Shown here piece after piece: positions 1-64,000 of a stretch of 64,000 nucleotides of DNA. The position numbers and the translations under genes are program-made. Below the pieces are notes generated by a model. The model was not told the DNA's origin, did no database searches, and saw only the letters and a program-made list of their open reading frames with translations. Where the stretch lies: contig NC_068350.1 of NCBI RefSeq assembly GCF_014633365.1, positions 29,875,119-29,939,118 on the forward strand, written 5' to 3'. The DNA comes from Diospyros lotus. Lineage: Eukaryota > Streptophyta > Magnoliopsida > Ericales > Ebenaceae. Positions within the stretch are counted from its first letter, which is position 1. Each line of letters starts with the position of its first letter.

Positions 1-127
1 GAAAATTCTTAATGTTTGTTTCATTTTAATGATCAGGTATATCATGATGGAACCAAAAGGAAGAGCAGGCCAAGACTTTGATGGACAAAGAATGAAATGG
101 ATCATACTCAAGACAATGGTGGAGAAT
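1..127 (+). mobile_element. 3' internal tail of an LTR retrotransposon
   Basis: This is the last internal stretch of an element that enters from the left. It ends in a purine-rich tract (ggtggagaat, 118-127) directly before a TG-starting LTR, as expected of a polypurine tract. No coding domain can be assigned because too little of it is visible. Confidence 0.4.
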
Positions 128-611
128 TGTTAGAGTTTGTCTAGAGTATTGATGCAGTGACAGTAGTGTTTTTTATATAGGTTATTATGCGGTTTAGAGA
201 GTAGAGATAGGCGGTGGACTCACTTGTAAATAACTGTCAAGTTGGGGGTAAAACTGGTAATATCTAGTCTTGTAATAGCATAGGAATTGTCACCCTAATA
301 TTCTATAAATAGGGAAGGAGGGTTAGACAACAGAGGCACATAATTCAGTTGTTTCTCGAGAAAGCTTTGTGAGGAAAGACTGATTTAGAATAGCTTTTGT
401 AATCTTGAGAGAAGGCTTGTAATCGGGAGGTGCAACTGATGTACTGTGATCATTCTTTCTGAATCAAAGAAGGCTGCCCTTAGAGGGTTCTTAAGGTTGG
501 ATGTAGGATTGCTTATTGCAATCTGAACTAGGATAAAATCATGTGCCTATTGTGTGGTTTGGTTGTATCTCTTTCATTCTTTCTTTGTTGAATTCTGTTA
601 TTTCATTTACA
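128..611 (+). mobile_element. Probable 3' LTR of a copia-like element
   Basis: The segment starts TGTTAGAG just after a polypurine tract and ends TTACA. It contains a TATA-like box (tataaata near 304) about one third of the way in, followed by an R/U5-like part. The 484-bp length fits copia LTRs. The 5' LTR and its target duplication would lie left of the window, so the boundaries rest on TG...CA and the tract alone. Confidence 0.45.
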
Positions 612-1642
612 GTTCATAATTTTTGTTGTTGGTTGATTTCAGGTGAGGAGTGTTGAGAGAATTGGCAAACTAGAAGTATTGATTGAGTTTTTAAGAGCTC
701 CTAATCCTAACATTATTGCTGTGGAGAAAAGAAGGGGGGGGGGGAAGTTATGCAAGAACGTATACATACAAAAAGTATATGCAAACATAGTGCTTGTTTG
801 CATGTGTTGTGCCCCAACTTTTTCATGTTTTACTATCTCAAGGTGAACGAATGCATCATATCCTATGACATAAGATATGGCTAAACTAAGATCAGGGGGC
901 TCAATCATCAATGCAAGTTGAGTTATTGATACACCATTGATTTCTGACCACTGTCTAGCCTCCAACTGGAACTGTCACACTATCAATTACCATTTGCTAT
1001 GTAAGTATTAAAGCTCATAGTATTGGAAGCAAAAGGTGAGAAACCAAACACTTATTTTGGTAAGAGGCCCAAAATTAGAAATATTAAATCCTTACAATAC
1101 TTAAAAATGAAAACGAAGCCACAACTATTATGCATAACCCATTTAATCACGTTATAAGTTTGCAAATATAAACCAGATAAGTTACAATGTTTTTTTTATT
1201 TCATTTACAGAAAAAAAAAAGTTACAATGCTTTAAAAATAGTGCTGAGATGTACAAAGTTATTTAATAGAGAATATGTGAAGGAAGATACATGTATGATA
1301 ATATTAAAGATACAGATCTGTATGTATATACAACCATGTTCCAAATTTCTATCTTTCAAAGCTTATTGAGTCAATCATCTCAGATACACATCCACAAAGC
1401 AAAGATCCCATGTGTGATCTCAATGCAGGTAACATAGCTCCATAGTAAATTTGTAAACTCAAAATTTATTTGCAAAATAATGTCATTTAAAGGATCTAGC
1501 AGAATCATATTTGTGTGCACAATTCCATTTTCACATAGATATAAGTCGGGTAAGGCATCTGATTCTGACACAACAGTTTTGCTCATCTACTTCAAGAATT
1601 AGCAAGCAAGAAAATTTAGGCAGTCAATGTCATAGTAGGCAC
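612..1642. other. No gene recognised; 3' part of the GOST locus
   Basis: On the minus strand this follows the exon-4 donor, so it should be intron or the terminal exon of the GOST gene. I found no acceptor followed by the expected acidic cytoplasmic tail. A plus-strand open stretch (643-846) starts just after a TTTCAG and reads like protein for about 25 codons, but it matches nothing I know and runs into a G homopolymer at about 735. Confidence 0.4.
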
Positions 1643-1779
1643 CTGGTTGGGTTACTTGAAGGAGCCCAAAGAATGCAAATCACCACCAACAGTGAGAAAG
1701 CAAGCAAAGTCCAGAAAGCTGGAATTATCCAGGCAATTCGCCACAGCTCGCTTAATGGATCACTTGCATTGAAGTACAG
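1643..1779 (-). CDS. GOST gene exon 4 (TM7)
   Basis: The acceptor catcag ends at 1780 and the donor CCAACCAG|gtgcct is at 1643/1642. It encodes LYFNASDPLSELWR, then the seventh helix AWIIPAFWTLLAFSLLVVIC and ILWAPSSNPT. It leaves two bases (AG) for an Arg codon completed by a following exon that I could not identify in 1-1642. Confidence 0.88.
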
Positions 1780-4700
1780 CTGATGAACATGAGTCAGTAA
1801 ACAGAATTCATAGACACAACTATGTATAAGCACACCAATCAGTAAACAGAATTCATAGACACAACTATGTATAAGCACACCAAAACAGTTTTTGCCGCTC
1901 CCAAGGTTTATGAAGCTATTAGTGCACAACATATATTTCCTTAAAGAAAACAAGAAAAGGTACTACCTCATAGCCAATCCAGGCAATGGAAAGCAGAACA
2001 AACACTGCAAGGGAATTGGTAAACTTCCGATAGAGCTCAAGCTTGGCCATGCTTCTTCGCATCTGCATCCAAGAGGAACAAGATAAAAAGTTGAGAATAA
2101 TAATCAAGCAATGACTGCATTATCCCAACAAAAAGTATGTGGTGTCACCGCCCTTGGCAGAAACAATAATCTTCCCTTGACTCGATGGAATTCAAGGGAT
2201 CAGAGAAGAAAGCTAGGGGGAGAGAAGAGAAAGAACAGAGGGAAAACAGAGACAAGAGAGAAATAGAGAATATAGGAGAAATATAATTGTCTATTGTCTG
2301 AAATTGCATAACCTCTCCTACAGAATAGGGAGAGTAGATATAGTCGTTGGCAGGGGTGTGGATGCAGCAGATCATCCACCCTTCCAACGGTTACAACAAC
2401 TTCTTTTGTCCTTTTCTAAGGCCTTACACATGGCCCTCCCATTCTAACAGAATTGACAGCTGGAATGTAAGTGCAGCAATTAGAATGAAAGAAATACAGC
2501 ATAGCCTATCGAATAAACAAGAATAAGACCAAAAATAAAGGCAAAAATTTAAAATAGCCATAGCCATGACATGTGGTTGTACTCAAAGGTCCACCTCGCA
2601 CCTAATGGGATTAAGGCTTTTGCGATGATGATGATGACTCCTCCATGAACCACCTTGTTATTCAGGGGGGAAAAAAATCTATATATATGACTAATCTATT
2701 TCACTAATAAAATTAGATTATCGATGGCTGAAATATTTTCAGCAAATAGATTTCTACTTTGTAGATATTATTGGTACCTTCAAGGATTCAATCAAACTGT
2801 CATTCTAATAGCAGAAAAAAGAACAGCTTCACAATAGACACAATATGCCAAGGGATGCAAAACACCAGTTACATTACATGAAGAATTTGCTTGAAGAGTT
2901 TCTGAGTTTTCAGAGATTCATCTTACTATGAAGTGGTAGATCCATTTGCTCACACAAATAGAAATGCACAACATACATTATATGAATATATGCAAATTTT
3001 AATGAGACTCTTGACCGCCAGTTAAAAAAAATAGAGGCCATCCCTAGTGCACAAAGCTCCCGCTTTGCAAGGGTCAATTTCCTAAAAAGCTTTACCCCTA
3101 CTTTGCAACATGGATAATTTCTAGAATTTAAACCTGTGACCTAGTCACAAAGGAGTAACCTTACTATTGCAACCAAGGCTGGCCCTCTCAACCATCAAAT
3201 TGTATTAGAAAAAGATATATATAAAAAGTATCCATCCTATAGTACCCATGCTGAAGGCCAAATTGAGAAATGGCAGTACTCATACAAATGCATGTGTAAA
3301 AAGGAAGAGTTTAAAGACAAAAAATTACCTGCAGCTTTTCTAGTGTTTTTGATAATGATGAGAAAATCCACAATATGAACCAAGCATCCAAGAAAGCAAC
3401 AGGAAGCACCAAATATATCTTAGCTTTTCCAGAGAAGTCATTTACATTCCCCAAATGTTCAACAAGCTCAAGTGCCTCTGAAGCAACAAAATATATTACA
3501 CCAAGAAGAAGAACTTTTGATGTTACACCTCCAAGGGTAGGTTTTACCACACCATAGCCCATTGAAACCACCAAAAGGAGCAAGCGAGATAGAGTCTTTT
3601 TAATAGCACTAATTGTCACTGCCCATAATGTGATCCCCATTGGCCTGCTTCCAGTTGCATTTAAATTTGCATACTCAAAGTACCAGAGAGCTGTTTCACA
3701 CATTCCAAGAGCAATCACTGCTGTAATGTGGTAGTGCAATTGTATAATATCCTTCCAGAACTGAACAAACCGCAAAAACCATATTAGGCCAAGAACAAGA
3801 TAAGCTAATGATACAATGCCATAGAAAGTCATCAAAGGGACCATCTTCCCAGGTAAATAACCTCCAGGGTTTCTCCACACGGTTCTACCCTGAATTACTG
3901 TGCCCTTTAGTTGTGGATCACAAAACATGAAATAGAGATAGTACATTCCAGTATTATTTATTTGGACAGTCCGAGGTTCCATCTTAGCTACTTGACTTGT
4001 TCCTTCGAAGAACGTTTGAATGCGTTTTGGCCACTCATCATTCTCTAGGTTTTTGTGAATAATAACCTCTCCTACTTTGCAGGATCCTTCCGCGTGGAGT
4101 TCAGGGGTGCAACATATATCATCAGATTTTAGGAAAGCACCTCCAATCCTTTCCCTATCTTTTACCTCAACTATAATAGCTTCAACCAATCCAGTCCGAC
4201 TCTGCATTTTATTCTGTTTATCACTGGACTCTTTTGTTCTTGTAAATTTCAGATCTTCAAATCTGCATATTACCAGTTAGAGTGAGATCTCATAAACATA
4301 TTACAGCAAGTATCTATAGGCTAAAATGCATTAGAAACTAGGAAATCAGAACCTCCTAGCCCATTAATTTGATACCAGACCAGGACATGACTAAGCCAAG
4401 TTAATAATTAAACAGTTCTTCCGACTCCAAAGACAGGTGAACTAGTTCCTAGAATGTGGCAATTAGCTCCATAACCATTCATCCAAAAGATTTAATCTCT
4501 TTGAATATGTTCAAGAAAAACTGGTGATCCTTCAAATTCAATTTCCACTAATTTCCCAAATTTTTAGTATTTAAATCATATAATATGAAACAGAAGTTCT
4601 AAATTACTACCAAGTAAAGAGTACTTGAACACATAAAAATGGAAAAAGTATAAGGAAGGTAGAAGTCATTGTCACATAACATCAAAGTGAATAAACTGTA

Positions 4701-7700
4701 ACTAAGAAACTACCATATGATTAGTTTCTTTAACTGATCATCGGTTCAAATGTTACCTAGTTCACAGTTTTACGGTATGGATAGGAAATTTTCTGCTGTA
4801 GTATGAGGGGCCAAGCTTAAGCAGACTGCTATGTGGTACCACATTTGTTTTGAAGTAGATTGTTTATACTTCATATATACAAATATTCTAAAAGATAATT
4901 GCACAAGTAATTGGAAAGAGGAACAAATTGGTGACTTTTGCATTTTGCCATAGCCTAGGTTCAAATTCCTAGTTTTAGGCTGCTTTTGGTTTCTGCAAGC
5001 TTGCGTCATGGTGCCCCTGAGCAGCGGCCTGTAGAGGCAAGGGAGGATGCAAATGAGCACAAGGCTGAGAATGCGAACAGTGCATACAAAGTCATGCCGA
5101 CACAATCTAGGAGGGTCGGCAAGCATGGAAGCACCGGCATGCTTGAGCAGCGTCTGCCAGATGAAAACAGCCCATGTAGCTAGGCACATGCATGGAGATA
5201 GGTACCACTACTATATGTAGTTAACTGTCACAGATAAAAAATTTATCTGTGCGTATAACATACCAGTGTGTATAATAAGCAAAGTCTCACCAGCTTGGAA
5301 CCTAAATAGGCCATTGCCACACAATAGAGCAATATTCCAGCACACTTTGTCATACTTTCAGTTTGCTTTCAGTTGTTCTTTGAGGTTCCCTTCCCAGCTA
5401 AAGGGAATACCTCTAGAGCTACCTCATGAGCATTTAGTAGGATGGCTTGGGCATGCCCTAAGCAAACTGGGTGCCTAAGGCCACACGAGTTGGGGATTAA
5501 ATTCTCCATCTGTGACACTAGTTTCTCCAAGTCAGGATCTAGTGAGAATGCACTCAATTTATGAATGGAGTTTATTTTTTTGGTATTTTGGTCCATGTTA
5601 GATTTCAAGCCATCACTTCCAATGTACTAATAAGAACAACTGAATGTCCAGATATCCAGTTTGTTGCACTTGGAAAAATATGCAAAGAGGAACTTATATG
5701 TCAAATCAAACATAACTAGTGAGTTAACCACATAAATTCTTGTAAGCCAAGAATAGCATGCACTTCAGACTAACATGTTTTAAGTATTCAACAGTCTTCA
5801 ACTTTTGGAAAATGATAAGAATTCATGCTTGTAACATGGAGCTCATAATGTTTTTGAAAATTTGAATACAATTACATTAACAACCACAATTTGACTATTA
5901 ATTTTGTGGATGAAAGGCTAAATAAAAGGTCAAACTAAAACCAAATAGCTTTCAAATCGCTGTCAGTAGTAACTAAAAAATTTAACATTAACGTCAGAAA
6001 AAAATGAAATAGGCAACTCATGTATTTAACAAACTCAAAATAATAACTGAACCACATGAACAGTTAAATATTGTAGTAGAAGGAATAAATGGGCCATCTT
6101 AGAGACCCTATCCATCACAACTAAAATGGATTTATGTCCTACCATAATTTTAGGCAAATCAATGATGAATTCCATCCCAAGTTTGTTCCATTCCATCGTT
6201 ATGTTTGGTACACCTTCATTTTGATGGAATGGAATGGGAAAAATAGTCAATTGACAAAGATGCCCTTTTACATTATAAAAATTGAAAAATCTTATAAAAA
6301 TGATATTTAATTCCAAAAAAATCATATATTAGGTAATATACGTAAAAAAAAAATTATTTTCCCTTTTTTAGCAAAAAATATTAAATAAAAATTGAATCCA
6401 AAAAATTTATTTAATTTTCAAAAAAGTTATTTAACGAAAAATACATAAATAATAATCAAGTAACATTTCATATAGGAAATATTAATTCACAATATAGATG
6501 TATTAATTGAATACTACTTACAAAATTAAATTTTTACAAGTTTAATAAGTAAAAAAAAATATAAGTTAATACAATTATATGTAATTAATAAAAATTGGTT
6601 TGCAACAAATAGTGTTTTGCAGAAAGAAATGGATACTGCAGTGGAAAAGAGGGAGGGGTGGTTTCCAATGTTTTCTGCCCAGGGAAGAGAGAAGAGCAAG
6701 AGCTTCAAGGCGCTAACAGAAAGGAAACACTAGAAAAGAGAGAAGAGGGAAATGTTCTTGCTGAAAGAACTTTACTGAATGATCAGAATTACAGAAATGC
6801 AGGTATAGCTGTCCTTAACAACAAACTTTGCAACTTGCAACAGCAAGTTATAACTGCCTAACTAACCAACAACTAATATAACATCATAACAGAACTAATA
6901 TAACAGCATAACAGCTTAGACCAAACACAACCATGGCACAACATAAAGAGAAATACACATAACAAAATTAATCAACATTATTTCCTTCTACATTCCCCCT
7001 CAAATCAGACTCCACAGCAGAAGAAGACTTGAGCTTCAGCTTGTCTAGAGTGGCAGTAGGGCTATAAAATATAGGTGATAGCTTGAGTCCGAGTTTGTCA
7101 CATAAAAACAGAAATCTATCTCCCGGTAAGCCCTTAGTAAAAATATCAGCCACTTAATAAAGAATAGGAACATATTTGATCTCAACTTCACCATTCTCCA
7201 CCTTTTCCCAAACAAAATGAACATCAATTTCAATATCCTTAGTGCGTGAATGAAACACAAGATTTTCATCTATACTTTTGGTTCCTAGGTTATCACACTC
7301 CATATAACGGGAATTTTAACACATGGATACCTAACTCAAAAAACAATGATTTCAGCCATAAAATTTCAGTAACACTATGTGCAACAGCCCTATATTCGGC
7401 TTCTCCAACAAACCTAGCTACCACAGGCTATTTCCTTGAGCCCCAAACCAACAATTTCTTGCCAAGAAATACACACAATCCACCAGTAGATCTTCTAGTA
7501 ACTTTACAGCTAGCATGATCAGCATCAATATAAACAGTTAGGATGTGTTTGATTGGGAGGTGGAAAGTGGGGCGGAATTCCAATTCCATGGAATTCCAAT
7601 TCTCACCCCACCCCCTAAGAATTCCAATTCCTTGATTTCAAGGAAAATCATCACTTTTTGAACTAAGATGGAATTCGAATTCTATGGAAAAAAAAAAAAC

Positions 7701-10700
7701 TGTTTGATAGAATTTCCTAGAATTTGGATGGAAAATAAATTTCATCCTCATTTTTCACCCCTATCAAATGCACCCTTTAGAGACAAATCACCAGGAAAAG
7801 GAGCAAATAATAAACCTAGACCAACTATTCCCTTAAGATAACAAAGTAGTCTTTTCCAAGCTAGCCAATGTTGTTGTTTTGGTGAAGATAGAAATTGACT
7901 TAGCTTATTCACCACAAAAGCAATATCTGGTCTAGTATATGTCAAATATTGAAGAGAGCTAATGATGGTGTAATCCCAGTCATCCATTGCACTCAATCAA
8001 ACCCTCAATCCTCACGATCAATAAGCGAATCCCCACACACTAAAGAAGAAAAACAAAATATAGAAACAAAAGCATGCACACACATACAAAGCCGGGATTT
8101 ATCTTGGTTCAGTTCTTCAAATGAAGAATCTATGTCCAGACCGCCTTTGGGCCTATCTCCACTATCATGAAAACACAATCAACGATTACATACACTGCTC
8201 TCTAATCTCTCACAGCCCTATACACACACAGGCTATACAAAATCTCGAGATTACAAAGCACTCTACTTTTCTCTCTCACACACACATTCTCGACCTCTCA
8301 CTCAATGAGGCCCCGACCCCCTATTTATAATACATAAGGGGCGGACATTACAAGATAATATCTCGATAAAACCGTTACACTACTAACCAACTTAACAAAA
8401 AACTAACTAGTGAAATACCAAATACATCCTTGACAAATACCCTCCCGAGCCTTTTAACTAATCTAAGACAAATGATAACAAATTCTCCACCCATTTGAGT
8501 TGGATTAGTCTTCCTCAACACTTCTACATGTACCCTCCCATACTGCCATGCTCTTCTTCACTCAGCATCTGAAATAGTTTGCAGTATCTTCATGCAAAGC
8601 TTCAGCTTTGTGGTAGGTACAACTTTAGTAAACATGTCAGCCGCATTCTTTTCACCTAAAACTTTTGTTAGTATAATATCTTGTTTTTCAATTATTTCTC
8701 TAATGAAGTGGTGCCTAATGTCTATATGCTTTGTCCTCTCATGGTGAGCCTAGTCCTTTGACAAATGTATGGCACTTTGGCTATTATACATCAAAGTGGC
8801 TTTCACATCTGACACTAGGAGTTCGCTAACTAGGCCCTTAAGCCACATGTGGTGGCTTTATCTACAACCGAAGCAGGCTTGATTTCCAACTTATTGTTGA
8901 GTTCCACTACTTAAATGCATACCCGGTTGTGGATCTCCTTTTATCCAAATCAGCATAGTCTGCACCTGAGAATCCTATGATACTAGCATGTTCTCCTATG
9001 CTTGCTCCACCATACGACAAAACAATATTATATGAGCCCTTTAGATACCTAAACACCCATTTTACAGCATTCCAGTGAGTTTTACCTGGGTTTGGCATAA
9101 ACCGACTCACAACACTCATAGCATGAGCTAAGTCAGGTAGAGTGCATACCACACTATACATTAAGCTTCCCACAGCACTCGAGAATGGTATATTATCCAT
9201 TTCCTTCATACTTTCTTCATCCTTGGGAGACTGATCTGAGGACAACTTAAAATGAGAGGCAAAAGGCACATTCACTATCTTAGAATTTGCCATTCCAAAC
9301 CTAGATATCAGCTTTTCTAGATAGGATTTTTGAGATAGGTAAATTTTCCTTTGCTGTTTGTTTCTAGAAAATTCTATTCCGAGAATTTTCTTTGCTTCAC
9401 CTAGTTCCTTTATCTCAAATTCAGATCTTAAACTTCACTTTAATTGTTGAATCTCTTGCTCAGATTGACTTGCTATGAGCATGTCATCCACATAGAGAAG
9501 CAAGTAAATTGAGATGTTAGGTGAGATATATTTAAAGTAAACACAGCAATCATAGGAACTCCTAAGATACTCTTGTTTCAACATAACAGTATCAAATTTC
9601 CTATACCATTGTCTTGGAGACTGCTTAAGCCCATAAAAGGATTTCTTAAGCAAACACACTTTCTCCACCTCTACTCTAGACTCAAAGCCTTTAGGTTGAT
9701 GCATTAGAATTCTTTCTTCTAAGTCTCCATGAAGGAAAGCTGTTGTTACATCCATTTGCTCCAATTTTAAGTTTAAATGATCAATAATGGCCAACAACAT
9801 TCTGATTGAGGTATGTCTCACAACAGGTGAGAAAACCTCATTGAAATCTATTCCTTGGATTTGGGTAAAACCCTTGGCAACCAACCTAACCTTATTCCTA
9901 GGTTTAGGATTATCTCCAACACCTTCCTTTATTTTGTAAAGCCATACGTTGTCCTTTTGGTTTATCAACTAGATCCCAAGTTTGGTTTTTTCTTAAGGAT
10001 GCAATTTCTGACTTCATGGCTTCTATCCATTTTCCTGACTCTTTTGAGGCCACTGCCTCTTCATAGGTGAGGGGTTCACCTCCTACACTTTCTCAAGCAC
10101 TTATTAGGGCATATGCCACCAGGTTTGAGAAACCATATCACTAAGGAGGCCTTTGGCTCCTCTATTGCCTATCCCTAGCCACACTGCACCTAGATGCAAC
10201 TGGGTGATCTCCTAGGCTAGAGTCTACATCACTACCTCCTTCACTCTTCTCATATTGAGTTGAGTGTTGATCCTGATCCTTTTCCTGGACTCGATCATCC
10301 AAATCCTGATCATTTTCAGATACTTCCAAGGTGTTTTCAGACGCTACTCCTTTAATATCCACATCTATGGACTTAGTATTTTTCCCTAAGTCTGGTTGGG
10401 TTTCTTTATTTCTTGTTTTCATGGTAGAACTTTCATCAAACGTCACATCTCTTGTGACTATTGTTCTTGGCCCTTCTGGTTCAAGGTTCCATAATTTGTA
10501 ACCTTTTACACCAGTGGGGTACCCTATGAATAAGCATCTCTTTGCCCTACGTTCTAGCTTGCCTTACTTCACATGAGCATAAGCTAAGCATCCAAATACT
10601 CTAAGGTGACTTAGACTTGGCTTATGCCTTGTCCATCTTTCATAGGGAGTGTGAAAATCAACGGCAGCTAATGGTAACCTGTTTATCACATGAGCTGCTA

Positions 10701-13700
10701 TTGAAACTACCTCTCCCCAGAATGATTTGGGCATATTTAAATGAAAGAGCATGCATCTTACCCTTTCCAATAGGGTCCTATTCATTCTTTTAGCCAACCC
10801 ATTTTGTTTAGGGTTACCCGAGGCAGTTAAATGTCTAACAATATCACTATCCTTACACATTTGGTTGAATTCCTTATTGCAGAATTCAAGCCCATTATTA
10901 GTTCTTATGATTTAGATAGATTTACCGTTTTGGTTCTCTACCATCTTTTTCCATATCCTAAAAGCCTTAAAGGTATAATCATTTGTTTTTAAGACATAAA
11001 CCCATAACATTCTAGAGTAGTCATCAATGATTGATAAGAAGTACAGAGAGCCACCATGGGTTAGGGTTTGAGCTGGCCTCCACAAATCCGAGTGAATATA
11101 ATCTAGGGATGATTCAGATGAATGAATGGCTTTCTTGCTAAACTTTACCCTTGCAGCTTTGCCATAGATACAAGACTCACATTTACTCAATCCAGTAACT
11201 TGACCATGCCCTAAAATACCTTGCTTGGCAAATTCCTTGAACCCTTGCTCACTTATGTGTGACATCCAAACATGTCACAGCCTTGCCTATTTTTGGACAT
11301 TATTGCTTGCCACTGCAGCTTCACCACTCAAGGTGGTTGCTTGCAGAAGGTATATGCCATTCTACAGCATTGCTTTCATGCATACTAGGGATCATTTTGA
11401 TATTTTCAATACTGCACCCTCACCCTTAAATTTAAGGCCATTCCTATCCAGTTTCCCAAGGGAAATTATGTTTCTCGAGTTTAGGATCGTGCCTCACTAC
11501 AGAGAGAGTTCTATATGATCTATTATGCATTTTCAACCTTACATCACCAATCCCTAATACTTTACACTCATGGTCATTGCCTAACAAGACCTTTCCCCCA
11601 TTTATTTCTTCATAATTAAGTAGCCAATGCTTCTCAGGGGTCATGTGGTAAGAGCAACTGGATCGTGCCTCACTGCAGAGAGGGTTCTATATGATCTATT
11701 ATGCATTTTCAACCTTACATCACCAATCCCTAATACTTTACACTCATGGTCATTGCCTAGCAAGACCTTTCCCCCATTTATTTCTTCATAATTAAGTAGC
11801 CAATGCTTCTCAGGGGTCATGTGGTAAGAGCAATCGAAGTCTATAACCCAATCATTGGACTCGGCTCTCTCTAAAACCATTAGTGCATCAGAACTATCAT
11901 AATCAAATTCACACACATTTACACCCCCATCAACATTCTCCTTATCAAGAAAATCCTCCTTTTTCTTGGGGTAGTTTCTCTTAATGTGGCCTTCTTCATG
12001 ACAATGGTAACATCTTATAGGGTTCTTTCTTGTCTTAGACTTTGACCTAGATTTTCCCTTATCTTTATTGTCTTTCTTAAGGCTTCTAGATCTTACAGTC
12101 AGGACATCTCCAGTCGAGGAGTTTCCCTCCACCTTGCTCCTTAAATCCTTAAGAGTTTAGGGGATGTGATCCACCTTGCTCCTTAAATCCTTAAGAGTTT
12201 AGGGCACCTATCACATCCTCTAGTGTTAAGAGGTCTCTACCATGTTTTAAGATATCAACAAAAGTCTCATAAGACCTAGGTAATGAATGGAACAAGAGTA
12301 AAGCCTTGTCTTCATCATCCTACTTCACATCTATGTTTTCAAGATTTAAACAAAGTTTATTAAATTCATCTATGTGATCTTAAAGTTTTTTATTATCATG
12401 CATTTTAAAAGTAAAGAACCTGACCTTTAGGGAGAGACAACTGGAAAGGGACTTTGTCATGTAAAGACTCTCTAGCTTGAGCCAAATCTCCACGATTTCT
12501 ATAAAGGTGAAGGCACCAGTTCTGATACCAGATTGTAAACCTAGTCGTCCACCGCACTCAATCAAACCCTCAATCCTCACGATTAATAGGCAAATCCCCA
12601 CACACTAAAGAAGAAAAACAGAATATAGAAACAAAAGCATACACACACATGCAAAGACGGGATTTATCCTAATTCAGTTCTTCAAATGAAGAACCTACGT
12701 CTAGACTGCCTTTGGGCCTACTCCACTATCTTGAAAACACAATCGATGATTACATGCACTGGTCTCTAATCTCTCACAACCCTATACACACACAGGCTAT
12801 ATAGAATCTCGAGATTACAAAGCACACTACTTTTCTCTCTCACACAACACATTCTTAACCTCTCTCTCTCTCGCTCAAGATAGGAAAAAACCCGTGCCTC
12901 CCAATGAGGCCCCAGCCCCCTATTTATAATACATAAAAGGCGGACATTACAAGATAATATCTAGATAAAACCGTTACACTACTAACCAACTTAACAGAAA
13001 ACTAACTAGTGAAATACCAAATACATCCTTAACAAATACCCTCCTGAGTCTTTTAACTAATCTAAGACAAATGATTTAACAAATGGTTCTATATAGGGAT
13101 GGATTAGAAAATGATACAACATCATTAGTCAAAGAAACTCCCAGATTTACTGGTGTAGCACATGGCTAGCAATCTTGACAAATACCAAATACCTCCTTGA
13201 CAAATACCCTCCTGAGTCCTTTAACTAATCTAAGACAAATGATTTAACAAATGGTTCTATATAGGGATGGATCAGAAAATGGTTCACCATCATTAGTCAA
13301 AGAAACTCCCAGATTTATTGGTGTAGCACAGGGCTTGCAATCTTGCATTGCTGCCTTTTTTCGACAGATCTATAGTATACTTTGATTGAGTAAGGTATAT
13401 GTCACCGCTATCTCTATGAGCTTCAAACCCTAGGAAGTAGTTCACTAATCCTAGTGTTTTGAGAGCAAAATGAGTATCCAAATCTTGAATACAAGATTGA
13501 CGAGCTTTAGAATCAAAACTAGTAACAAGGATGTCATCAACATAGACAAGAATGAACAAAACATATTGAGAGGGTCTTCTTGATAAAGAGAGAAGCATCA
13601 AAAAAAGCTTTGGTAAAACCCCAACCTTGTAAGGCAGTCCTTAATTTTGTATACCAAGCTCGAGAAGCCTGTTTAAGACCATATAAAGACTTTTTCAGTC

Positions 13701-16700
13701 TACAAACATGAGAAGGGAACTGTGGGCTTACAAAATCTTCAAGCTGTGACATATAAACAGTTTCAGTTAAGTCTCCATTGAGAAAGGCATTATTGACATC
13801 CACTTGCTGAATATCCCAACCAAAAGTAATAGCCAAAGAGAATAAAACCCAACTAGCGGGTGTCTTAATTACTGGACTAAAAGTTTCAGTAGTCAATTTC
13901 AAGGGTTTGAAGGAATCCCTTAGCCACTAGCCGGGCTTTATACTTGAGAATAGATCCATCAAGATTACACTTGACTCGAAACACCAATGAGATTCATACT
14001 AGAGGAGAAGGGAACAAGATTCCTGCAATGCAGAGAACTCCTCTTGCATAGCTCTAACCCAATGAGAATCTAAGAGAGTCTCATGAACTGAAGTCCCATT
14101 TGCAACCAATGAGGTTCATACCAGAGGAGAAGGGAACAAGATCCCATGGGTCATTATGCTGCAATGCAGAGAACTCCTCTTGCATAGCTCTAACCCAATG
14201 AGAATCTAAGAGAGTCTCATGAACTGAAGTCCCATTTGTAGCCAATGAGGTTCATACCAGAGGAGAAGGGAACAAGATCCCATGTGTCATTATGCTACAA
14301 TGCAAAGAACTCCTCTTGCATAGCTTTAACCCAATGAGAATCTAAGAGAGTCTCATGAACTGAAGTAGGCTCTAGGGTACTCACTAAAGCATGAGGAGAA
14401 GTAGTAACAAGTTATTTGGATTTAGATCTTGTAACCACAGGATGGATAGAAGGAGCTAGAGAAGCTTTTGGTTTGGACAAAATAGGCTGAACATGCTGTT
14501 GAGCAGAAAAAGGAATCAAAAGAGAATTAGAAGAAGAAGTGTCAGCAAAAGAAGGAGAGGATAAGGAAGGGATAGAAGGTGTTACCCGAGGAGAATGAAG
14601 GAAAGGAATGAAGAAAAAAAATCTATGGGCTAAATCCCTAAATCATAAGTCAAGGTTGTGGTTTTCAACATATATCAATTTCAATATCAAGTATTACTTT
14701 GTGAAAATGAAAACCAAATGAATTCCAAGTATCAAGGTTTGCAAAACCATATTTTTTTAGGTCTGGAAGGTTAGCACCTTATAAGGAGGCATATAAGAAA
14801 ATATTTTCTTTTTAAAAAACTATCTCCCCGTATTTTGATATCTAATATTCATTGATATTAAAACAATTTTTAATGATTTTTTTCATGAAATAGAAAATAT
14901 ATATTTTGGAGGTAGTAATATTGTTAAATTTTGAGTTTGTACTAAAACCAAAATTCTACTTTCTTATTGTTATGGATTTTGATTGTTTGGATATTTTTAT
15001 TGAATCTAAATAGGGGATACTTTTTTATTTACATTTATATATTAAAGTAAATAGAGAGTAAAATATAAATAAAAGAAAATGTGAACATTTACTTTCAAGT
15101 AAATGTGATATATACATGCTATGGATTGTGCTTTCAAGTAAATCCATCTGAAAATCTGTCATATTTCTATGCATGTTTCGAAACCCTTTTGAAAAAGTTT
15201 TCATGTTTTCTAAAGTGAGTGTGTATGCTATTTCGAAACATCTATATATTAGAATTTGTTTTAGGTTTCGGACTATGTTTCGAAACCTATATGTCATGTT
15301 TCGAAACCTCTATCAACAGATCATTCAAATCCGAGATGCTTTTGTTTTGCATTTTAATATTTATCTAAAAGCTTCTCAAAGTATTTTTAAATACATTCTC
15401 CATGCTATGAGATTCAAATTCAAATTTGAATGTGAGTGCTTTTAATTAATCATAGTGGGAATAGATTATGTCTCCCACTCATTGCTGTCTCTAAGTGCAA
15501 GTATAGCTAGAAAGACTGTATGTTTCGAAACATGAGGAGTATGTTTCGAAATCTAAGTGTAAAATTGTGATGTTTCGAAACATGTATGCTATGTTTCGAA
15601 ACCTACTTTTTTGTCTTGTCTCTAACGACTAGATTTTTATCTCTTGATATAAATAGCAAGTGTTTGAAGACAAGAATAAGAAACAAGAGAACACACACTA
15701 GAGACACATACACAAGCACAAGTGTTGATCAAATCATTTATTCAAACTCTCAAAGAATATCTTCTACAAATCCTATTCTTGTGCATTGCAAGTGTGAAAG
15801 AAGAAGCAAGTGCAAACAAGGAGTCTCATCTCTTCAGCTCTCCTCACCTCAAACCAAGAGGTTTGTATAGCCATTTGGTAAGGCATTTTATTGCATTCAA
15901 ACTATTGGGCTATAAAAATAAATCTTTATTTATCTTGTTAATGTTGTAAAGTTTGAGTTTAGCCTAAAACTCATTGTGGTGAAAGGTTTGAGTTGAGCCT
16001 AAAACTCATTGTGTCAAAGGTTTGAATTGAGTCTAAAACTCACTTGGTGTAAGGTTTGAATTAAGCCCGTAAAAACTCATTGTACAAGGTTTTGAGGTGA
16101 ATCGTGGTAAAACCCTTAATATGGTTGATCACTAGTAAAAGTGATTGGGATTGAAAAATCCTTCAAGTAGGTAAGCTTGAAGGTAGTAAACTAGGCAGGG
16201 TGCCGAACTACTATATATCTTGTGTGCAATTGTTCTTTCGCTTTTGCTTATCATTATTGCCTATTACTCATGCTTTCAAAAGAATTGTTTTCAAAGACTA
16301 AAACAAAGTTTTCTTGAGCTTAAACAACATATTCTTCTTAAGCATAAGTATTTTCATATGCATTAGTACTTATCATTGATCTCAAACACCTTTGGTATAT
16401 TTTTACTTATGTAAATCATCTTTGCCAAAAATCATTATTTCGAAATACAAGTTAAAAGATTTCAAATCAAACAAAACAAAAAGGTGTATTTTGAAACATA
16501 CAATCTATATTTCGAAACAAATTATAACAGTAAGATATATTTCGAAACATATATAGTAGGTTTCGAAACCTACTTAACAGAAAGATTTATTTCGAAACAT
16601 ATACCCTATATTTCGAAACATAGTGTTCCACCATCAATCATTGTTTTAAATTATCGAAAATTTATACAAATCCCAATTCACCCCCCCCCCCCCCTCTCGG

Positions 16701-19700
16701 GATATATTTTCCATCATTAGGACCAACACAGAGTAGAAAAGCCACCAAAAGTTAACTTAGAGGAAGAAGAAGATGGAAACAAGATAGGAAAAGGATATTC
16801 ATCAAGAATAAATTGTACATGTCAAGAGACATAAACTCTGCTTGATGGATGTAAACATTTGTAACCAGCTTGAACATGACTATATCCAAGAAACACACAT
16901 TTGGTTGAATGAAAATCAAATTTATGCTTGCTATAGGGCCTAAGATAAGGAAAACAAGCACAACTAGAGGGTTGGAGAAGCAAGTAATTGGGCTGTTTAT
17001 GGTAAAGCAATTCAAAAAGAGAGTGAAAAATGAGAGGAGAAGCTGGTAACAAATTTATAGTGTAGACAACAGTTTGAAATGCTTCTACCCAAAATTAAAA
17101 TTGCAAAGGCATGTGAGCATAGGCTAATAATGTAAGACCTATCTCAGCTATATGTTTATGCCTTCTTTCAGCCACACCATTCTGTTGGCGTGTATGAGGG
17201 TATATAAAACGAGGTTGAATGCCATGATCACGAAGGTAGCATAAAAAGGCTTGGAACTCTCCACCATTATCAGTTTGTACAATCTTAAGTTTGGACCGAT
17301 ATTGTAATTCAACAAACTTGTGAAAGGTTATAAAGGTGGCCAATGCATTAGATTTTCGTTTCAATGGATATAGCCATGCATACCTAGTATAGGCATTAAA
17401 AAAAAATGATATAATACCTATATCCTTTTGTGGAGACAATAGGAGATGGACCCCACAGATTAGAGTAAATAAATTCCAAAGGTTTCTTTGCTGTGACTTT
17501 ACAATGGGAAAAGGGAAGCTGATGTAATTTTCCAATTTTACAAGTGTCACAAAACGAAATAGAAGAACTAGAACAGAGAATATGAATTTTATTCAAGACA
17601 ACATGTGGGTTGTGGATTTAGTTAAATTCAAATGAAATGGGTTGGGCCAAGTTGAAAAATAAATTCTTTGGGCCTTAGGTGAGTTGGACCTAAGTAAAAT
17701 GATTTGGATTAATGGATTAGGCTTGAGCCCATTTGCAAAATAACGAGTTAAATTAAAAAGGAAATGAAATGAATTGTGAAATGTCCAATAAAGGCTTAAT
17801 GACTTTATGTTGTGTCTGAAAATGGTAAGGGTAAATGAGGAATTTCATAAATGGATTGGATAAATAAAACGGAAAAGAAAAGAGAAATGACAAATGTCCA
17901 AAAAGGGCATGAGAATAATTGTGGTTGTGTAAGTGAAGGGCAAAAGGGTAATTTGAAAAGGCAAGAGACATATGGCCCATTCTTTCCCTATTTTCCCCTC
18001 CATTGTTCACTCTCCTCTCTCCTTCCTCTCTCCCGACAAGTCTTCTTCTTCTCCATTTTCATCTTCTTCATATTTTGGCTTGGAGCTTCAAGGGAGAATT
18101 TTCAAGTTTGGGAGAGAGCTTCTTCTCCTTGGTTTCTCTCCATTAAGAAGGCAAGTTCTCCTTACATCTCCTTTTGTTGTGCAAGTTCTTTTCTCTTCTC
18201 CATTTATATGCAAGTTCCTTCCTCGTTCCATTTTTCCCTTGAATATGTTTTCTTGCTCTAATTGCTTAAGTGGTGTAAGTTCTTCTATTGTTTCAAAAGA
18301 TATAAGCTCCTCTCTTGTTTTCTGTTCTAAAAAGTAAATCCTATTAATTCCCCCATATTTGGAGTATTGGGTATTTGAAATCACATTTTTGGTAAGGGGG
18401 TTTGTTACAATCCGGTTGTTTGTAATTCGTGTAGTTTTTCTTCGTTTTTGGTAAACCTAGCCTAGGGTCTACATGAGGTCTTGTTTCACCTCATCTTTTC
18501 AAAGGAAGGAGGACACTTTTATTGTTGGGGTGTAGATCAGTGCAAGAATTTTGGTGAATCTTGCAAGAAATGGCGTTTTCGGGTCACACAGCGGTCCTAC
18601 CGCGGCGTGCTTGTTGCAGCGGAATCGTGAGCTCCAACAAGCATTTCCTATTGCGATCCTACCGTGGAATGCATTCCGCAACATGACCGTGAGCTCCAGA
18701 TTGCACATGTTGTACATTTCAAGTCATAACTTTATATGGTTGTATCCGATTTGAGATTCGCTTTTTGCGTTATAAACTAGACTCAATAAGCTTCGTTTTG
18801 ATATAGAATTTGGATTAATTGGACAAGTATTGAGCCTGTAAATGCCTTGTGAAATACCCATTTGAAATCTGGGATTTTTGTTTAAATCCGAAAATGCTCC
18901 GATTTTTGGAACATAACTTCCTGTGGTGCTATCCAAATTGAAATCTGATTTTTGTGCCATAATCTAGACTTCATAAGATTTGTTTTGGCATATTTCTTGA
19001 ATCATGTTGGGAAATTGTCATGATATGTACATGGTTGGCATGATCATGGGACTTCATGTGTGATGCATAATATGATTATTATCTTTGCACGCCTATTATT
19101 TTTGCGCAGCGACTATGTTCACAATGTCCATGGGAGATAAAATGATATCCTAAGAGCGCCTGACGTGAGTTGAGGTGGCCACAAGCCTGGTAGGCGATGC
19201 TCAAATTTTAATTGCTTCTTGATGTATTTTCATGATGTATGTATTCATGTATGGATATGGTGGTTGTGGGAGCCATGTGGAAATTCCTTACTATTAATGC
19301 ATGTGCATGAGCATGGAAATGGTTGTGAATGGAAACTTATGAGTGGTGTCCTACTTACACATTTTCATAGTCATTATTCACTCTATCTTGGTTATCCATG
19401 CCCTTGATTCTATCTCTCCATGCATTATATATATACTTGCTTAGCGTTATTCACTCACCTTGTTGTACTCTCATATCATTCTAGGTAAAGGTAAAGCAGT
19501 GATTGAGGGCGAGTCTAGTAGGGTTAGGGCCCAAGTTTAGAGATGTACAAAGACATCCCAAACTAGACGGTCCATGTTAGTAGTTTTGATGAGGGGATGT
19601 TGTGAGGAGATTTTATTTTGTTAATTACAATAGTGCTCTTGTATACATTTTGTATAGGCCATGGTGCCAAAATGATGAAAACTAATGATGATGTAAGACT

Positions 19701-22700
19701 TATTTTAGCTTCCGCTGATTATGTTTTAAGGATAGAAATTTAATATTGAGTTATATTGTTCTATATCATCCTTGTGATGACCTCTTTTCGGATATCCTAT
19801 GCTAGCGGGAATATCCGAGAGTGGGTCCTTACAACTCTTGTAGGGAAGCTTGTTTTTGAGTGCTTTGCTTTCGCTTCGAGAATGGAGGAAGAAGGGTGAA
19901 GCAACCAAAGAAGGGCCACTCGATTAACTCAAGCAGAAGGAATCGGCAGCCCCGGATTTACTCTTGCCTAGTACATTCGAAATTAGATAGCAACTGCGAT
20001 GGATTCTATAAGTCACCTAGATTCACTTCTCATTGTCTGGGTTAGAATCGTCGACCTATCAAGCGGCAGCACCAGCAACGCACTAGTCGGACGCTTCCTT
20101 GTCTATCCACATCGCCAATTTCAACGGATCTCCCGCACTAGTTGTTCGCTCTAGTCACACGACCCTCTTGGTTGTCTGCGTCACCACCTTCAACGACTCC
20201 CACACCAATCATGAATGCTCCTCAATTCACGTCGCCTTCGGTGCTACTTGAATTCGCCAGAACAATGCATGACTTCTTAAGCGCTTTGCTTCTCAATTTC
20301 GTACCAAGAGTTGTTTTACTTTCTCGATTATGACTCGTCCTTTGATTCCTAGAAATCTAATCAAAATCGCTGCTTGCACTCACCTATCAAGAACTGAGAA
20401 CCATTGGTTTAGACCATTGTCGGGATGCAGTCATTCAACCAAATTGCCATGAGTTCGTCAAAATCACAACCGAGAAAAGATCAGCTACTGGAATCGCTTG
20501 GGCTTCTCGACTTCCTTGAGCGACTGTGTTACCACTAACGGGATTTTCTAGAATTGAGGATCAATCATTGTGGAAGCAGGCTAAGGACCGTTACTAAGAT
20601 ACAATGACCAAGATCGCCTGGGTTTGCTTGCCTTTATCCCATGCAGCGACTTGGATCCAGTTGCTAGGATAGCCAAAATTTGCACAAGCTGCAAAAATCA
20701 AGGCCTCACCGTTGATTTCGAAAGTCACCGAGTCGGAAGTATCAACTTCTTGAGAGTCCGATGGGCTCTCGCTGCAACTCTTGTGAATCGCCTCCCAAGT
20801 TCAAACCAAGAATTACTGAAATCGGATCCGTGGTCAATCTCCAGCTTCTCCTTCAGAATTCAATCTAAGAAACGCTCACCCGCTTCGAAATTGCCATTGG
20901 ATCAGCTTCACCTAACAACCAACGTATACTTAATGGAGCTCCTAGACTGCGACTTGCTCTGTAGTCACCTTGCTAAGCTGCAACTGCAGCAGCCGAAGTA
21001 TTGTGGATTCTATCGTAACTCAGAAAGTTCGTCGGAATCCACAAATCACTGCTCAATCAATTCCGATGAGAGTTATTGAAATCAATTTACTGAAATTGCA
21101 TGATCCACAGTCAAAGAACGATTGCTCTGATACCATTTGTCACATTCCTAGGGTTAGCTAGGGCTGTGATAGGAATTAGGGGAGAAATTAGAATTGGAGG
21201 GGGGAAATTAGCAGAAAGAGGGAAAGGAATTAGAGAAGAAATGAGAGAGGGATAGAGAAATCAGAAGGAAAGGGAATTCAGTTTCATTTCACATATCTTA
21301 TCCAACCTCTTACAAGTAGCCTTTATATAGGCCTAGCTAGCTGCTAACTGATTATTAACAACACCCATGTGCTCCTAACAACTTGTAAAATATCTCCTAA
21401 CAAACTATTGCAACCTTATTACAATAATGCCCTTCTATTGCTCCTAGGGTCATGACACATTCTTGATTGGAAGCCATTGATATTTGTCTATGGCTTTGAT
21501 ACCATGAAGCAAGAGCTTCAAGATGCTAACATAAAGGAAACACGAGAAAGAGAGAAGAGGGAAATGTTCTTGCTGAAAGAAATTTACTGAATGATCGGAA
21601 TTATAGAAATGCAGGTATAGCTAAATATTTAACAAACTTTGCAACTTGCAACAAGTTATAATTGCCTAACTAACCAACAACTAATATAACAGAAATTAAA
21701 GCGAGCACCTACACTAACAATAACAGCATAACAAACAACTAATATAACAACATAACAGCTTACAACAAACACAACCCCGGCACGACATAAAGAGAAATAC
21801 ACATAACAAAATTAATCAACATTATTTCCTTCTATGGGTCATGGTAGTGTGAACCTGCGAAGGAAGAAAGGAGAGTGAGTTGCGGTGATGTTGGGGATAG
21901 AGGAGGGACAAGTAACGTCAAATTCTAACAAGATTTTGCTCAAAGGAGGTGGATGGTCCCGATGATTGACGATGAAGAAAGGGGGTTGGTACATTATGGT
22001 TTCAGCCAGATTTGTGGGCAAGAGTTGGAAGGTTGCAATTGAGGTGGTTTCTAGTAAGTTTTGGCAAAGGAAGAGAGGATAGTGGGTTGCAGTCGTGCCA
22101 GCAACAAAAGAGAGGCAGCTAATGGTGGTTTCTAGGCAGATCTAGTTCGGAGGAGGCAGACAGTCGCAATGGCCAAATGTGAAAGAGAGAGGGTGGGACA
22201 TGGAGGGTTTGGCCGAATTTACAAGGGGGAGACGAAAGGCTGCGATTGCAGTGGTTTTCGATGAGTTTTGGGGGAGGAAGAGAGGAGGTTGGGTCATGGT
22301 GGTGCTAACAAGGGGGGGGGGGGGGCAGTTAATGGTGATTCTCAGCTATATTTGTTTCAGAGTGCAATAGAGAACGACGAAAGATAGTAGGTGGTGGCAG
22401 ATAACAGCAAGCAATGACAACTGTACCTAGTTGGGATAGGGTCTTCACAAAGAATGGGTTGATACAAAGGTTAAAAATGGTTTACTACATGTTTATATAT
22501 GTGGCACTATGTAATTAGAAGAAAATGTAATCATACCACCCATTCCATGTAATGGGAAGGTTTTCCATCATTTTGAGGGAATGGATCATTCCATTCTTTC
22601 ATAGCAACCAAACAAACTATTGCGAAAATCCTAGTCCCTCGCCCTCCATTCCACCCAACTAAACATGACCTAAGGTGAATTCTTGATGGAATTCAACCCA

Positions 22701-25700
22701 CTTATTATGTTTAAAGTTCAAATTCCTTTGGGAATGAATGGATCTCAAACTTTGATATTCAAAGTTCAACTTCCTTTTGGAAATGAAAGTATCTCAAACT
22801 TTGATATTCAAAGTATATTTTATTTACAGAAAAAAAAAAAAAAAGATATTCAAAGTATAAAGCAAACTCTTCTGGTAAAAAGAATACCTTCAATACCTTG
22901 AAACTTGTATTCCAACAACCATTGTAAACAGAAGAAAATTTAAAAATTAGAAGGAAAAAAAGGATAAGGCCTCATAAAATAGGTCACAATGATATTTGTT
23001 TGTATCCCCTTAAAAGCTCTAAATGCAGCCATTTCCCAAAGAAATTCCCATTTTTCAGAGGATTGCAGCTGAATATGACATTTTATTTTGGTTGTTATCC
23101 CCAAAAGGATCAAATTCTTGAAGGAGAAGCTTTTCCTTTATTTTGGAATTTGATATTGACTTGTTCAGTAACTGCATAGATGCATTAACCACTACAAAAA
23201 GACCTGACAAAATACTGCCCTCACTGACTTCATTTTTTTATTCTTTCCTGAGATAACATATTAAGTTCCATATCAAGAGCTCATGTAGTCAACTCCTCAA
23301 AACTCACTGGCTACATGTCACAGTCCTAGGGTTATAACAGTAATTACAGCTTGTTGCAATTACTGTGCTGTACCTTGTTTGCTGCTGTACAATTTGTACC
23401 TTTCAGTTAACAGTTGCAACTAACTGAAAGCAACTTGTATCTTTCAGTTAACAGTTACAACTGACAGCTAGAAGGCCTATAAATAGGCTATTACTTGGAG
23501 GATGAGAGATTATGACGTGAAAAAAAAGAATTTTTTTCCCTCGAAAATTTCTCTCTTTCTCTCTGTTCTTTCTGTTCTCTCTCTCTTTCTCGATTACTCT
23601 TTCTGAATTTCTTCCTAAAAAACCTAAGAAACCCTAGGTCAGGTCTAGGAACCTAACATTTGATATCAGAGCAAGGCGATTCCTAAAAATGTTTTCAAAG
23701 ATGACTCAAGCCAGCCTACCAGTGGATTTTCCTCCAAGATCCATAGCAGAACCGATTCCAGCAGGAGCTGGAATCCTACCTAATGCCTCTGGTTTGCAAG
23801 AAGCTGAGGAATTACCTATATTGGATCAGGCAATTCAGATTGAAAGATCATCCATCTGTGCGGATACTAGTGCTTTAGTGCATGAGGCTACAAAAGGTGT
23901 CCAGTCTTCCAAGAATGAAAATATTGTCTTTCCAATTGAGGAGCCTTCAGAGATAAAGAAAATCTCTTCAGGACATCTTCGTCTTTTAGGTTTCAAGCCA
24001 TTGAGGTGCTTAAAAGAATATCATAACCTGAGACCATCAACATTTTTTTTTCCCCTAGTGATGAGGAAGTTGTTAGGAGTACTTGCATTCATTGCTCTTC
24101 ATAGATCCATGCTACAGCTCAAACGCTTTGCAGTTGCGTATTATGGGAGTGCTACTAATCTTTGATTGGTTGCCCTTGTTGCACAAGACAAGATTATCTC
24201 TGTCGGTGGACAGGTTGAGCCGCCTGGAATGCACATGATAAATCTTCCATATTCTGAGGACAATAGAGAAATTAAAGAGCTCCATTTGGATGAAACTAGT
24301 GCAACTCTTAAAGCAACTGTGATGATCAAATTAGTAAGGCTGTTGCATTAAGGAGACAGGTTGATTTAAAAGACTTTTCAGTGTGCCAGTTTGCTAATCC
24401 CACCTTGCAGAGACACTATGCAGTTCTTCAGACTCTAGCACTGGATGAAGATGAGATGTCAGAAATCAAAGATGAAACTCTTCAAGATGAGGAAGGCATG
24501 GGAAGGCTGGGAGTCATTAATGCGTTGGAAGAATTTAAGAATTCTGTATATGGGGAAAACTGTGATTTCTTGGGGATAAGAAATCTTTTGAGGGGGGATT
24601 GTCACAGTCCTAGGGTTATAACAGTAATTACAGCTTGTTGCAATTACTGTATTGTACCTTGTTGCTGCTGTACAATTTGTACCTTTCAGTTAACAGTTGC
24701 AAACTTGCAAGAGACTGAAAGCAACTTGTATCTTTCAGTAAACAGTTACAACTGAAAGCTAGAATGCCTATGAATAGGCTACTCCTTGGAGGATGGGACA
24801 TAATGATGTGAAATAACATAATTCTTCCCCTCCAAAACTTCTCTCTTTCTCTCTGTTCTTTCTGTTCTCACTCTCTTTCTCTCTGTTCCTTCTGTTCTCT
24901 CTCTCTCTCTCTCTTTCTCAATTATTCTCTCTCGATTTTTTCCTAAAAAACCAAAGAAACCGTAGGTCGGGTCCAGGAACCTGACACTACATTCCTTAAT
25001 CAGTTTGTAAGAGATGCCCCAATTCATTCATCAGATTCATATTTGAAATATCAGACATCTTGACAAGTGATTCAAGCAGTTGACACCCAAAGCTTTGTCA
25101 TCTGTCAACTTTGTGAAGAGTGAACACCAAATTTATTTCGTGTGCTATCAAATGTCATCAACTTTAATCATGTAAACGATGAACATTTTGCTGAAAACAA
25201 ATTTAGGAACTATTGCTCATGATATTCTTAACTATGTAAAATATATCATTTTAAGAAGGAAGAATTGCTGAAGCAACAGGGCTCCACAATGACAGCACCC
25301 TATACTCTCAAAAATTGGAAATATGCTTTGACTAGTCTTTGCCATCAAATTGCTAGAGGATAATAATTTTCTAGCCTCTTCCATAATTTTTCCCTTGAAA
25401 TCTACCTTCCCAATCTAAGTTCCATTTACATTTAAAAATAATCAAACATTTGTCTAGAAATGCTCTTTCTTTTGCATCTTATTTCTATGTTCAAAACTAG
25501 GAGTTTATTTTTCCCCTAACAGAGAAGGAATAAGACACAAAACAAAATTACTTACGGTTCCGTACTTTTTGCTTATACATACGAAACTGTTTCCTTTTAA
25601 TCCCACAAATCCATCTTCCAGCATGTCATAAACAAGCAAACGAAGAAACAAATCCTACTTTTCTTCCCTTCTCTTCTTTCATTTATTTTAATTTTTCATC

Positions 25701-26213
25701 CCCAAAAGTTAAGAACGAAAAGTTGGATCCGAACAATGCGAGTGGTGCTCTTCACCGTATCTGTCCGATATTCAAATGCCACAAATAGTAATAACAATAC
25801 ATTAAAAAAATCTAAATAATCCTAAAAGAGAGCGTCAACTCGTTCTACTAACGATACCATCATCTCAACAAACAGCCGATCCCTCCCAAGAAAACAAAAA
25901 AATATACAGAGAGAAAGGAGCGAACAGATTAATGAACGAAAACAATAGAAGATCACCTGATGAAGGACTTGCCCTTGTACGGATTATCAGAAGGAGAAGA
26001 ATCGGGAGCAGTGGAAGCGAAGAGGCCCTCGCTGCCTCCATGGAAGAAGAAAGCATTGGACTGAGTAGTAAAGGCCTCGCTCCAGTACTCGTGAACGGAA
26101 CCACTCACTTGCAGGATCGATTCGCATATGATAATGCACAGCACTAAGCCGACGATTCTAAACCCTAACCTCTTCCTCCTGCCTTTATCGAACCAAAACC
26201 CTTGTCCCTTCAT
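1643..26213 (-). CDS. GOST-family seven-transmembrane protein (TMEM87-like), 4 exons seen, 3' end missing
   Basis: Spliced CDS: 26213-25957, 4262-3329, 2062-1967, 1779-1643, giving about 474 residues in one frame; plant homologues are roughly 500. All three introns are GT...AG. Intron 1 splits Arg86 (AG|A), and both halves match in phase. Residues 18-37 are a hydrophobic signal peptide. Next comes a lumenal domain with FFFHGGSEGL and TGLVEAIIVEV, then seven membrane segments at about 228-250, 265-285, 295-325, 335-352, 368-388, 413-428 and 446-466. Known for the family: Golgi/endosomal or plasma-membrane GOLD-domain seven-helix proteins with roles in trafficking; the Arabidopsis relatives are annotated as lung seven-transmembrane receptor proteins. 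The C-terminal acidic tail (about 35-50 residues) was not found. No stop or frameshift occurs in the exons seen, so the gene looks functional apart from its unseen end. Intron 1 is 21,694 bp and packed with retrotransposons. Confidence 0.9.
1795..1883. repeat. 45-bp tandem duplication in GOST intron 3
   Basis: Two nearly identical 45-bp copies starting cagtaaacag at 1795 and 1840. They lie close to the exon-4 acceptor but do not touch it. Confidence 0.9.
1967..2062 (-). CDS. GOST gene exon 3 (TM6)
   Basis: A 32-codon, phase-0 exon between acceptor ggatgcag (ends 2063) and donor GAG|gtagta (1967/1966). It encodes KLELYRKFTNSLAVFVLL and then WIGYE, the sixth membrane helix in the same order as in plant homologues. 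Confidence 0.9.
2143..2449 (-). mobile_element. Possible solo LTR in GOST intron 2
   Basis: TG...CA-bounded segment on the minus strand (TGTTAGAATGGG... to ...GGCGGTGACA). A pyrimidine-rich leader of ctctctttctc type resembles the R/U5 of the LTRs at 23.3-25.0 kb. Flanks tgtgg and gaatt do not form a convincing target duplication, so the ends are uncertain. Confidence 0.35.
2450..3328. other. GOST intron 2 remainder, nothing recognised
   Basis: AT-rich intron sequence without coding matches or clear repeats that I could recognise. Confidence 0.5.
3329..4262 (-). CDS. GOST gene exon 2 (lumenal domain and TM1-TM5)
   Basis: Acceptor atatgcag|A at 4262 supplies the third base of Arg86, and the donor CTGCAG|gtaatt is at 3329. 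The frame is open for 311 codons. It reads RFEDLKFTRTKESSD, then TGLVEAIIVEVKDRERIGG, a paired-cysteine lumenal part (DICCTPEL, GSCKVGEVII), the conserved MYYLYFMFCDPQLKG, and five membrane helices. There is no internal Met upstream of 4207 in this exon, so a model using 4207 as the start would miss the signal peptide 21.7 kb away. Confidence 0.92.
4263..6037. other. 3' end of GOST intron 1, nothing recognised
   Basis: This is intron sequence up to the exon-2 acceptor. A minus-strand open frame at 4770-5189 has no protein-like composition or family match. I see no repeat structure here. Confidence 0.5.
6038..6193 (-). pseudogene. Ty3/gypsy integrase core fragment
   Basis: About 50 codons read WNKLGMEFIIDLPKIM and then SILVVMDRVSKMAHLF. 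This matches the start of the gypsy integrase catalytic core, including the first catalytic Asp (MEFIIDLP) region. Nothing of the element is recognisable on either side. It is a relic inside GOST intron 1. Confidence 0.7.
6194..6689. other. AT-rich intron DNA with a possible transposon end
   Basis: Starts beside the integrase relic with a gttatgtttggt word. A similar word is seen inverted near 22665-22676 (ggtcatgtttagt on the minus strand). The two could be ends of a DNA transposon later invaded by Copia-A. The match is about 10 of 13 bases, so this is only suggestive. Confidence 0.25.
6690..6992 (-). mobile_element. Copia-A 3' LTR
   Basis: Aligns along its length with 21505-21836: shared words include aagagcttcaag, gaaatgttcttgctgaaag and the terminal attatttccttcta. 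It starts TGTAGAAGG on the minus strand directly after the polypurine tract tttgagggggaa (6993-7004). The exact lower end is uncertain by a few bases. Confidence 0.8.
6993..7968 (-). pseudogene. Copia-A RNase H and C-terminal end of pol
   Basis: Frames read YLTYTRPDIAFVVNKLSQFL (7961 downward), LLCYLKGIVGLGLLFAP, then, past the MITE, DADHASCKVTRRSTGG, and finally ADIFTKGLPGDRFLFLCDKL near 7060-7150. This is the usual copia RNase H order ending in the ADIFTKGL motif, which is followed by stop, polypurine tract and LTR. The MITE at 7541-7776 and several frame breaks inactivate it. Confidence 0.85.
7541..7776. mobile_element. Tourist-like (PIF/Harbinger) MITE in Copia-A RNase H
   Basis: A 236-bp non-coding insert. 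Its ends are imperfect inverted repeats: ggatgtgtttgattggg on the left, and agggtgcatttgatagggg as the complement of the right end. TTA flanks it on both sides (7538-7540 and 7777-7779), the typical PIF/Harbinger target duplication. Removing the insert plus one TTA makes the RNase H frame continuous, which confirms both ends. Confidence 0.85.
7969..8480 (-). mobile_element. Copia-B 3' LTR
   Basis: 512-bp LTR, TGTTATCATTTG... to ...GGATTACA on the minus strand. It aligns with 12534-13081 along its length, sharing tataatacataa, aaccgttacactactaacc and a CACACA-rich U5. It lacks about 36 bp relative to the 5' copy. Confidence 0.9.
8575..9968 (-). pseudogene. Copia-B reverse transcriptase and RNase H
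   Basis: RT begins near 9968 with RLVAKGFTQIQGIDFNEVFS. It continues with MDVTTAFLHGDLEERI and KSFYGLKQSPRQWY, and has the catalytic motif YVDDMLIA near 9490. RNase H follows (MYSVVCTLPDLAHAMSVVSR, then SGADYADLDKRRSTTGYAF), ending in AADMFTKVVPTTKL near 8600-8650. Frames shift at about 9430 and 8906, and stops interrupt the last part. From 9969 to 10563 lies the poorly conserved integrase-RT linker, including an acidic, Asp/Glu-rich frame at 10162-10446. Confidence 0.88.
10564..11265 (-). pseudogene. Copia-B integrase
   Basis: Two frames cover the integrase. 11265-10912 holds the end of the zinc-binding region (LSKCESCIYGKAARVKF) and the catalytic core start YIHSDLW...FLSIIDDYSRMLWVY. 10860-10564 holds the glycine-asparagine part (NPKQNGLAKRMNRTLLERVR) and RLPLAAVDFHTPYERWTRHK. 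In the usual core motif the second Asp sits in TDNG; here the text reads RTNNG, so that Asp is changed to Asn. A stop separates the two frames. Confidence 0.85.
11483..11836. repeat. 177-bp tandem duplication in Copia-B gag/protease
   Basis: Two copies begin ggatcgtgcctcact at 11483 and 11660 and stay almost identical to gtggtaagagcaa. The duplicated open frame repeats the peptide around MTPEKHWLLNYEEINGGK. Confidence 0.92.
12128..12205. repeat. 42-bp tandem duplication in Copia-B gag
   Basis: Copies starting tccaccttgctcc at 12128 and 12170, nearly identical. In frame, each carries a stop (TAA in ...LNS*GFK). Confidence 0.9.
12514..12530 (-). other. Copia-B primer-binding site (initiator Met tRNA)
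   Basis: TGGTATCAGAACTGGTG on the minus strand, three bases after the 5' LTR end (...TTTACA at 12534). It matches the plant iMet tRNA-complementary motif at TGGTATCAGA. Confidence 0.85.
12534..13081 (-). mobile_element. Copia-B 5' LTR
   Basis: 548-bp partner of 7969-8480, with TG and CA ends and the primer site immediately inside. Its outer 65 bp or so are copied again at 13181-13249 by a later tandem duplication. Confidence 0.9.
13013..13348. repeat. 168-bp tandem duplication across the LTR-host junction
   Basis: The outer end of the Copia-B 5' LTR plus about 95 bp of adjacent Copia-A is present twice: the word aaatggttctatataggga begins at 13081 and again at 13249. Because it spans the junction it must post-date the Copia-B insertion. 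Confidence 0.88.
13250..13975 (-). pseudogene. Copia-A reverse transcriptase
   Basis: Reads KYKARLVAKGF near 13920-13970, ETFSPVIKTPASWVLFSLAI, then VDVNNAFLNGDLTETVYMSQ, LKKSLYGLKQASRAWYTKLR, and after a frameshift near 13570 VLFILVYVDDILVTS and YFLGFEAHRDSGDIYLTQSK. The catalytic YVDD is retained. The domain ends where Copia-B has inserted. Confidence 0.88.
13982..14365. repeat. Three-copy tandem repeat in the Copia-A linker
   Basis: Copies start accaatgag at about 13982, 14103 and 14240, giving spacings of about 121 and 136 bp. The first copy lacks roughly 15 bp (the cccatgggtcattatg part). The repeated unit derives from pol coding sequence just upstream of the RT. Confidence 0.9.
14366..14624 (-). 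pseudogene. Copia-A integrase-RT linker
   Basis: Pro/Ser-rich open stretch on the minus strand (HSPRVTPSIPSLSSPSFADT near 14530-14590, then VVTRSKSK). Such low-conservation linkers separate integrase from RT in copia pol. The reading resumes at 16729 with FPSSSSSKLTFGGFST, showing that the 14625-16728 block is an insertion. Confidence 0.7.
14625..16728 (+). mobile_element. SIRE/Maximus-like solo LTR inserted in Copia-A
   Basis: A 2.1-kb non-coding block with a TATA box (tataaata 15648-15655) at mid-length. Its last part has the ending seen in SIRE-type copia LTRs: cccaattcacccccc, then a C-run and ctctcggg, closing with gaccaaca. It carries about fourteen copies of TTTCGAAA, most within the palindrome GTTTCGAAAC (15177-15600 and 16438-16620). 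No primer site or coding follows, so it is a solo LTR. The left end is placed only from where copia coding stops. Confidence 0.6.
16729..17603 (-). pseudogene. Copia-A integrase
   Basis: Reads SISFCDTCKIGKLHQLPFS (zinc-binding end), then AYTRYAWLYPLKRKSNALAT, KIVQTDNGGEFQAF with the second catalytic Asp, and the HTRQQNGVAERRHKHIAE region. Further downstream are KPNYLLLQPSSCACFPYLRP and FHSTKCVFLGYSHVQAGYKC. There are frameshifts near 17090, 17400 and 16840. The N-terminal part is cut at 17603 by the gypsy-type LTR. Confidence 0.88.
17604..19833 (+). mobile_element. Long Ty3/gypsy-type LTR (solo) with non-matching flanks
   Basis: Begins TGTGGGTT and ends GGGTCCTTACA. Its centre (18690-19010) aligns with 44830-45140 and 52590-52740, with shared words such as tatccgatttgagat, actagactc and ataagctt. 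Its 3' part has the family's tctaggtaaag and agatgtaca words. The left flank is Copia-A integrase; the right flank is the leader of a different element. No target duplication is seen (caaca / actct). This suggests formation by recombination between LTRs of two insertions. Confidence 0.65.
19834..21137 (-). mobile_element. Internal leader of a small LTR element
   Basis: Starts at its upper end with the primer site TGGTATCAGAGCAATCG (21135-21119, minus strand) next to the LTR at 21138-21457. The remaining 1.3 kb has relatively high GC and no recognisable gag or pol on either strand. The polypurine tract and 3' LTR are missing, cut off at 19833. Confidence 0.55.
21138..21457 (-). mobile_element. 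5' LTR of the small element inside Copia-A gag
   Basis: 320 bp, TGTCATGACCC... to ...GGAATGTGACA on the minus strand, followed two bases later by a Met primer site. It sits just after the first codons of Copia-A gag. Confidence 0.75.
21458..21504 (-). other. Copia-A primer site and gag start codon
   Basis: Primer site TGGTATCAAAGCCATAG (21504-21488, minus strand) abuts the 5' LTR. The gag ATG is at 21477-21475, and the frame MASNQE is broken after about six codons by the small element's LTR. Confidence 0.75.
21505..21836 (-). mobile_element. Copia-A 5' LTR
   Basis: 332 bp, matching 6690-6992. It differs by small indels, including an extra block near 21690-21725 (aaattaaagcgagcacc). The outermost bases read CATAGAAGG where the 3' copy has TGTAGAAGG. 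Confidence 0.8.
21837..22712. other. GOST intron DNA, no gene; G-rich non-coding stretch
   Basis: 21837-22380 is purine- and G-rich on the plus strand with degenerate internal repeats (ggtggtttctag, gttttgggggagg) and a G homopolymer at about 22311-22325. The open frames here show no protein family. 22560-22676 ends in accaaacaaac and acccaactaaacatgacc, which look like a DNA-transposon terminus. Confidence 0.4.
22713..22815. repeat. 48-bp tandem repeat, about two copies
   Basis: aaagttcaa units start at 22713 and 22761, each ending ctcaaactttgatattc, with the beginning of a third at 22809. The copies have diverged at several positions. Confidence 0.85.
22816..23315. other. GOST intron DNA, nothing recognised
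   Basis: AT-rich sequence without coding potential or repeats that I could identify. It ends with ctaca, the target site of the KU70-carrying element. Confidence 0.5.
23316..23658 (+). mobile_element. 5' LTR of the KU70-carrying element
   Basis: 343 bp, TGTCACAGTCC... to ...GAACCTAACA. TATA box tataaata at 23478-23485, followed by a pyrimidine-rich ctctctttctct leader. Confidence 0.92.
23661..23672 (+). other. Primer-binding site of the KU70-carrying element
   Basis: TGATATCAGAGC, two bases after the LTR; one mismatch to the iMet tRNA-complementary TGGTATCAGAGC. Confidence 0.8.
23842..24560 (+). pseudogene. KU70: Captured KU70 fragment (retro-copied, intronless)
   Basis: About 240 codons correspond to the middle and C-terminal part of plant Ku70, the DNA-end-binding subunit of the Ku70/Ku80 heterodimer in non-homologous end joining. 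Seen in order: ERSSICADTSAL, GHLRLLGFKPLRCLKEYHNL, RPSTFFFP, FIALHRSM, LKRFAVAYYGSAT, LVALVAQDKIIS, GGQVEPPGMHMINLPYSED, VDLKDFSVCQFANPTLQRHY, LDEDEMSEIKDETL, DEEGMGRLGVINALEEFK. This spans the late beta-barrel and the following C-terminal arm; the von Willebrand-like N-terminus and SAP end are absent. A stop (after ATNL, near 24163) and at least three frameshifts (near 24055, 24100 and 24320) disable it. There is no intron-like gap, which implies copying from spliced mRNA. The preceding codons (23689-23841) are not Ku70. Confidence 0.9.
24600..24986 (+). mobile_element. 3' LTR of the KU70-carrying element
   Basis: 387 bp, starting TGTCACAGTCC and ending GAACCTGACA. It differs from the 5' LTR by substitutions and by a longer ctctctttctct tract. 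Its TATA region reads tatgaata, so this copy has lost the canonical box. Confidence 0.92.
24987..25956. other. 5' end of GOST intron 1, nothing recognised
   Basis: Unique-looking AT-rich intron sequence up to the exon-1 donor. No open frame or repeat that I can support. Confidence 0.5.
25957..26213 (-). CDS. GOST gene exon 1 (signal peptide and start of lumenal domain)
   Basis: Starts at ATG 26213 and encodes 85 codons plus two bases. A basic run (KGRRKR) is followed by a hydrophobic stretch VGLVLCIIICESILQVSG and then SVHEYW, a typical signal peptide with cleavage near SG-S. FFFHGGSEGL is a family hallmark. The exon ends ATCAG|gtgatc at 25957/25956. This ATG is chosen because the signal peptide begins right after it and a GC-rich leader lies upstream. 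Confidence 0.9.
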
Positions 26214-26470
26214 CTCTAGCTCTGCCTCTCGCTCTCTGTGAATCTATCAAAGAGGGAAGATAGATTGAAGAAACGACGAATGGCTTAACGGCGACGATCA
26301 GCAACCGAACCAGAGTTGGATGAAACTGGCGAGCGTTTCTTGGCTTAGCAGATGAAACCGATAATGTGACATTTACTTCAGAAGAACGCGACTTGCCCCG
26401 TCCAAAACGATGTCGTATTTGGTCGGTTGCCCCGTATCTAGAAGACACTCTCTTGGCGGCAGCAAATGCT
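26214..26470 (-). promoter_or_regulatory. 5' leader and promoter region of the GOST gene
   Basis: This is the GC-richer stretch immediately upstream of the ATG on the minus strand. It includes a pyrimidine-rich leader (about 26215-26260) and the word acgacatcgttttgg near 26403-26417. No convincing TATA box is visible, as in many broadly expressed plant genes. The transcription start cannot be placed. Confidence 0.45.
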
Positions 26471-27288
26471 TCCTTTCTCTTCTATGATTCACCATTCAGT
26501 TGGGGTCAAATTGAGGTTAAATTGGTTTATATTTTATAATATAAAAATATATTAGAAGGGGTATTTTTTTTTTTACAACATCTTAATATATTTTTGTTAA
26601 GACAAAATATAAAATTAATTAAATATCCTCCATTATATTTACATATACATATACAGAAAACACACGTAATAAAAAATATTTAAATAATTTCACACCCCAT
26701 TTGAAAAATATGTCAGGACATTTTGGAAATTATTTTTTATTAAAAAAAAGGTACAAAATAAAATAAAAATGTAATTCATCCTTATTTTAAATTTTTAATG
26801 CAAATAAGCACATTAACATTAAGAAATAAGTTTATAGCAAAATTAACATATTTTAGATCAAAATTAAAAGAAAATAGGTCAAGATTAAGAAAAAGACGGG
26901 GGAGAGGTTTTCAACATCCTTTATTATATTTAAAAGTCGAGGCTTAAGATTTCAAATAATTGATGTGACATTTTGTGGGTCCCTTACTCTTCATTTAGCA
27001 AGTTAAAAAAAGATGAATAATGCAAATTCTCCATCTTTCTCGCCTCTTTAATTGATTGTTTCTTTATTTTTCTCACATCTTTTGTCAACTTATTGTGGAA
27101 TGAATAAAGTCTAAGGAGGAGAAAATGAAAAATATGGGATCTTTCTTAACAATAACCGAGACATAAATAACAACTGCAACAATAAATCAATAACATAAAA
27201 CAACACTTGAACCTAAATGATAGCAGTAATTAATCAATAAAAGTGTATCCTCAATAATACCAAACATCTATACAAAAACGTAAATATT
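26471..27288. other. AT-rich intergenic DNA, nothing recognised
   Basis: Very AT-rich sequence with poly-A/T runs between the GOST promoter and the first SIRE-like LTR. Confidence 0.5.
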
Positions 27289-30200
27289 TGTAGGAGTATA
27301 CACCTAAGAAGGGATGAATTAGGTGTTTCAAAATTTTTGCTAATTTTAAAAATCATGCACAAAAATTGTTTAAATGATTTCATTTATTTGAGAATCTTTT
27401 ACTATGAATAGAGATCAGCAATGATAAATATGTGTAATATCAAAACTAATCCTTGAAGATAAAACATTCATACTTGTGATATAAACACAATGCTTGAATC
27501 ATAAAATTAAGATGCATAGCATTTGAAAATCAAAGAATAGAGGAAAAGAAATCCAAACTGTGCACATTCAGTACCTTAGCTCATCATCAATGATTTTAAC
27601 TAATCCACCAACATGATAACTTTTACAAGATCAGTTGTAAGCTTTACACAACTTTTATAAACTCAACTAGAACCTTAACTTTTACAGGCTAAGTTGGATC
27701 ATCATCTGCTTTTACAAGCTGAGCCCCTTTGCTTTTATGGATAAAGTAGTAGCCTTAATATCTCTTCTAGGGATGAGATAGAACCCTTACAATCACTTTG
27801 TTGAAAAAGAATTGAAAGAAAGACTCATAATAAGGATTGATCCTCAAATGATAAGAAATATAGCTCACAAGGGAATACAAGAAGATTGTAAAAAGATTAA
27901 CAAGCAAGTAACTCAACTCTCTTAAAAAAAATTCAGGATCAAAAGAATATTTCTTTAAGAAGACCAACTAGAGACTTTACTTGAGGAACTCTAAGAATAT
28001 CATCTTTGGAAGTATTCACACAAGTGGGCATTGAATCAACACAATCTAGCTTCGAAGTAGTAGCCCAATCTCATGCATAATTTGGGCTTTTATAGAAATT
28101 TTGAGTCTCGATTTTCAATAATCTGCACACTCAGTCGCTCTTTGATTTGACTGATAACAATCAAATTAGTTCTCAAATATGCATCTATAAAGATTTAGCA
28201 TTTGCACAACATATATAATTGAATTAAACTTAGTAGACATTCCATCTATATGAAAGAACAATTAGACAACATGAAATGAAACAATAATAGCTCAAATGGT
28301 CAAAATTAGGTGCATTAAGTGCTCTATGTAATAGTTATATTTTTCAAATTCTACATATAGATACTCGAGTGAAAATCAAGATTACTCGATTACTTTTAGC
28401 AATTACTCGAGTGGATTTTAGTGATAGTCGATTAAGCTCAAGCCTTACTCGACTACTCAATTCACTTAGTCGATTACTATTTCAAATACAGAAACTCATT
28501 CTTTATTCAATCAAATTTATGTGACTAAGCCACATAGATACTCAATTACATAATAACACTACTCAAATACCGAACAAATCATAATCGATTAACATATGAG
28601 CTTCAAAAGGATTACTCAATTAGCCATAATCATGTCATTATTCGGGTATGATATACCTGATAGTGATTGATAAATAAGATATAAAGACTTATCATTTGTT
28701 CAAAATAATATACTCGAAGACATAGGTTTACTTGACTAAGAAAAAAAAATACTCGATTAAGCATAACTCTTAGTCGATTAATGTCAAAGTATAGAGACTT
28801 AACATTTTATGGCCAATTTATTACTCGAGTAAAAGGAAGTAAGAGGATTCATTACTTGACTAAAATATGTTATACTTGATTACTAATTTCTTTTAGTCGA
28901 TTAAAGATATGATCATAGAGGCTTGTTGTAACACCCAGAAAGTTTGGGTTGTTTCAGGAATAGTTAATGTGAGAAAAATGCGAGTTTTGTGAAAGATTAG
29001 TATTTAAATAGCCCAAAAATTAACCGAATCGATTACAGGGTATGCCCTAGGGCTTAGAGACCTACAAAAAAGGGTACGAAATTGATGAACATATTGAGGA
29101 ATGATTTTTAGCATCAGAAGAAATCGGATCAAAGATAATTTTTAGTATAACTTCAATTCAGGCTAAAAAAATGAATTATCATAAGGGACTTCCAGAAGTC
29201 AACGAAACTTTTAAAGGAGTCAAATTGTGCATAAAGAACAACTCTTAAATGGTTTCAGGATGAAACAAAAGGGTTTACAGTCAAAACATACATTCGGGCC
29301 TAAGTGTAATTTTTAAAATTGTCCGAGGGAGATCAAAATGACGTTATTTCTAAATCTTCAGCATATAAATGAAAAGTTTAGAACGTGAGGGTCTCACCTG
29401 AAAATTTGGGAAATCCCAGGGACTTTGTGGAAAGGGTTGAAATGGAATTTTGAAACTTGAGAGGGGCAAAAGTAAAATTTTCAAAACTTTCCACTGCCAT
29501 GGCCGACCAAGTTATTGGCCACACCTCTCATCACCGATTTTGGCCATGGGAAACTCGAGGGAGTGGGCTAAGAGGTCTCAGAGCTAGGCCTAGGCCACCA
29601 TGGCTGGTTCTTGGCCTAGAATTGGCCACGTCGACGGCCAATTGAATGGAATTTTTTGGCCGTATCTGGCCAAAAAGTTGAGGGTTTTAGAGGCCTTATT
29701 TTGAGGCTTAAAACAGGGATAATAGGTCAACCTCGGGTAAGCAAAAGAATTATAGACCTTAAATTAGACAACCGTGAGTGTTTGGAGGCTCGATTTTGGC
29801 TATAAATAGAGGACGAAGAGGCCAAGGGTTTTCAGAGATTCAAGCTCAAATTGCTCACATTTTGGGTTGAATTGAGGGCTAGGGATAAGGGTATTTTTCT
29901 CTTGAGTTGGTGAGGATTATTTCTGAAAAATTTAGATTGTTTTCGTGTAGTTTTGGTGAGGTTTCGAAGCTTTGCCGGAAGTTTTAGGCGGTAGCTTTGG
30001 CCGAGAGTTTAAACGGCTGGTTGGGCCATCTCCGGTGTTTGTTTCAAGAATCAAAGCATACCATTGTGATCGACTAAGGGTGTAGAGAAAACCAGGAGCA
30101 AAAACCAGTATCGCTGGTGTACCAGAGCCGAAGAAGACAATCAGCGCATAAGGTGCACGTGTCCATCTTCACACGCAGCATACGCGTAGGGCATTTAAGG

Positions 30201-31743
30201 AAATATTTATTTTGAAATATTAGAGAGAAAAATGGGAAGAAAATAAAGAAAAATGTGAAGAAATTATGAAAAAAAAATAAGTGTTGATGTTTATTTGAAT
30301 GAATATAATGGATAGGGTGATTTGAGGCTCGAGGTTGAGTGATTGTGCGAATTTCAAGGTCGACACGAAAATTGAGGCTATGCACATTTTTCGAGGTGTA
30401 CTGAATTTTGTGCAAAAATGTGAGTGGTTTTACCCCAAATGCTTATACGTGATGAGATTTCCTTAACTATGCATGTTATTTCAGAAAATTGCTAAGTATT
30501 ATATAATTTGCAAACATATTGTCATATTTGTATATATATTGTTGTATCGATGAATGTGATTTTTCACATGACATGATATTGTTGGCATATTGATAATTGT
30601 GCATGGGATAGGATGTCACCCTGATAGTGTAGCCGTAATTCTTCAAGGGTATTGTCGGAACAACGTATAGGAGTATTCCGTTGCCTTGTGTGCAAGATGG
30701 GACTACTGCCTAGGGTTCGGTGCCAGGCTAGCTTTCCAGGGAAGTTACACTAAGGTATTTGTTTATGTGAGTCCATGCATTATACATACACATTATTTTA
30801 ACCATCTTTTAGAAGATTCATCTTCTAATGTTGGACATTTGTCCCTAGAATATTCCACATTCCAAGCGAGACGGGCGGCCAGAAAGACAAGTGAGTGATC
30901 GAGGCATGAGTATGATGGAAGTTTTTTTTTTTGTTTTTTTGTGGGGTTCCTATGCCAGGGCTAGGACTAGTATTTCAGTTGGTTTTATTATTTGGTTTTA
31001 AACTATTATTGTAATATTATGTTGGACAAAGTGATGTGAACGTATGAATCTATTATGTATTAATTTATGAGATCATTAGGTTCTGATTCTGCTTTCGTTT
31101 ATGATTAATTTTACCGTTCCTTAGTTCTATTTTGGGAATGTTACTCTTATATGATTATGTTGAGGATTTTAGTATGGTTTGAGTATGTATGGAAAAAAAA
31201 AAATCATAGCATAAATTCAACACCCTAAAGAGGCGGGGTGCTACATTTGCCATTTTAGCTCTTTTTCTTACTCAATTACTAATTATGTTTACTCGACTAA
31301 TATCTTGGTTTAGTCGAATACAACTCAGATCACTCAACTAAAATATTTTTAAGTGTATTACTAATGTACAATAGTTATATACTCAATTGAATCCTTAGAA
31401 CATTTATAAGATGATTGAACTAACAATTATCAAGTACTATTTGATTAATCCATTAGGATAGTCGAGTATGCCAACATATCACTCAAGTGATCCTTTCCTT
31501 ACTCTATTATTAGTATGCCCCAAAACTGATCTACTTGATTACTAGAATTGAATGCTCGAGTGATGTCTTAAAAGTTGATTAAAACTAATTTTCCTAATTA
31601 CAATCACTCGATTACCAACAAGTTTTACTAGAGTAGGAAATTTGATACTAGATTATTAGAGGGCTTTACTCAATTTATATTTTATCATTAAATTCATTAA
31701 AATTTTGTCTAAGATTTTATCATCATCATCAAAACATAACTCA
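27289..31743 (-). mobile_element. SIRE-like copia 3' LTR (S1), split by a solo LTR
   Basis: On the minus strand it starts TGAGTTATG at 31743, right after the polypurine tract aaaaggagggagac (about 31760-31747). It ends ...aattcatcccttcttagg...CTCCTACA at 27289. A TATA-like tctataaaagcc lies near 28090. Without the inserted 28927-31245 LTR it is about 2.1 kb. It is dense in ACTCGA / TCGATTA / CTCGAC words (28360-28920 and 31260-31660). These features fit Maximus/SIRE-type LTRs. Confidence 0.6.
28927..31245 (+). mobile_element. Solo LTR of a TGTAACACCC-type gypsy family
   Basis: 2.3 kb from TGTAACACCCAG to GGGGTGCTACA, with terminal words that mirror each other (tgtaacaccc and gggtgctaca). TATA box tataaata at 29801-29808. 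The flanks cttgt and tttgc agree at 3 of 5 bases, a weak or decayed target duplication. No coding inside; the GC-rich 29480-29640 part (gccatggccgacc...) is a U3 segment. It splits the S1 LTR. Confidence 0.7.
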
Positions 31744-33539
31744 ATAGTCTCCCTCCTTTTGATGATGACAAAACTTTAATTATTAGCCTAAATTCTTAAA
31801 TTCTTTTCCTCTTTTTTGTCATAATTAAAAAGGCTAAGAGGGCGTTCTAAATTTTTCTCCCCCTTTTTGAAGAAGGTGTTCTATATGAGACATGTTCTCC
31901 CCCATTAGTTTGGCTTTTGATCTCCCCCATTTTTTTGATATACCATTTTGATTTTAAAGGGATTAGACATTTGAAATCTATGACCCATAAGGAGAATTAT
32001 ACTATTTGAAGGATATATATTTATGGAATTGAGACATGTTCTATGTTTGCTCCCCTTATTCTTAAGGGTAATTCTTTTAAAAATTGTTCCCCCTACAAAT
32101 AATATCTCTCCCTTTTTGAAAATTTCATGAGTATGAGATTTAATAATTGAAATTAGTAGGGATAAACAAATATTATTCATGTTTAAAAGATATTACAAGA
32201 TAATGACTTAGTCCAAGTTCGGTTCTAGATGCTACTCTTAATTGGCTACTCAATCTTCTTTAGTTTTGGCAAACACAATTGATACAACATGTTTAGTAGT
32301 TGCAGCTGATTTAGTCTCTAGATTTTCTTTTATTTAATCTTTAGAAGTAGTTGCCTTCCAATGTCTGAACTTTCGAGCTGCAATCTTGAACCTTCTTATC
32401 TTTTTATTTTTTTCTCTATTCTGCTAGTCTTTCATCCATATGCTTGTCATCCTGGCCTCTAGTCTGATTGAGATATAAGCCTTTTAAAGCTGCTTATGAT
32501 GAATTGATTGGAACCTTCCTGAGTTATAGTAGGAAGAGATTGGCTCAAGGATGCTAGTTAGAAATATGGACCTCATTGACATGATATGGATGGATTATTT
32601 GGATAAGCAAGTTGTGATGGATTTGCCTCTAATCAGTTTGTTTTGAGTAGGTGTCGAATGGAGAATGAGGAATAGATATTTCAATTTGAAGGGATCACTG
32701 AGTTTTGCTCAAGATGAGTGTAATTATCATGCCAAAAGGCAATTTCCTTGAAGACTTATTGAAAGCTATTTGGTACATTCTATTGAAAATAAAGGCTAGA
32801 CGATTGAAAGGAACATTAAATATTGCACACCACGTAAGAATTAAATCATCTAAGGTAACAACATGATATGAACCACTCCCAATGTTAATGGATATGGCAT
32901 TGAAATGTTGAAGAACCCTATTCTCAGGGTCTAGGATTTCATGAGATGCGAGGTGCTTTACAGGTAGAAATTTCCCAGTTTTTCTAGTGAGAAAAGTCCA
33001 ACTTTTATTTAAACAATGGTATATGTCATTTAGATAAGTTTCATAGCTAGTATGGTAAAGAGAGATCGACTCAAAGTTGTCTCGAAGTGTACAAAGTTGA
33101 TTTTTGGGAAGGTTGGAATAGAATTCAGCTATTACTTTGAGATATCATGGTAAGTTTAGGTTAGAAAGGTTGAACCATCATATGTTTGTAATTCATTTCT
33201 TAAGGTGAGTACCAAAATTAATGGATTCAAATTCAGTCCAATTTATGTTTCGACCTGGCAAAAATCCTCTTGATAAGAATTTAGAAAACAAGATTTTTGT
33301 CTATCATTCCTAAACTTTTTGGGTCTTGGTGTTGGTGGTGGTGATGGTGAGCGTTGATTTTGTGCTTGTTTGGTTCTAACTTTTGATATTTTAAAGGATG
33401 ATGGCTTTGAGAATGAAGATTTAGGAGGAGTAGAAGGTTCTTTCCTTTTCGGTGCCATTTTTGATTTTCGAGTGGGAATTTATAGTGTATGGATTTCAAG
33501 CTTCTCAATGTGTATGAGAATTGGATAGAGTCGACCCAA
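31744..33539 (-). mobile_element. S1 internal 3' region with envelope-like ORF
   Basis: Between the S1 LTR and the hAT insertion. It has several polypurine-like blocks on the minus strand (complement of ctccccc at 31850-32110), typical of the SIRE-type 3' region, and the decayed ORF described separately. Confidence 0.5.
32690..33456 (-). pseudogene. Decayed envelope-like / third ORF of a SIRE-type element
   Basis: Starts MAPKRKEPSTPPKSS (33456), a basic Ser/Pro-rich N-terminus (KSSFSKPSSFKISKVRTKQ, then SPSPPPTPRPKKF). After a frame break it continues as a protein-like stretch (NWTEFESINFGTHLKK, CTLRDNFESISLYHTSYETY, KFLPVKHLASHEILDPENR) down to about 32690 with scattered stops. SIRE-type copia elements carry such an extra ORF downstream of RNase H. 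The function of this ORF is not established; the assignment is by position and composition. Confidence 0.5.
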
Positions 33540-33961
33540 CAGAGTTAGGAGCCTTAGGCGAAAAGGTTTGTTGAGGCCTTTCAGTATTAATTTTTTTTAT
33601 AAAAAAATAAATAATATATTTTTTAAATAAATATTTTATCATTTTATTAAATAAGAAAAAAGTTAAAATTCAATCAACTACAAAATATAATAATCTCTTA
33701 ATGATAATAAATTTTCAACTAAAATATAATGTCTCAGAGATAAGAAAAAAAAAAAGCCAAATAACTTACAACAATAAACAAAGAGAAACAAAACTAATTT
33801 TTCTTGAAAGTCTAAGAAGATCAGTGCGAGCAAAAAACTATACATTTATGATTCTCTTATAGAGATAAACAAAACATAACATTAAATTGATAGTATTAAA
33901 TGATAAAATTCACCAATAGCAACTTTTCATTCTACAAATATGTATTGGACTATGTTCACCT

Positions 33962-36528
33962 TTATACAAAATCAATTTTTCTTGTATTTTGAGATGCAAA
34001 ATTGTTGATTAAATCTTCATAATCAAGTTTATCTAATAAATCATGTTCAATAGATAATATAGTTAATCCATTCAATCTTTCCTGTGACATAGTTGACCTC
34101 AAATATGATTTTATCAATTTTAATTTTGAAAAACTTCTTTCTGCAAAAGTTACTGAAACTGAAATTGTCAATAATATTCTATAAGCAATATATGCATTCG
34201 GAAATGAATCGACTTTTTTGATGTAATAAAGAATTTCCATTGGACTATTTTTTTCTCTTGAAAAGTTTCTCTTAACACTCTTAATTCTAAAAATAAATCT
34301 AAACCATCTATATCAGAAAGTTCATCAAATTTAAGAATGTTTTCAAGATTCAAACAATATTCTTTTAAAATATTTTCATCCATTGATTTTAATTTCTTAA
34401 AATTGCATAGAAATCCATTTTTTTTTCATATATTCTAAATTGCTCAAACCTATTTCGAAGTGAAGGAATGACTTAATCAATCATGTATATAAAATAATCA
34501 ACTCTAAAAGATTCTTCAGCATATTGTATTTTATCATTATCAACATTTTCATCAAATTGTTTTTTCTACGAATCACACGTTTTTCACGAAATATGGGTTA
34601 TATTTCCATTTCATTTGCAAGTTTTTTGGCAGAAACCATAGCAGATTCAAGTCCATTTTCCTTATAAGTTTCAAAAAAAAAAAGAAAAAAAGACGTTTTA
34701 ATTGATCTATAGTAACATCAATATACATATCTTCACTTTGAAAGCTCTTACTAACTCAATTAACTGCATACAAAATATCATACCAAATAATCATGCCTAA
34801 CAAAAATTCAAAATTCTCTAATTCATACATTGCAAGACATTTAGCTTCACTCTTTATTTTAGGATCATCACTACTTTATGCTAATTCAAACAAAGCATCT
34901 TGTATTTTTGGAGCTTGAAATCTAATTGCTTTGACACTTTCAATTCGACTTTCCTAGCGAGTTTGTGACAATGATTTGACAGTTAAATTAGATATGTTAT
35001 CCTTTAATATTTTCTATCTTTTGGGTGAAGAAGAGAATAATGAATATATGCGTTGTAAAACTCCGAAAAATGAAACAGCCACAAACTACTAAATTAAATT
35101 AAGACTATTAACACAAGAGGTGGCAACATCAGAAATTACTAAATTAAGACTATGACAACCACAAGGTGTATATAATGCTCTAGAATTTATCTCCAATAGT
35201 CTTTTCTGTACACATTGATGCTTTCCCTTCATATTAGACCCATTATCATAATCCTTGCCCTCTTATATCCTTGATATCGAGATTCAAATTTTCAATTTCT
35301 CTTATAAGTTCACTAAAGAGGCCTTTTCCAGAAGTGTCATCCACTTTTAAAAATCCTACAAAGTATTCTTCAATTATTATTGGACTAGTTGAAATATCCA
35401 CACACCTTAATATAAGAGACATTTGTTCTCGATGACTTAAATCTGGAGTACAATCAAGTAAAATGGAAAAATATTTTGCCTCTTTAATTTTCTTCAAAAT
35501 CATACTCTTGACTTCATGTGCTAACATATGTATCAATTCATTTTGGATTTTATGTCCCAAGTAATGATTATGAATTTCACCATTTTGAATACGCCAGACA
35601 TGTTCTTGTAATACTGGATCAAATTCAGCTATCATCTCAATAAGACTTAAAAAATTTCCATTATTCACATGATAAATCTTTTCATTAGTTACATGAAATG
35701 CCAAATTATTTTTAGCTAGAGCTTTTACCACAACAATTATTCTTTTTAAAACATTTCTCCAATGTTCTTTTTTTTTACTAATTCTTACTTGCACATCCCT
35801 GTCAATTTCTTTACTTTTAGAAAATCTCAATTCTAAATCAAACCAAGCATTCATGTTAAATAAGTGCTCCTTACTTGTTTCATGACCTTTCAACCTTGTA
35901 CTAAGATTTCTCCAATCTTTAGTTCCTTCATTACCAAATTGGCTCCCACTATATTTTGTACCAAACAGTTTGCAACAAAGACAATAAACTTTGTCAAAAT
36001 CCTTTGAATATACCAACTATCTTCTATCATAAGTTTCCCCATTTGATAGTCTCCTAGTATAATAAAAAGTGGAGAAATGCCTAGAAGTTTTATCCTTCGA
36101 AAAATCTATATCACTTTCTCTAATTGGACCTTTTTCAACTAACAAGTCTCTTAACTTAATATCAATATATTTTCCAATCTTCCTAGATCATAAATATTAA
36201 TAAAAACATTACTCGGGTTATTGTCAATATCCTTAGTTTCCACATTAATTTCCTCTTCTTTTGTATTTTCTTGACATTCTCCACCATCCATATTATTATC
36301 ACATTTTTCATCGTTATATTTCTCTATGGTTTGTTTTACCATCATCTCATTATCTCCCATTTCATTTAAAGTTGTGTGTTCAATTGTTTCATTACTTTGA
36401 CTATTTAGATCTCTCTTATTACTTATGATAAATTTTTCAAAAGTGTCTTTTTGAGATTGAATCAAACTATCTATTATTCTCTTTTTCTTAAGTTTCTCAT
36501 ACCCCGATATATATTTTCTATTGGACAT
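33962..36528 (-). pseudogene. hAT transposase, TTF zinc finger / ZMYM1-like
   Basis: N-terminal frame 36528-36151 begins MSNRKYISGYEKLKKKR. The next frame (36016-35246) has VYCLCCKLFGTK of the TTF-type zinc finger, STRLKGHETSKEHLFNM, and the DUF4371-like RNase-H-fold start LLDCTPDLSHREQMSLILRC, in which the conserved D of the catalytic fold is present. The C-terminal frame (34240-33962) is the hAT dimerisation region, FAERSFSKLKLIKSYLRSTM and QERLNGLTILSIEHDLLDKL. Between them (34380-35245) the reading frame is lost to stops. Parts reading [10 protein letters not shown] and [16 protein letters not shown] lie between the first two frames. It encodes no functional transposase. Confidence 0.85.
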
Positions 36529-37039
36529 ATTAATTTAACAATCAAAATTAAGCAATTGAGTAAAAAAAAAGATATGACTTGGAAAGTCTTATAAGCTCCA
36601 AGTATATAAATAACAATTCTGAACGTTTCCAAAATCCAAATTAGATTCTTCAGTGATTTTCCTCAATGATGATTAAATCAATGGAATCCTAACATGAGCC
36701 AAAATAAATTTCTAAGTGTTAATTGAATGAAATCAATTGAATCATAAATTCAATTTTTATAGAAGAATATAAAACAATTTGGAATTCAAAAAAAAAAAAA
36801 ATTGACAATAGACAAAAGAGGGTTGATGACACTAATACACTCTTCTAAAATTCTTAGATTTAAACTACAATAATATAATAGTCATTTTTTAACAAATATT
36901 AAATCCTAGATTTAAACCACAATAGACAAAGTCTTTGTAAAATTAAACTTAAATCATAGATTATTTGAATGGAATTTATTTAAAAATTGAGTCTAATTCC
37001 TACGTGCCCATTATTTAAATTTCATAAACATACTCTTCA

Positions 37040-37905
37040 ATAAAAAAAATGCACACAGATTGATGAATCCAACACTAAGTATGATTAGGATGTAAAAGTG
37101 AGATTAACAACAATCACCAATTTAATAACTTATTTAATATACAAAAGACCCATTTATACAAAGACCCAAAACTTATAAACACCAATCACTTATTTAAACA
37201 CCAATTTAATATAAACACCAGTATATAAAACGAGTATCACACCAATTGACAACAAACATGAACATAGCATAGGCACCAATTGAATCACCAACAATACTTG
37301 AAGTAAGATTAACAACAAACACCAAAGACCAATAAAAGCGAGACCCATAAAACTGACAATAAAAGTGAGATTAACACTAATTTAATATAAACACCAACTT
37401 CCAACAACTATCACTTATACAAAAAAACCAACACCCAAAAGACCCATAAAAGACCAATAAACAAAAAACGCCAATCACTTAAAGTGAGATTAACAACAAA
37501 CACCAACTTAAAAGTGAGATTAACAACACTAATGACCAGTCACTTAATAAAAGACCCAATCACTTATAAACACCAATCACTTAAATACCAACAATAAACA
37601 CCACTATAACAAATTTTGGATTAAGAGGCATTTAAAAATGCCTTAATAGATAGTTTATTGGGGCATTTTAACTATTAGGGCACTAATAATAATGTCGCGT
37701 GTAATTGTGCCCCCAAAATGTATTGAGCCACTTACAAATGCCTCAAAAACAACTATAAACAAAAGACGCATAAAATAAAAGACCCAACAATCACTTAAAT
37801 TGACAATACTGTACAAAGACCAAACAATAAACACCAATAAACAAACACCAATTACTTAAATACAAAAGACCCAAGACCAATAATAAACACCAAAGCAGCA
37901 ATCAC
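37040..37905. repeat. Degenerate short-repeat region in the hAT 5' part
   Basis: Words such as caccaatcactta, aaagacccaat and gtgagattaacaac recur many times without a fixed period over about 850 bp, with strong A/C bias on the plus strand. It is low-complexity rather than coding. Confidence 0.75.
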
Positions 37906-38155
37906 TTATTAGTTATTAACAATGGCAATGCTCACCGACGAATACGCCTGCTGCTGGGGGCTCAGTGCTCACCGACGGGAGCTGGGAGGTTGCTTTAGCA
38001 ACGATTGCGTGTGTCACTTTCCAACCAGTCACCAGTGACGCCTAGCAGGCTGCTGTTAGCCGTGTAACTGCTCGTCCACAGACCACGAATGACGGCATCG
38101 AAGCCGTCGACGAAGACGAAGTTGTGCTATGTGCAGTGAGTCCAGTGACTGTGCG

Positions 38156-38156
<1 letters not shown>

Positions 38157-38197
<41 letters not shown>
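38157..38197. repeat. (GA)n microsatellite followed by a G run
   Basis: About 15 GA units followed by about 11 G. It adjoins a GC-rich stretch (37925-38150) that is probably the leader of the hAT transposase. Confidence 0.95.
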
Positions 38198-38436
38198 AAG
38201 AGGAAAAAATGGGGAAGAGAAAGTGGGTTTTATAGGGAACAACACAGCAACGTTAAAAAATGGAAAGGTGAAGGAAGTTAAAAAAATTTCAAATGTTTTA
38301 TATTTAATTTTTAATAAAATATTAATTATTAAAAAAATAAAAAATATAAATATTACAAATTTCTAAAATCTGGGGCCTTCTAATTTGGGGGGCCTAATGC
38401 CATGGCATAAATGGCTTAACCATTGGGCTGGCCCTG

Positions 38437-39014
38437 GAATCGGAAGTGAAAGACATATTCAAGTGAATAATAAAATAAAGTTAAAATATTTGAAAATTGG
38501 GATTACTTGGAAATTTAAAGAATTGAAACCCTAGTTACTGAGAAGAGAGTCACAAAAAGAATCGAAGAGAGTGATAGTAGTTATTGAGGTTGAAAATTGC
38601 TAATTTCCTTTTTATATTGAAACCCTAGATAGTCAATTGAGTTTTCAAGACTTTTGCGTGACCCTATTTTGTTGCTCAAGTATATTTTCTTCTTTACTTA
38701 AGTATATTTTTATGGTGGTCAAGTGATTTTCTTCAACTAATTAATACCTTATTGTTGGTTTGAAGTTTAATCGATTATTTCTTAGTGATAGCTGAGTAAT
38801 ATGTAAAAATACTCAATTAATGAATATATTGATGGTCGAGTATTATCATAAAGAATTTTTTGCTTCCTTTCTATTTTGAAATATTTAATCATCTAATGCG
38901 CTTTGTTAGTCGAGTGATATTCATGTTCATTGGTGTGATATTATAATAATAGTTAGTGATAAATGAATGGATTATTAACCTTATTTGTTTCTAGAAATAC
39001 TTGAGTATTGAATA
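38437..39014 (-). mobile_element. S1-type internal DNA between hAT and the second SIRE-like LTR
   Basis: Non-coding, AT-rich, with a few TCGATTA / GTCGAG words like those in the SIRE-like LTRs. It looks like the region upstream of the envelope-like ORF, displaced by the hAT insertion. No primer site occurs at 39014, so the LTR at 39015 is not the 5' LTR of S1. Confidence 0.4.
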
Positions 39015-40830
39015 TGTGAGAATTGATAAACACTGAGAGGGTGGTGAATTGGGTTTTTAAAATTTTTTCTTGATATTAAAGATCATTTGAATAAATTAGT
39101 TTAGGTTTTTCAAACTAAAACTTTGAACATAACATTTACAGATATAATGATAAGTGTAATATAAACTCAAATAAGAAAACTTATTCTTTTTAAGATTTAA
39201 AAAGATCTTGATGAAGAATTAAAATTGAAAACATATTTGTAAAGAAAATTGGAAATTGTGGTTCTGCTCAACCAACCTAGTCCACTATCTTGGCTTCTCA
39301 TCAAGGATTTTAACAATTCACTATAACTTTTACAAGCTCTACTATAACATCAGTTTTTCATAGATGTAGCTATATTCTCTACTTTTAATAAGCTTAGTAA
39401 TAACCAAACATAGCTTTTACAAGGCTCAACTGTAACCTTTTACATGGTGCTTTTTGTGGGCTTAAGCACTAACCATAACAAGATAAAAGAATATTTACAA
39501 TATGAAACACTTGAGAAGCTTTTACAAATATTGAGATCAAATACAAGAAATTGCTTCTTGCAAACAAAAGAGAGATAAAAAGAATATAGAGAATGTAAGC
39601 ATTTTTTCTCTTTTTTTATGATTGAGGATGAAAGCTTGAAGAAATTCTTTGGCTCAAGTCAGTTGAAAGAATTCAAGAATGACAGCCTTCTACTTCATCT
39701 TCATCTCCTTTTATACTTGCTGTCATATGGATAAAAATCTACAAGGACAACCTATATTTTCCATAAAATAATAATTAGAATAATCAAATATCATGTTCAA
39801 TGATTTATGAAAAATTTAGAGACTTCTTGAAGCCTTAATAGTTAAGACAGTTCATTAAAAGCAATTGTAACGGCTTTATTTTCAAGTTTCGCCACAAAAA
39901 TAATCGACTACCTTTGGTATATAATCGGGTAACAAAGCTCATTAGTTGACTAACATATTTCAATAATCAACTAACTTTTGTCTACACTCTATTATACTCA
40001 ATAGATAATCAATTATACTCATCAATTACTTGATTGAGCTTGAGATACAAAGAGTTTGCATAAATTACTCGACTATCACTCACTAATAGTTGATTATACA
40101 TCAACATATACTCAATTACTCATGAAAAAATACTCGATTAAAATCTCATAATTATTGTTCAAGCATAATTACTCGACTATGGAAGCAACATACTCGACTC
40201 CTACAAGATTATACTCAATTAAGCTTATTCTTAGCTAATTAAAGAGTCATAACACTCGGCTATCACCTTGATCACTCGATTACTTTTGATAGAGACGAAA
40301 CCTTGCAATACATACTTGATTAATGAGAGCATTCACTTGAGTAGTATCTAAACATACTCGATTATACTTAATGCCTTAATCGACTATCATCTAATGAACA
40401 TATATTGTTTTGAATAACATCAAAACAACTTCTAAGATATCATAAACATTGAGCTTAAATATAAAACTTATTTTTCTCATGAACGGCTGAATAGCATAAA
40501 CCTTAAACTCAAACAAATAGGATGCTTAAAACGCAAGTGATGTTTATGAAAGTTGGTTACAATCACACTCACTTGGTTACATAGAGAGCCTTAGAATAAA
40601 TATGAGAGATTCTTAAGGCACACAGCTTTGATAACAAGTTGAAAACAATATGTGTCACTCAACTAAAAATACTTTCTTTTTCTAGATTCAAATGAGAATC
40701 ATTCTAAAGGGCTCATACATTAGAACATGTAACATAAAGATGCAGCTTACACATGCACAATATTTTTTATGAAACATTCATTAGTCAGGTAACTCACTAT
40801 TACCTGATTGAAATAGGACTATAGAGCATA

Positions 40831-42415
40831 GTTGATGTGCCTAAAATGCAATGGCAAGTGCACCAGTCAATCAAGTAATAAAGTGAATGAGTAAAGTATC
40901 GTTCCCACGGGGACTGCCAAAACAAGTACCGAAACGGAGCAACCCTATTCTTTATCTAGAAAAATCGAATTAGAGATAATATCAACTAACTACAAAATAA
41001 AGTAAGAAGAATACGGCGTATCAAAAATAGCAAAATAAAGAACAATCGGACAGGTTAAAACAGAGAGATAGGATAGCTAAGGTATTCGATTCATCTACGA
41101 GAATGTTGTAATCCTTACCAAATAAGTTAATTAGATGGATTTTACTTACAGTGACGGCGGAATTTCATAACTTATTTATTATCCTTTAGTCCAGGTATAA
41201 CAAAACTATCGCTAATCGCTAATTCTACACTTGGTCCATGTAAAATCAATTAATTAACGACACATTAAGTTTTGTGAAATTCACTAACTCAAATTATTAA
41301 TTCAAGCAAATTCAAGTTACCACAAAGATGAATATTCATACTTGGTCCGTTTTAATATCCAATCCAAGTTATGTGATATGTAAAGCTTAACATAGAATTA
41401 CTTGGTTTGTATCATCTATGTTCATAAAATCATTTAACAGGTGATCAGGCTGTCAAAACAATAATAACCATATCACATAATCACATGAAATAAACATCAA
41501 TCAAATTAACCGAAAATAATATCAATCACAACATTGTCTCGTGGCTATCTCATTACCTTAGCTAACAATAAATTTAGCCAACCATGATAACATAAATCAT
41601 CATAATAAAATTCCAGAAAAACATAATTAAAATCCAAGAATTAATTCAAAAACAAAAAAATTAATAGTCAAAAAAATTAATTTAGAATTCTTCTCTAAAG
41701 TTAATGATTTCCATGGCTGCTTTGCTTTTCCGTGTGGCTGCCTTCTCTCTGTCCGCTACACCAGGCTCTATTAATTCCTTTCTGTTCGTGCGTCTGGCTT
41801 CTAATTGCTGTTCGTCGCTCCACCAATGGGCCGCAAGCCTCTATTTCTTGATTTCCTAAAGTCCCCCATAGCCTTCTCCAATTCCTTCTTAATTTCCTTG
41901 CAGTCTGTGCGGCGCTGCCCAATTCCAAAATCCTCCTCCTATGCGCCTCTGCCGAATTCCTCCTGCTTCACAAAGCATCACATTATTATATATATATATA
42001 TCTATCTATTAAATGCATGGACCTTGAAGCATCACATTATTATATATATATATATCTATCTATTAAATGCATGCACAAGGTCCACCCTAACCTGCACATT
42101 CACGCCACTTTCATTTATCAATTAATATATATATATATATATATCACACACACAGCCCACACAAACACGTTACTTTATATAATATATATAAATAGTATAA
42201 TATATAATATATCATATATATAAATAATATAATATATAATAAAAAATATAATATTTAATAAACTCTTAATTATATTATAATACTTATTATTTATAATATT
42301 TATATTTATTTATATTATAATATTAATTCATAGTATTATTTTTTAAAATTAACTTTATAATAATTTTTTTAATTTTAATTTTTATTTATTTTTTATTTTT
42401 ATTTTTTAACCCAAA
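40831..42415. mobile_element. Unclassified repeat X inserted in S2
   Basis: Starts near gttgatgtgcctaaaatgc and contains tatcgttcccacggggactg, a word type seen at one end of many dispersed plant repeats. It ends in a very AT-rich tail before cccaaaca. A GC-richer, exon-like patch at 41720-41970 has no protein match. A related but diverged repeat is at 43531-47560. Class and exact ends are unknown. Confidence 0.4.
41974..42080. repeat. 55-bp tandem duplication with TA microsatellite
   Basis: agcatcacattatta, then (TA)n and tctatctattaaatgcatg, occurs twice in a row. Further (TA)n tracts follow at 42124-42146. Confidence 0.9.
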
Positions 42416-43845
42416 CACCAAGTAGTATTCTTGTAAAATAACAAGAAATACTAAAAATTAAATATATACAAAGAAAACTCAAAATACTAGACAATTTTAG
42501 ATCAAACACATATAAAATACTAGAAACACTATTCAATTATGACCAATGTGAATAAATTTTCACCTCAATAGTAAATATGTTGAGCATGAGATATGTTAGC
42601 CAAACATAAAGCACATCATTTAACACAGAAATGCTCTAGAGTATTATGATCTCTCAAAACAAGAGCACACACAAATCATATCTATGATATATTCTATAAT
42701 CTCATGATTTTTCAATCATACTTACCAAAACATGAACACATATAAGCTTAACAAATCATATATGACTTCTTTCCTATAAGCTTTAAGCCATCATACACAA
42801 ATATTACTAATGCATACTTTAAGTAATTCTTGAAGGATAGAAACTTTAGAATTCTATTACTCAAATGCATTCAACCTAAACATGAGCAACATTATAAAGT
42901 ATTGCTTGGAACACATACATCATTTCAAGAAATATACTAACTATATCTTGATGCCTTAAGATAGAACCACTTAATTGTATTTATATTCTCATCCGAGTGA
43001 ATAATCTATCACTCAACTACAAGCCTAAAGATGGATTTCAGTAGCTTAACCAAATGTTGCTTGAGATCAATAAAGTCTAAATTCAACTAATAAAATCTCA
43101 AATGTTCTTCCATAAAATTTTCATAACATTGAGAGTCTTAAAAAAATGATATTAAATATCAAATCTATAATTTAGGCTTTGTGTGAGATAGAACTTAGGA
43201 TCACTTACCAAGTATGAGTACATTTACTCAAAGATACTTGAAATCAAATAAAACACATTCCTCCTAGAGAATGCTTTCACAAATTTTGAGTACTTGAGTT
43301 ATTTCCCAATCTTAAGTTTTCTCTAAGTATCATAAGGATATATAACATTTATCCATGACAGTAAAGCATTAGGATACTTAAGATATCTCTTAAGATCCTA
43401 GGGCAACCTATTGACATAATAGGCATATAAAATAAGAGTGAGATTAATCACAAACAAAACATAGTAAGGTTATTGGCACAACCTTGACATGAAGGATAAA
43501 ACATGATGTGTGATTTATGCATAATTAATTCGAACAAGTGTACCTTAGTTAAATATACATATAGTGATGAAATGAATGTCAATCCCACGAAAACTAGATC
43601 ACAATACAAAATTGATTTTAACTTAGCCTAAGTTGAACTAATTAATTAATCGGACGCATAAAAAGGAAAATAAATGGAAAATTGAATTCTTTATAAGAAA
43701 AACTAATTAATGAATGCAACCAGTGTCTAGATTTCATTTAATTTAGGTTATGCAATGATATACTCAACCCAATTCAAAACCAAAAATGTGTTTACAGTAT
43801 TTTATGATTATTTGCATGTGATGGTGGATTTCTCTCAATTAATTA

Positions 43846-46634
43846 TGTAACGACTCGAATTTGGGTTTAAGTTGCTCGGGTGATATTATCATGGAGATAG
43901 AATATTTCTTTGATTAGAGTAATAATTTTGAGAAATGGTATGTGATGTCTTAGGTGATATGGCAAAAGAGGTGGAAATGAAGAAAGTCAAAGATTTGACT
44001 TTGTTGGCAATAGGACTCGCGACCATGCAAGGTATGCGAGTGAAAATATTATGTGCGAATTTGTGGAATGTAGCTAATGATTAAATTACCATTTGAAAAT
44101 AAACAATTGCCATATTTAAGTTATTAAGTAATAAGGGGCATTATGGTCATTATGCCTTATGTGGGGATATATATATATATATATATATATAAGGTAGTGG
44201 TTTCATTTTTGCAAAGGAAGGAAAGGGAGGGTAATTGGGAAAGCCAAAAGGGAGGGCTAGGGCTCACTTTTTTCTCTACTTCTTGGATCCTCTAAGCTTT
44301 TGGTAAGGGTTTGAGCAAGTTGGTAGTAGTTTCTTTTTCTTTTGATTGAGTTTCCTTTGCTTTAAAGTGAAAAGTGAAGTATTGGCTATTGTAGTGACCT
44401 CTCTCAAGCAAGACCCTAAAGGAAAAGCTTCCAAAGGTAAGTTTTACTCCTTTCGAACTCTTCTAAATTCTTTGAACTTGATATAGTGAGGATTTGAGTT
44501 AAAAACCTTTATGTTTTGATAAACCAGGACCATGTTAATACCTATCTAGAAAGGTTTGTAAATATCCCTCAACTTGTGGTTGGCTTCTTTGAGATGTTTC
44601 GGAACTTCAAATAGAGGCTATTCCACCCTATAATCCATAAGAAGTGAGGTGTTATTTGAAGGGGGTGGATTATGTGAGTGTTTTTGGGTGTTGGCTTGCT
44701 TTTGGGTATGGTTTGGGGCCTTTTTCCTTGCTGTCGGTCGACAGATAGGAAAGTAACTGTCGACCATTTGCAGAAATGGTCGACAGGTTGCCTACATCTG
44801 TCGATCGTTCCTTCCCATTTTGCTTGGCAGCTTGCGCATGTTGTACTCATCCGGGTATAACTTTTTATGGTTATATCCGATTTGAGATCCGCTTTTTTCT
44901 TTGTAATCTAAACTCGATAGGATTTGTTTTGATATAGGATTTGGGTTATTTGGAGAAGTATGGGACTTGTAGATGCCCTGTGAAGTACCACCTTGAAATC
45001 TGGAATTTCTATTTCAATCCGATAACGCTCCAATTTTTGGGGCATAACTTCATGTGGTCTTATCCAAATTTGAATCTGCTTTTTATTCCATAAACTAGAC
45101 TCCTTAAGCTTTGTTTTGGTATATATATTGGATAGTTTGATTATGTTTTGAAGTCATGGCAACCCTGCCAATCTTGGCCTAGAATATGGGGTTATTCCAT
45201 TTTGAGCTATCTGCCTTGATCTGATTTTTGGGAGATACATAACTTACTTTGGGATATGATTGGAGTATGATGAGATAAATTTATAGAATAAATGATAATG
45301 CTTATAGATATAGTTCCTTTAGAGGTTAGAAGGGTTTCTTGAGCGTTATTAAAGGGTTTCCTTGAGCATTATTGATGCATTTTGTATTCACTAGCCAAGT
45401 AGGGCTTGTCCTCCCTACATTTCTTTGTGGAATGATGCTGCACCCTAAGGGGATAGGTTTCAGATGGTTGGTTGTGTAATTCTGCTTATTATTTTATTGC
45501 ATTGCGTTATGTTACTACATTGCTTCGCATGATGATGTTGGGTCATGGGGTGCATTCGTTGGGGGTCATGCTTTGTATGTGTTGGGGGTATGAGCACTGG
45601 CATGACACAGTTGGCCTGTTGAGTGTTGACTTGTGTAAGATAGGCAAGCATATGCATTTGGAGCATTCGCTTGTGTGTGAATTATTACATGGGCGTAGCA
45701 TAACTTGATGCTTGTCTTATGGGGGCCTTGTCATCACGTTAATGCTGCAAGAGCCATTGCATTCCTTATGTGTAGCATTGCATGGAGAGGTTGTGGGTAA
45801 TGATGGAAAGGAAGCACGGCTTCCTTTGTTATGTGATATGAGATCTAAATATACGAGACGGGGGATCGACGTGATGTGATGTGGTTGTGAGTGCTTTGGC
45901 ACGTGATGACGACGGTGATAGATATGTTATTTGTAGATGTGGTATGAGAGCCTTGGGCTCATGATATTGATTTGGTAGCCTGTCCTTGGCTACTAGCAGG
46001 TTTGTATATAGAGTCTTGGGTGCCAGTGTATGCATCTTATGTGTGCCCCAATGACTTTATGTGTGCATCTGTGCATTTATGTTGTGGATGGGTATCGTGA
46101 TATGTGATCGGATGGCATGGATTGTGTGTCGTTTATATATACGAGGTTAGCGTGTGTTTCAATATACAACATGATGTTCTAGGGAAGTCCAGTTGTAACC
46201 ATTTTTCTGTTCTTTCTATATACTTGCTGAGTCTTGTGACTCACTCTTGCTTTCCACCATTCTAGGTAAAGACCAAGATAAGGCTAAGGGAAAGTCTAGC
46301 AGGGGCTGATCTTTTGCTGGTAGATGTGTACAGAGCTCACCAAGGGAAAAGGTCTTGGGAACTTTTGTGATGAAATGCTAGAGCTAGTTAGACCCTTGTT
46401 CCTTGATGGGACGTATATGTTTTGTGGCTATGACTTGATGTATAATATTTAGAGGATGTATCTTTTATTCTGAGGGGATGTATATGCTTAATTGTTATGT
46501 TATGATGTTTTCATATGAGAGATATGCAGTATGTTAATGAGGGTTTTGGTTTAAGTTGCTTTTATATCATTCTATTAATGATCCTCTCATGGATCCTCTA
46601 TGCTAGTGGGGGCTTCGGGAGGCGGGTTATTACA
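43846..46634 (+). mobile_element. Solo LTR of the long TGTAACGAC-type gypsy family
   Basis: 2,789 bp from TGTAACGACTCG to GGCGGGTTATTACA, flanked on both sides by AATTA (43841-43845 and 46635-46639): a perfect target duplication. Family words near the end are ttgctgagtcttgtgactca (46226-46245), tctaggtaaag and the closing cggga-ggcgggtt. A (TA)n tract at about 44169-44191 is near the expected TATA position. A perfect hairpin is at 44757-44786. No coding. Confidence 0.92.
44757..44786. repeat. Perfect 13-bp inverted repeat, 4-bp loop, in the solo LTR
   Basis: CTGTCGACCATTT, loop gcag, AAATGGTCGACAG. Further GTCGAC-type words flank it (44731-44743 and 44797-44804). Related GTCGACC / GTCGACAG words occur at the same relative place in the 51530-53957 LTR (52513-52600) and in the Gypsy-G 3' LTR (50435-50480). 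Confidence 0.9.
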
Positions 46635-48139
46635 AATTAATAAGCTTTCTCAAGTCAAATTAATCCTTTATTAATTCAATTTCACCATCAAATTTATGAA
46701 CATATGTTAAAAGAATAAATAAGCATTAAGTTCTTTGAAAACCTCTAATCTCGAAAGGGATTTGACTCACTAAGCTTCCTTAATTCCCACATATAAGCTA
46801 ATCATCTCTCGATATCATAGTTAAACATGTGATCTATATTGCCTATGGATCTAATTTATAACAATCCTTTAGTAAATCATGTATAAATCACTAAATCATT
46901 AAAATGTGGTCAATCTCTTAAAGCATTAAGCACAACAATATATATTCTTTATGCAAATAATAATCGGGTTTTGAATCAAATTAAACAAATAATAACATAA
47001 TCCCAAGATTAAAATCCATTCAAACCCTAGCTAAAACAATTTAGCTAGACATTATAAAAACAAAAATAAAATTTGAAAGTTGAATGGAGAAAATGAGCTC
47101 CTTGCCCAGATCTAGGTTGTAGAAACTGGTCTATGCTTACCCCGCCTTGCTGCTGCTCACTTCCACTTTGGTACGTGCGTGGGTGTTACAGCTTTGCTGT
47201 GTGCCTTCGTTCGTCAATCTATTCCACCACTTATTTTCCAGTTTTTTCTATCCTTCAATTCATCAATTTTTGCCTTTTTTTGTGCGCCATTTTTTTTCTC
47301 CCTTCCCCTTTCCTATAATAACACACACACACACACACACACATATATAGGTGCACATGGGCCCTAGCCTCCAATGCAATTCCAATATGCTTCAATTGCA
47401 ATTGTGCTCCAATTCAAACTCTTCTAATATTATAAAAATGCAAGGCTTCCATTATTAATTCTTTAATTGTATTATAATATTAATTTTAACATTAACATTA
47501 TAAATTAATTTATAATATCTTTTTTTATGCCAAATTCTTTAAATTAATTTCCTTTGCTTGCTTCCTACAAAAAAGATTCAAATTATGTAAAATCCATATA
47601 ACACACATTTTAAGTAGTAAAAATAACATGAGGTTAAGATAAAAATTAGATAAAAATATATATACAATTAATTCCTATCAAAACAATATATATTCTATGA
47701 ATATCAAAATTCAAGTACCTTTATTTGAGTATATGATATTTTACTCAAAAGACCTAATGTTGACTTAATGTTTAACACTTAATTATTAGACAACATATAT
47801 AGAATATATTACACTAAAACTTTGAGTAATGCAACCACTTAAATCATATACCATGAGCTTCACCAACACTCTTAGCACATAAAAGATATGAAAAAAAAAC
47901 ATCATATGCCTAAAACAATTTTAGCACATATTAATAGATAAATCAAACCTACCAAGGTTCCTTATATATTTTCAAGGCAACCTCGATATATATTCTATCA
48001 AAATAGGCTTACCTTAACATATCCTTAACCTATATCTATACAAAAATATATTAATAAGCCTATGAGGACATAACATAAGAAGACATTAACGTTTTGGCAT
48101 AATACAGTCATCATCAAAACATCCATAACATAAAACTCA

Positions 48140-48829
48140 ACAAAATATTTTAACTCAATTAATTTTCCCTTCACTCAATTAAGATCTTCTTATACTTGAT
48201 TAATTTTCAGACCCGTACTCACATATGAAAAGCCTTATTCGAGTCCTGTTACACTTTTACTTGAGTTGATTTCATGCTTTACTTGCATAATATCCTTTTT
48301 AATGTTCAAATTTACTTTATTATTCTTTTTCCTCAATTTCTAATCTTTTTGGTTGTATTTTAAAAGTTTTATTCGATTGCATCATGCATTTCTCAACTTG
48401 CATGTGTATCTTTCTTTTACAAGATCATATTTTTTAGAATTTTATTTTCTACGAAAACATAATTGCAAGAGAGTTATAATCCTAGTACATCCCAAAAAGA
48501 CAAACATGTTTAATAAGTTCCTAGAAATACAACAAAGATTTACATAATATTGATTTCTATTCTTCAACTCCATAAAAAATTTCCTATTCTTCATTACTGT
48601 TGGTCTTCCATTCCTTCTTTCTCTTCCTTAGAGTCAATGACCACAATTTGTTGGGCTTTCTGCTCTTGTCTTTGGTTTCCCAAACCTTGCAAGGATGAGT
48701 TTCTAATTTTGTTCCATCTTTGCAAGCCTTTTGTCAATGATCTACATTTTGCACATCAACTAATGCTGCCACTCATTTATCTTTGTCCAATGAGCTTGAA
48801 GAAGTTGGCTTATGGAAGTTGTTTCTTAA
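48140..48829 (-). mobile_element. S2 internal 3' region, decayed envelope-like coding
   Basis: Follows the S2 LTR start. Minus-strand readings such as QLLQAHWTKINEWQH and KRLAKMEQN are protein-like but full of stops. A comparable word (IWMKD*QNREKN) is at the matching place in S1 (32350-32450), supporting a shared third ORF. It is truncated at 48829 by another LTR. Confidence 0.4.
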
Positions 48830-49778
48830 TGTAACGACCTAAAATTTACCTCAATTTCTTTTTAAACATGCCCTGAAACCAAACTGTAAGACCTCCCACT
48901 CGGGAGCCCCAAACAATGCCGGGACTGGATGAGAGTCTTACAAAGAGAAACAAAATGAAAACAAAACCTGCTCAACCAAGCCACATGACACAGTAATTTA
49001 GCATAGTGAAAACACAATGAGTATTCATATGGACACACTAGTGCTGATTTTTACACACAAAAGAAAGTCAAAAGGAAAACCCCGACACCCCAGAGAATAC
49101 AGACTCCTCAGGACTCGAACGACTGGGATTGCCTTGTACACCAACTACCTGGCCAGCTCAAATTAAACCCCGTCTCCTTTGCACTTGATCTTGGCCTTTC
49201 CTTTTCTTAGAATGATGCAAGTAAATGTGAGTCACAAGACCCAACAAATATAATAGGATTAAAAGGAGACATGAGTGTCAGGAACATTAGATTACTTTTA
49301 ACCTATTCAATTTCCAATAGGACAATCACAGCTAAAACACCAATCTCACATACTTAAGCTTAAGCACTTCATTAAGTTGCTTACCTATTCGGAAGAGCAA
49401 CCATTTCTTTTCCTGGACTACTTTTAACCTGCTTCTGCATGATGATTATGACCTGCATTAACTTAAGCATCAAAGGGCTCATGTGGGAAGAATCCTAGCA
49501 TGCCTTCTGACAATGTTCTACCTTGTAGTTTCTTTCTCCCTAACAATGGAGTTCCCTCCCAAACAACTATCCATCTCTCACCCTCTTCACTCCATAATAG
49601 AAGTATTTCTCTTTTTCCTGACTTGATGGTCACCTATAGTTTTGTGCCTAGCTCCACCTTAGCCTGAATTTCTCGCATTATAAATTTTAATTATTGTATT
49701 TTTGACAACAAGTATCATAATAGCCCTTATCTCTAATAAGCTCTGCTCTAACCCTTTGGGCATCCTTTATCAAATTGT
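48830..49778 (-). mobile_element. Partial gypsy-type LTR (TGTAACGACC end)
   Basis: On the minus strand it ends ...TTTTAGGTCGTTACA at 48830. Just inside are a gctcccgagtgggaggtcttaca word and the family signature gggtcttgtgactcac (complement at 49231-49246). The upper limit is not defined; a different LTR begins near 49779. Confidence 0.5.
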
Positions 49779-50116
49779 TGTGGGGGTACCCTAGAAAAAT
49801 CAAACCAAAAATCCAAAGATGTATTGAGGGAAGGCTGAAGACCCCGAAGAGTCTTCAAGGAAAACTCATTTGAAATGCCCTTAAGGCCTTCATCCTGATG
49901 ACTCCAAAAAGTCTTTGGGGTCTTTAGGAAAGTCTCATCCAAAGGATTCTCTTATGAGAATCCCATCCTCAAAGGTACCTTCAGGCCCTTCGGCCTCATT
50001 TGCAGCCTTTTCGCCCAAAAAGTCTTTCGAGCCACCTTAGCATGCCACGTGTCCTTACTTTCCACGTGGCCTTAGTCATCAAGGCCTACAAATACCCTTC
50101 GGGTTTGCTCCATTGG
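49779..50116 (+). mobile_element. Fragment of another LTR, target of Gypsy-G
   Basis: Starts TGTGGGGGTACCC and runs through a TATA-like ctacaaataccc (50087-50098) to gctccattgg, where Gypsy-G has inserted. Contains many gtcttt / aagactttt repeats. The rest should lie beyond the right edge of Gypsy-G, outside the recognisable window. Confidence 0.45.
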
Positions 50117-51268
50117 TGTAATGGCCCGCCTCTCGGAACTCCCGCTGGCATAGGAGGTTCGTGAGAGAGTCATCATGGAAAAGGTACAGAAACAAAATCC
50201 ATAACCAACCACATAATTTCCATCTTATCTATAAGATCGCAAAAGAGATACATATATCCATATCTCTATACATCATTCTTTTACCTAGGCTTAATAGCCT
50301 ATACATAACAAAATAATGGGAAAGACAAAAATAAATACAACAAAAACAACATTTAGCTTCTTTTCCCTCAAAACAATCCTAGGGACCTTAGGCTTGGAGT
50401 GACTCTGTACACATATCTATCCCCGCGTTAAGCCTGTCGATAGTTCCTCAAAAACTGTCGACAGCTTCCCAGAAAGTAGACAGGTAGCAGTTGAGAAATA
50501 CAGAACAACCTCCCAATACGCATGCATTCTCACCAATTCCATGCATGTTACTACACCTTAACAAGAATACATCATTCCTTTTAAAAACATGGAGAAAAAA
50601 AAGTCTCTATTTAGATGGTATGAATGGTTAATCAAAAATTCAAAGAAAAAGACACGAGATGCAAATAACCAGATTTTCTCCAAAACTCCCTTCCAAAAGG
50701 AAGGGTTTTCTAACTTTCACCCAAAAGTGGTCATTTCAAAGACTTTAATGAAAGGGAAAAACTCTAGATTTTCCCACAATAATAATCCCAAATGGAAACT
50801 AGCCATTTAAAGAGGTTAGGAGGGAACTTGCCTTTGATTTCAAATGGAATATTTTGGACAAGTAGATGAACCACAAGCTTTGCTTTCCAATCCCCACCAA
50901 AAGCCCCTAGTTAGATTTAGCCTTTAATTCATTCCTTGAAGCTTCAAGTAGATGAAGAAGAGATTGGAATTGAAGGAGGAAGAAGAGAGGAATGGGAGAG
51001 AGAGAAGAGAGAATAATCTTAGCTTTCTCTCTAAGGCCTCCTTTTATACCAACTCCCCATTCCCATTTTATCCTCAACAATTCTACATATGACTTCCTAG
51101 TCCCTTTTCCCTTTTACTTTTCCTTTCTTAATTAATCACAAATCCATATATATATATTAACTTACAGTGCTTAAAACACCCATTTCAATTAATATACCAG
51201 AATTTCATTCACATAGCATTAATACCCAAAATACCGAAATATTTTAGACTCATATTCGGGTCATTACA
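50117..51268 (-). mobile_element. Gypsy-G 3' LTR
   Basis: 1,152 bp, TGTAATGACCCGAATATG... to ...GCGGGCCATTACA on the minus strand; TATA-like tataaaag near 51046. Matches 60095-61238 closely (for example 50151-50340 against 60130-60320). The left flank is attgg. It includes the GTCGAC-rich module at 50435-50480. Confidence 0.9.
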
Positions 51269-51529
51269 ATTTCTCCCCCTTAAAAGAATTTGGTCCCCCA
51301 AATTCATACCTAGCTAGTAAAACAGTTGGGGAGGGGGGGTAAGAGTCTCATCACTTTCTCTCGTTCCCACGTGGCCTCATCTGGCAAATGCTGTTGCCAC
51401 TGAACTTTCACAAGAGGGATTGTTTTGTTTCTTAAGATTTTCTCTTTCCACTCTGCAATACACACGGGTAACTCCTCATAGGTTACATCCTCTCCTACCT
51501 CAATTGCATGATAATTAATAATGTGCCGA
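51269..51529 (-). pseudogene. Gypsy-G 3' end of pol (chromodomain-like tail)
   Basis: The polypurine tract (complement of atttctccccctt, 51269-51281) is followed at about 51336-51520 by a frame reading HIINYHAIEVGEDVTYEELP, KILRNKTIPLVKVQWQQHLP and DEATWEREKVMRL. This is the conserved end of gypsy integrase with its chromodomain-like 'WRN/ATWE' module. It is separated from FHVSMLRKYV by the LTR at 51530-53957. Confidence 0.85.
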
Positions 51530-53957
51530 TGTAACGACCCAACATGGGGTCTAGAGTATGTTGGCCTTGGTGGTGTGTGCTATATTTGGATAAGTTGATT
51601 TAGAAGGTTAAAAATATTCTAAGTGTTGTGAAAAGTGAAAAAAAATGAAATGGAATACATGTGGGTTGCATATTCCAAGTCAAAGGAAATGGAAAGGGGT
51701 GGAGAAGTTAAATGCAAAGATGTGGAAAATTCAAAACATTAGCCTAAAGGTTGAAAGGAAGTGGGAGTTGTCAGGTGTGTGTGTGATGTATGTATAAACA
51801 AGCATTTCTCACTTAATTAAAGGAGGAGAAAAGGGAGTGGAAAATTTGTAAATGTTAGCAAGTGTAAGGGTAAGATGGGGAGAAGGAAGAAGTATAAAAA
51901 GGAAGGCCTTATGCAATTCTTCTCCATTCTCTTCTTTTCTTCTCCTGAGCCTTCTTCTCCTCTTGCTCCATCGACTCTTCTTCTCCATCTCCTTCCTGTT
52001 GAAGCTAAAGAAGAGGTCAGTTGTTAAGGTTGAGGACTTGTTGCTAGTCTCGGAAGCTTGGTTGTGGCTTGTCCTTTTCTTCGGATTCATTCAACCATTG
52101 AGGCAAGTTCCTATTTCATCTCTTTTCCATGGCAAGTTCTTCTATTGGAATCGTGTTGCTGAGTGCTTTGAATCTCTTCCTCCTTTGTGATTCTTAAGAC
52201 ATCCATTTTCGGGTTAAGTTTCCATAAAACCCTTCGTTGGAATGAGGTTTTGTACATACCTGGTTGGTTGGGTTTCGTGTCATTTTTCTTGTCTTTTTAT
52301 AAACCATGGCTAGCATCTAAACGGGGACTTGATTCATCCTATATTTCTAAAAGGAATGGCGTGTTATTGCTAGGGTGTAGTTACATGCAAGAATTTGGTG
52401 TTGCTTGCATGTATTTTGAGTGTTATGTGGGATGTTCATGGCTTTTTGGGTACTATTGGTAGACCATTTTCCCTTAATCAGTAAACAGATGGGTGTAGAG
52501 GGTTCTTCCAGTCGACCATTGCCTTAAACGGTTGACAGTTTGGGTGAAAAGTCTCTTTCGATCAATCGTTTCCTTCCCATCGGTCGACCATTTTTAGCCT
52601 GTATAGCTTACGCATGCTCCATGGTTTTGGGCATAACTTCTTGTAGAAATATCGGATTTACGAACCGTTTGTTACATTATAAACTAGACTCGATAAGATT
52701 CGATTTGGTTCATATTTGAAACTATTTGGACAAGTTTTGAGGGTCATACTATTATTTCCAAAATATATCTAGATGTTCTTGGCCAATTGACATACAACTA
52801 TTAACGTGTTTGCGCATGGGGGACTTGGGTGCATTAAATGCATAGTAATAAACATGTTAGATGAAGAATATCTCATAAAAGCATCCTTAAATGGGACAAT
52901 GACCACCAATACTTTGAGAATGCCTAGTTGTATGTTATGATAGAAATAAGAATACATATTTCATGCATTGATGTGTGTGTGCAAGTTATATATGGTGGTG
53001 TGTCCGCTGTTACTATGACGGTGAGTTCGTTGACACTATGGCGGTGTATCAGCTGATACTATGACAGTGAGTCCGTTGACACTATGGTGGTGTGTCCGCT
53101 GATACCATGACGGTGAGTCCATTGACACTATGGCGGTGTGTCCGCTGATACCATGACAGTGAGTCCGTTGACACTATGGCGATGTGTTCGTTGACACCAT
53201 GACGGTGAATCCATTGACACTATGGTGGTATGTCCGCTGACACCATGACGGTGAGTCTGTGACACTAGGGCAGTGAGTCTGCTAGCAGTATATTTTCATA
53301 TTACCATGGTAGTGAGTCTGTTGATATTTCCACTCGTGGTAGAGAACCCTTAACACTATCTTATCCATGTTATTCGCACTATTGTTCCATCTTGGTGAGA
53401 AGATCTTGCAGATGGTATACGTTCATGCTGTTTTAACTCCTATGACTTGTACTTGCTATTGGCCGCTGTGATTATCTTTTTATTCATTTATGGTTATCGT
53501 GTGATGACCCCGCTTTGTTTCATATCTTGTGTTGCGATACATATTTGTTTCATAGACTTGCTGAGCCTTGTGGCTCATGTTGTTTCTTACGCCATTCCAT
53601 GTAAAAATAAAGAAAAGCTAAGGATGGTGGTAGGTATAGATGCTGGTGAGTCTTGTAATAGATGTGTACAGATGTCTTCCTAACCTGTAGATCCTTAGGG
53701 GTTGTTTTGAGGGCAGGGTATTGAGTTCTATTTTGTACTTTCCTTTAGCCCTTTTAATATTTTGTAATGTATGGGCTACTGAGCCGAACATAACACTGTA
53801 TTAACCTAGAGATGTATATGTGTATAAGTGAAGTTTTTATGATTTCTGTATTGTTTAAGTGGTTGGCTCTTATTGGGATATGTTATGTACCTAACCTTTA
53901 ACGACTCTCTCACGGATCTCCTTTCCTAGTGAGAGCTCCGGGAGGCAGGCCGTTACA
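51530..53957 (+). mobile_element. Solo LTR inserted in the Gypsy-G 3' end
   Basis: 2.4 kb, TGTAACGACCCAAC... to ...CAGGCCGTTACA. TATA box tataaaaa at about 51893. It shares the ttgctgagccttgtggctca signature (53559-53578) and the centre words actagactcgataagattcg with the other long LTRs. It carries a 30/60-bp minisatellite. The flanks gccga / actaa do not match, so the target duplication is lost, or the LTR formed by inter-element recombination. Confidence 0.8.
52992..53290. repeat. Minisatellite, about 30-bp unit arranged as 60-bp dimers
   Basis: Alternating units of the kind gtccgctgataccatgacgg and gtccgttgacactatggcgg, about ten 30-bp monomers in all. Their order (ACCATGAC then ACTATGGC) forms a 60-bp higher-order period. 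The last units decay. Confidence 0.92.
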
Positions 53958-54001
53958 ACTAAGGATCTAGCACATACTTCCTCAGCATGGACACATGAAA
54001 T
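53958..54001 (-). pseudogene. Gypsy-G pol sliver between two solo LTRs
   Basis: 44 bp that read FHVSMLRKYVLDP on the minus strand, the conserved motif after gypsy integrase. They link the 51286-51529 tail to the integrase at 55512 and upward. This proves that both flanking LTRs are insertions. Confidence 0.88.
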
Positions 54002-55511
54002 TGAAGGATCATCTCGAGGATACATAGCATGCAACAGAAGCGTTTTTAAATAAAAACTTTCCTCGTATTGATTAGAATCTAGGAAACTTACTTTTCCTTC
54101 GGATTACTGGATGGAATGAAGCGACAGGCGGAGGATGGGCGGGAGCTTCTTCTCGTGGTGGAGATGACGGTTGTCCTGCAATCCTTCGGCTCCTTCGCAT
54201 CAGAACTTGAAGGCTCTCTTTTGATCTTCCAAAGGTATGACTCAAAACTCGTGGCCTCTCTTTCGGTGAAGAAGAGTAAAAATAACCTTAGATGAAAAAC
54301 AACCAAAGAGAGAATATATATAGGGAGAACCCTAGGGTTAAAACCCTAGTGGGCCAAACCCTAGTGGGCCAAGTTCATTTAATTAATTTTCTAATTGGGT
54401 TAGCCCAATTAATTAATTAAAAACTAATGAACTATTATTTTATTCTAGCCCAATTAATTATGGACCATTCTGAATAAAATAATTCTCTCTCAATGTAATT
54501 CACCCAACAAGCCAAATGTATTAAATAATACATGAGTTATATCGAGCTACCCCGGGGACCAAAAGACAAATTATTCACAGGCTACTAAAATGACCAAAAT
54601 ATCCCTGCTACCTAGTAGCTATATTTTGTCATTCTAAGTGTTCCAACTATCACCATATGGTAACACTGACCCCACGAATAATTTTGCATATGCAATGTCT
54701 TTGACCTACTAGTGTAATGACGAAAATACCCCTCTGCGTAACACCCATCATTTAGAAAGGAATAATGTACTAACACCTCTCTAAATGATTTCTACCATCC
54801 TTAGATCACTAGTCCAATAATCCGTGACTACTCGAATGTACTTGCTTATCACTGGGAGCTACCCAGAAGCACACACTCTTAAGTCACGTTCCCAGGGCCC
54901 TGGATTATTTGATTATTCTTGGACAATCACAAGGGGGTGAATCACAGAAACTATCTTGTATTAGTCTGTCTTAGCTAATTAGAAACCATACTCCCAACTC
55001 AAAAGGTTATTGATCTTTGATAGACCTCACCTACAGTGAATCTAAGAATATAGCTCTAGGTTCACTAGACCACCAACTAATACTCAAGTATTAGAGTACT
55101 CGTCCACGTAGTAGCAGTGATAGACTAGCTCCATGATAATTAGTACTTTGTCATTAGCTTCTATCACTGGTCCACTCTACGCATTCCAAATGCGCTTGTA
55201 CAATTAGAGTAAACGGACTGTTTACTGGCTAAGGCAAGCCATCCTCCATTAAGATCTATTGCACAATGATCTTATCATGATAGAATGCCCGGTTCTATCA
55301 AAAGATCAAGAGTAATATTTTCTTGCTTATTAAGTACCCATGATTCATGCCTTACTGTGAAGAACGACCCATCACATGAATCACTTACTTGATAGCATGG
55401 ACACTTTTCCAACAATTAAATGCAAATAATATATGTGCCATAAACTGACTAAAAGAAACATCATTACCATAAATTAAACAAAACGTGTCTTTAGGGCATA
55501 CATTTCCAACA
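54002..55511 (-). mobile_element. Copia-type solo LTR in Gypsy-G
   Basis: 1,510 bp, TGTTGGAAATGTATGCCC... to ...GATCCTTCA on the minus strand. Flanked on both sides by GAAAT (53997-54001 and 55512-55516), a perfect 5-bp duplication. TATA-like tatatata on the minus strand near 54312-54321. No internal coding remains. The TGTTGGAAATG start is common in plant copia LTRs. Confidence 0.92.
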
Positions 55512-56651
55512 GAAATACCCAGTGAACACCAGATAATTGGGGAGGCAGAGCAAGGCGGTAGGCTAACGCTTTAATATCTCAAATGAACCAATATATTAAG
55601 GGCTAAGTTTCTTGGAAATCCCAAATCTATGCACCCCTTTTATGGGCATCGCCCTCAATAATACATGGTCCTCGAAGACAAACTCCAAGTCACGTCGTCG
55701 CTTATTTGCATAGATTTTTTGACGATCTTGAGCCATTTTCATCTGGGTTTGAATGGTTTGATTCTTTTCGATAGTCTGTTCAATGATGTTTGGCTCCAAT
55801 AACATTCTATCACTCATCTCTTCCCAACATACTAGTGACCTACATGGCCTGCCGTATAACGCTTCATAAGGTGGCATACCAATACTAGAATGATAGCTAT
55901 TTTTATAAGTGAATTCTACAAAGGGTAAGTGGTTATCCCAACTGCTGCCAAAATCCAGTACACAAGCTCTCAACATATCTTCCAGGGTCCGAATAGTCCT
56001 TTCTGACTGGCCATCGATTTGGTGATTAAAAGTAGTACTAAATTTCAACTTAGATCTCAGTGCATCATGTAAAGCTCTCTAAAAATGCGAAGTGAACCGG
56101 GGATCTCAGTTTGACACAATACTAGTGGGAATGTCGTGCAACCACACTATCTCCTCAATGTATAGGCTTGGCAGCTGGTGTAGATAATAAGTCTTCTTAA
56201 TTGGTAGGAAATAGGCTGATTTCGTTAGCTTGTCAACAATCACCCAGATCGCATCATGTCATCTCATAGTCTTGGGTAGGCCCATCACAAAGTCCATAGT
56301 AATATGCTCCCACTTCCATTCTAGTATTAGTAATGCTTGTAACAAACCCGTTAGCTTCTGATGTTCTACTTTTACTTGTTAGCATACTAGGCATTGCAAA
56401 ACACATTTCGCTACATCCTTTTTTATTCCTTCCCACCAAAACTGATGTTGGAGATCTTTGTACATCTTTGTAATACCGGGATGAATAATGTATCGGGCTT
56501 TATGGGCCTCAGATATAATCTCCTGTTTAAGCTCTTTATCATCGAGCACACAAATTCTCTTAATCATCGGGCACACAAATTCTCTTCTGAAATAGCAAAA
56601 GGCCATAACTCCTCTAATCATATCCCAGTGGAGCAAATTTCTCAAGTTCAC
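55512..56651 (-). pseudogene. Gypsy-G integrase
   Basis: The zinc-binding part is in 56651-56379 (EIISEAHKARYIIHPGITKM, YKDLQHQFWWEGIKKDVAKC and the last CLVC), matching HHCC. The core starts near 56310 ([14 protein letters not shown] with the first Asp), continues with DAIWVIVDKLTKSAYFLPIK, and the later part is in 56048-55596 (FSTTFNHQIDGQSERTIRTL, then WDNHLPFVEFTYKNSYHSSI and MPPYEALYGRPCRS). The glutamate-containing end GQSERT is present. Stops at about 56258, 56110 and 56050 break the gene. RDLEFVFEDHVLLRAMP follows. Confidence 0.9.
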
Positions 56652-58300
56652 TCAAAACTAGTGCCAACTTCTCATCACTGGACTATCGGACCCAAATCTG
56701 ATCAAGTAGCTCGAACTGTATCTTTATGTAAGCACAATTTATCACGAGCCACTTTGCGGAAGAAGAGATAAATAAGTTTGTTATTAGTTCTAGCAACCTC
56801 CACTCTTGGACCATCATGGTCGCCACAGATGCACCACGTCTACTCAAGGCGTCGGCCACCACATTAGCCTTCCCTAGGTGATATAGAATCTAGCAATCAT
56901 AATCTTTAAATAGTTCCGCCCAGCGTCGTTGTCTATGTTTAATTCTTTTTGGGAGAGAAGCTATTTCAAACTTTTATTGTTCGTATAAATTTTCACCTTC
57001 TCATCTTTCAAGTAATATCTTCATATCTTAAGAGCGAATACAACTGCTGCAAACTCCAAGTCATGCATAGGATAATTAAGTTCATGCTTTCTTAACTGCC
57101 TTGAGGTATAGGTATTAACACACCCATCTTGCATCAATACACATCCCAGTCCTACATGCGAGGCATCACTAAAAATGGTGAACTTCTCCCCATTCTTAGG
57201 AATAACCAATATTGGGGTCGTGGTTAATTTCTTTTACAGTTCTTGGAAGCTATGCTCACAAGCCTCATCCCATTCAAATTTAACACCTTTCTTTGTCAAT
57301 TTTGTCATGGACGAGGAAAGCCTTGCAAAACTTTCAATAAACCTTCAGCAGTATCCAGCTAACCTAAGGAAACTCCGAATCTCTGTTACAGTAGTAGGTC
57401 TAGGCTAGTCCATCATAGCTTTAATCTTTTTAGGATCTATTGAGATGCCATCACCAGAAATTACATGACCTAGAAAATCCATTTGCCTTTGCCAAAATCA
57501 CATTTGCCCAACTTAGCATATAGTTGTTCTTAAAGTCTTTGCAAAGCCATTCGAAGATGAACCTCATGATCCTCCAAACTTGGAAAGTAAATCAAAATGT
57601 CATCTATAAACACTATCACGAAGCAATTAAGGTACTCCCGGAATATCCGATTCATCAAGTCCATGAATATCACCGAAGCGTTCGTCAAACCAAACGGCAT
57701 AATTACAAATTCAAAATGCCCATACCGCGTCTGAAAAGTTATCTTTTGGGTGTCTTCTCCTCTAACCCTTACTTGATGATAGCTAGATTTCAAATCAATC
57801 TTAGAGAAAATTGAAGCTCCTTAAAGCTAGTCTAGTAGATCATCCACCCGTGGAAGAGGATACTTATTCTTTAGAGTCACTTAATTCAATTGTCTATAAT
57901 CTATACATAATCTCATTGAACCATCCTTCTTTCTTACAAACAACATCGGTGCACCCCAAGGCGAGGCACTTGGTCTAATAAAACCTTTATCAATCATCTC
58001 TTGTAATTGAACCTTCAATTCTTTTAACTCATTAGGAGCCATTCGGTATAGAGCTTTGGAAATAGGTTGGCTGTCGGGCACTAGTTTGATCGAGAATTCA
58101 ACTTCTTGCATAGGTGGTAAATCGGGTAATTCATTTTGAAACATGTCCGCAAATTTACAAACCATCGGTATATCAGACAACTCTAATTTATTTCCTAACC
58201 CCGTTGTCACAAACACAAGATATGCTTCGTAACCCCGCCGTATCAATTTCTCTACTTTCATTACCGAGATCATAGGAGTAGAACTTACTGGTTTAACTCC
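56652..58300 (-). pseudogene. Gypsy-G reverse transcriptase and RNase H
   Basis: [42 protein letters not shown] and [14 protein letters not shown] (58060-57881); after stops, [40 protein letters not shown] and the catalytic box FIDDILIY near 57590. RNase [18 protein letters not shown] (first Asp in FSDAS) and [20 protein letters not shown] at 57209-57021. Stops near 57880, 57830, 57525 and 57410 and frameshifts disable it. 56652-57020 is a degraded RNase H-integrase spacer. Confidence 0.9.
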
Positions 58301-58330
58301 TCAGAATATAATCACTGGTTGTTTGGGAAG

Positions 58331-58680
58331 CTAAAATTGAATCACCTTTTGGCGACAATCCACTTTAGCATAGTGACGTGCTAACCAATCAATACCTAAA
58401 ATCACATCAAAATCCTCAATGTCTAGGGTCGCCAAATCACCAAGTAGTGTCTTCTCATCAACCACAATCTCACAATCCCTGTAAATCTCTCCTCCTATCA
58501 TTACTCTACCCCCTGGCGTGGTTACCACCAAATAATATGACAATAAAATCTGAGGGGTGGGAATATAACATACTGCGTGAGGCGCAATGAAGGAATGGGT
58601 GGAACCAGTATTAAACAATACTAACACATCAAAACCATAGAGAGAAAGTCCTTGAATAGTATCATCCCCCTCTTAGCCTC
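58331..58680 (-). pseudogene. Gypsy-G aspartic protease with mutated active site
   Basis: The frame at 58627-58331 begins VLFNTGSTHSFIAP, whereas active gypsy proteases have D-S/T-G; the catalytic Asp is Asn here. The downstream DFDVILGIDWLARHYAKVDC is the conserved flap/C-terminal motif. One base change (gat to aat) would explain the loss. Confidence 0.88.
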
Positions 58681-58689
58681 TGTTGCTGT

Positions 58690-59953
58690 CAATTTGAACA
58701 CGCTCCCCTGCACATGGGGTCGATTAGTAGCAGCTGGACGCTGGCCTTATGGTAGCGCTAGTGGTCCTCCCTGGCCCTTAGGCAAAAGAGCCCTTTGAGC
58801 TTATTTCTGGCCCTGTCCTCCAAGTCTGAACCCTCTAGTCTGAGGTGACGAAGTACATACATTAGCCTTATGGTCTCTATGTGCACAATGATAACAAGTC
58901 ACCTTTCCAACTGATGCCACCTCTAAATTCTGGGTACAATCCTTTTGGATATGCCTATCTGTCCGCATATAAAGCAAGCTCCTCCCTTGGCAAAACGATA
59001 AGGGTCTCGATGTCTTTTACCATAGATCTTACAAGCTAAAACTTCTAGGAGATTTTTCATTGACCCCACTTCCCATTTTCTCTTCTTATTACCACTTCAT
59101 CCTTGAGATGATCCTACCCCTTTTGATGATGGGTGATCAATTCCCATTTCCACCCTATCCCTTTTGATAGCATAAGATCTTCGTACGATGGTGGGATAAT
59201 TCGTAATCCGAGCACCCTGCCAAGGCATATCGAATCTTAGCTTGCAAGCCTCGTTGCAACTTTGCTGCCTTATTAGCCTTTAAAGATACTAGCTCTAGAG
59301 AAAATTTGGCCAAAGAAATGAACTCGGCCTCATATTGAGCTACGGTCTCGGTACCTTGCGTCAATTCAATAAATTCATAAACTTTTTATTCCCTCATCCA
59401 ACTAGGGAAATAGTTGTCATTGAAGGCTACTTGATATTCTGTCCAAGTTGGCTCCTTACTTCCATACCTTTGCCTAGCTGTCTCCCACCATTTCTCGGCC
59501 TCTCCTGTCAACAAAAAGGTTGCTAATCGCACCTTCTGGGCATTAATCTGGTAGACCAAAAATGTTTCTTTGCTGAATTCATCGAATTTTCTACTACCGT
59601 GACACCAGTTCCTCCACTAAACTCTGGGGGTCGAAGTGCCATGAAGTTCTTAAGCAACTGGCCTCCCCTATCCTCGCCTGAACCTTGTGACACATAATTT
59701 TGCATATGACATTCTTCCTGCCCAGTTGAATACCCCTCAACCTCCTGGGGCACAAGGTCATGTCTAGCTCGATCCGTGGTGAGCATCTCTACCACTCTTT
59801 GCATTCCAGCTAAAAGCCACATGCAACTCTGCCATTTCCTGGCTCCAATCTTCCCTAGGCTATTCTGGAGATTCAGAAGTAGCTAAAGGTACGGTTTAAC
59901 CACGACCTTGACTCCTAGTCATCGGCCTTCCTCTACGAGAACGAGTACTCATT
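58690..59953 (-). pseudogene. Gypsy-G gag with zinc knuckle
   Basis: The start is an ATG at 59953 (MSTRSRRGRPMTRSQGRG) with a stop just after. Later frames read FMALRPPEFSGG (about 59640), GTETVAQYEAEFISLAKFSL and KLQRGLQAKIRYAL (59364-59155), typical of retrotransposon gag. A CCHC-like knuckle occurs near 58860-58900. At least three frameshifts. Confidence 0.8.
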
Positions 59954-60073
59954 GTCCCGCACAACCAATTCGCTTTTAGTATAAATTTAATACCCAGTTC
60001 TACTTCGAACTACTAAACATAGCCCAAACTCTACCTAACATCCTATATGTATGGAGTTCTTTCTTCTCCCCAA

Positions 60074-60090
60074 CCTTTGCTCTGATACCA
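60074..60090 (-). other. Gypsy-G primer-binding site
   Basis: TGGTATCAGAGCAAAGG on the minus strand, four bases inside the 5' LTR end: a full match to the iMet tRNA-complementary TGGTATCAGAGC. Confidence 0.88.
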
Positions 60091-60094
60091 AAAC

Positions 60095-61238
60095 TATAAT
60101 AACCCGCCTCCTAGAACTCCCACTAGCATAGGAGGTCCGTGAAAGATTCGTCATGGAAAAGATACAGAAACAAAATCCATAACCAACCACATAATTTCCA
60201 TCTCATCTATAAGATCACAAAAGAGATAAATATATCCATATCACTATACATCTTTCTTTTACTTGGGCTTAATTTCCCATACATAACAAAATAATGGGAA
60301 AGGAAAAAATAAATACAATAAAAAAAACATTTAGCCTCTTTCCCCTCAAAACAATCCTAGGGACCTTAGGCTTGGAGTGACTTTGTACATATCTATCCCA
60401 GCTCAAACATGACTAGGCTCACCACCCTCCTTTGCCTTTCCTTTACCTGAACCTGCAATAATGCAAGGAAACAATATGAGCTACAAAACTCAGCAAGTAT
60501 AAGCAAGAAATAGAGGTATAATATAATGAGGCATGATAAATCAAGAACAAGAGTGAGAGAATACCCCCTCTGAAGGGTAAAACACAATGGATATCATCAT
60601 ATACAAAGTTAAAAAAAAAAAAATCTCACCATGTACTATTTCATACACATTATGCCCTTATGCCATGAATTAATAAACACACACCATTATCGAATGTGAA
60701 CCACTATCCACCCCGCCCTAGTCCATACTTGGCGGCATTACGAGCCGTAGCTCCCACAATTGACTTAAGCAGTCGGCATAATAACCACCATTGGGTATAA
60801 ACCCACTGGCATAATAACCACGGCCAGGCATAAACCCATTGGCATAATAGCCACGGTCGAGCATAGGCCCCTCGGCATAATAGCCATGATCGGGCATAAG
60901 CCCACAGACATAATAGGATATCCTTATTAACTTCATAACACTCTACCTCTTAAAAGTTTAAATGTACGCACGCGTACCCATGTTTAGAACATACATTTCA
61001 CCCAAAAGTGGTCATTTCAAAGACTTCAATGAAAGGGAAAAACTCTAGATTTTCCCACAATAAGAATCCCAAATGGAAACTAGCCATTTAAAGAGGTTAG
61101 GAGGGAACTTATCTTTGATTTCAAATGGAAGATTTTGGAGAAGTAGATGAACCACAAGCTTTGCTCTCCAATCCCCACTAAAAGCCTTATAAATTTAGCC
61201 TTCAATTCCTTCCTTGAAACTTTAAGTAGAAGAAGAAG
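60095..61238 (-). mobile_element. Gypsy-G 5' LTR, outer part lost
   Basis: Pairs with 50117-51268, but the terminal bases read ...GGGTTATTATA instead of TTACA. Beyond 61238, where the sequence should continue like 50965-51268, another LTR begins. It carries a 31-bp-type minisatellite at 60745-60910 that the 3' LTR lacks. Confidence 0.85.
60745..60910. repeat. Minisatellite in the Gypsy-G 5' LTR (about 32-bp unit)
   Basis: Five units of the kind ggcataatagccacggtcg / ggcataagccc, opening in frame on the minus strand (GYYAxGFMPGR repeats). Not present in the 3' LTR. Confidence 0.9.
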
Positions 61239-62161
61239 TGTAATGACCTGAAATCCAATAGAAAGGTTCTGTCACCAAACTGCGAGGGCCCGCTTCCGGG
61301 AGTCCTGCTAGCAAAGGAATTCCGAGGGAAAGTCCACACAAGATGGGGCCAGAGTGTAACTCAACCAAGGTTACTCATACCAATAACAACGTATAGTAAT
61401 GATTCAGCTTTTTTTCATACAGGACAAAACAAACATATCCATCTACATTCCATTAGGCTATCCCAAAAGAGGTACAAAAAGCCCAAATAATAAAATATCC
61501 CCAGGACCTTTTGTTCGAGTGAGCTCTGTACACATATAACCCAATAGATCATACCCCGCTAGAATTCTCCTCATCCTTTGCTTTACCTGTACCTGGAATG
61601 ATGCAAAAAGAAAGAATGAGCCGCAAGGCTCAACAAGTATAACACAACGAAATACAACATGAGTATAGCATAATGGAGACTCTGTAGGCAAACACAGGTA
61701 ATATATAGTAGGATCATAACGTAGCGTACTGCTAACAGAATAGAAACAAGGAGCACCACAAGAAAGACATAATAAAAATCATTGTAGTCCACTGAAACCA
61801 GCTCCTGCCATAATCTAGGTACAAATCAGTGACCCTACCCCCACATAGTAGTATCCAGAACCCACATAATGCTCTAAGCATCACACTCACTATCTCACCA
61901 TAATATAGTATTCATGCCACAAGGCACCCCATTCTGGGCCCATAAATCCTATCCATATTGCAGCACTAGCACACATCTATGGTACCACACGTCAACTGTG
62001 CAGTGGCCTCACCGTAATGGTGCCCTCAGCCTGCTCATAACTCGGTGTCACTAGCACACGCCTATGATACCACACGCTAAGTATGTAGTGGCCTCATCAT
62101 AGTAGTGCCCTCAGTCCACTCCTCAGTCCCCTATTATCCAGCATCCACCTATGATACCACA
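61239..62161 (-). mobile_element. Partial gypsy-type LTR inserted in the Gypsy-G 5' LTR
   Basis: On the minus strand it ends ...GATTTCAGGTCATTACA at 61239, like the 48830 copy. It carries the signature ttgttgagccttgcggctca (complement, about 61617-61637), tacaggtaaag, and a short tandem array near its upper limit. At 62162 it is cut by the next LTR, so its beginning is not seen here. Confidence 0.6.
61970..62161. repeat. About 86-bp tandem array
   Basis: Units begin ctatggtaccacac at 61977 and ctatgataccacac at 62062, with a third start at 62149. Each carries cagtggcctca and gtgccctcagt words. Confidence 0.8.
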
Positions 62162-64000
62162 TGTAACACCCCGCTTTCTCGGGTGCATTAATTCTTGAGA
62201 CAATTCTGGGACGATAAATTTTTTCTTTCAAACTAATCCTAAATCACATCATTCCTCACATTCATCCCAGAATTTTCGATCATTTTATTTCAAAAGAGAG
62301 AATCATCATATACATCAAATGCGGAAACTAGAATCAAACCTGACATCTTACTTTAACATAAATCATAATTCAAACCTTCACATCACCATTTCTCGACGTT
62401 AATCATAAATCATATCTTATATCATGGCTTCTCGAACTTAATCCCAATACAAGGCTATTCATCAATGACTTAAAACATAACATATTTCTCAACTAACATA
62501 CGTTCTTACTAACATTAACCCTAAATGGGATTATACATCGTCACCATTAACCATAAGGTTATGCATCATCATTCCTTAAACGTCAATCATTAATCATATC
62601 TTACATCATGGACTTCCAAATCATTTAGATTTCAAAGTAGCAGGACTTAAACACATGGGCTACATTACATACATTCATCTCATCGTTCATTCATCATGCA
62701 CTTAGCTAAGTGTCATTTCATGCCTCATTCATCCTCGTTTCTGCTACAATCTCCATCTAGAACTTTTGAATATTCCAGGGGTAAAGCCCAATTGGATGAT
62801 GAACCATCTAAGTAAGGGTATAAAAAATCATTTTCGTGTATGTATGTAAAATGCAAAATGTCCTCGTAATTTTTGATTTGAGTCAACCGCACCCAACTGT
62901 TGTTCCCCATTTTTATAGCCCCTTTCCTAGATTGAGGTGTATGGGTGCACCCTTGATAGAGCAACATCGCCTGTTCATAATCCCAAACCCTTTATGCAAT
63001 GCATGATCAATAATATCATCGTGAATGTATGCACATTTCATCATCAACACATGTAAATGCAATCTACATGACATAATCACATCAAGACATGATAACATGA
63101 CAAAATCGTTTACATCAAATCAGGTTTTAGGTTAAATCACTTTCACATCAAGCGTTTTCATAAAACTAAATTCATTTTGATAAGTACCACTTACCTCATA
63201 CGCATCTCATAACATCTTGATTCTCGTGTCAGGCTTCTAACGAACTCACTTTGAAACATCAACATACCCTGACCATTATATTTATTCAATAAATCAATAT
63301 TCTATTTCTTTCGTAATTTTTTCATAATTTTCCTCTATTTCTTTCTATTTTCCTCAATAATTCCTTAAACATTTTCTTTACTAAATAATTCCTCAAATAT
63401 CTTCCAATCTAAATATTCCTCAAATATTTATCTATAATAATTCATAAAATAATATTCCTAATTTATTTAAATTTTCTAAGAAATTTTACTTACTTTAACT
63501 TAGACTCAAGCTTCCTCGATACGCGTGCTCTGACCTCGAAACACGTGACGACCTTGATTTTCGTGCATAACCTCGAAACACGTGCCCGAACCATTTTTCT
63601 AGGCAAAATCTTTGAAATAATCATAAATTCCCATTTCCTATTTTCCAGAATTTTGCTAGAATTCTTTTATATTTTTTTTTTCTCATTTTCTTTCCTTTTT
63701 TTCTTTTTGTTTTTCCTTTTCTCTTATTTCCTATTCATCTTCTTCTCTGCTCCTTCTTCACTGCACCCGCGCACAGCTCCATGTGCGAACCAGCCCTTGA
63801 TGCCCGCTCGTCTGCCCTCACAAGTTGCTATGGGCCTCACCAACCGCCGCCGTCGCACGCACAGCGCCACCGTGAGCCGTCTGCACTGCCTCCTCGTTGC
63901 TGCCCTGCTCATTGGCGTCGGCCATGCCGCCTTTGGCAGCTTGAAACAGCCACTGTTGTGGCCGCATTCAACTGCAACCGACCTTCCGAGCACCTCCTCG
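62162..64000 (-). mobile_element. LTR of the TGTAACACCC-type family, continuing beyond the window
   Basis: On the minus strand it ends ...GAAAGCGGGGTGTTACA at 62162, matching the GGCGGGGTGCTACA end of the solo LTR at 28927-31245. The last 280 bases (63720-64000) are GC-rich with an open minus-strand frame. They correspond by position to the GC-rich U3 part of the other copy (29480-29640), so I do not call it a gene. Confidence 0.55.

Follow-up and report, generated by a model that had tools for sequence, protein, structure and literature searches.

A decayed LTR element with spliced KU70 exons in Diospyros lotus and its family, whose members captured parts of four or more host genes, possibly through splicing of a gag leader

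In the window, the 64-kb stretch of Diospyros lotus DNA analysed here, which is C13:29,875,119-29,939,118, positions 23316-24986 are spanned by a 1,671-bp LTR element with both LTR ends present. The paired LTRs, primer site, purine tract and perfect CTACA duplication that the initial annotation had described could all be located, and the features are as follows.

23311..23315, no strand: target-site duplication CTACA, left copy (exact match to right copy)
23316..23658, + strand: 5' LTR, TGTCAC...CTAACA, 343 bp (LTR pair alignment)
23661..23672, + strand: primer-binding-site-like TGATATCAGAGC (11/12 match to TGGTATCAGAGC)
23673..23838, + strand: gag-derived leader common to the family (gag link via relatives)
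23839..24565, + strand: KU70 fragment from residue 309 to about 550, eight exons joined with their introns missing (domain, protein and spliced-DNA comparison)
24560..24589, + strand: family 3' end motif (CTGTGATTTCTTGGGG...), overlapping the KU70 end by the microhomology ACTRTGA
24590..24598, + strand: polypurine tract GAGGGGGGA (sequence)
24600..24986, + strand: 3' LTR, 387 bp (LTR pair alignment)
24987..24991, no strand: target-site duplication CTACA, right copy (exact match to left copy)

The two LTRs are 79.7% identical with gaps counted and 90.9% identical over 341 aligned sites (K2P 0.097), and the sequence with which the window's TGATATCAGAGC was compared, TGGTATCAGAGC, is the one that we take to be the initiator-Met primer site. 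The 941-bp interior had been described as almost empty except for Ku70. The Ku70 part is indeed there, but the first 180 bases or so are gag-derived leader and the last 34 or so are the family 3' end. Genes for the element's own movement are absent from the window copy, in which Pfam gave Ku domains only. TRIMs have LTRs of about 100-250 bp and interiors of about 100-300 bp, and the window element, with LTRs of 343 and 387 bp and its interior of 941 bp, exceeds these limits. The end of the leader holds two sites 9 bases apart, GATCAG/ at 23829 (site A) and ATTCAG/ at 23838 (site B), where the slash marks the joint, as it does below.

Within the element, Pfam placed a Ku barrel domain (4.1e-22) and a Ku C-terminal arm (3.8e-16), which stand in different frames. 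Ku70 had been expected as the best protein match to the interior, and it was: the KU70 of Diospyros lotus itself came first at 77% identity (120 matches listed of 376 found), and the Ku domain PF02735 was present in all of these best 120 of 376. The Pfam domains and the protein matches rule out a chance similarity to Ku70. The donor KU70 gene lies on C13, about 28.9 Mb from the element and on the opposite strand, and the fragment aligns to eight consecutive exons of it with 677 of 726 bases identical (93.3%). The seven introns between these exons, of 799, 1462, 2458, 536, 69, 167 and 187 bp as aligned, are absent from the element; for the fifth, a 73-bp GC-AG intron is the better reading, as splicing in this way restores the KU70 protein frame, and the other six are GT-AG. 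A GC-AG pair (73 bp) is apparently used in the donor gene itself (C13, L009), in the intron preceding the exon that begins CTCCATTTGG. With eight exons joined and seven introns crossed, the proposal that the segment was copied from spliced KU70 mRNA held up, and as judged from this comparison the fragment is derived from spliced RNA. Decay is visible in the window copy, where a CGA-to-TGA change gives a stop at 24163-24165 and two-base gaps shift the frame, and its sequence gives no sign of a working product. The distance from KU70 to the element is 0.070 and that between the LTRs is 0.097; therefore, KU70 was probably captured not long before the element inserted. No relative of KU70 was found in the viral contigs searched.

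The element had also been described as minimal; that it is a lone minimal one is not supported, and relatives in its family carry SMC5, PRP40A and a coiled-coil gene. A DNA search of the 630-Mb assembly with the element interior, in which 40 out of 236 first-look candidates were scored, gave at least 48 stretches that match, so that the census is a lower bound. A KU70 protein search gave 28: the donor gene accounts for 18, and the other 10 fall at nine element loci, the window among them. We analysed 42 copies, namely the window, all 37 remaining element loci from the DNA search and four more from the KU70 protein search (L011-L029 and L031-L052). When the same captured segment was sought in these copies, which were picked by likeness to the window interior or to KU70, so that the shares do not represent the whole family, KU70 was found in 23 of the 42 (nine by protein and 14 only by its first ~36 bases), SMC5 in 15, PRP40A in 21, all three in eight and none of the three in ten (E 1e-3). 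Wherever positions were determined, the segments stand in one order (leader, KU70, second leader piece, SMC5, PRP40A, 3' end), with the duplicate leader piece between KU70 and SMC5. An SMC5 search, with 44 out of 472 candidates scored, gave at least 46 stretches: the donor accounts for nine, and the remaining 37 are spread over 32 further loci.

Among the ten copies that carry none of these three genes, L039 and L052 hold the fourth host gene, the coiled-coil gene, which was seen in these two of the 42 copies, and L048 and L042 give gag matches. Those of L048, a relative that shares LTR and leader, are to Retrotrans_gag (1.6e-10) and Ty3_capsid (2.1e-8) in Pfam; that of L042 is to Ty3_capsid (1e-5), short of the cut-off. 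In L049, L043 and L041 the DNA continues past the leader like that of gag-type copies. Pfam found no gag domain in L052, and no pol domains in the seven of the 42 copies scanned. An LTR check on 14 copies found a pair in 12, of which four have a 5-of-5 target duplication, four have a 4-of-5 match and in four none was found. The eight copies with a duplication candidate are 1.7-3.3 kb long, with LTRs of about 290-440 bp. Copies L024-L029 make up an apparently older KU70-bearing subgroup, in which the KU70 piece extends to base 120 in L024 and to base 129 in L025-L029; the leader of L024 and L025 ends differently, with GGTAACTACG preceding KU70. At L036 (193-2188), LTR-like stretches recur every ~560 bases ahead of the family copy, in a manner resembling a tandem array.

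The other captured pieces can likewise be set against their donors. SMC5, whose donor lies on C5, is represented in L011 by a piece that skips five introns and matches the donor at 568 of 623 bases; a PDB search with the SMC5 piece gave no useful match. PRP40A has its donor gene on C8, and the candidate start sequence of the captured piece is GATGCCAAG; in copies without KU70, such as L013, the junction reads CAATTCAG/GATGCC, and in L019 SMC5 passes into PRP40A at a common GGATG. The fourth gene matches its donor (C14:35052819-35053926) at 751 of 808 bases in L039 and 740 of 805 in L052, and a paralogue on C2 begins to match at nearly the same base. Only an intron of ~0.38 kb is counted as clearly absent from this piece, as gaps of 85 and 526 bp in the alignment are doubtful because the donor has an internal repeat, a tandem repeat of ~280 bases within the captured part. 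We leave this gene unnamed, since Pfam gave only a sub-threshold match to CENP-Q. The initial annotation had attached significance to the activity of Ku70 at DNA ends; with SMC5, PRP40A and the coiled-coil gene captured as well, this finds no support, and because PRP40A and the coiled-coil gene were taken too, we have dropped the link to end joining.

The 5' joints could be tested for three genes (KU70, SMC5 and gene 4), and in all three the host part starts at the start of a host exon, after a leader CAG. On the element side, the KU70 joint is at site B, and those of SMC5 and gene 4 are at site A. In the window, leader GATCAG GCAATTCAG leads directly into the KU70 exon at ATTGAAAG (donor ACTGAAAG), the donor boundary being TTGTGCAG/ACTGAAAG and the end of the previous exon AAAG/GTACTA. 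The captured SMC5 exon starts after GACCAG in the element and at AATGCAG/TCATTTG in the donor, where the previous exon ends GGAAG/GTAGAG, 4,372 bp upstream. Genuine introns therefore precede both the KU70 and the SMC5 exon in the donors. Gene 4 also begins after GACCAG (donor boundary TCTGCAG/ATCAGTG), at an exon start that is apparent from sequence context rather than from a protein model. By a rough estimate that allows two bases of ambiguity at each joint, the chance of three exon-start joints is about 1 in 100,000. The KU70 joint in other copies reads CCG, CTG or similar, not CAG, which we take as later change. The 3' joint of KU70 in the window is mid-exon, with ACTRTGA common to both sides, an arrangement that a later deletion could also give. 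Deletions after capture could have altered some of the joints.

We compared the leader end in the ten copies without KU70, SMC5 or PRP40A, eight of which are gag-type there. Site B reads CAG/GTTAGA (ATTCAG/GT) in five of these eight (L042, L048, L041, L031 and L036) and has no CAG/GT in L049, L043 and L023. At site A, CAG/GT is seen in one of the eight (L036, GATCAG/GTAATT), L042 and L048 have CAG/GC, and the other five are changed (CAG/AC, CAG/AT, TAG or CAA forms). A scan of five copies chosen among those with site B showed further splice-like motifs in L036, L041 and L031. In the fetched donor regions of KU70 (L009) and SMC5 (L053), no LTR or leader remnant was found (blastn E 1e-2, eight family queries, simple repeats masked), and an ancient insertion in a donor intron may have been lost.

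The pattern of the joints is consistent with transduction in the style of retroviruses, that is, splicing of leader RNA to host exons followed by template switching. We infer the following course. An RNA driven by the LTR would start from a family copy in or upstream of a host intron, and a 5' splice site in its gag leader (GATCAG/ or ATTCAG/) would be spliced to the next host exon, with the following host introns spliced normally. The chimeric RNA would then be co-packaged with normal element RNA, and reverse transcriptase, by switching template at short matches, would gain the 3' end and LTR. SMC5 may have been captured first, with KU70 added later in front on an SMC5-bearing copy; a second leader piece would remain between the two if a KU70 copy switched back to the leader of an SMC5-bearing element, and this order would account for the second leader piece ahead of SMC5. 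Later template jumps may have deleted different segments in different copies. On balance, we read the window element as one decayed, non-autonomous copy within a Ty3/gypsy-type LTR family of Diospyros lotus whose members hold spliced parts of four or more host genes, probably acquired by leader splicing and template switching. More tentatively, and with somewhat less than even confidence, we suggest that the 5' splice sites of the gag leader act as a natural exon trap, through which four or more host genes unrelated to one another (KU70, SMC5, PRP40A and the coiled-coil gene) were transduced, as retroviruses take oncogenes, and stacked serially in single elements.

A rival route, which we regard as a serious but doubtful alternative, is plain template switching at both ends between co-packaged element RNA and mature host mRNAs, the exon-start joints then being coincidence or switches on the three bases CAG. 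Such switching between RNAs is one proposed route by which plant LTR elements pick up host exons, as described in the extracts of PMC13317346, and it would explain the microhomology at the joints (ACTRTGA for KU70, GGATG between SMC5 and PRP40A). It also sits well with the lack of element remnants in the fetched KU70 and SMC5 donor regions and with intact splice-like sites in only part of the uncaptured copies. Host intron ends are also CAG, and a three-base switch on partly spliced RNA could mimic splicing. However, every testable 5' joint falls at an exon start after the leader CAG, whereas the only clear 3' joint between a host piece and the element end, that of KU70 in the window, falls mid-exon, and we continue to favour leader splicing followed by template switching. 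A processed KU70 pseudogene lying by chance between unrelated repeats would also lack introns, but it is scarcely credible beside paired LTRs with an exact target duplication and eight other loci at which the KU70 piece starts in the same region, six of them with the leader ahead; the arrangement common to other copies refutes a lone processed pseudogene.

The pieces might also have been kept for what they do, either as a leader-host fusion protein or as a source of small RNAs against KU70 and SMC5, and we consider this improbable. The leader frame runs across the joint in at least one copy for each joint tested, namely the window (KU70), L012 (SMC5) and L052 (gene 4), while in L039 a missing base breaks the frame ahead of the gene 4 joint. 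Raw pooled ratios among copies were 0.78 for KU70, 0.62 for SMC5 and 0.71 for PRP40A. With a spectrum-matched shuffle, in which codons with more than one change were dropped, omega became ~0.68 for SMC5 (12 pairs) and, looking neutral, ~1.08 for KU70 (28 pairs) and ~0.96 for PRP40A (27 pairs), the pairs being non-independent. The synonymous excess of SMC5, at 0.354, lies outside the 95% band of the shuffle (0.214-0.332), and the window piece against its donor gives a dN/dS of 0.57, in which both branches are mixed; the window copy nevertheless carries its stop and frameshifts. After the shuffle, and although SMC5 falls outside the band, we claim selection on a leader-host fusion for none of the genes, and the captured fragments now probably lack any function as protein.

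That LTR elements can capture exons is already known; what sets the Diospyros family apart is the pattern of the joints and the serial capture. Maize Bs1, an LTR element with pieces of three host genes that forms a new chimeric gene, resembles the Diospyros elements in combining several host genes, although the genes are others here and the pieces are shuffled and decayed across a family (PMC13317346, extracts). Bs1 had been offered as the classic precedent, and it has company: the soybean TRIM GmaRetroS15 carries fragments of three genes, and Gao et al. 2016 list 30 gene-carrying TRIMs (both from the extracts of PMC4717578). Like the Diospyros copies, these are small non-autonomous LTR elements with 5-bp duplications and exon-only host fragments, with more than one donor gene per element and several copies. 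They measure 1,172-1,449 bp, whereas the eight Diospyros copies with a duplication candidate are 1.7-3.3 kb with LTRs of ~290-440 bp and a gag leader, and exon-start joints at a leader splice-like site, as in the Diospyros family, are not described for TRIMs in the extracts of that paper (PMC4717578). In retroviral oncogene capture, as the extracts of PMC4276931 describe it, promoter insertion, read-through and splicing join the leader of the virus to exons of the host; in alpharetroviruses the splice donor is inside gag, and the capturing viruses lose genes and need helpers. The Diospyros case differs in being a plant Ty3/gypsy-type element, with no oncogene, known from DNA alone. A genome-wide survey counted 672 and 1,343 LTR-captured genes in rice and sorghum, with DNA/RNA metabolism over-represented among those of sorghum (PMC3726574, extracts); no joint analysis was found in the extracts.

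Searches of the open-access literature, outside which most subscription journals fall, turned up no description of this family or, for plants, of an exon-start rule. Several donors in the same genome and joints resolved to the base make a splice step and a template-switch step separable. If the splice step is real, splice sites in the leaders of elements would allow gene capture to be predicted, and the joint test would be applicable to captured genes in any plant genome. Moreover, this genome is left with numerous related copies of segments from two DNA-repair genes, a testable source of small RNAs.

Elsewhere in the window, an open frame at 3311-4207 (- strand) has a GOST seven-transmembrane domain (2.7e-61) and is likely part of an ordinary host gene. 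Retroelement pol pieces lie at 11641-12132 and 17095-17550 (- strand; Pol_BBD 4e-18, and an integrase core at 3.9e-7, just under the cut-off), with further pol-like frames at 8907-13902. DUF4371 occurs in hAT-like transposase-derived genes, and a frame at 35246-36016 (- strand) carries this domain (5.2e-18).
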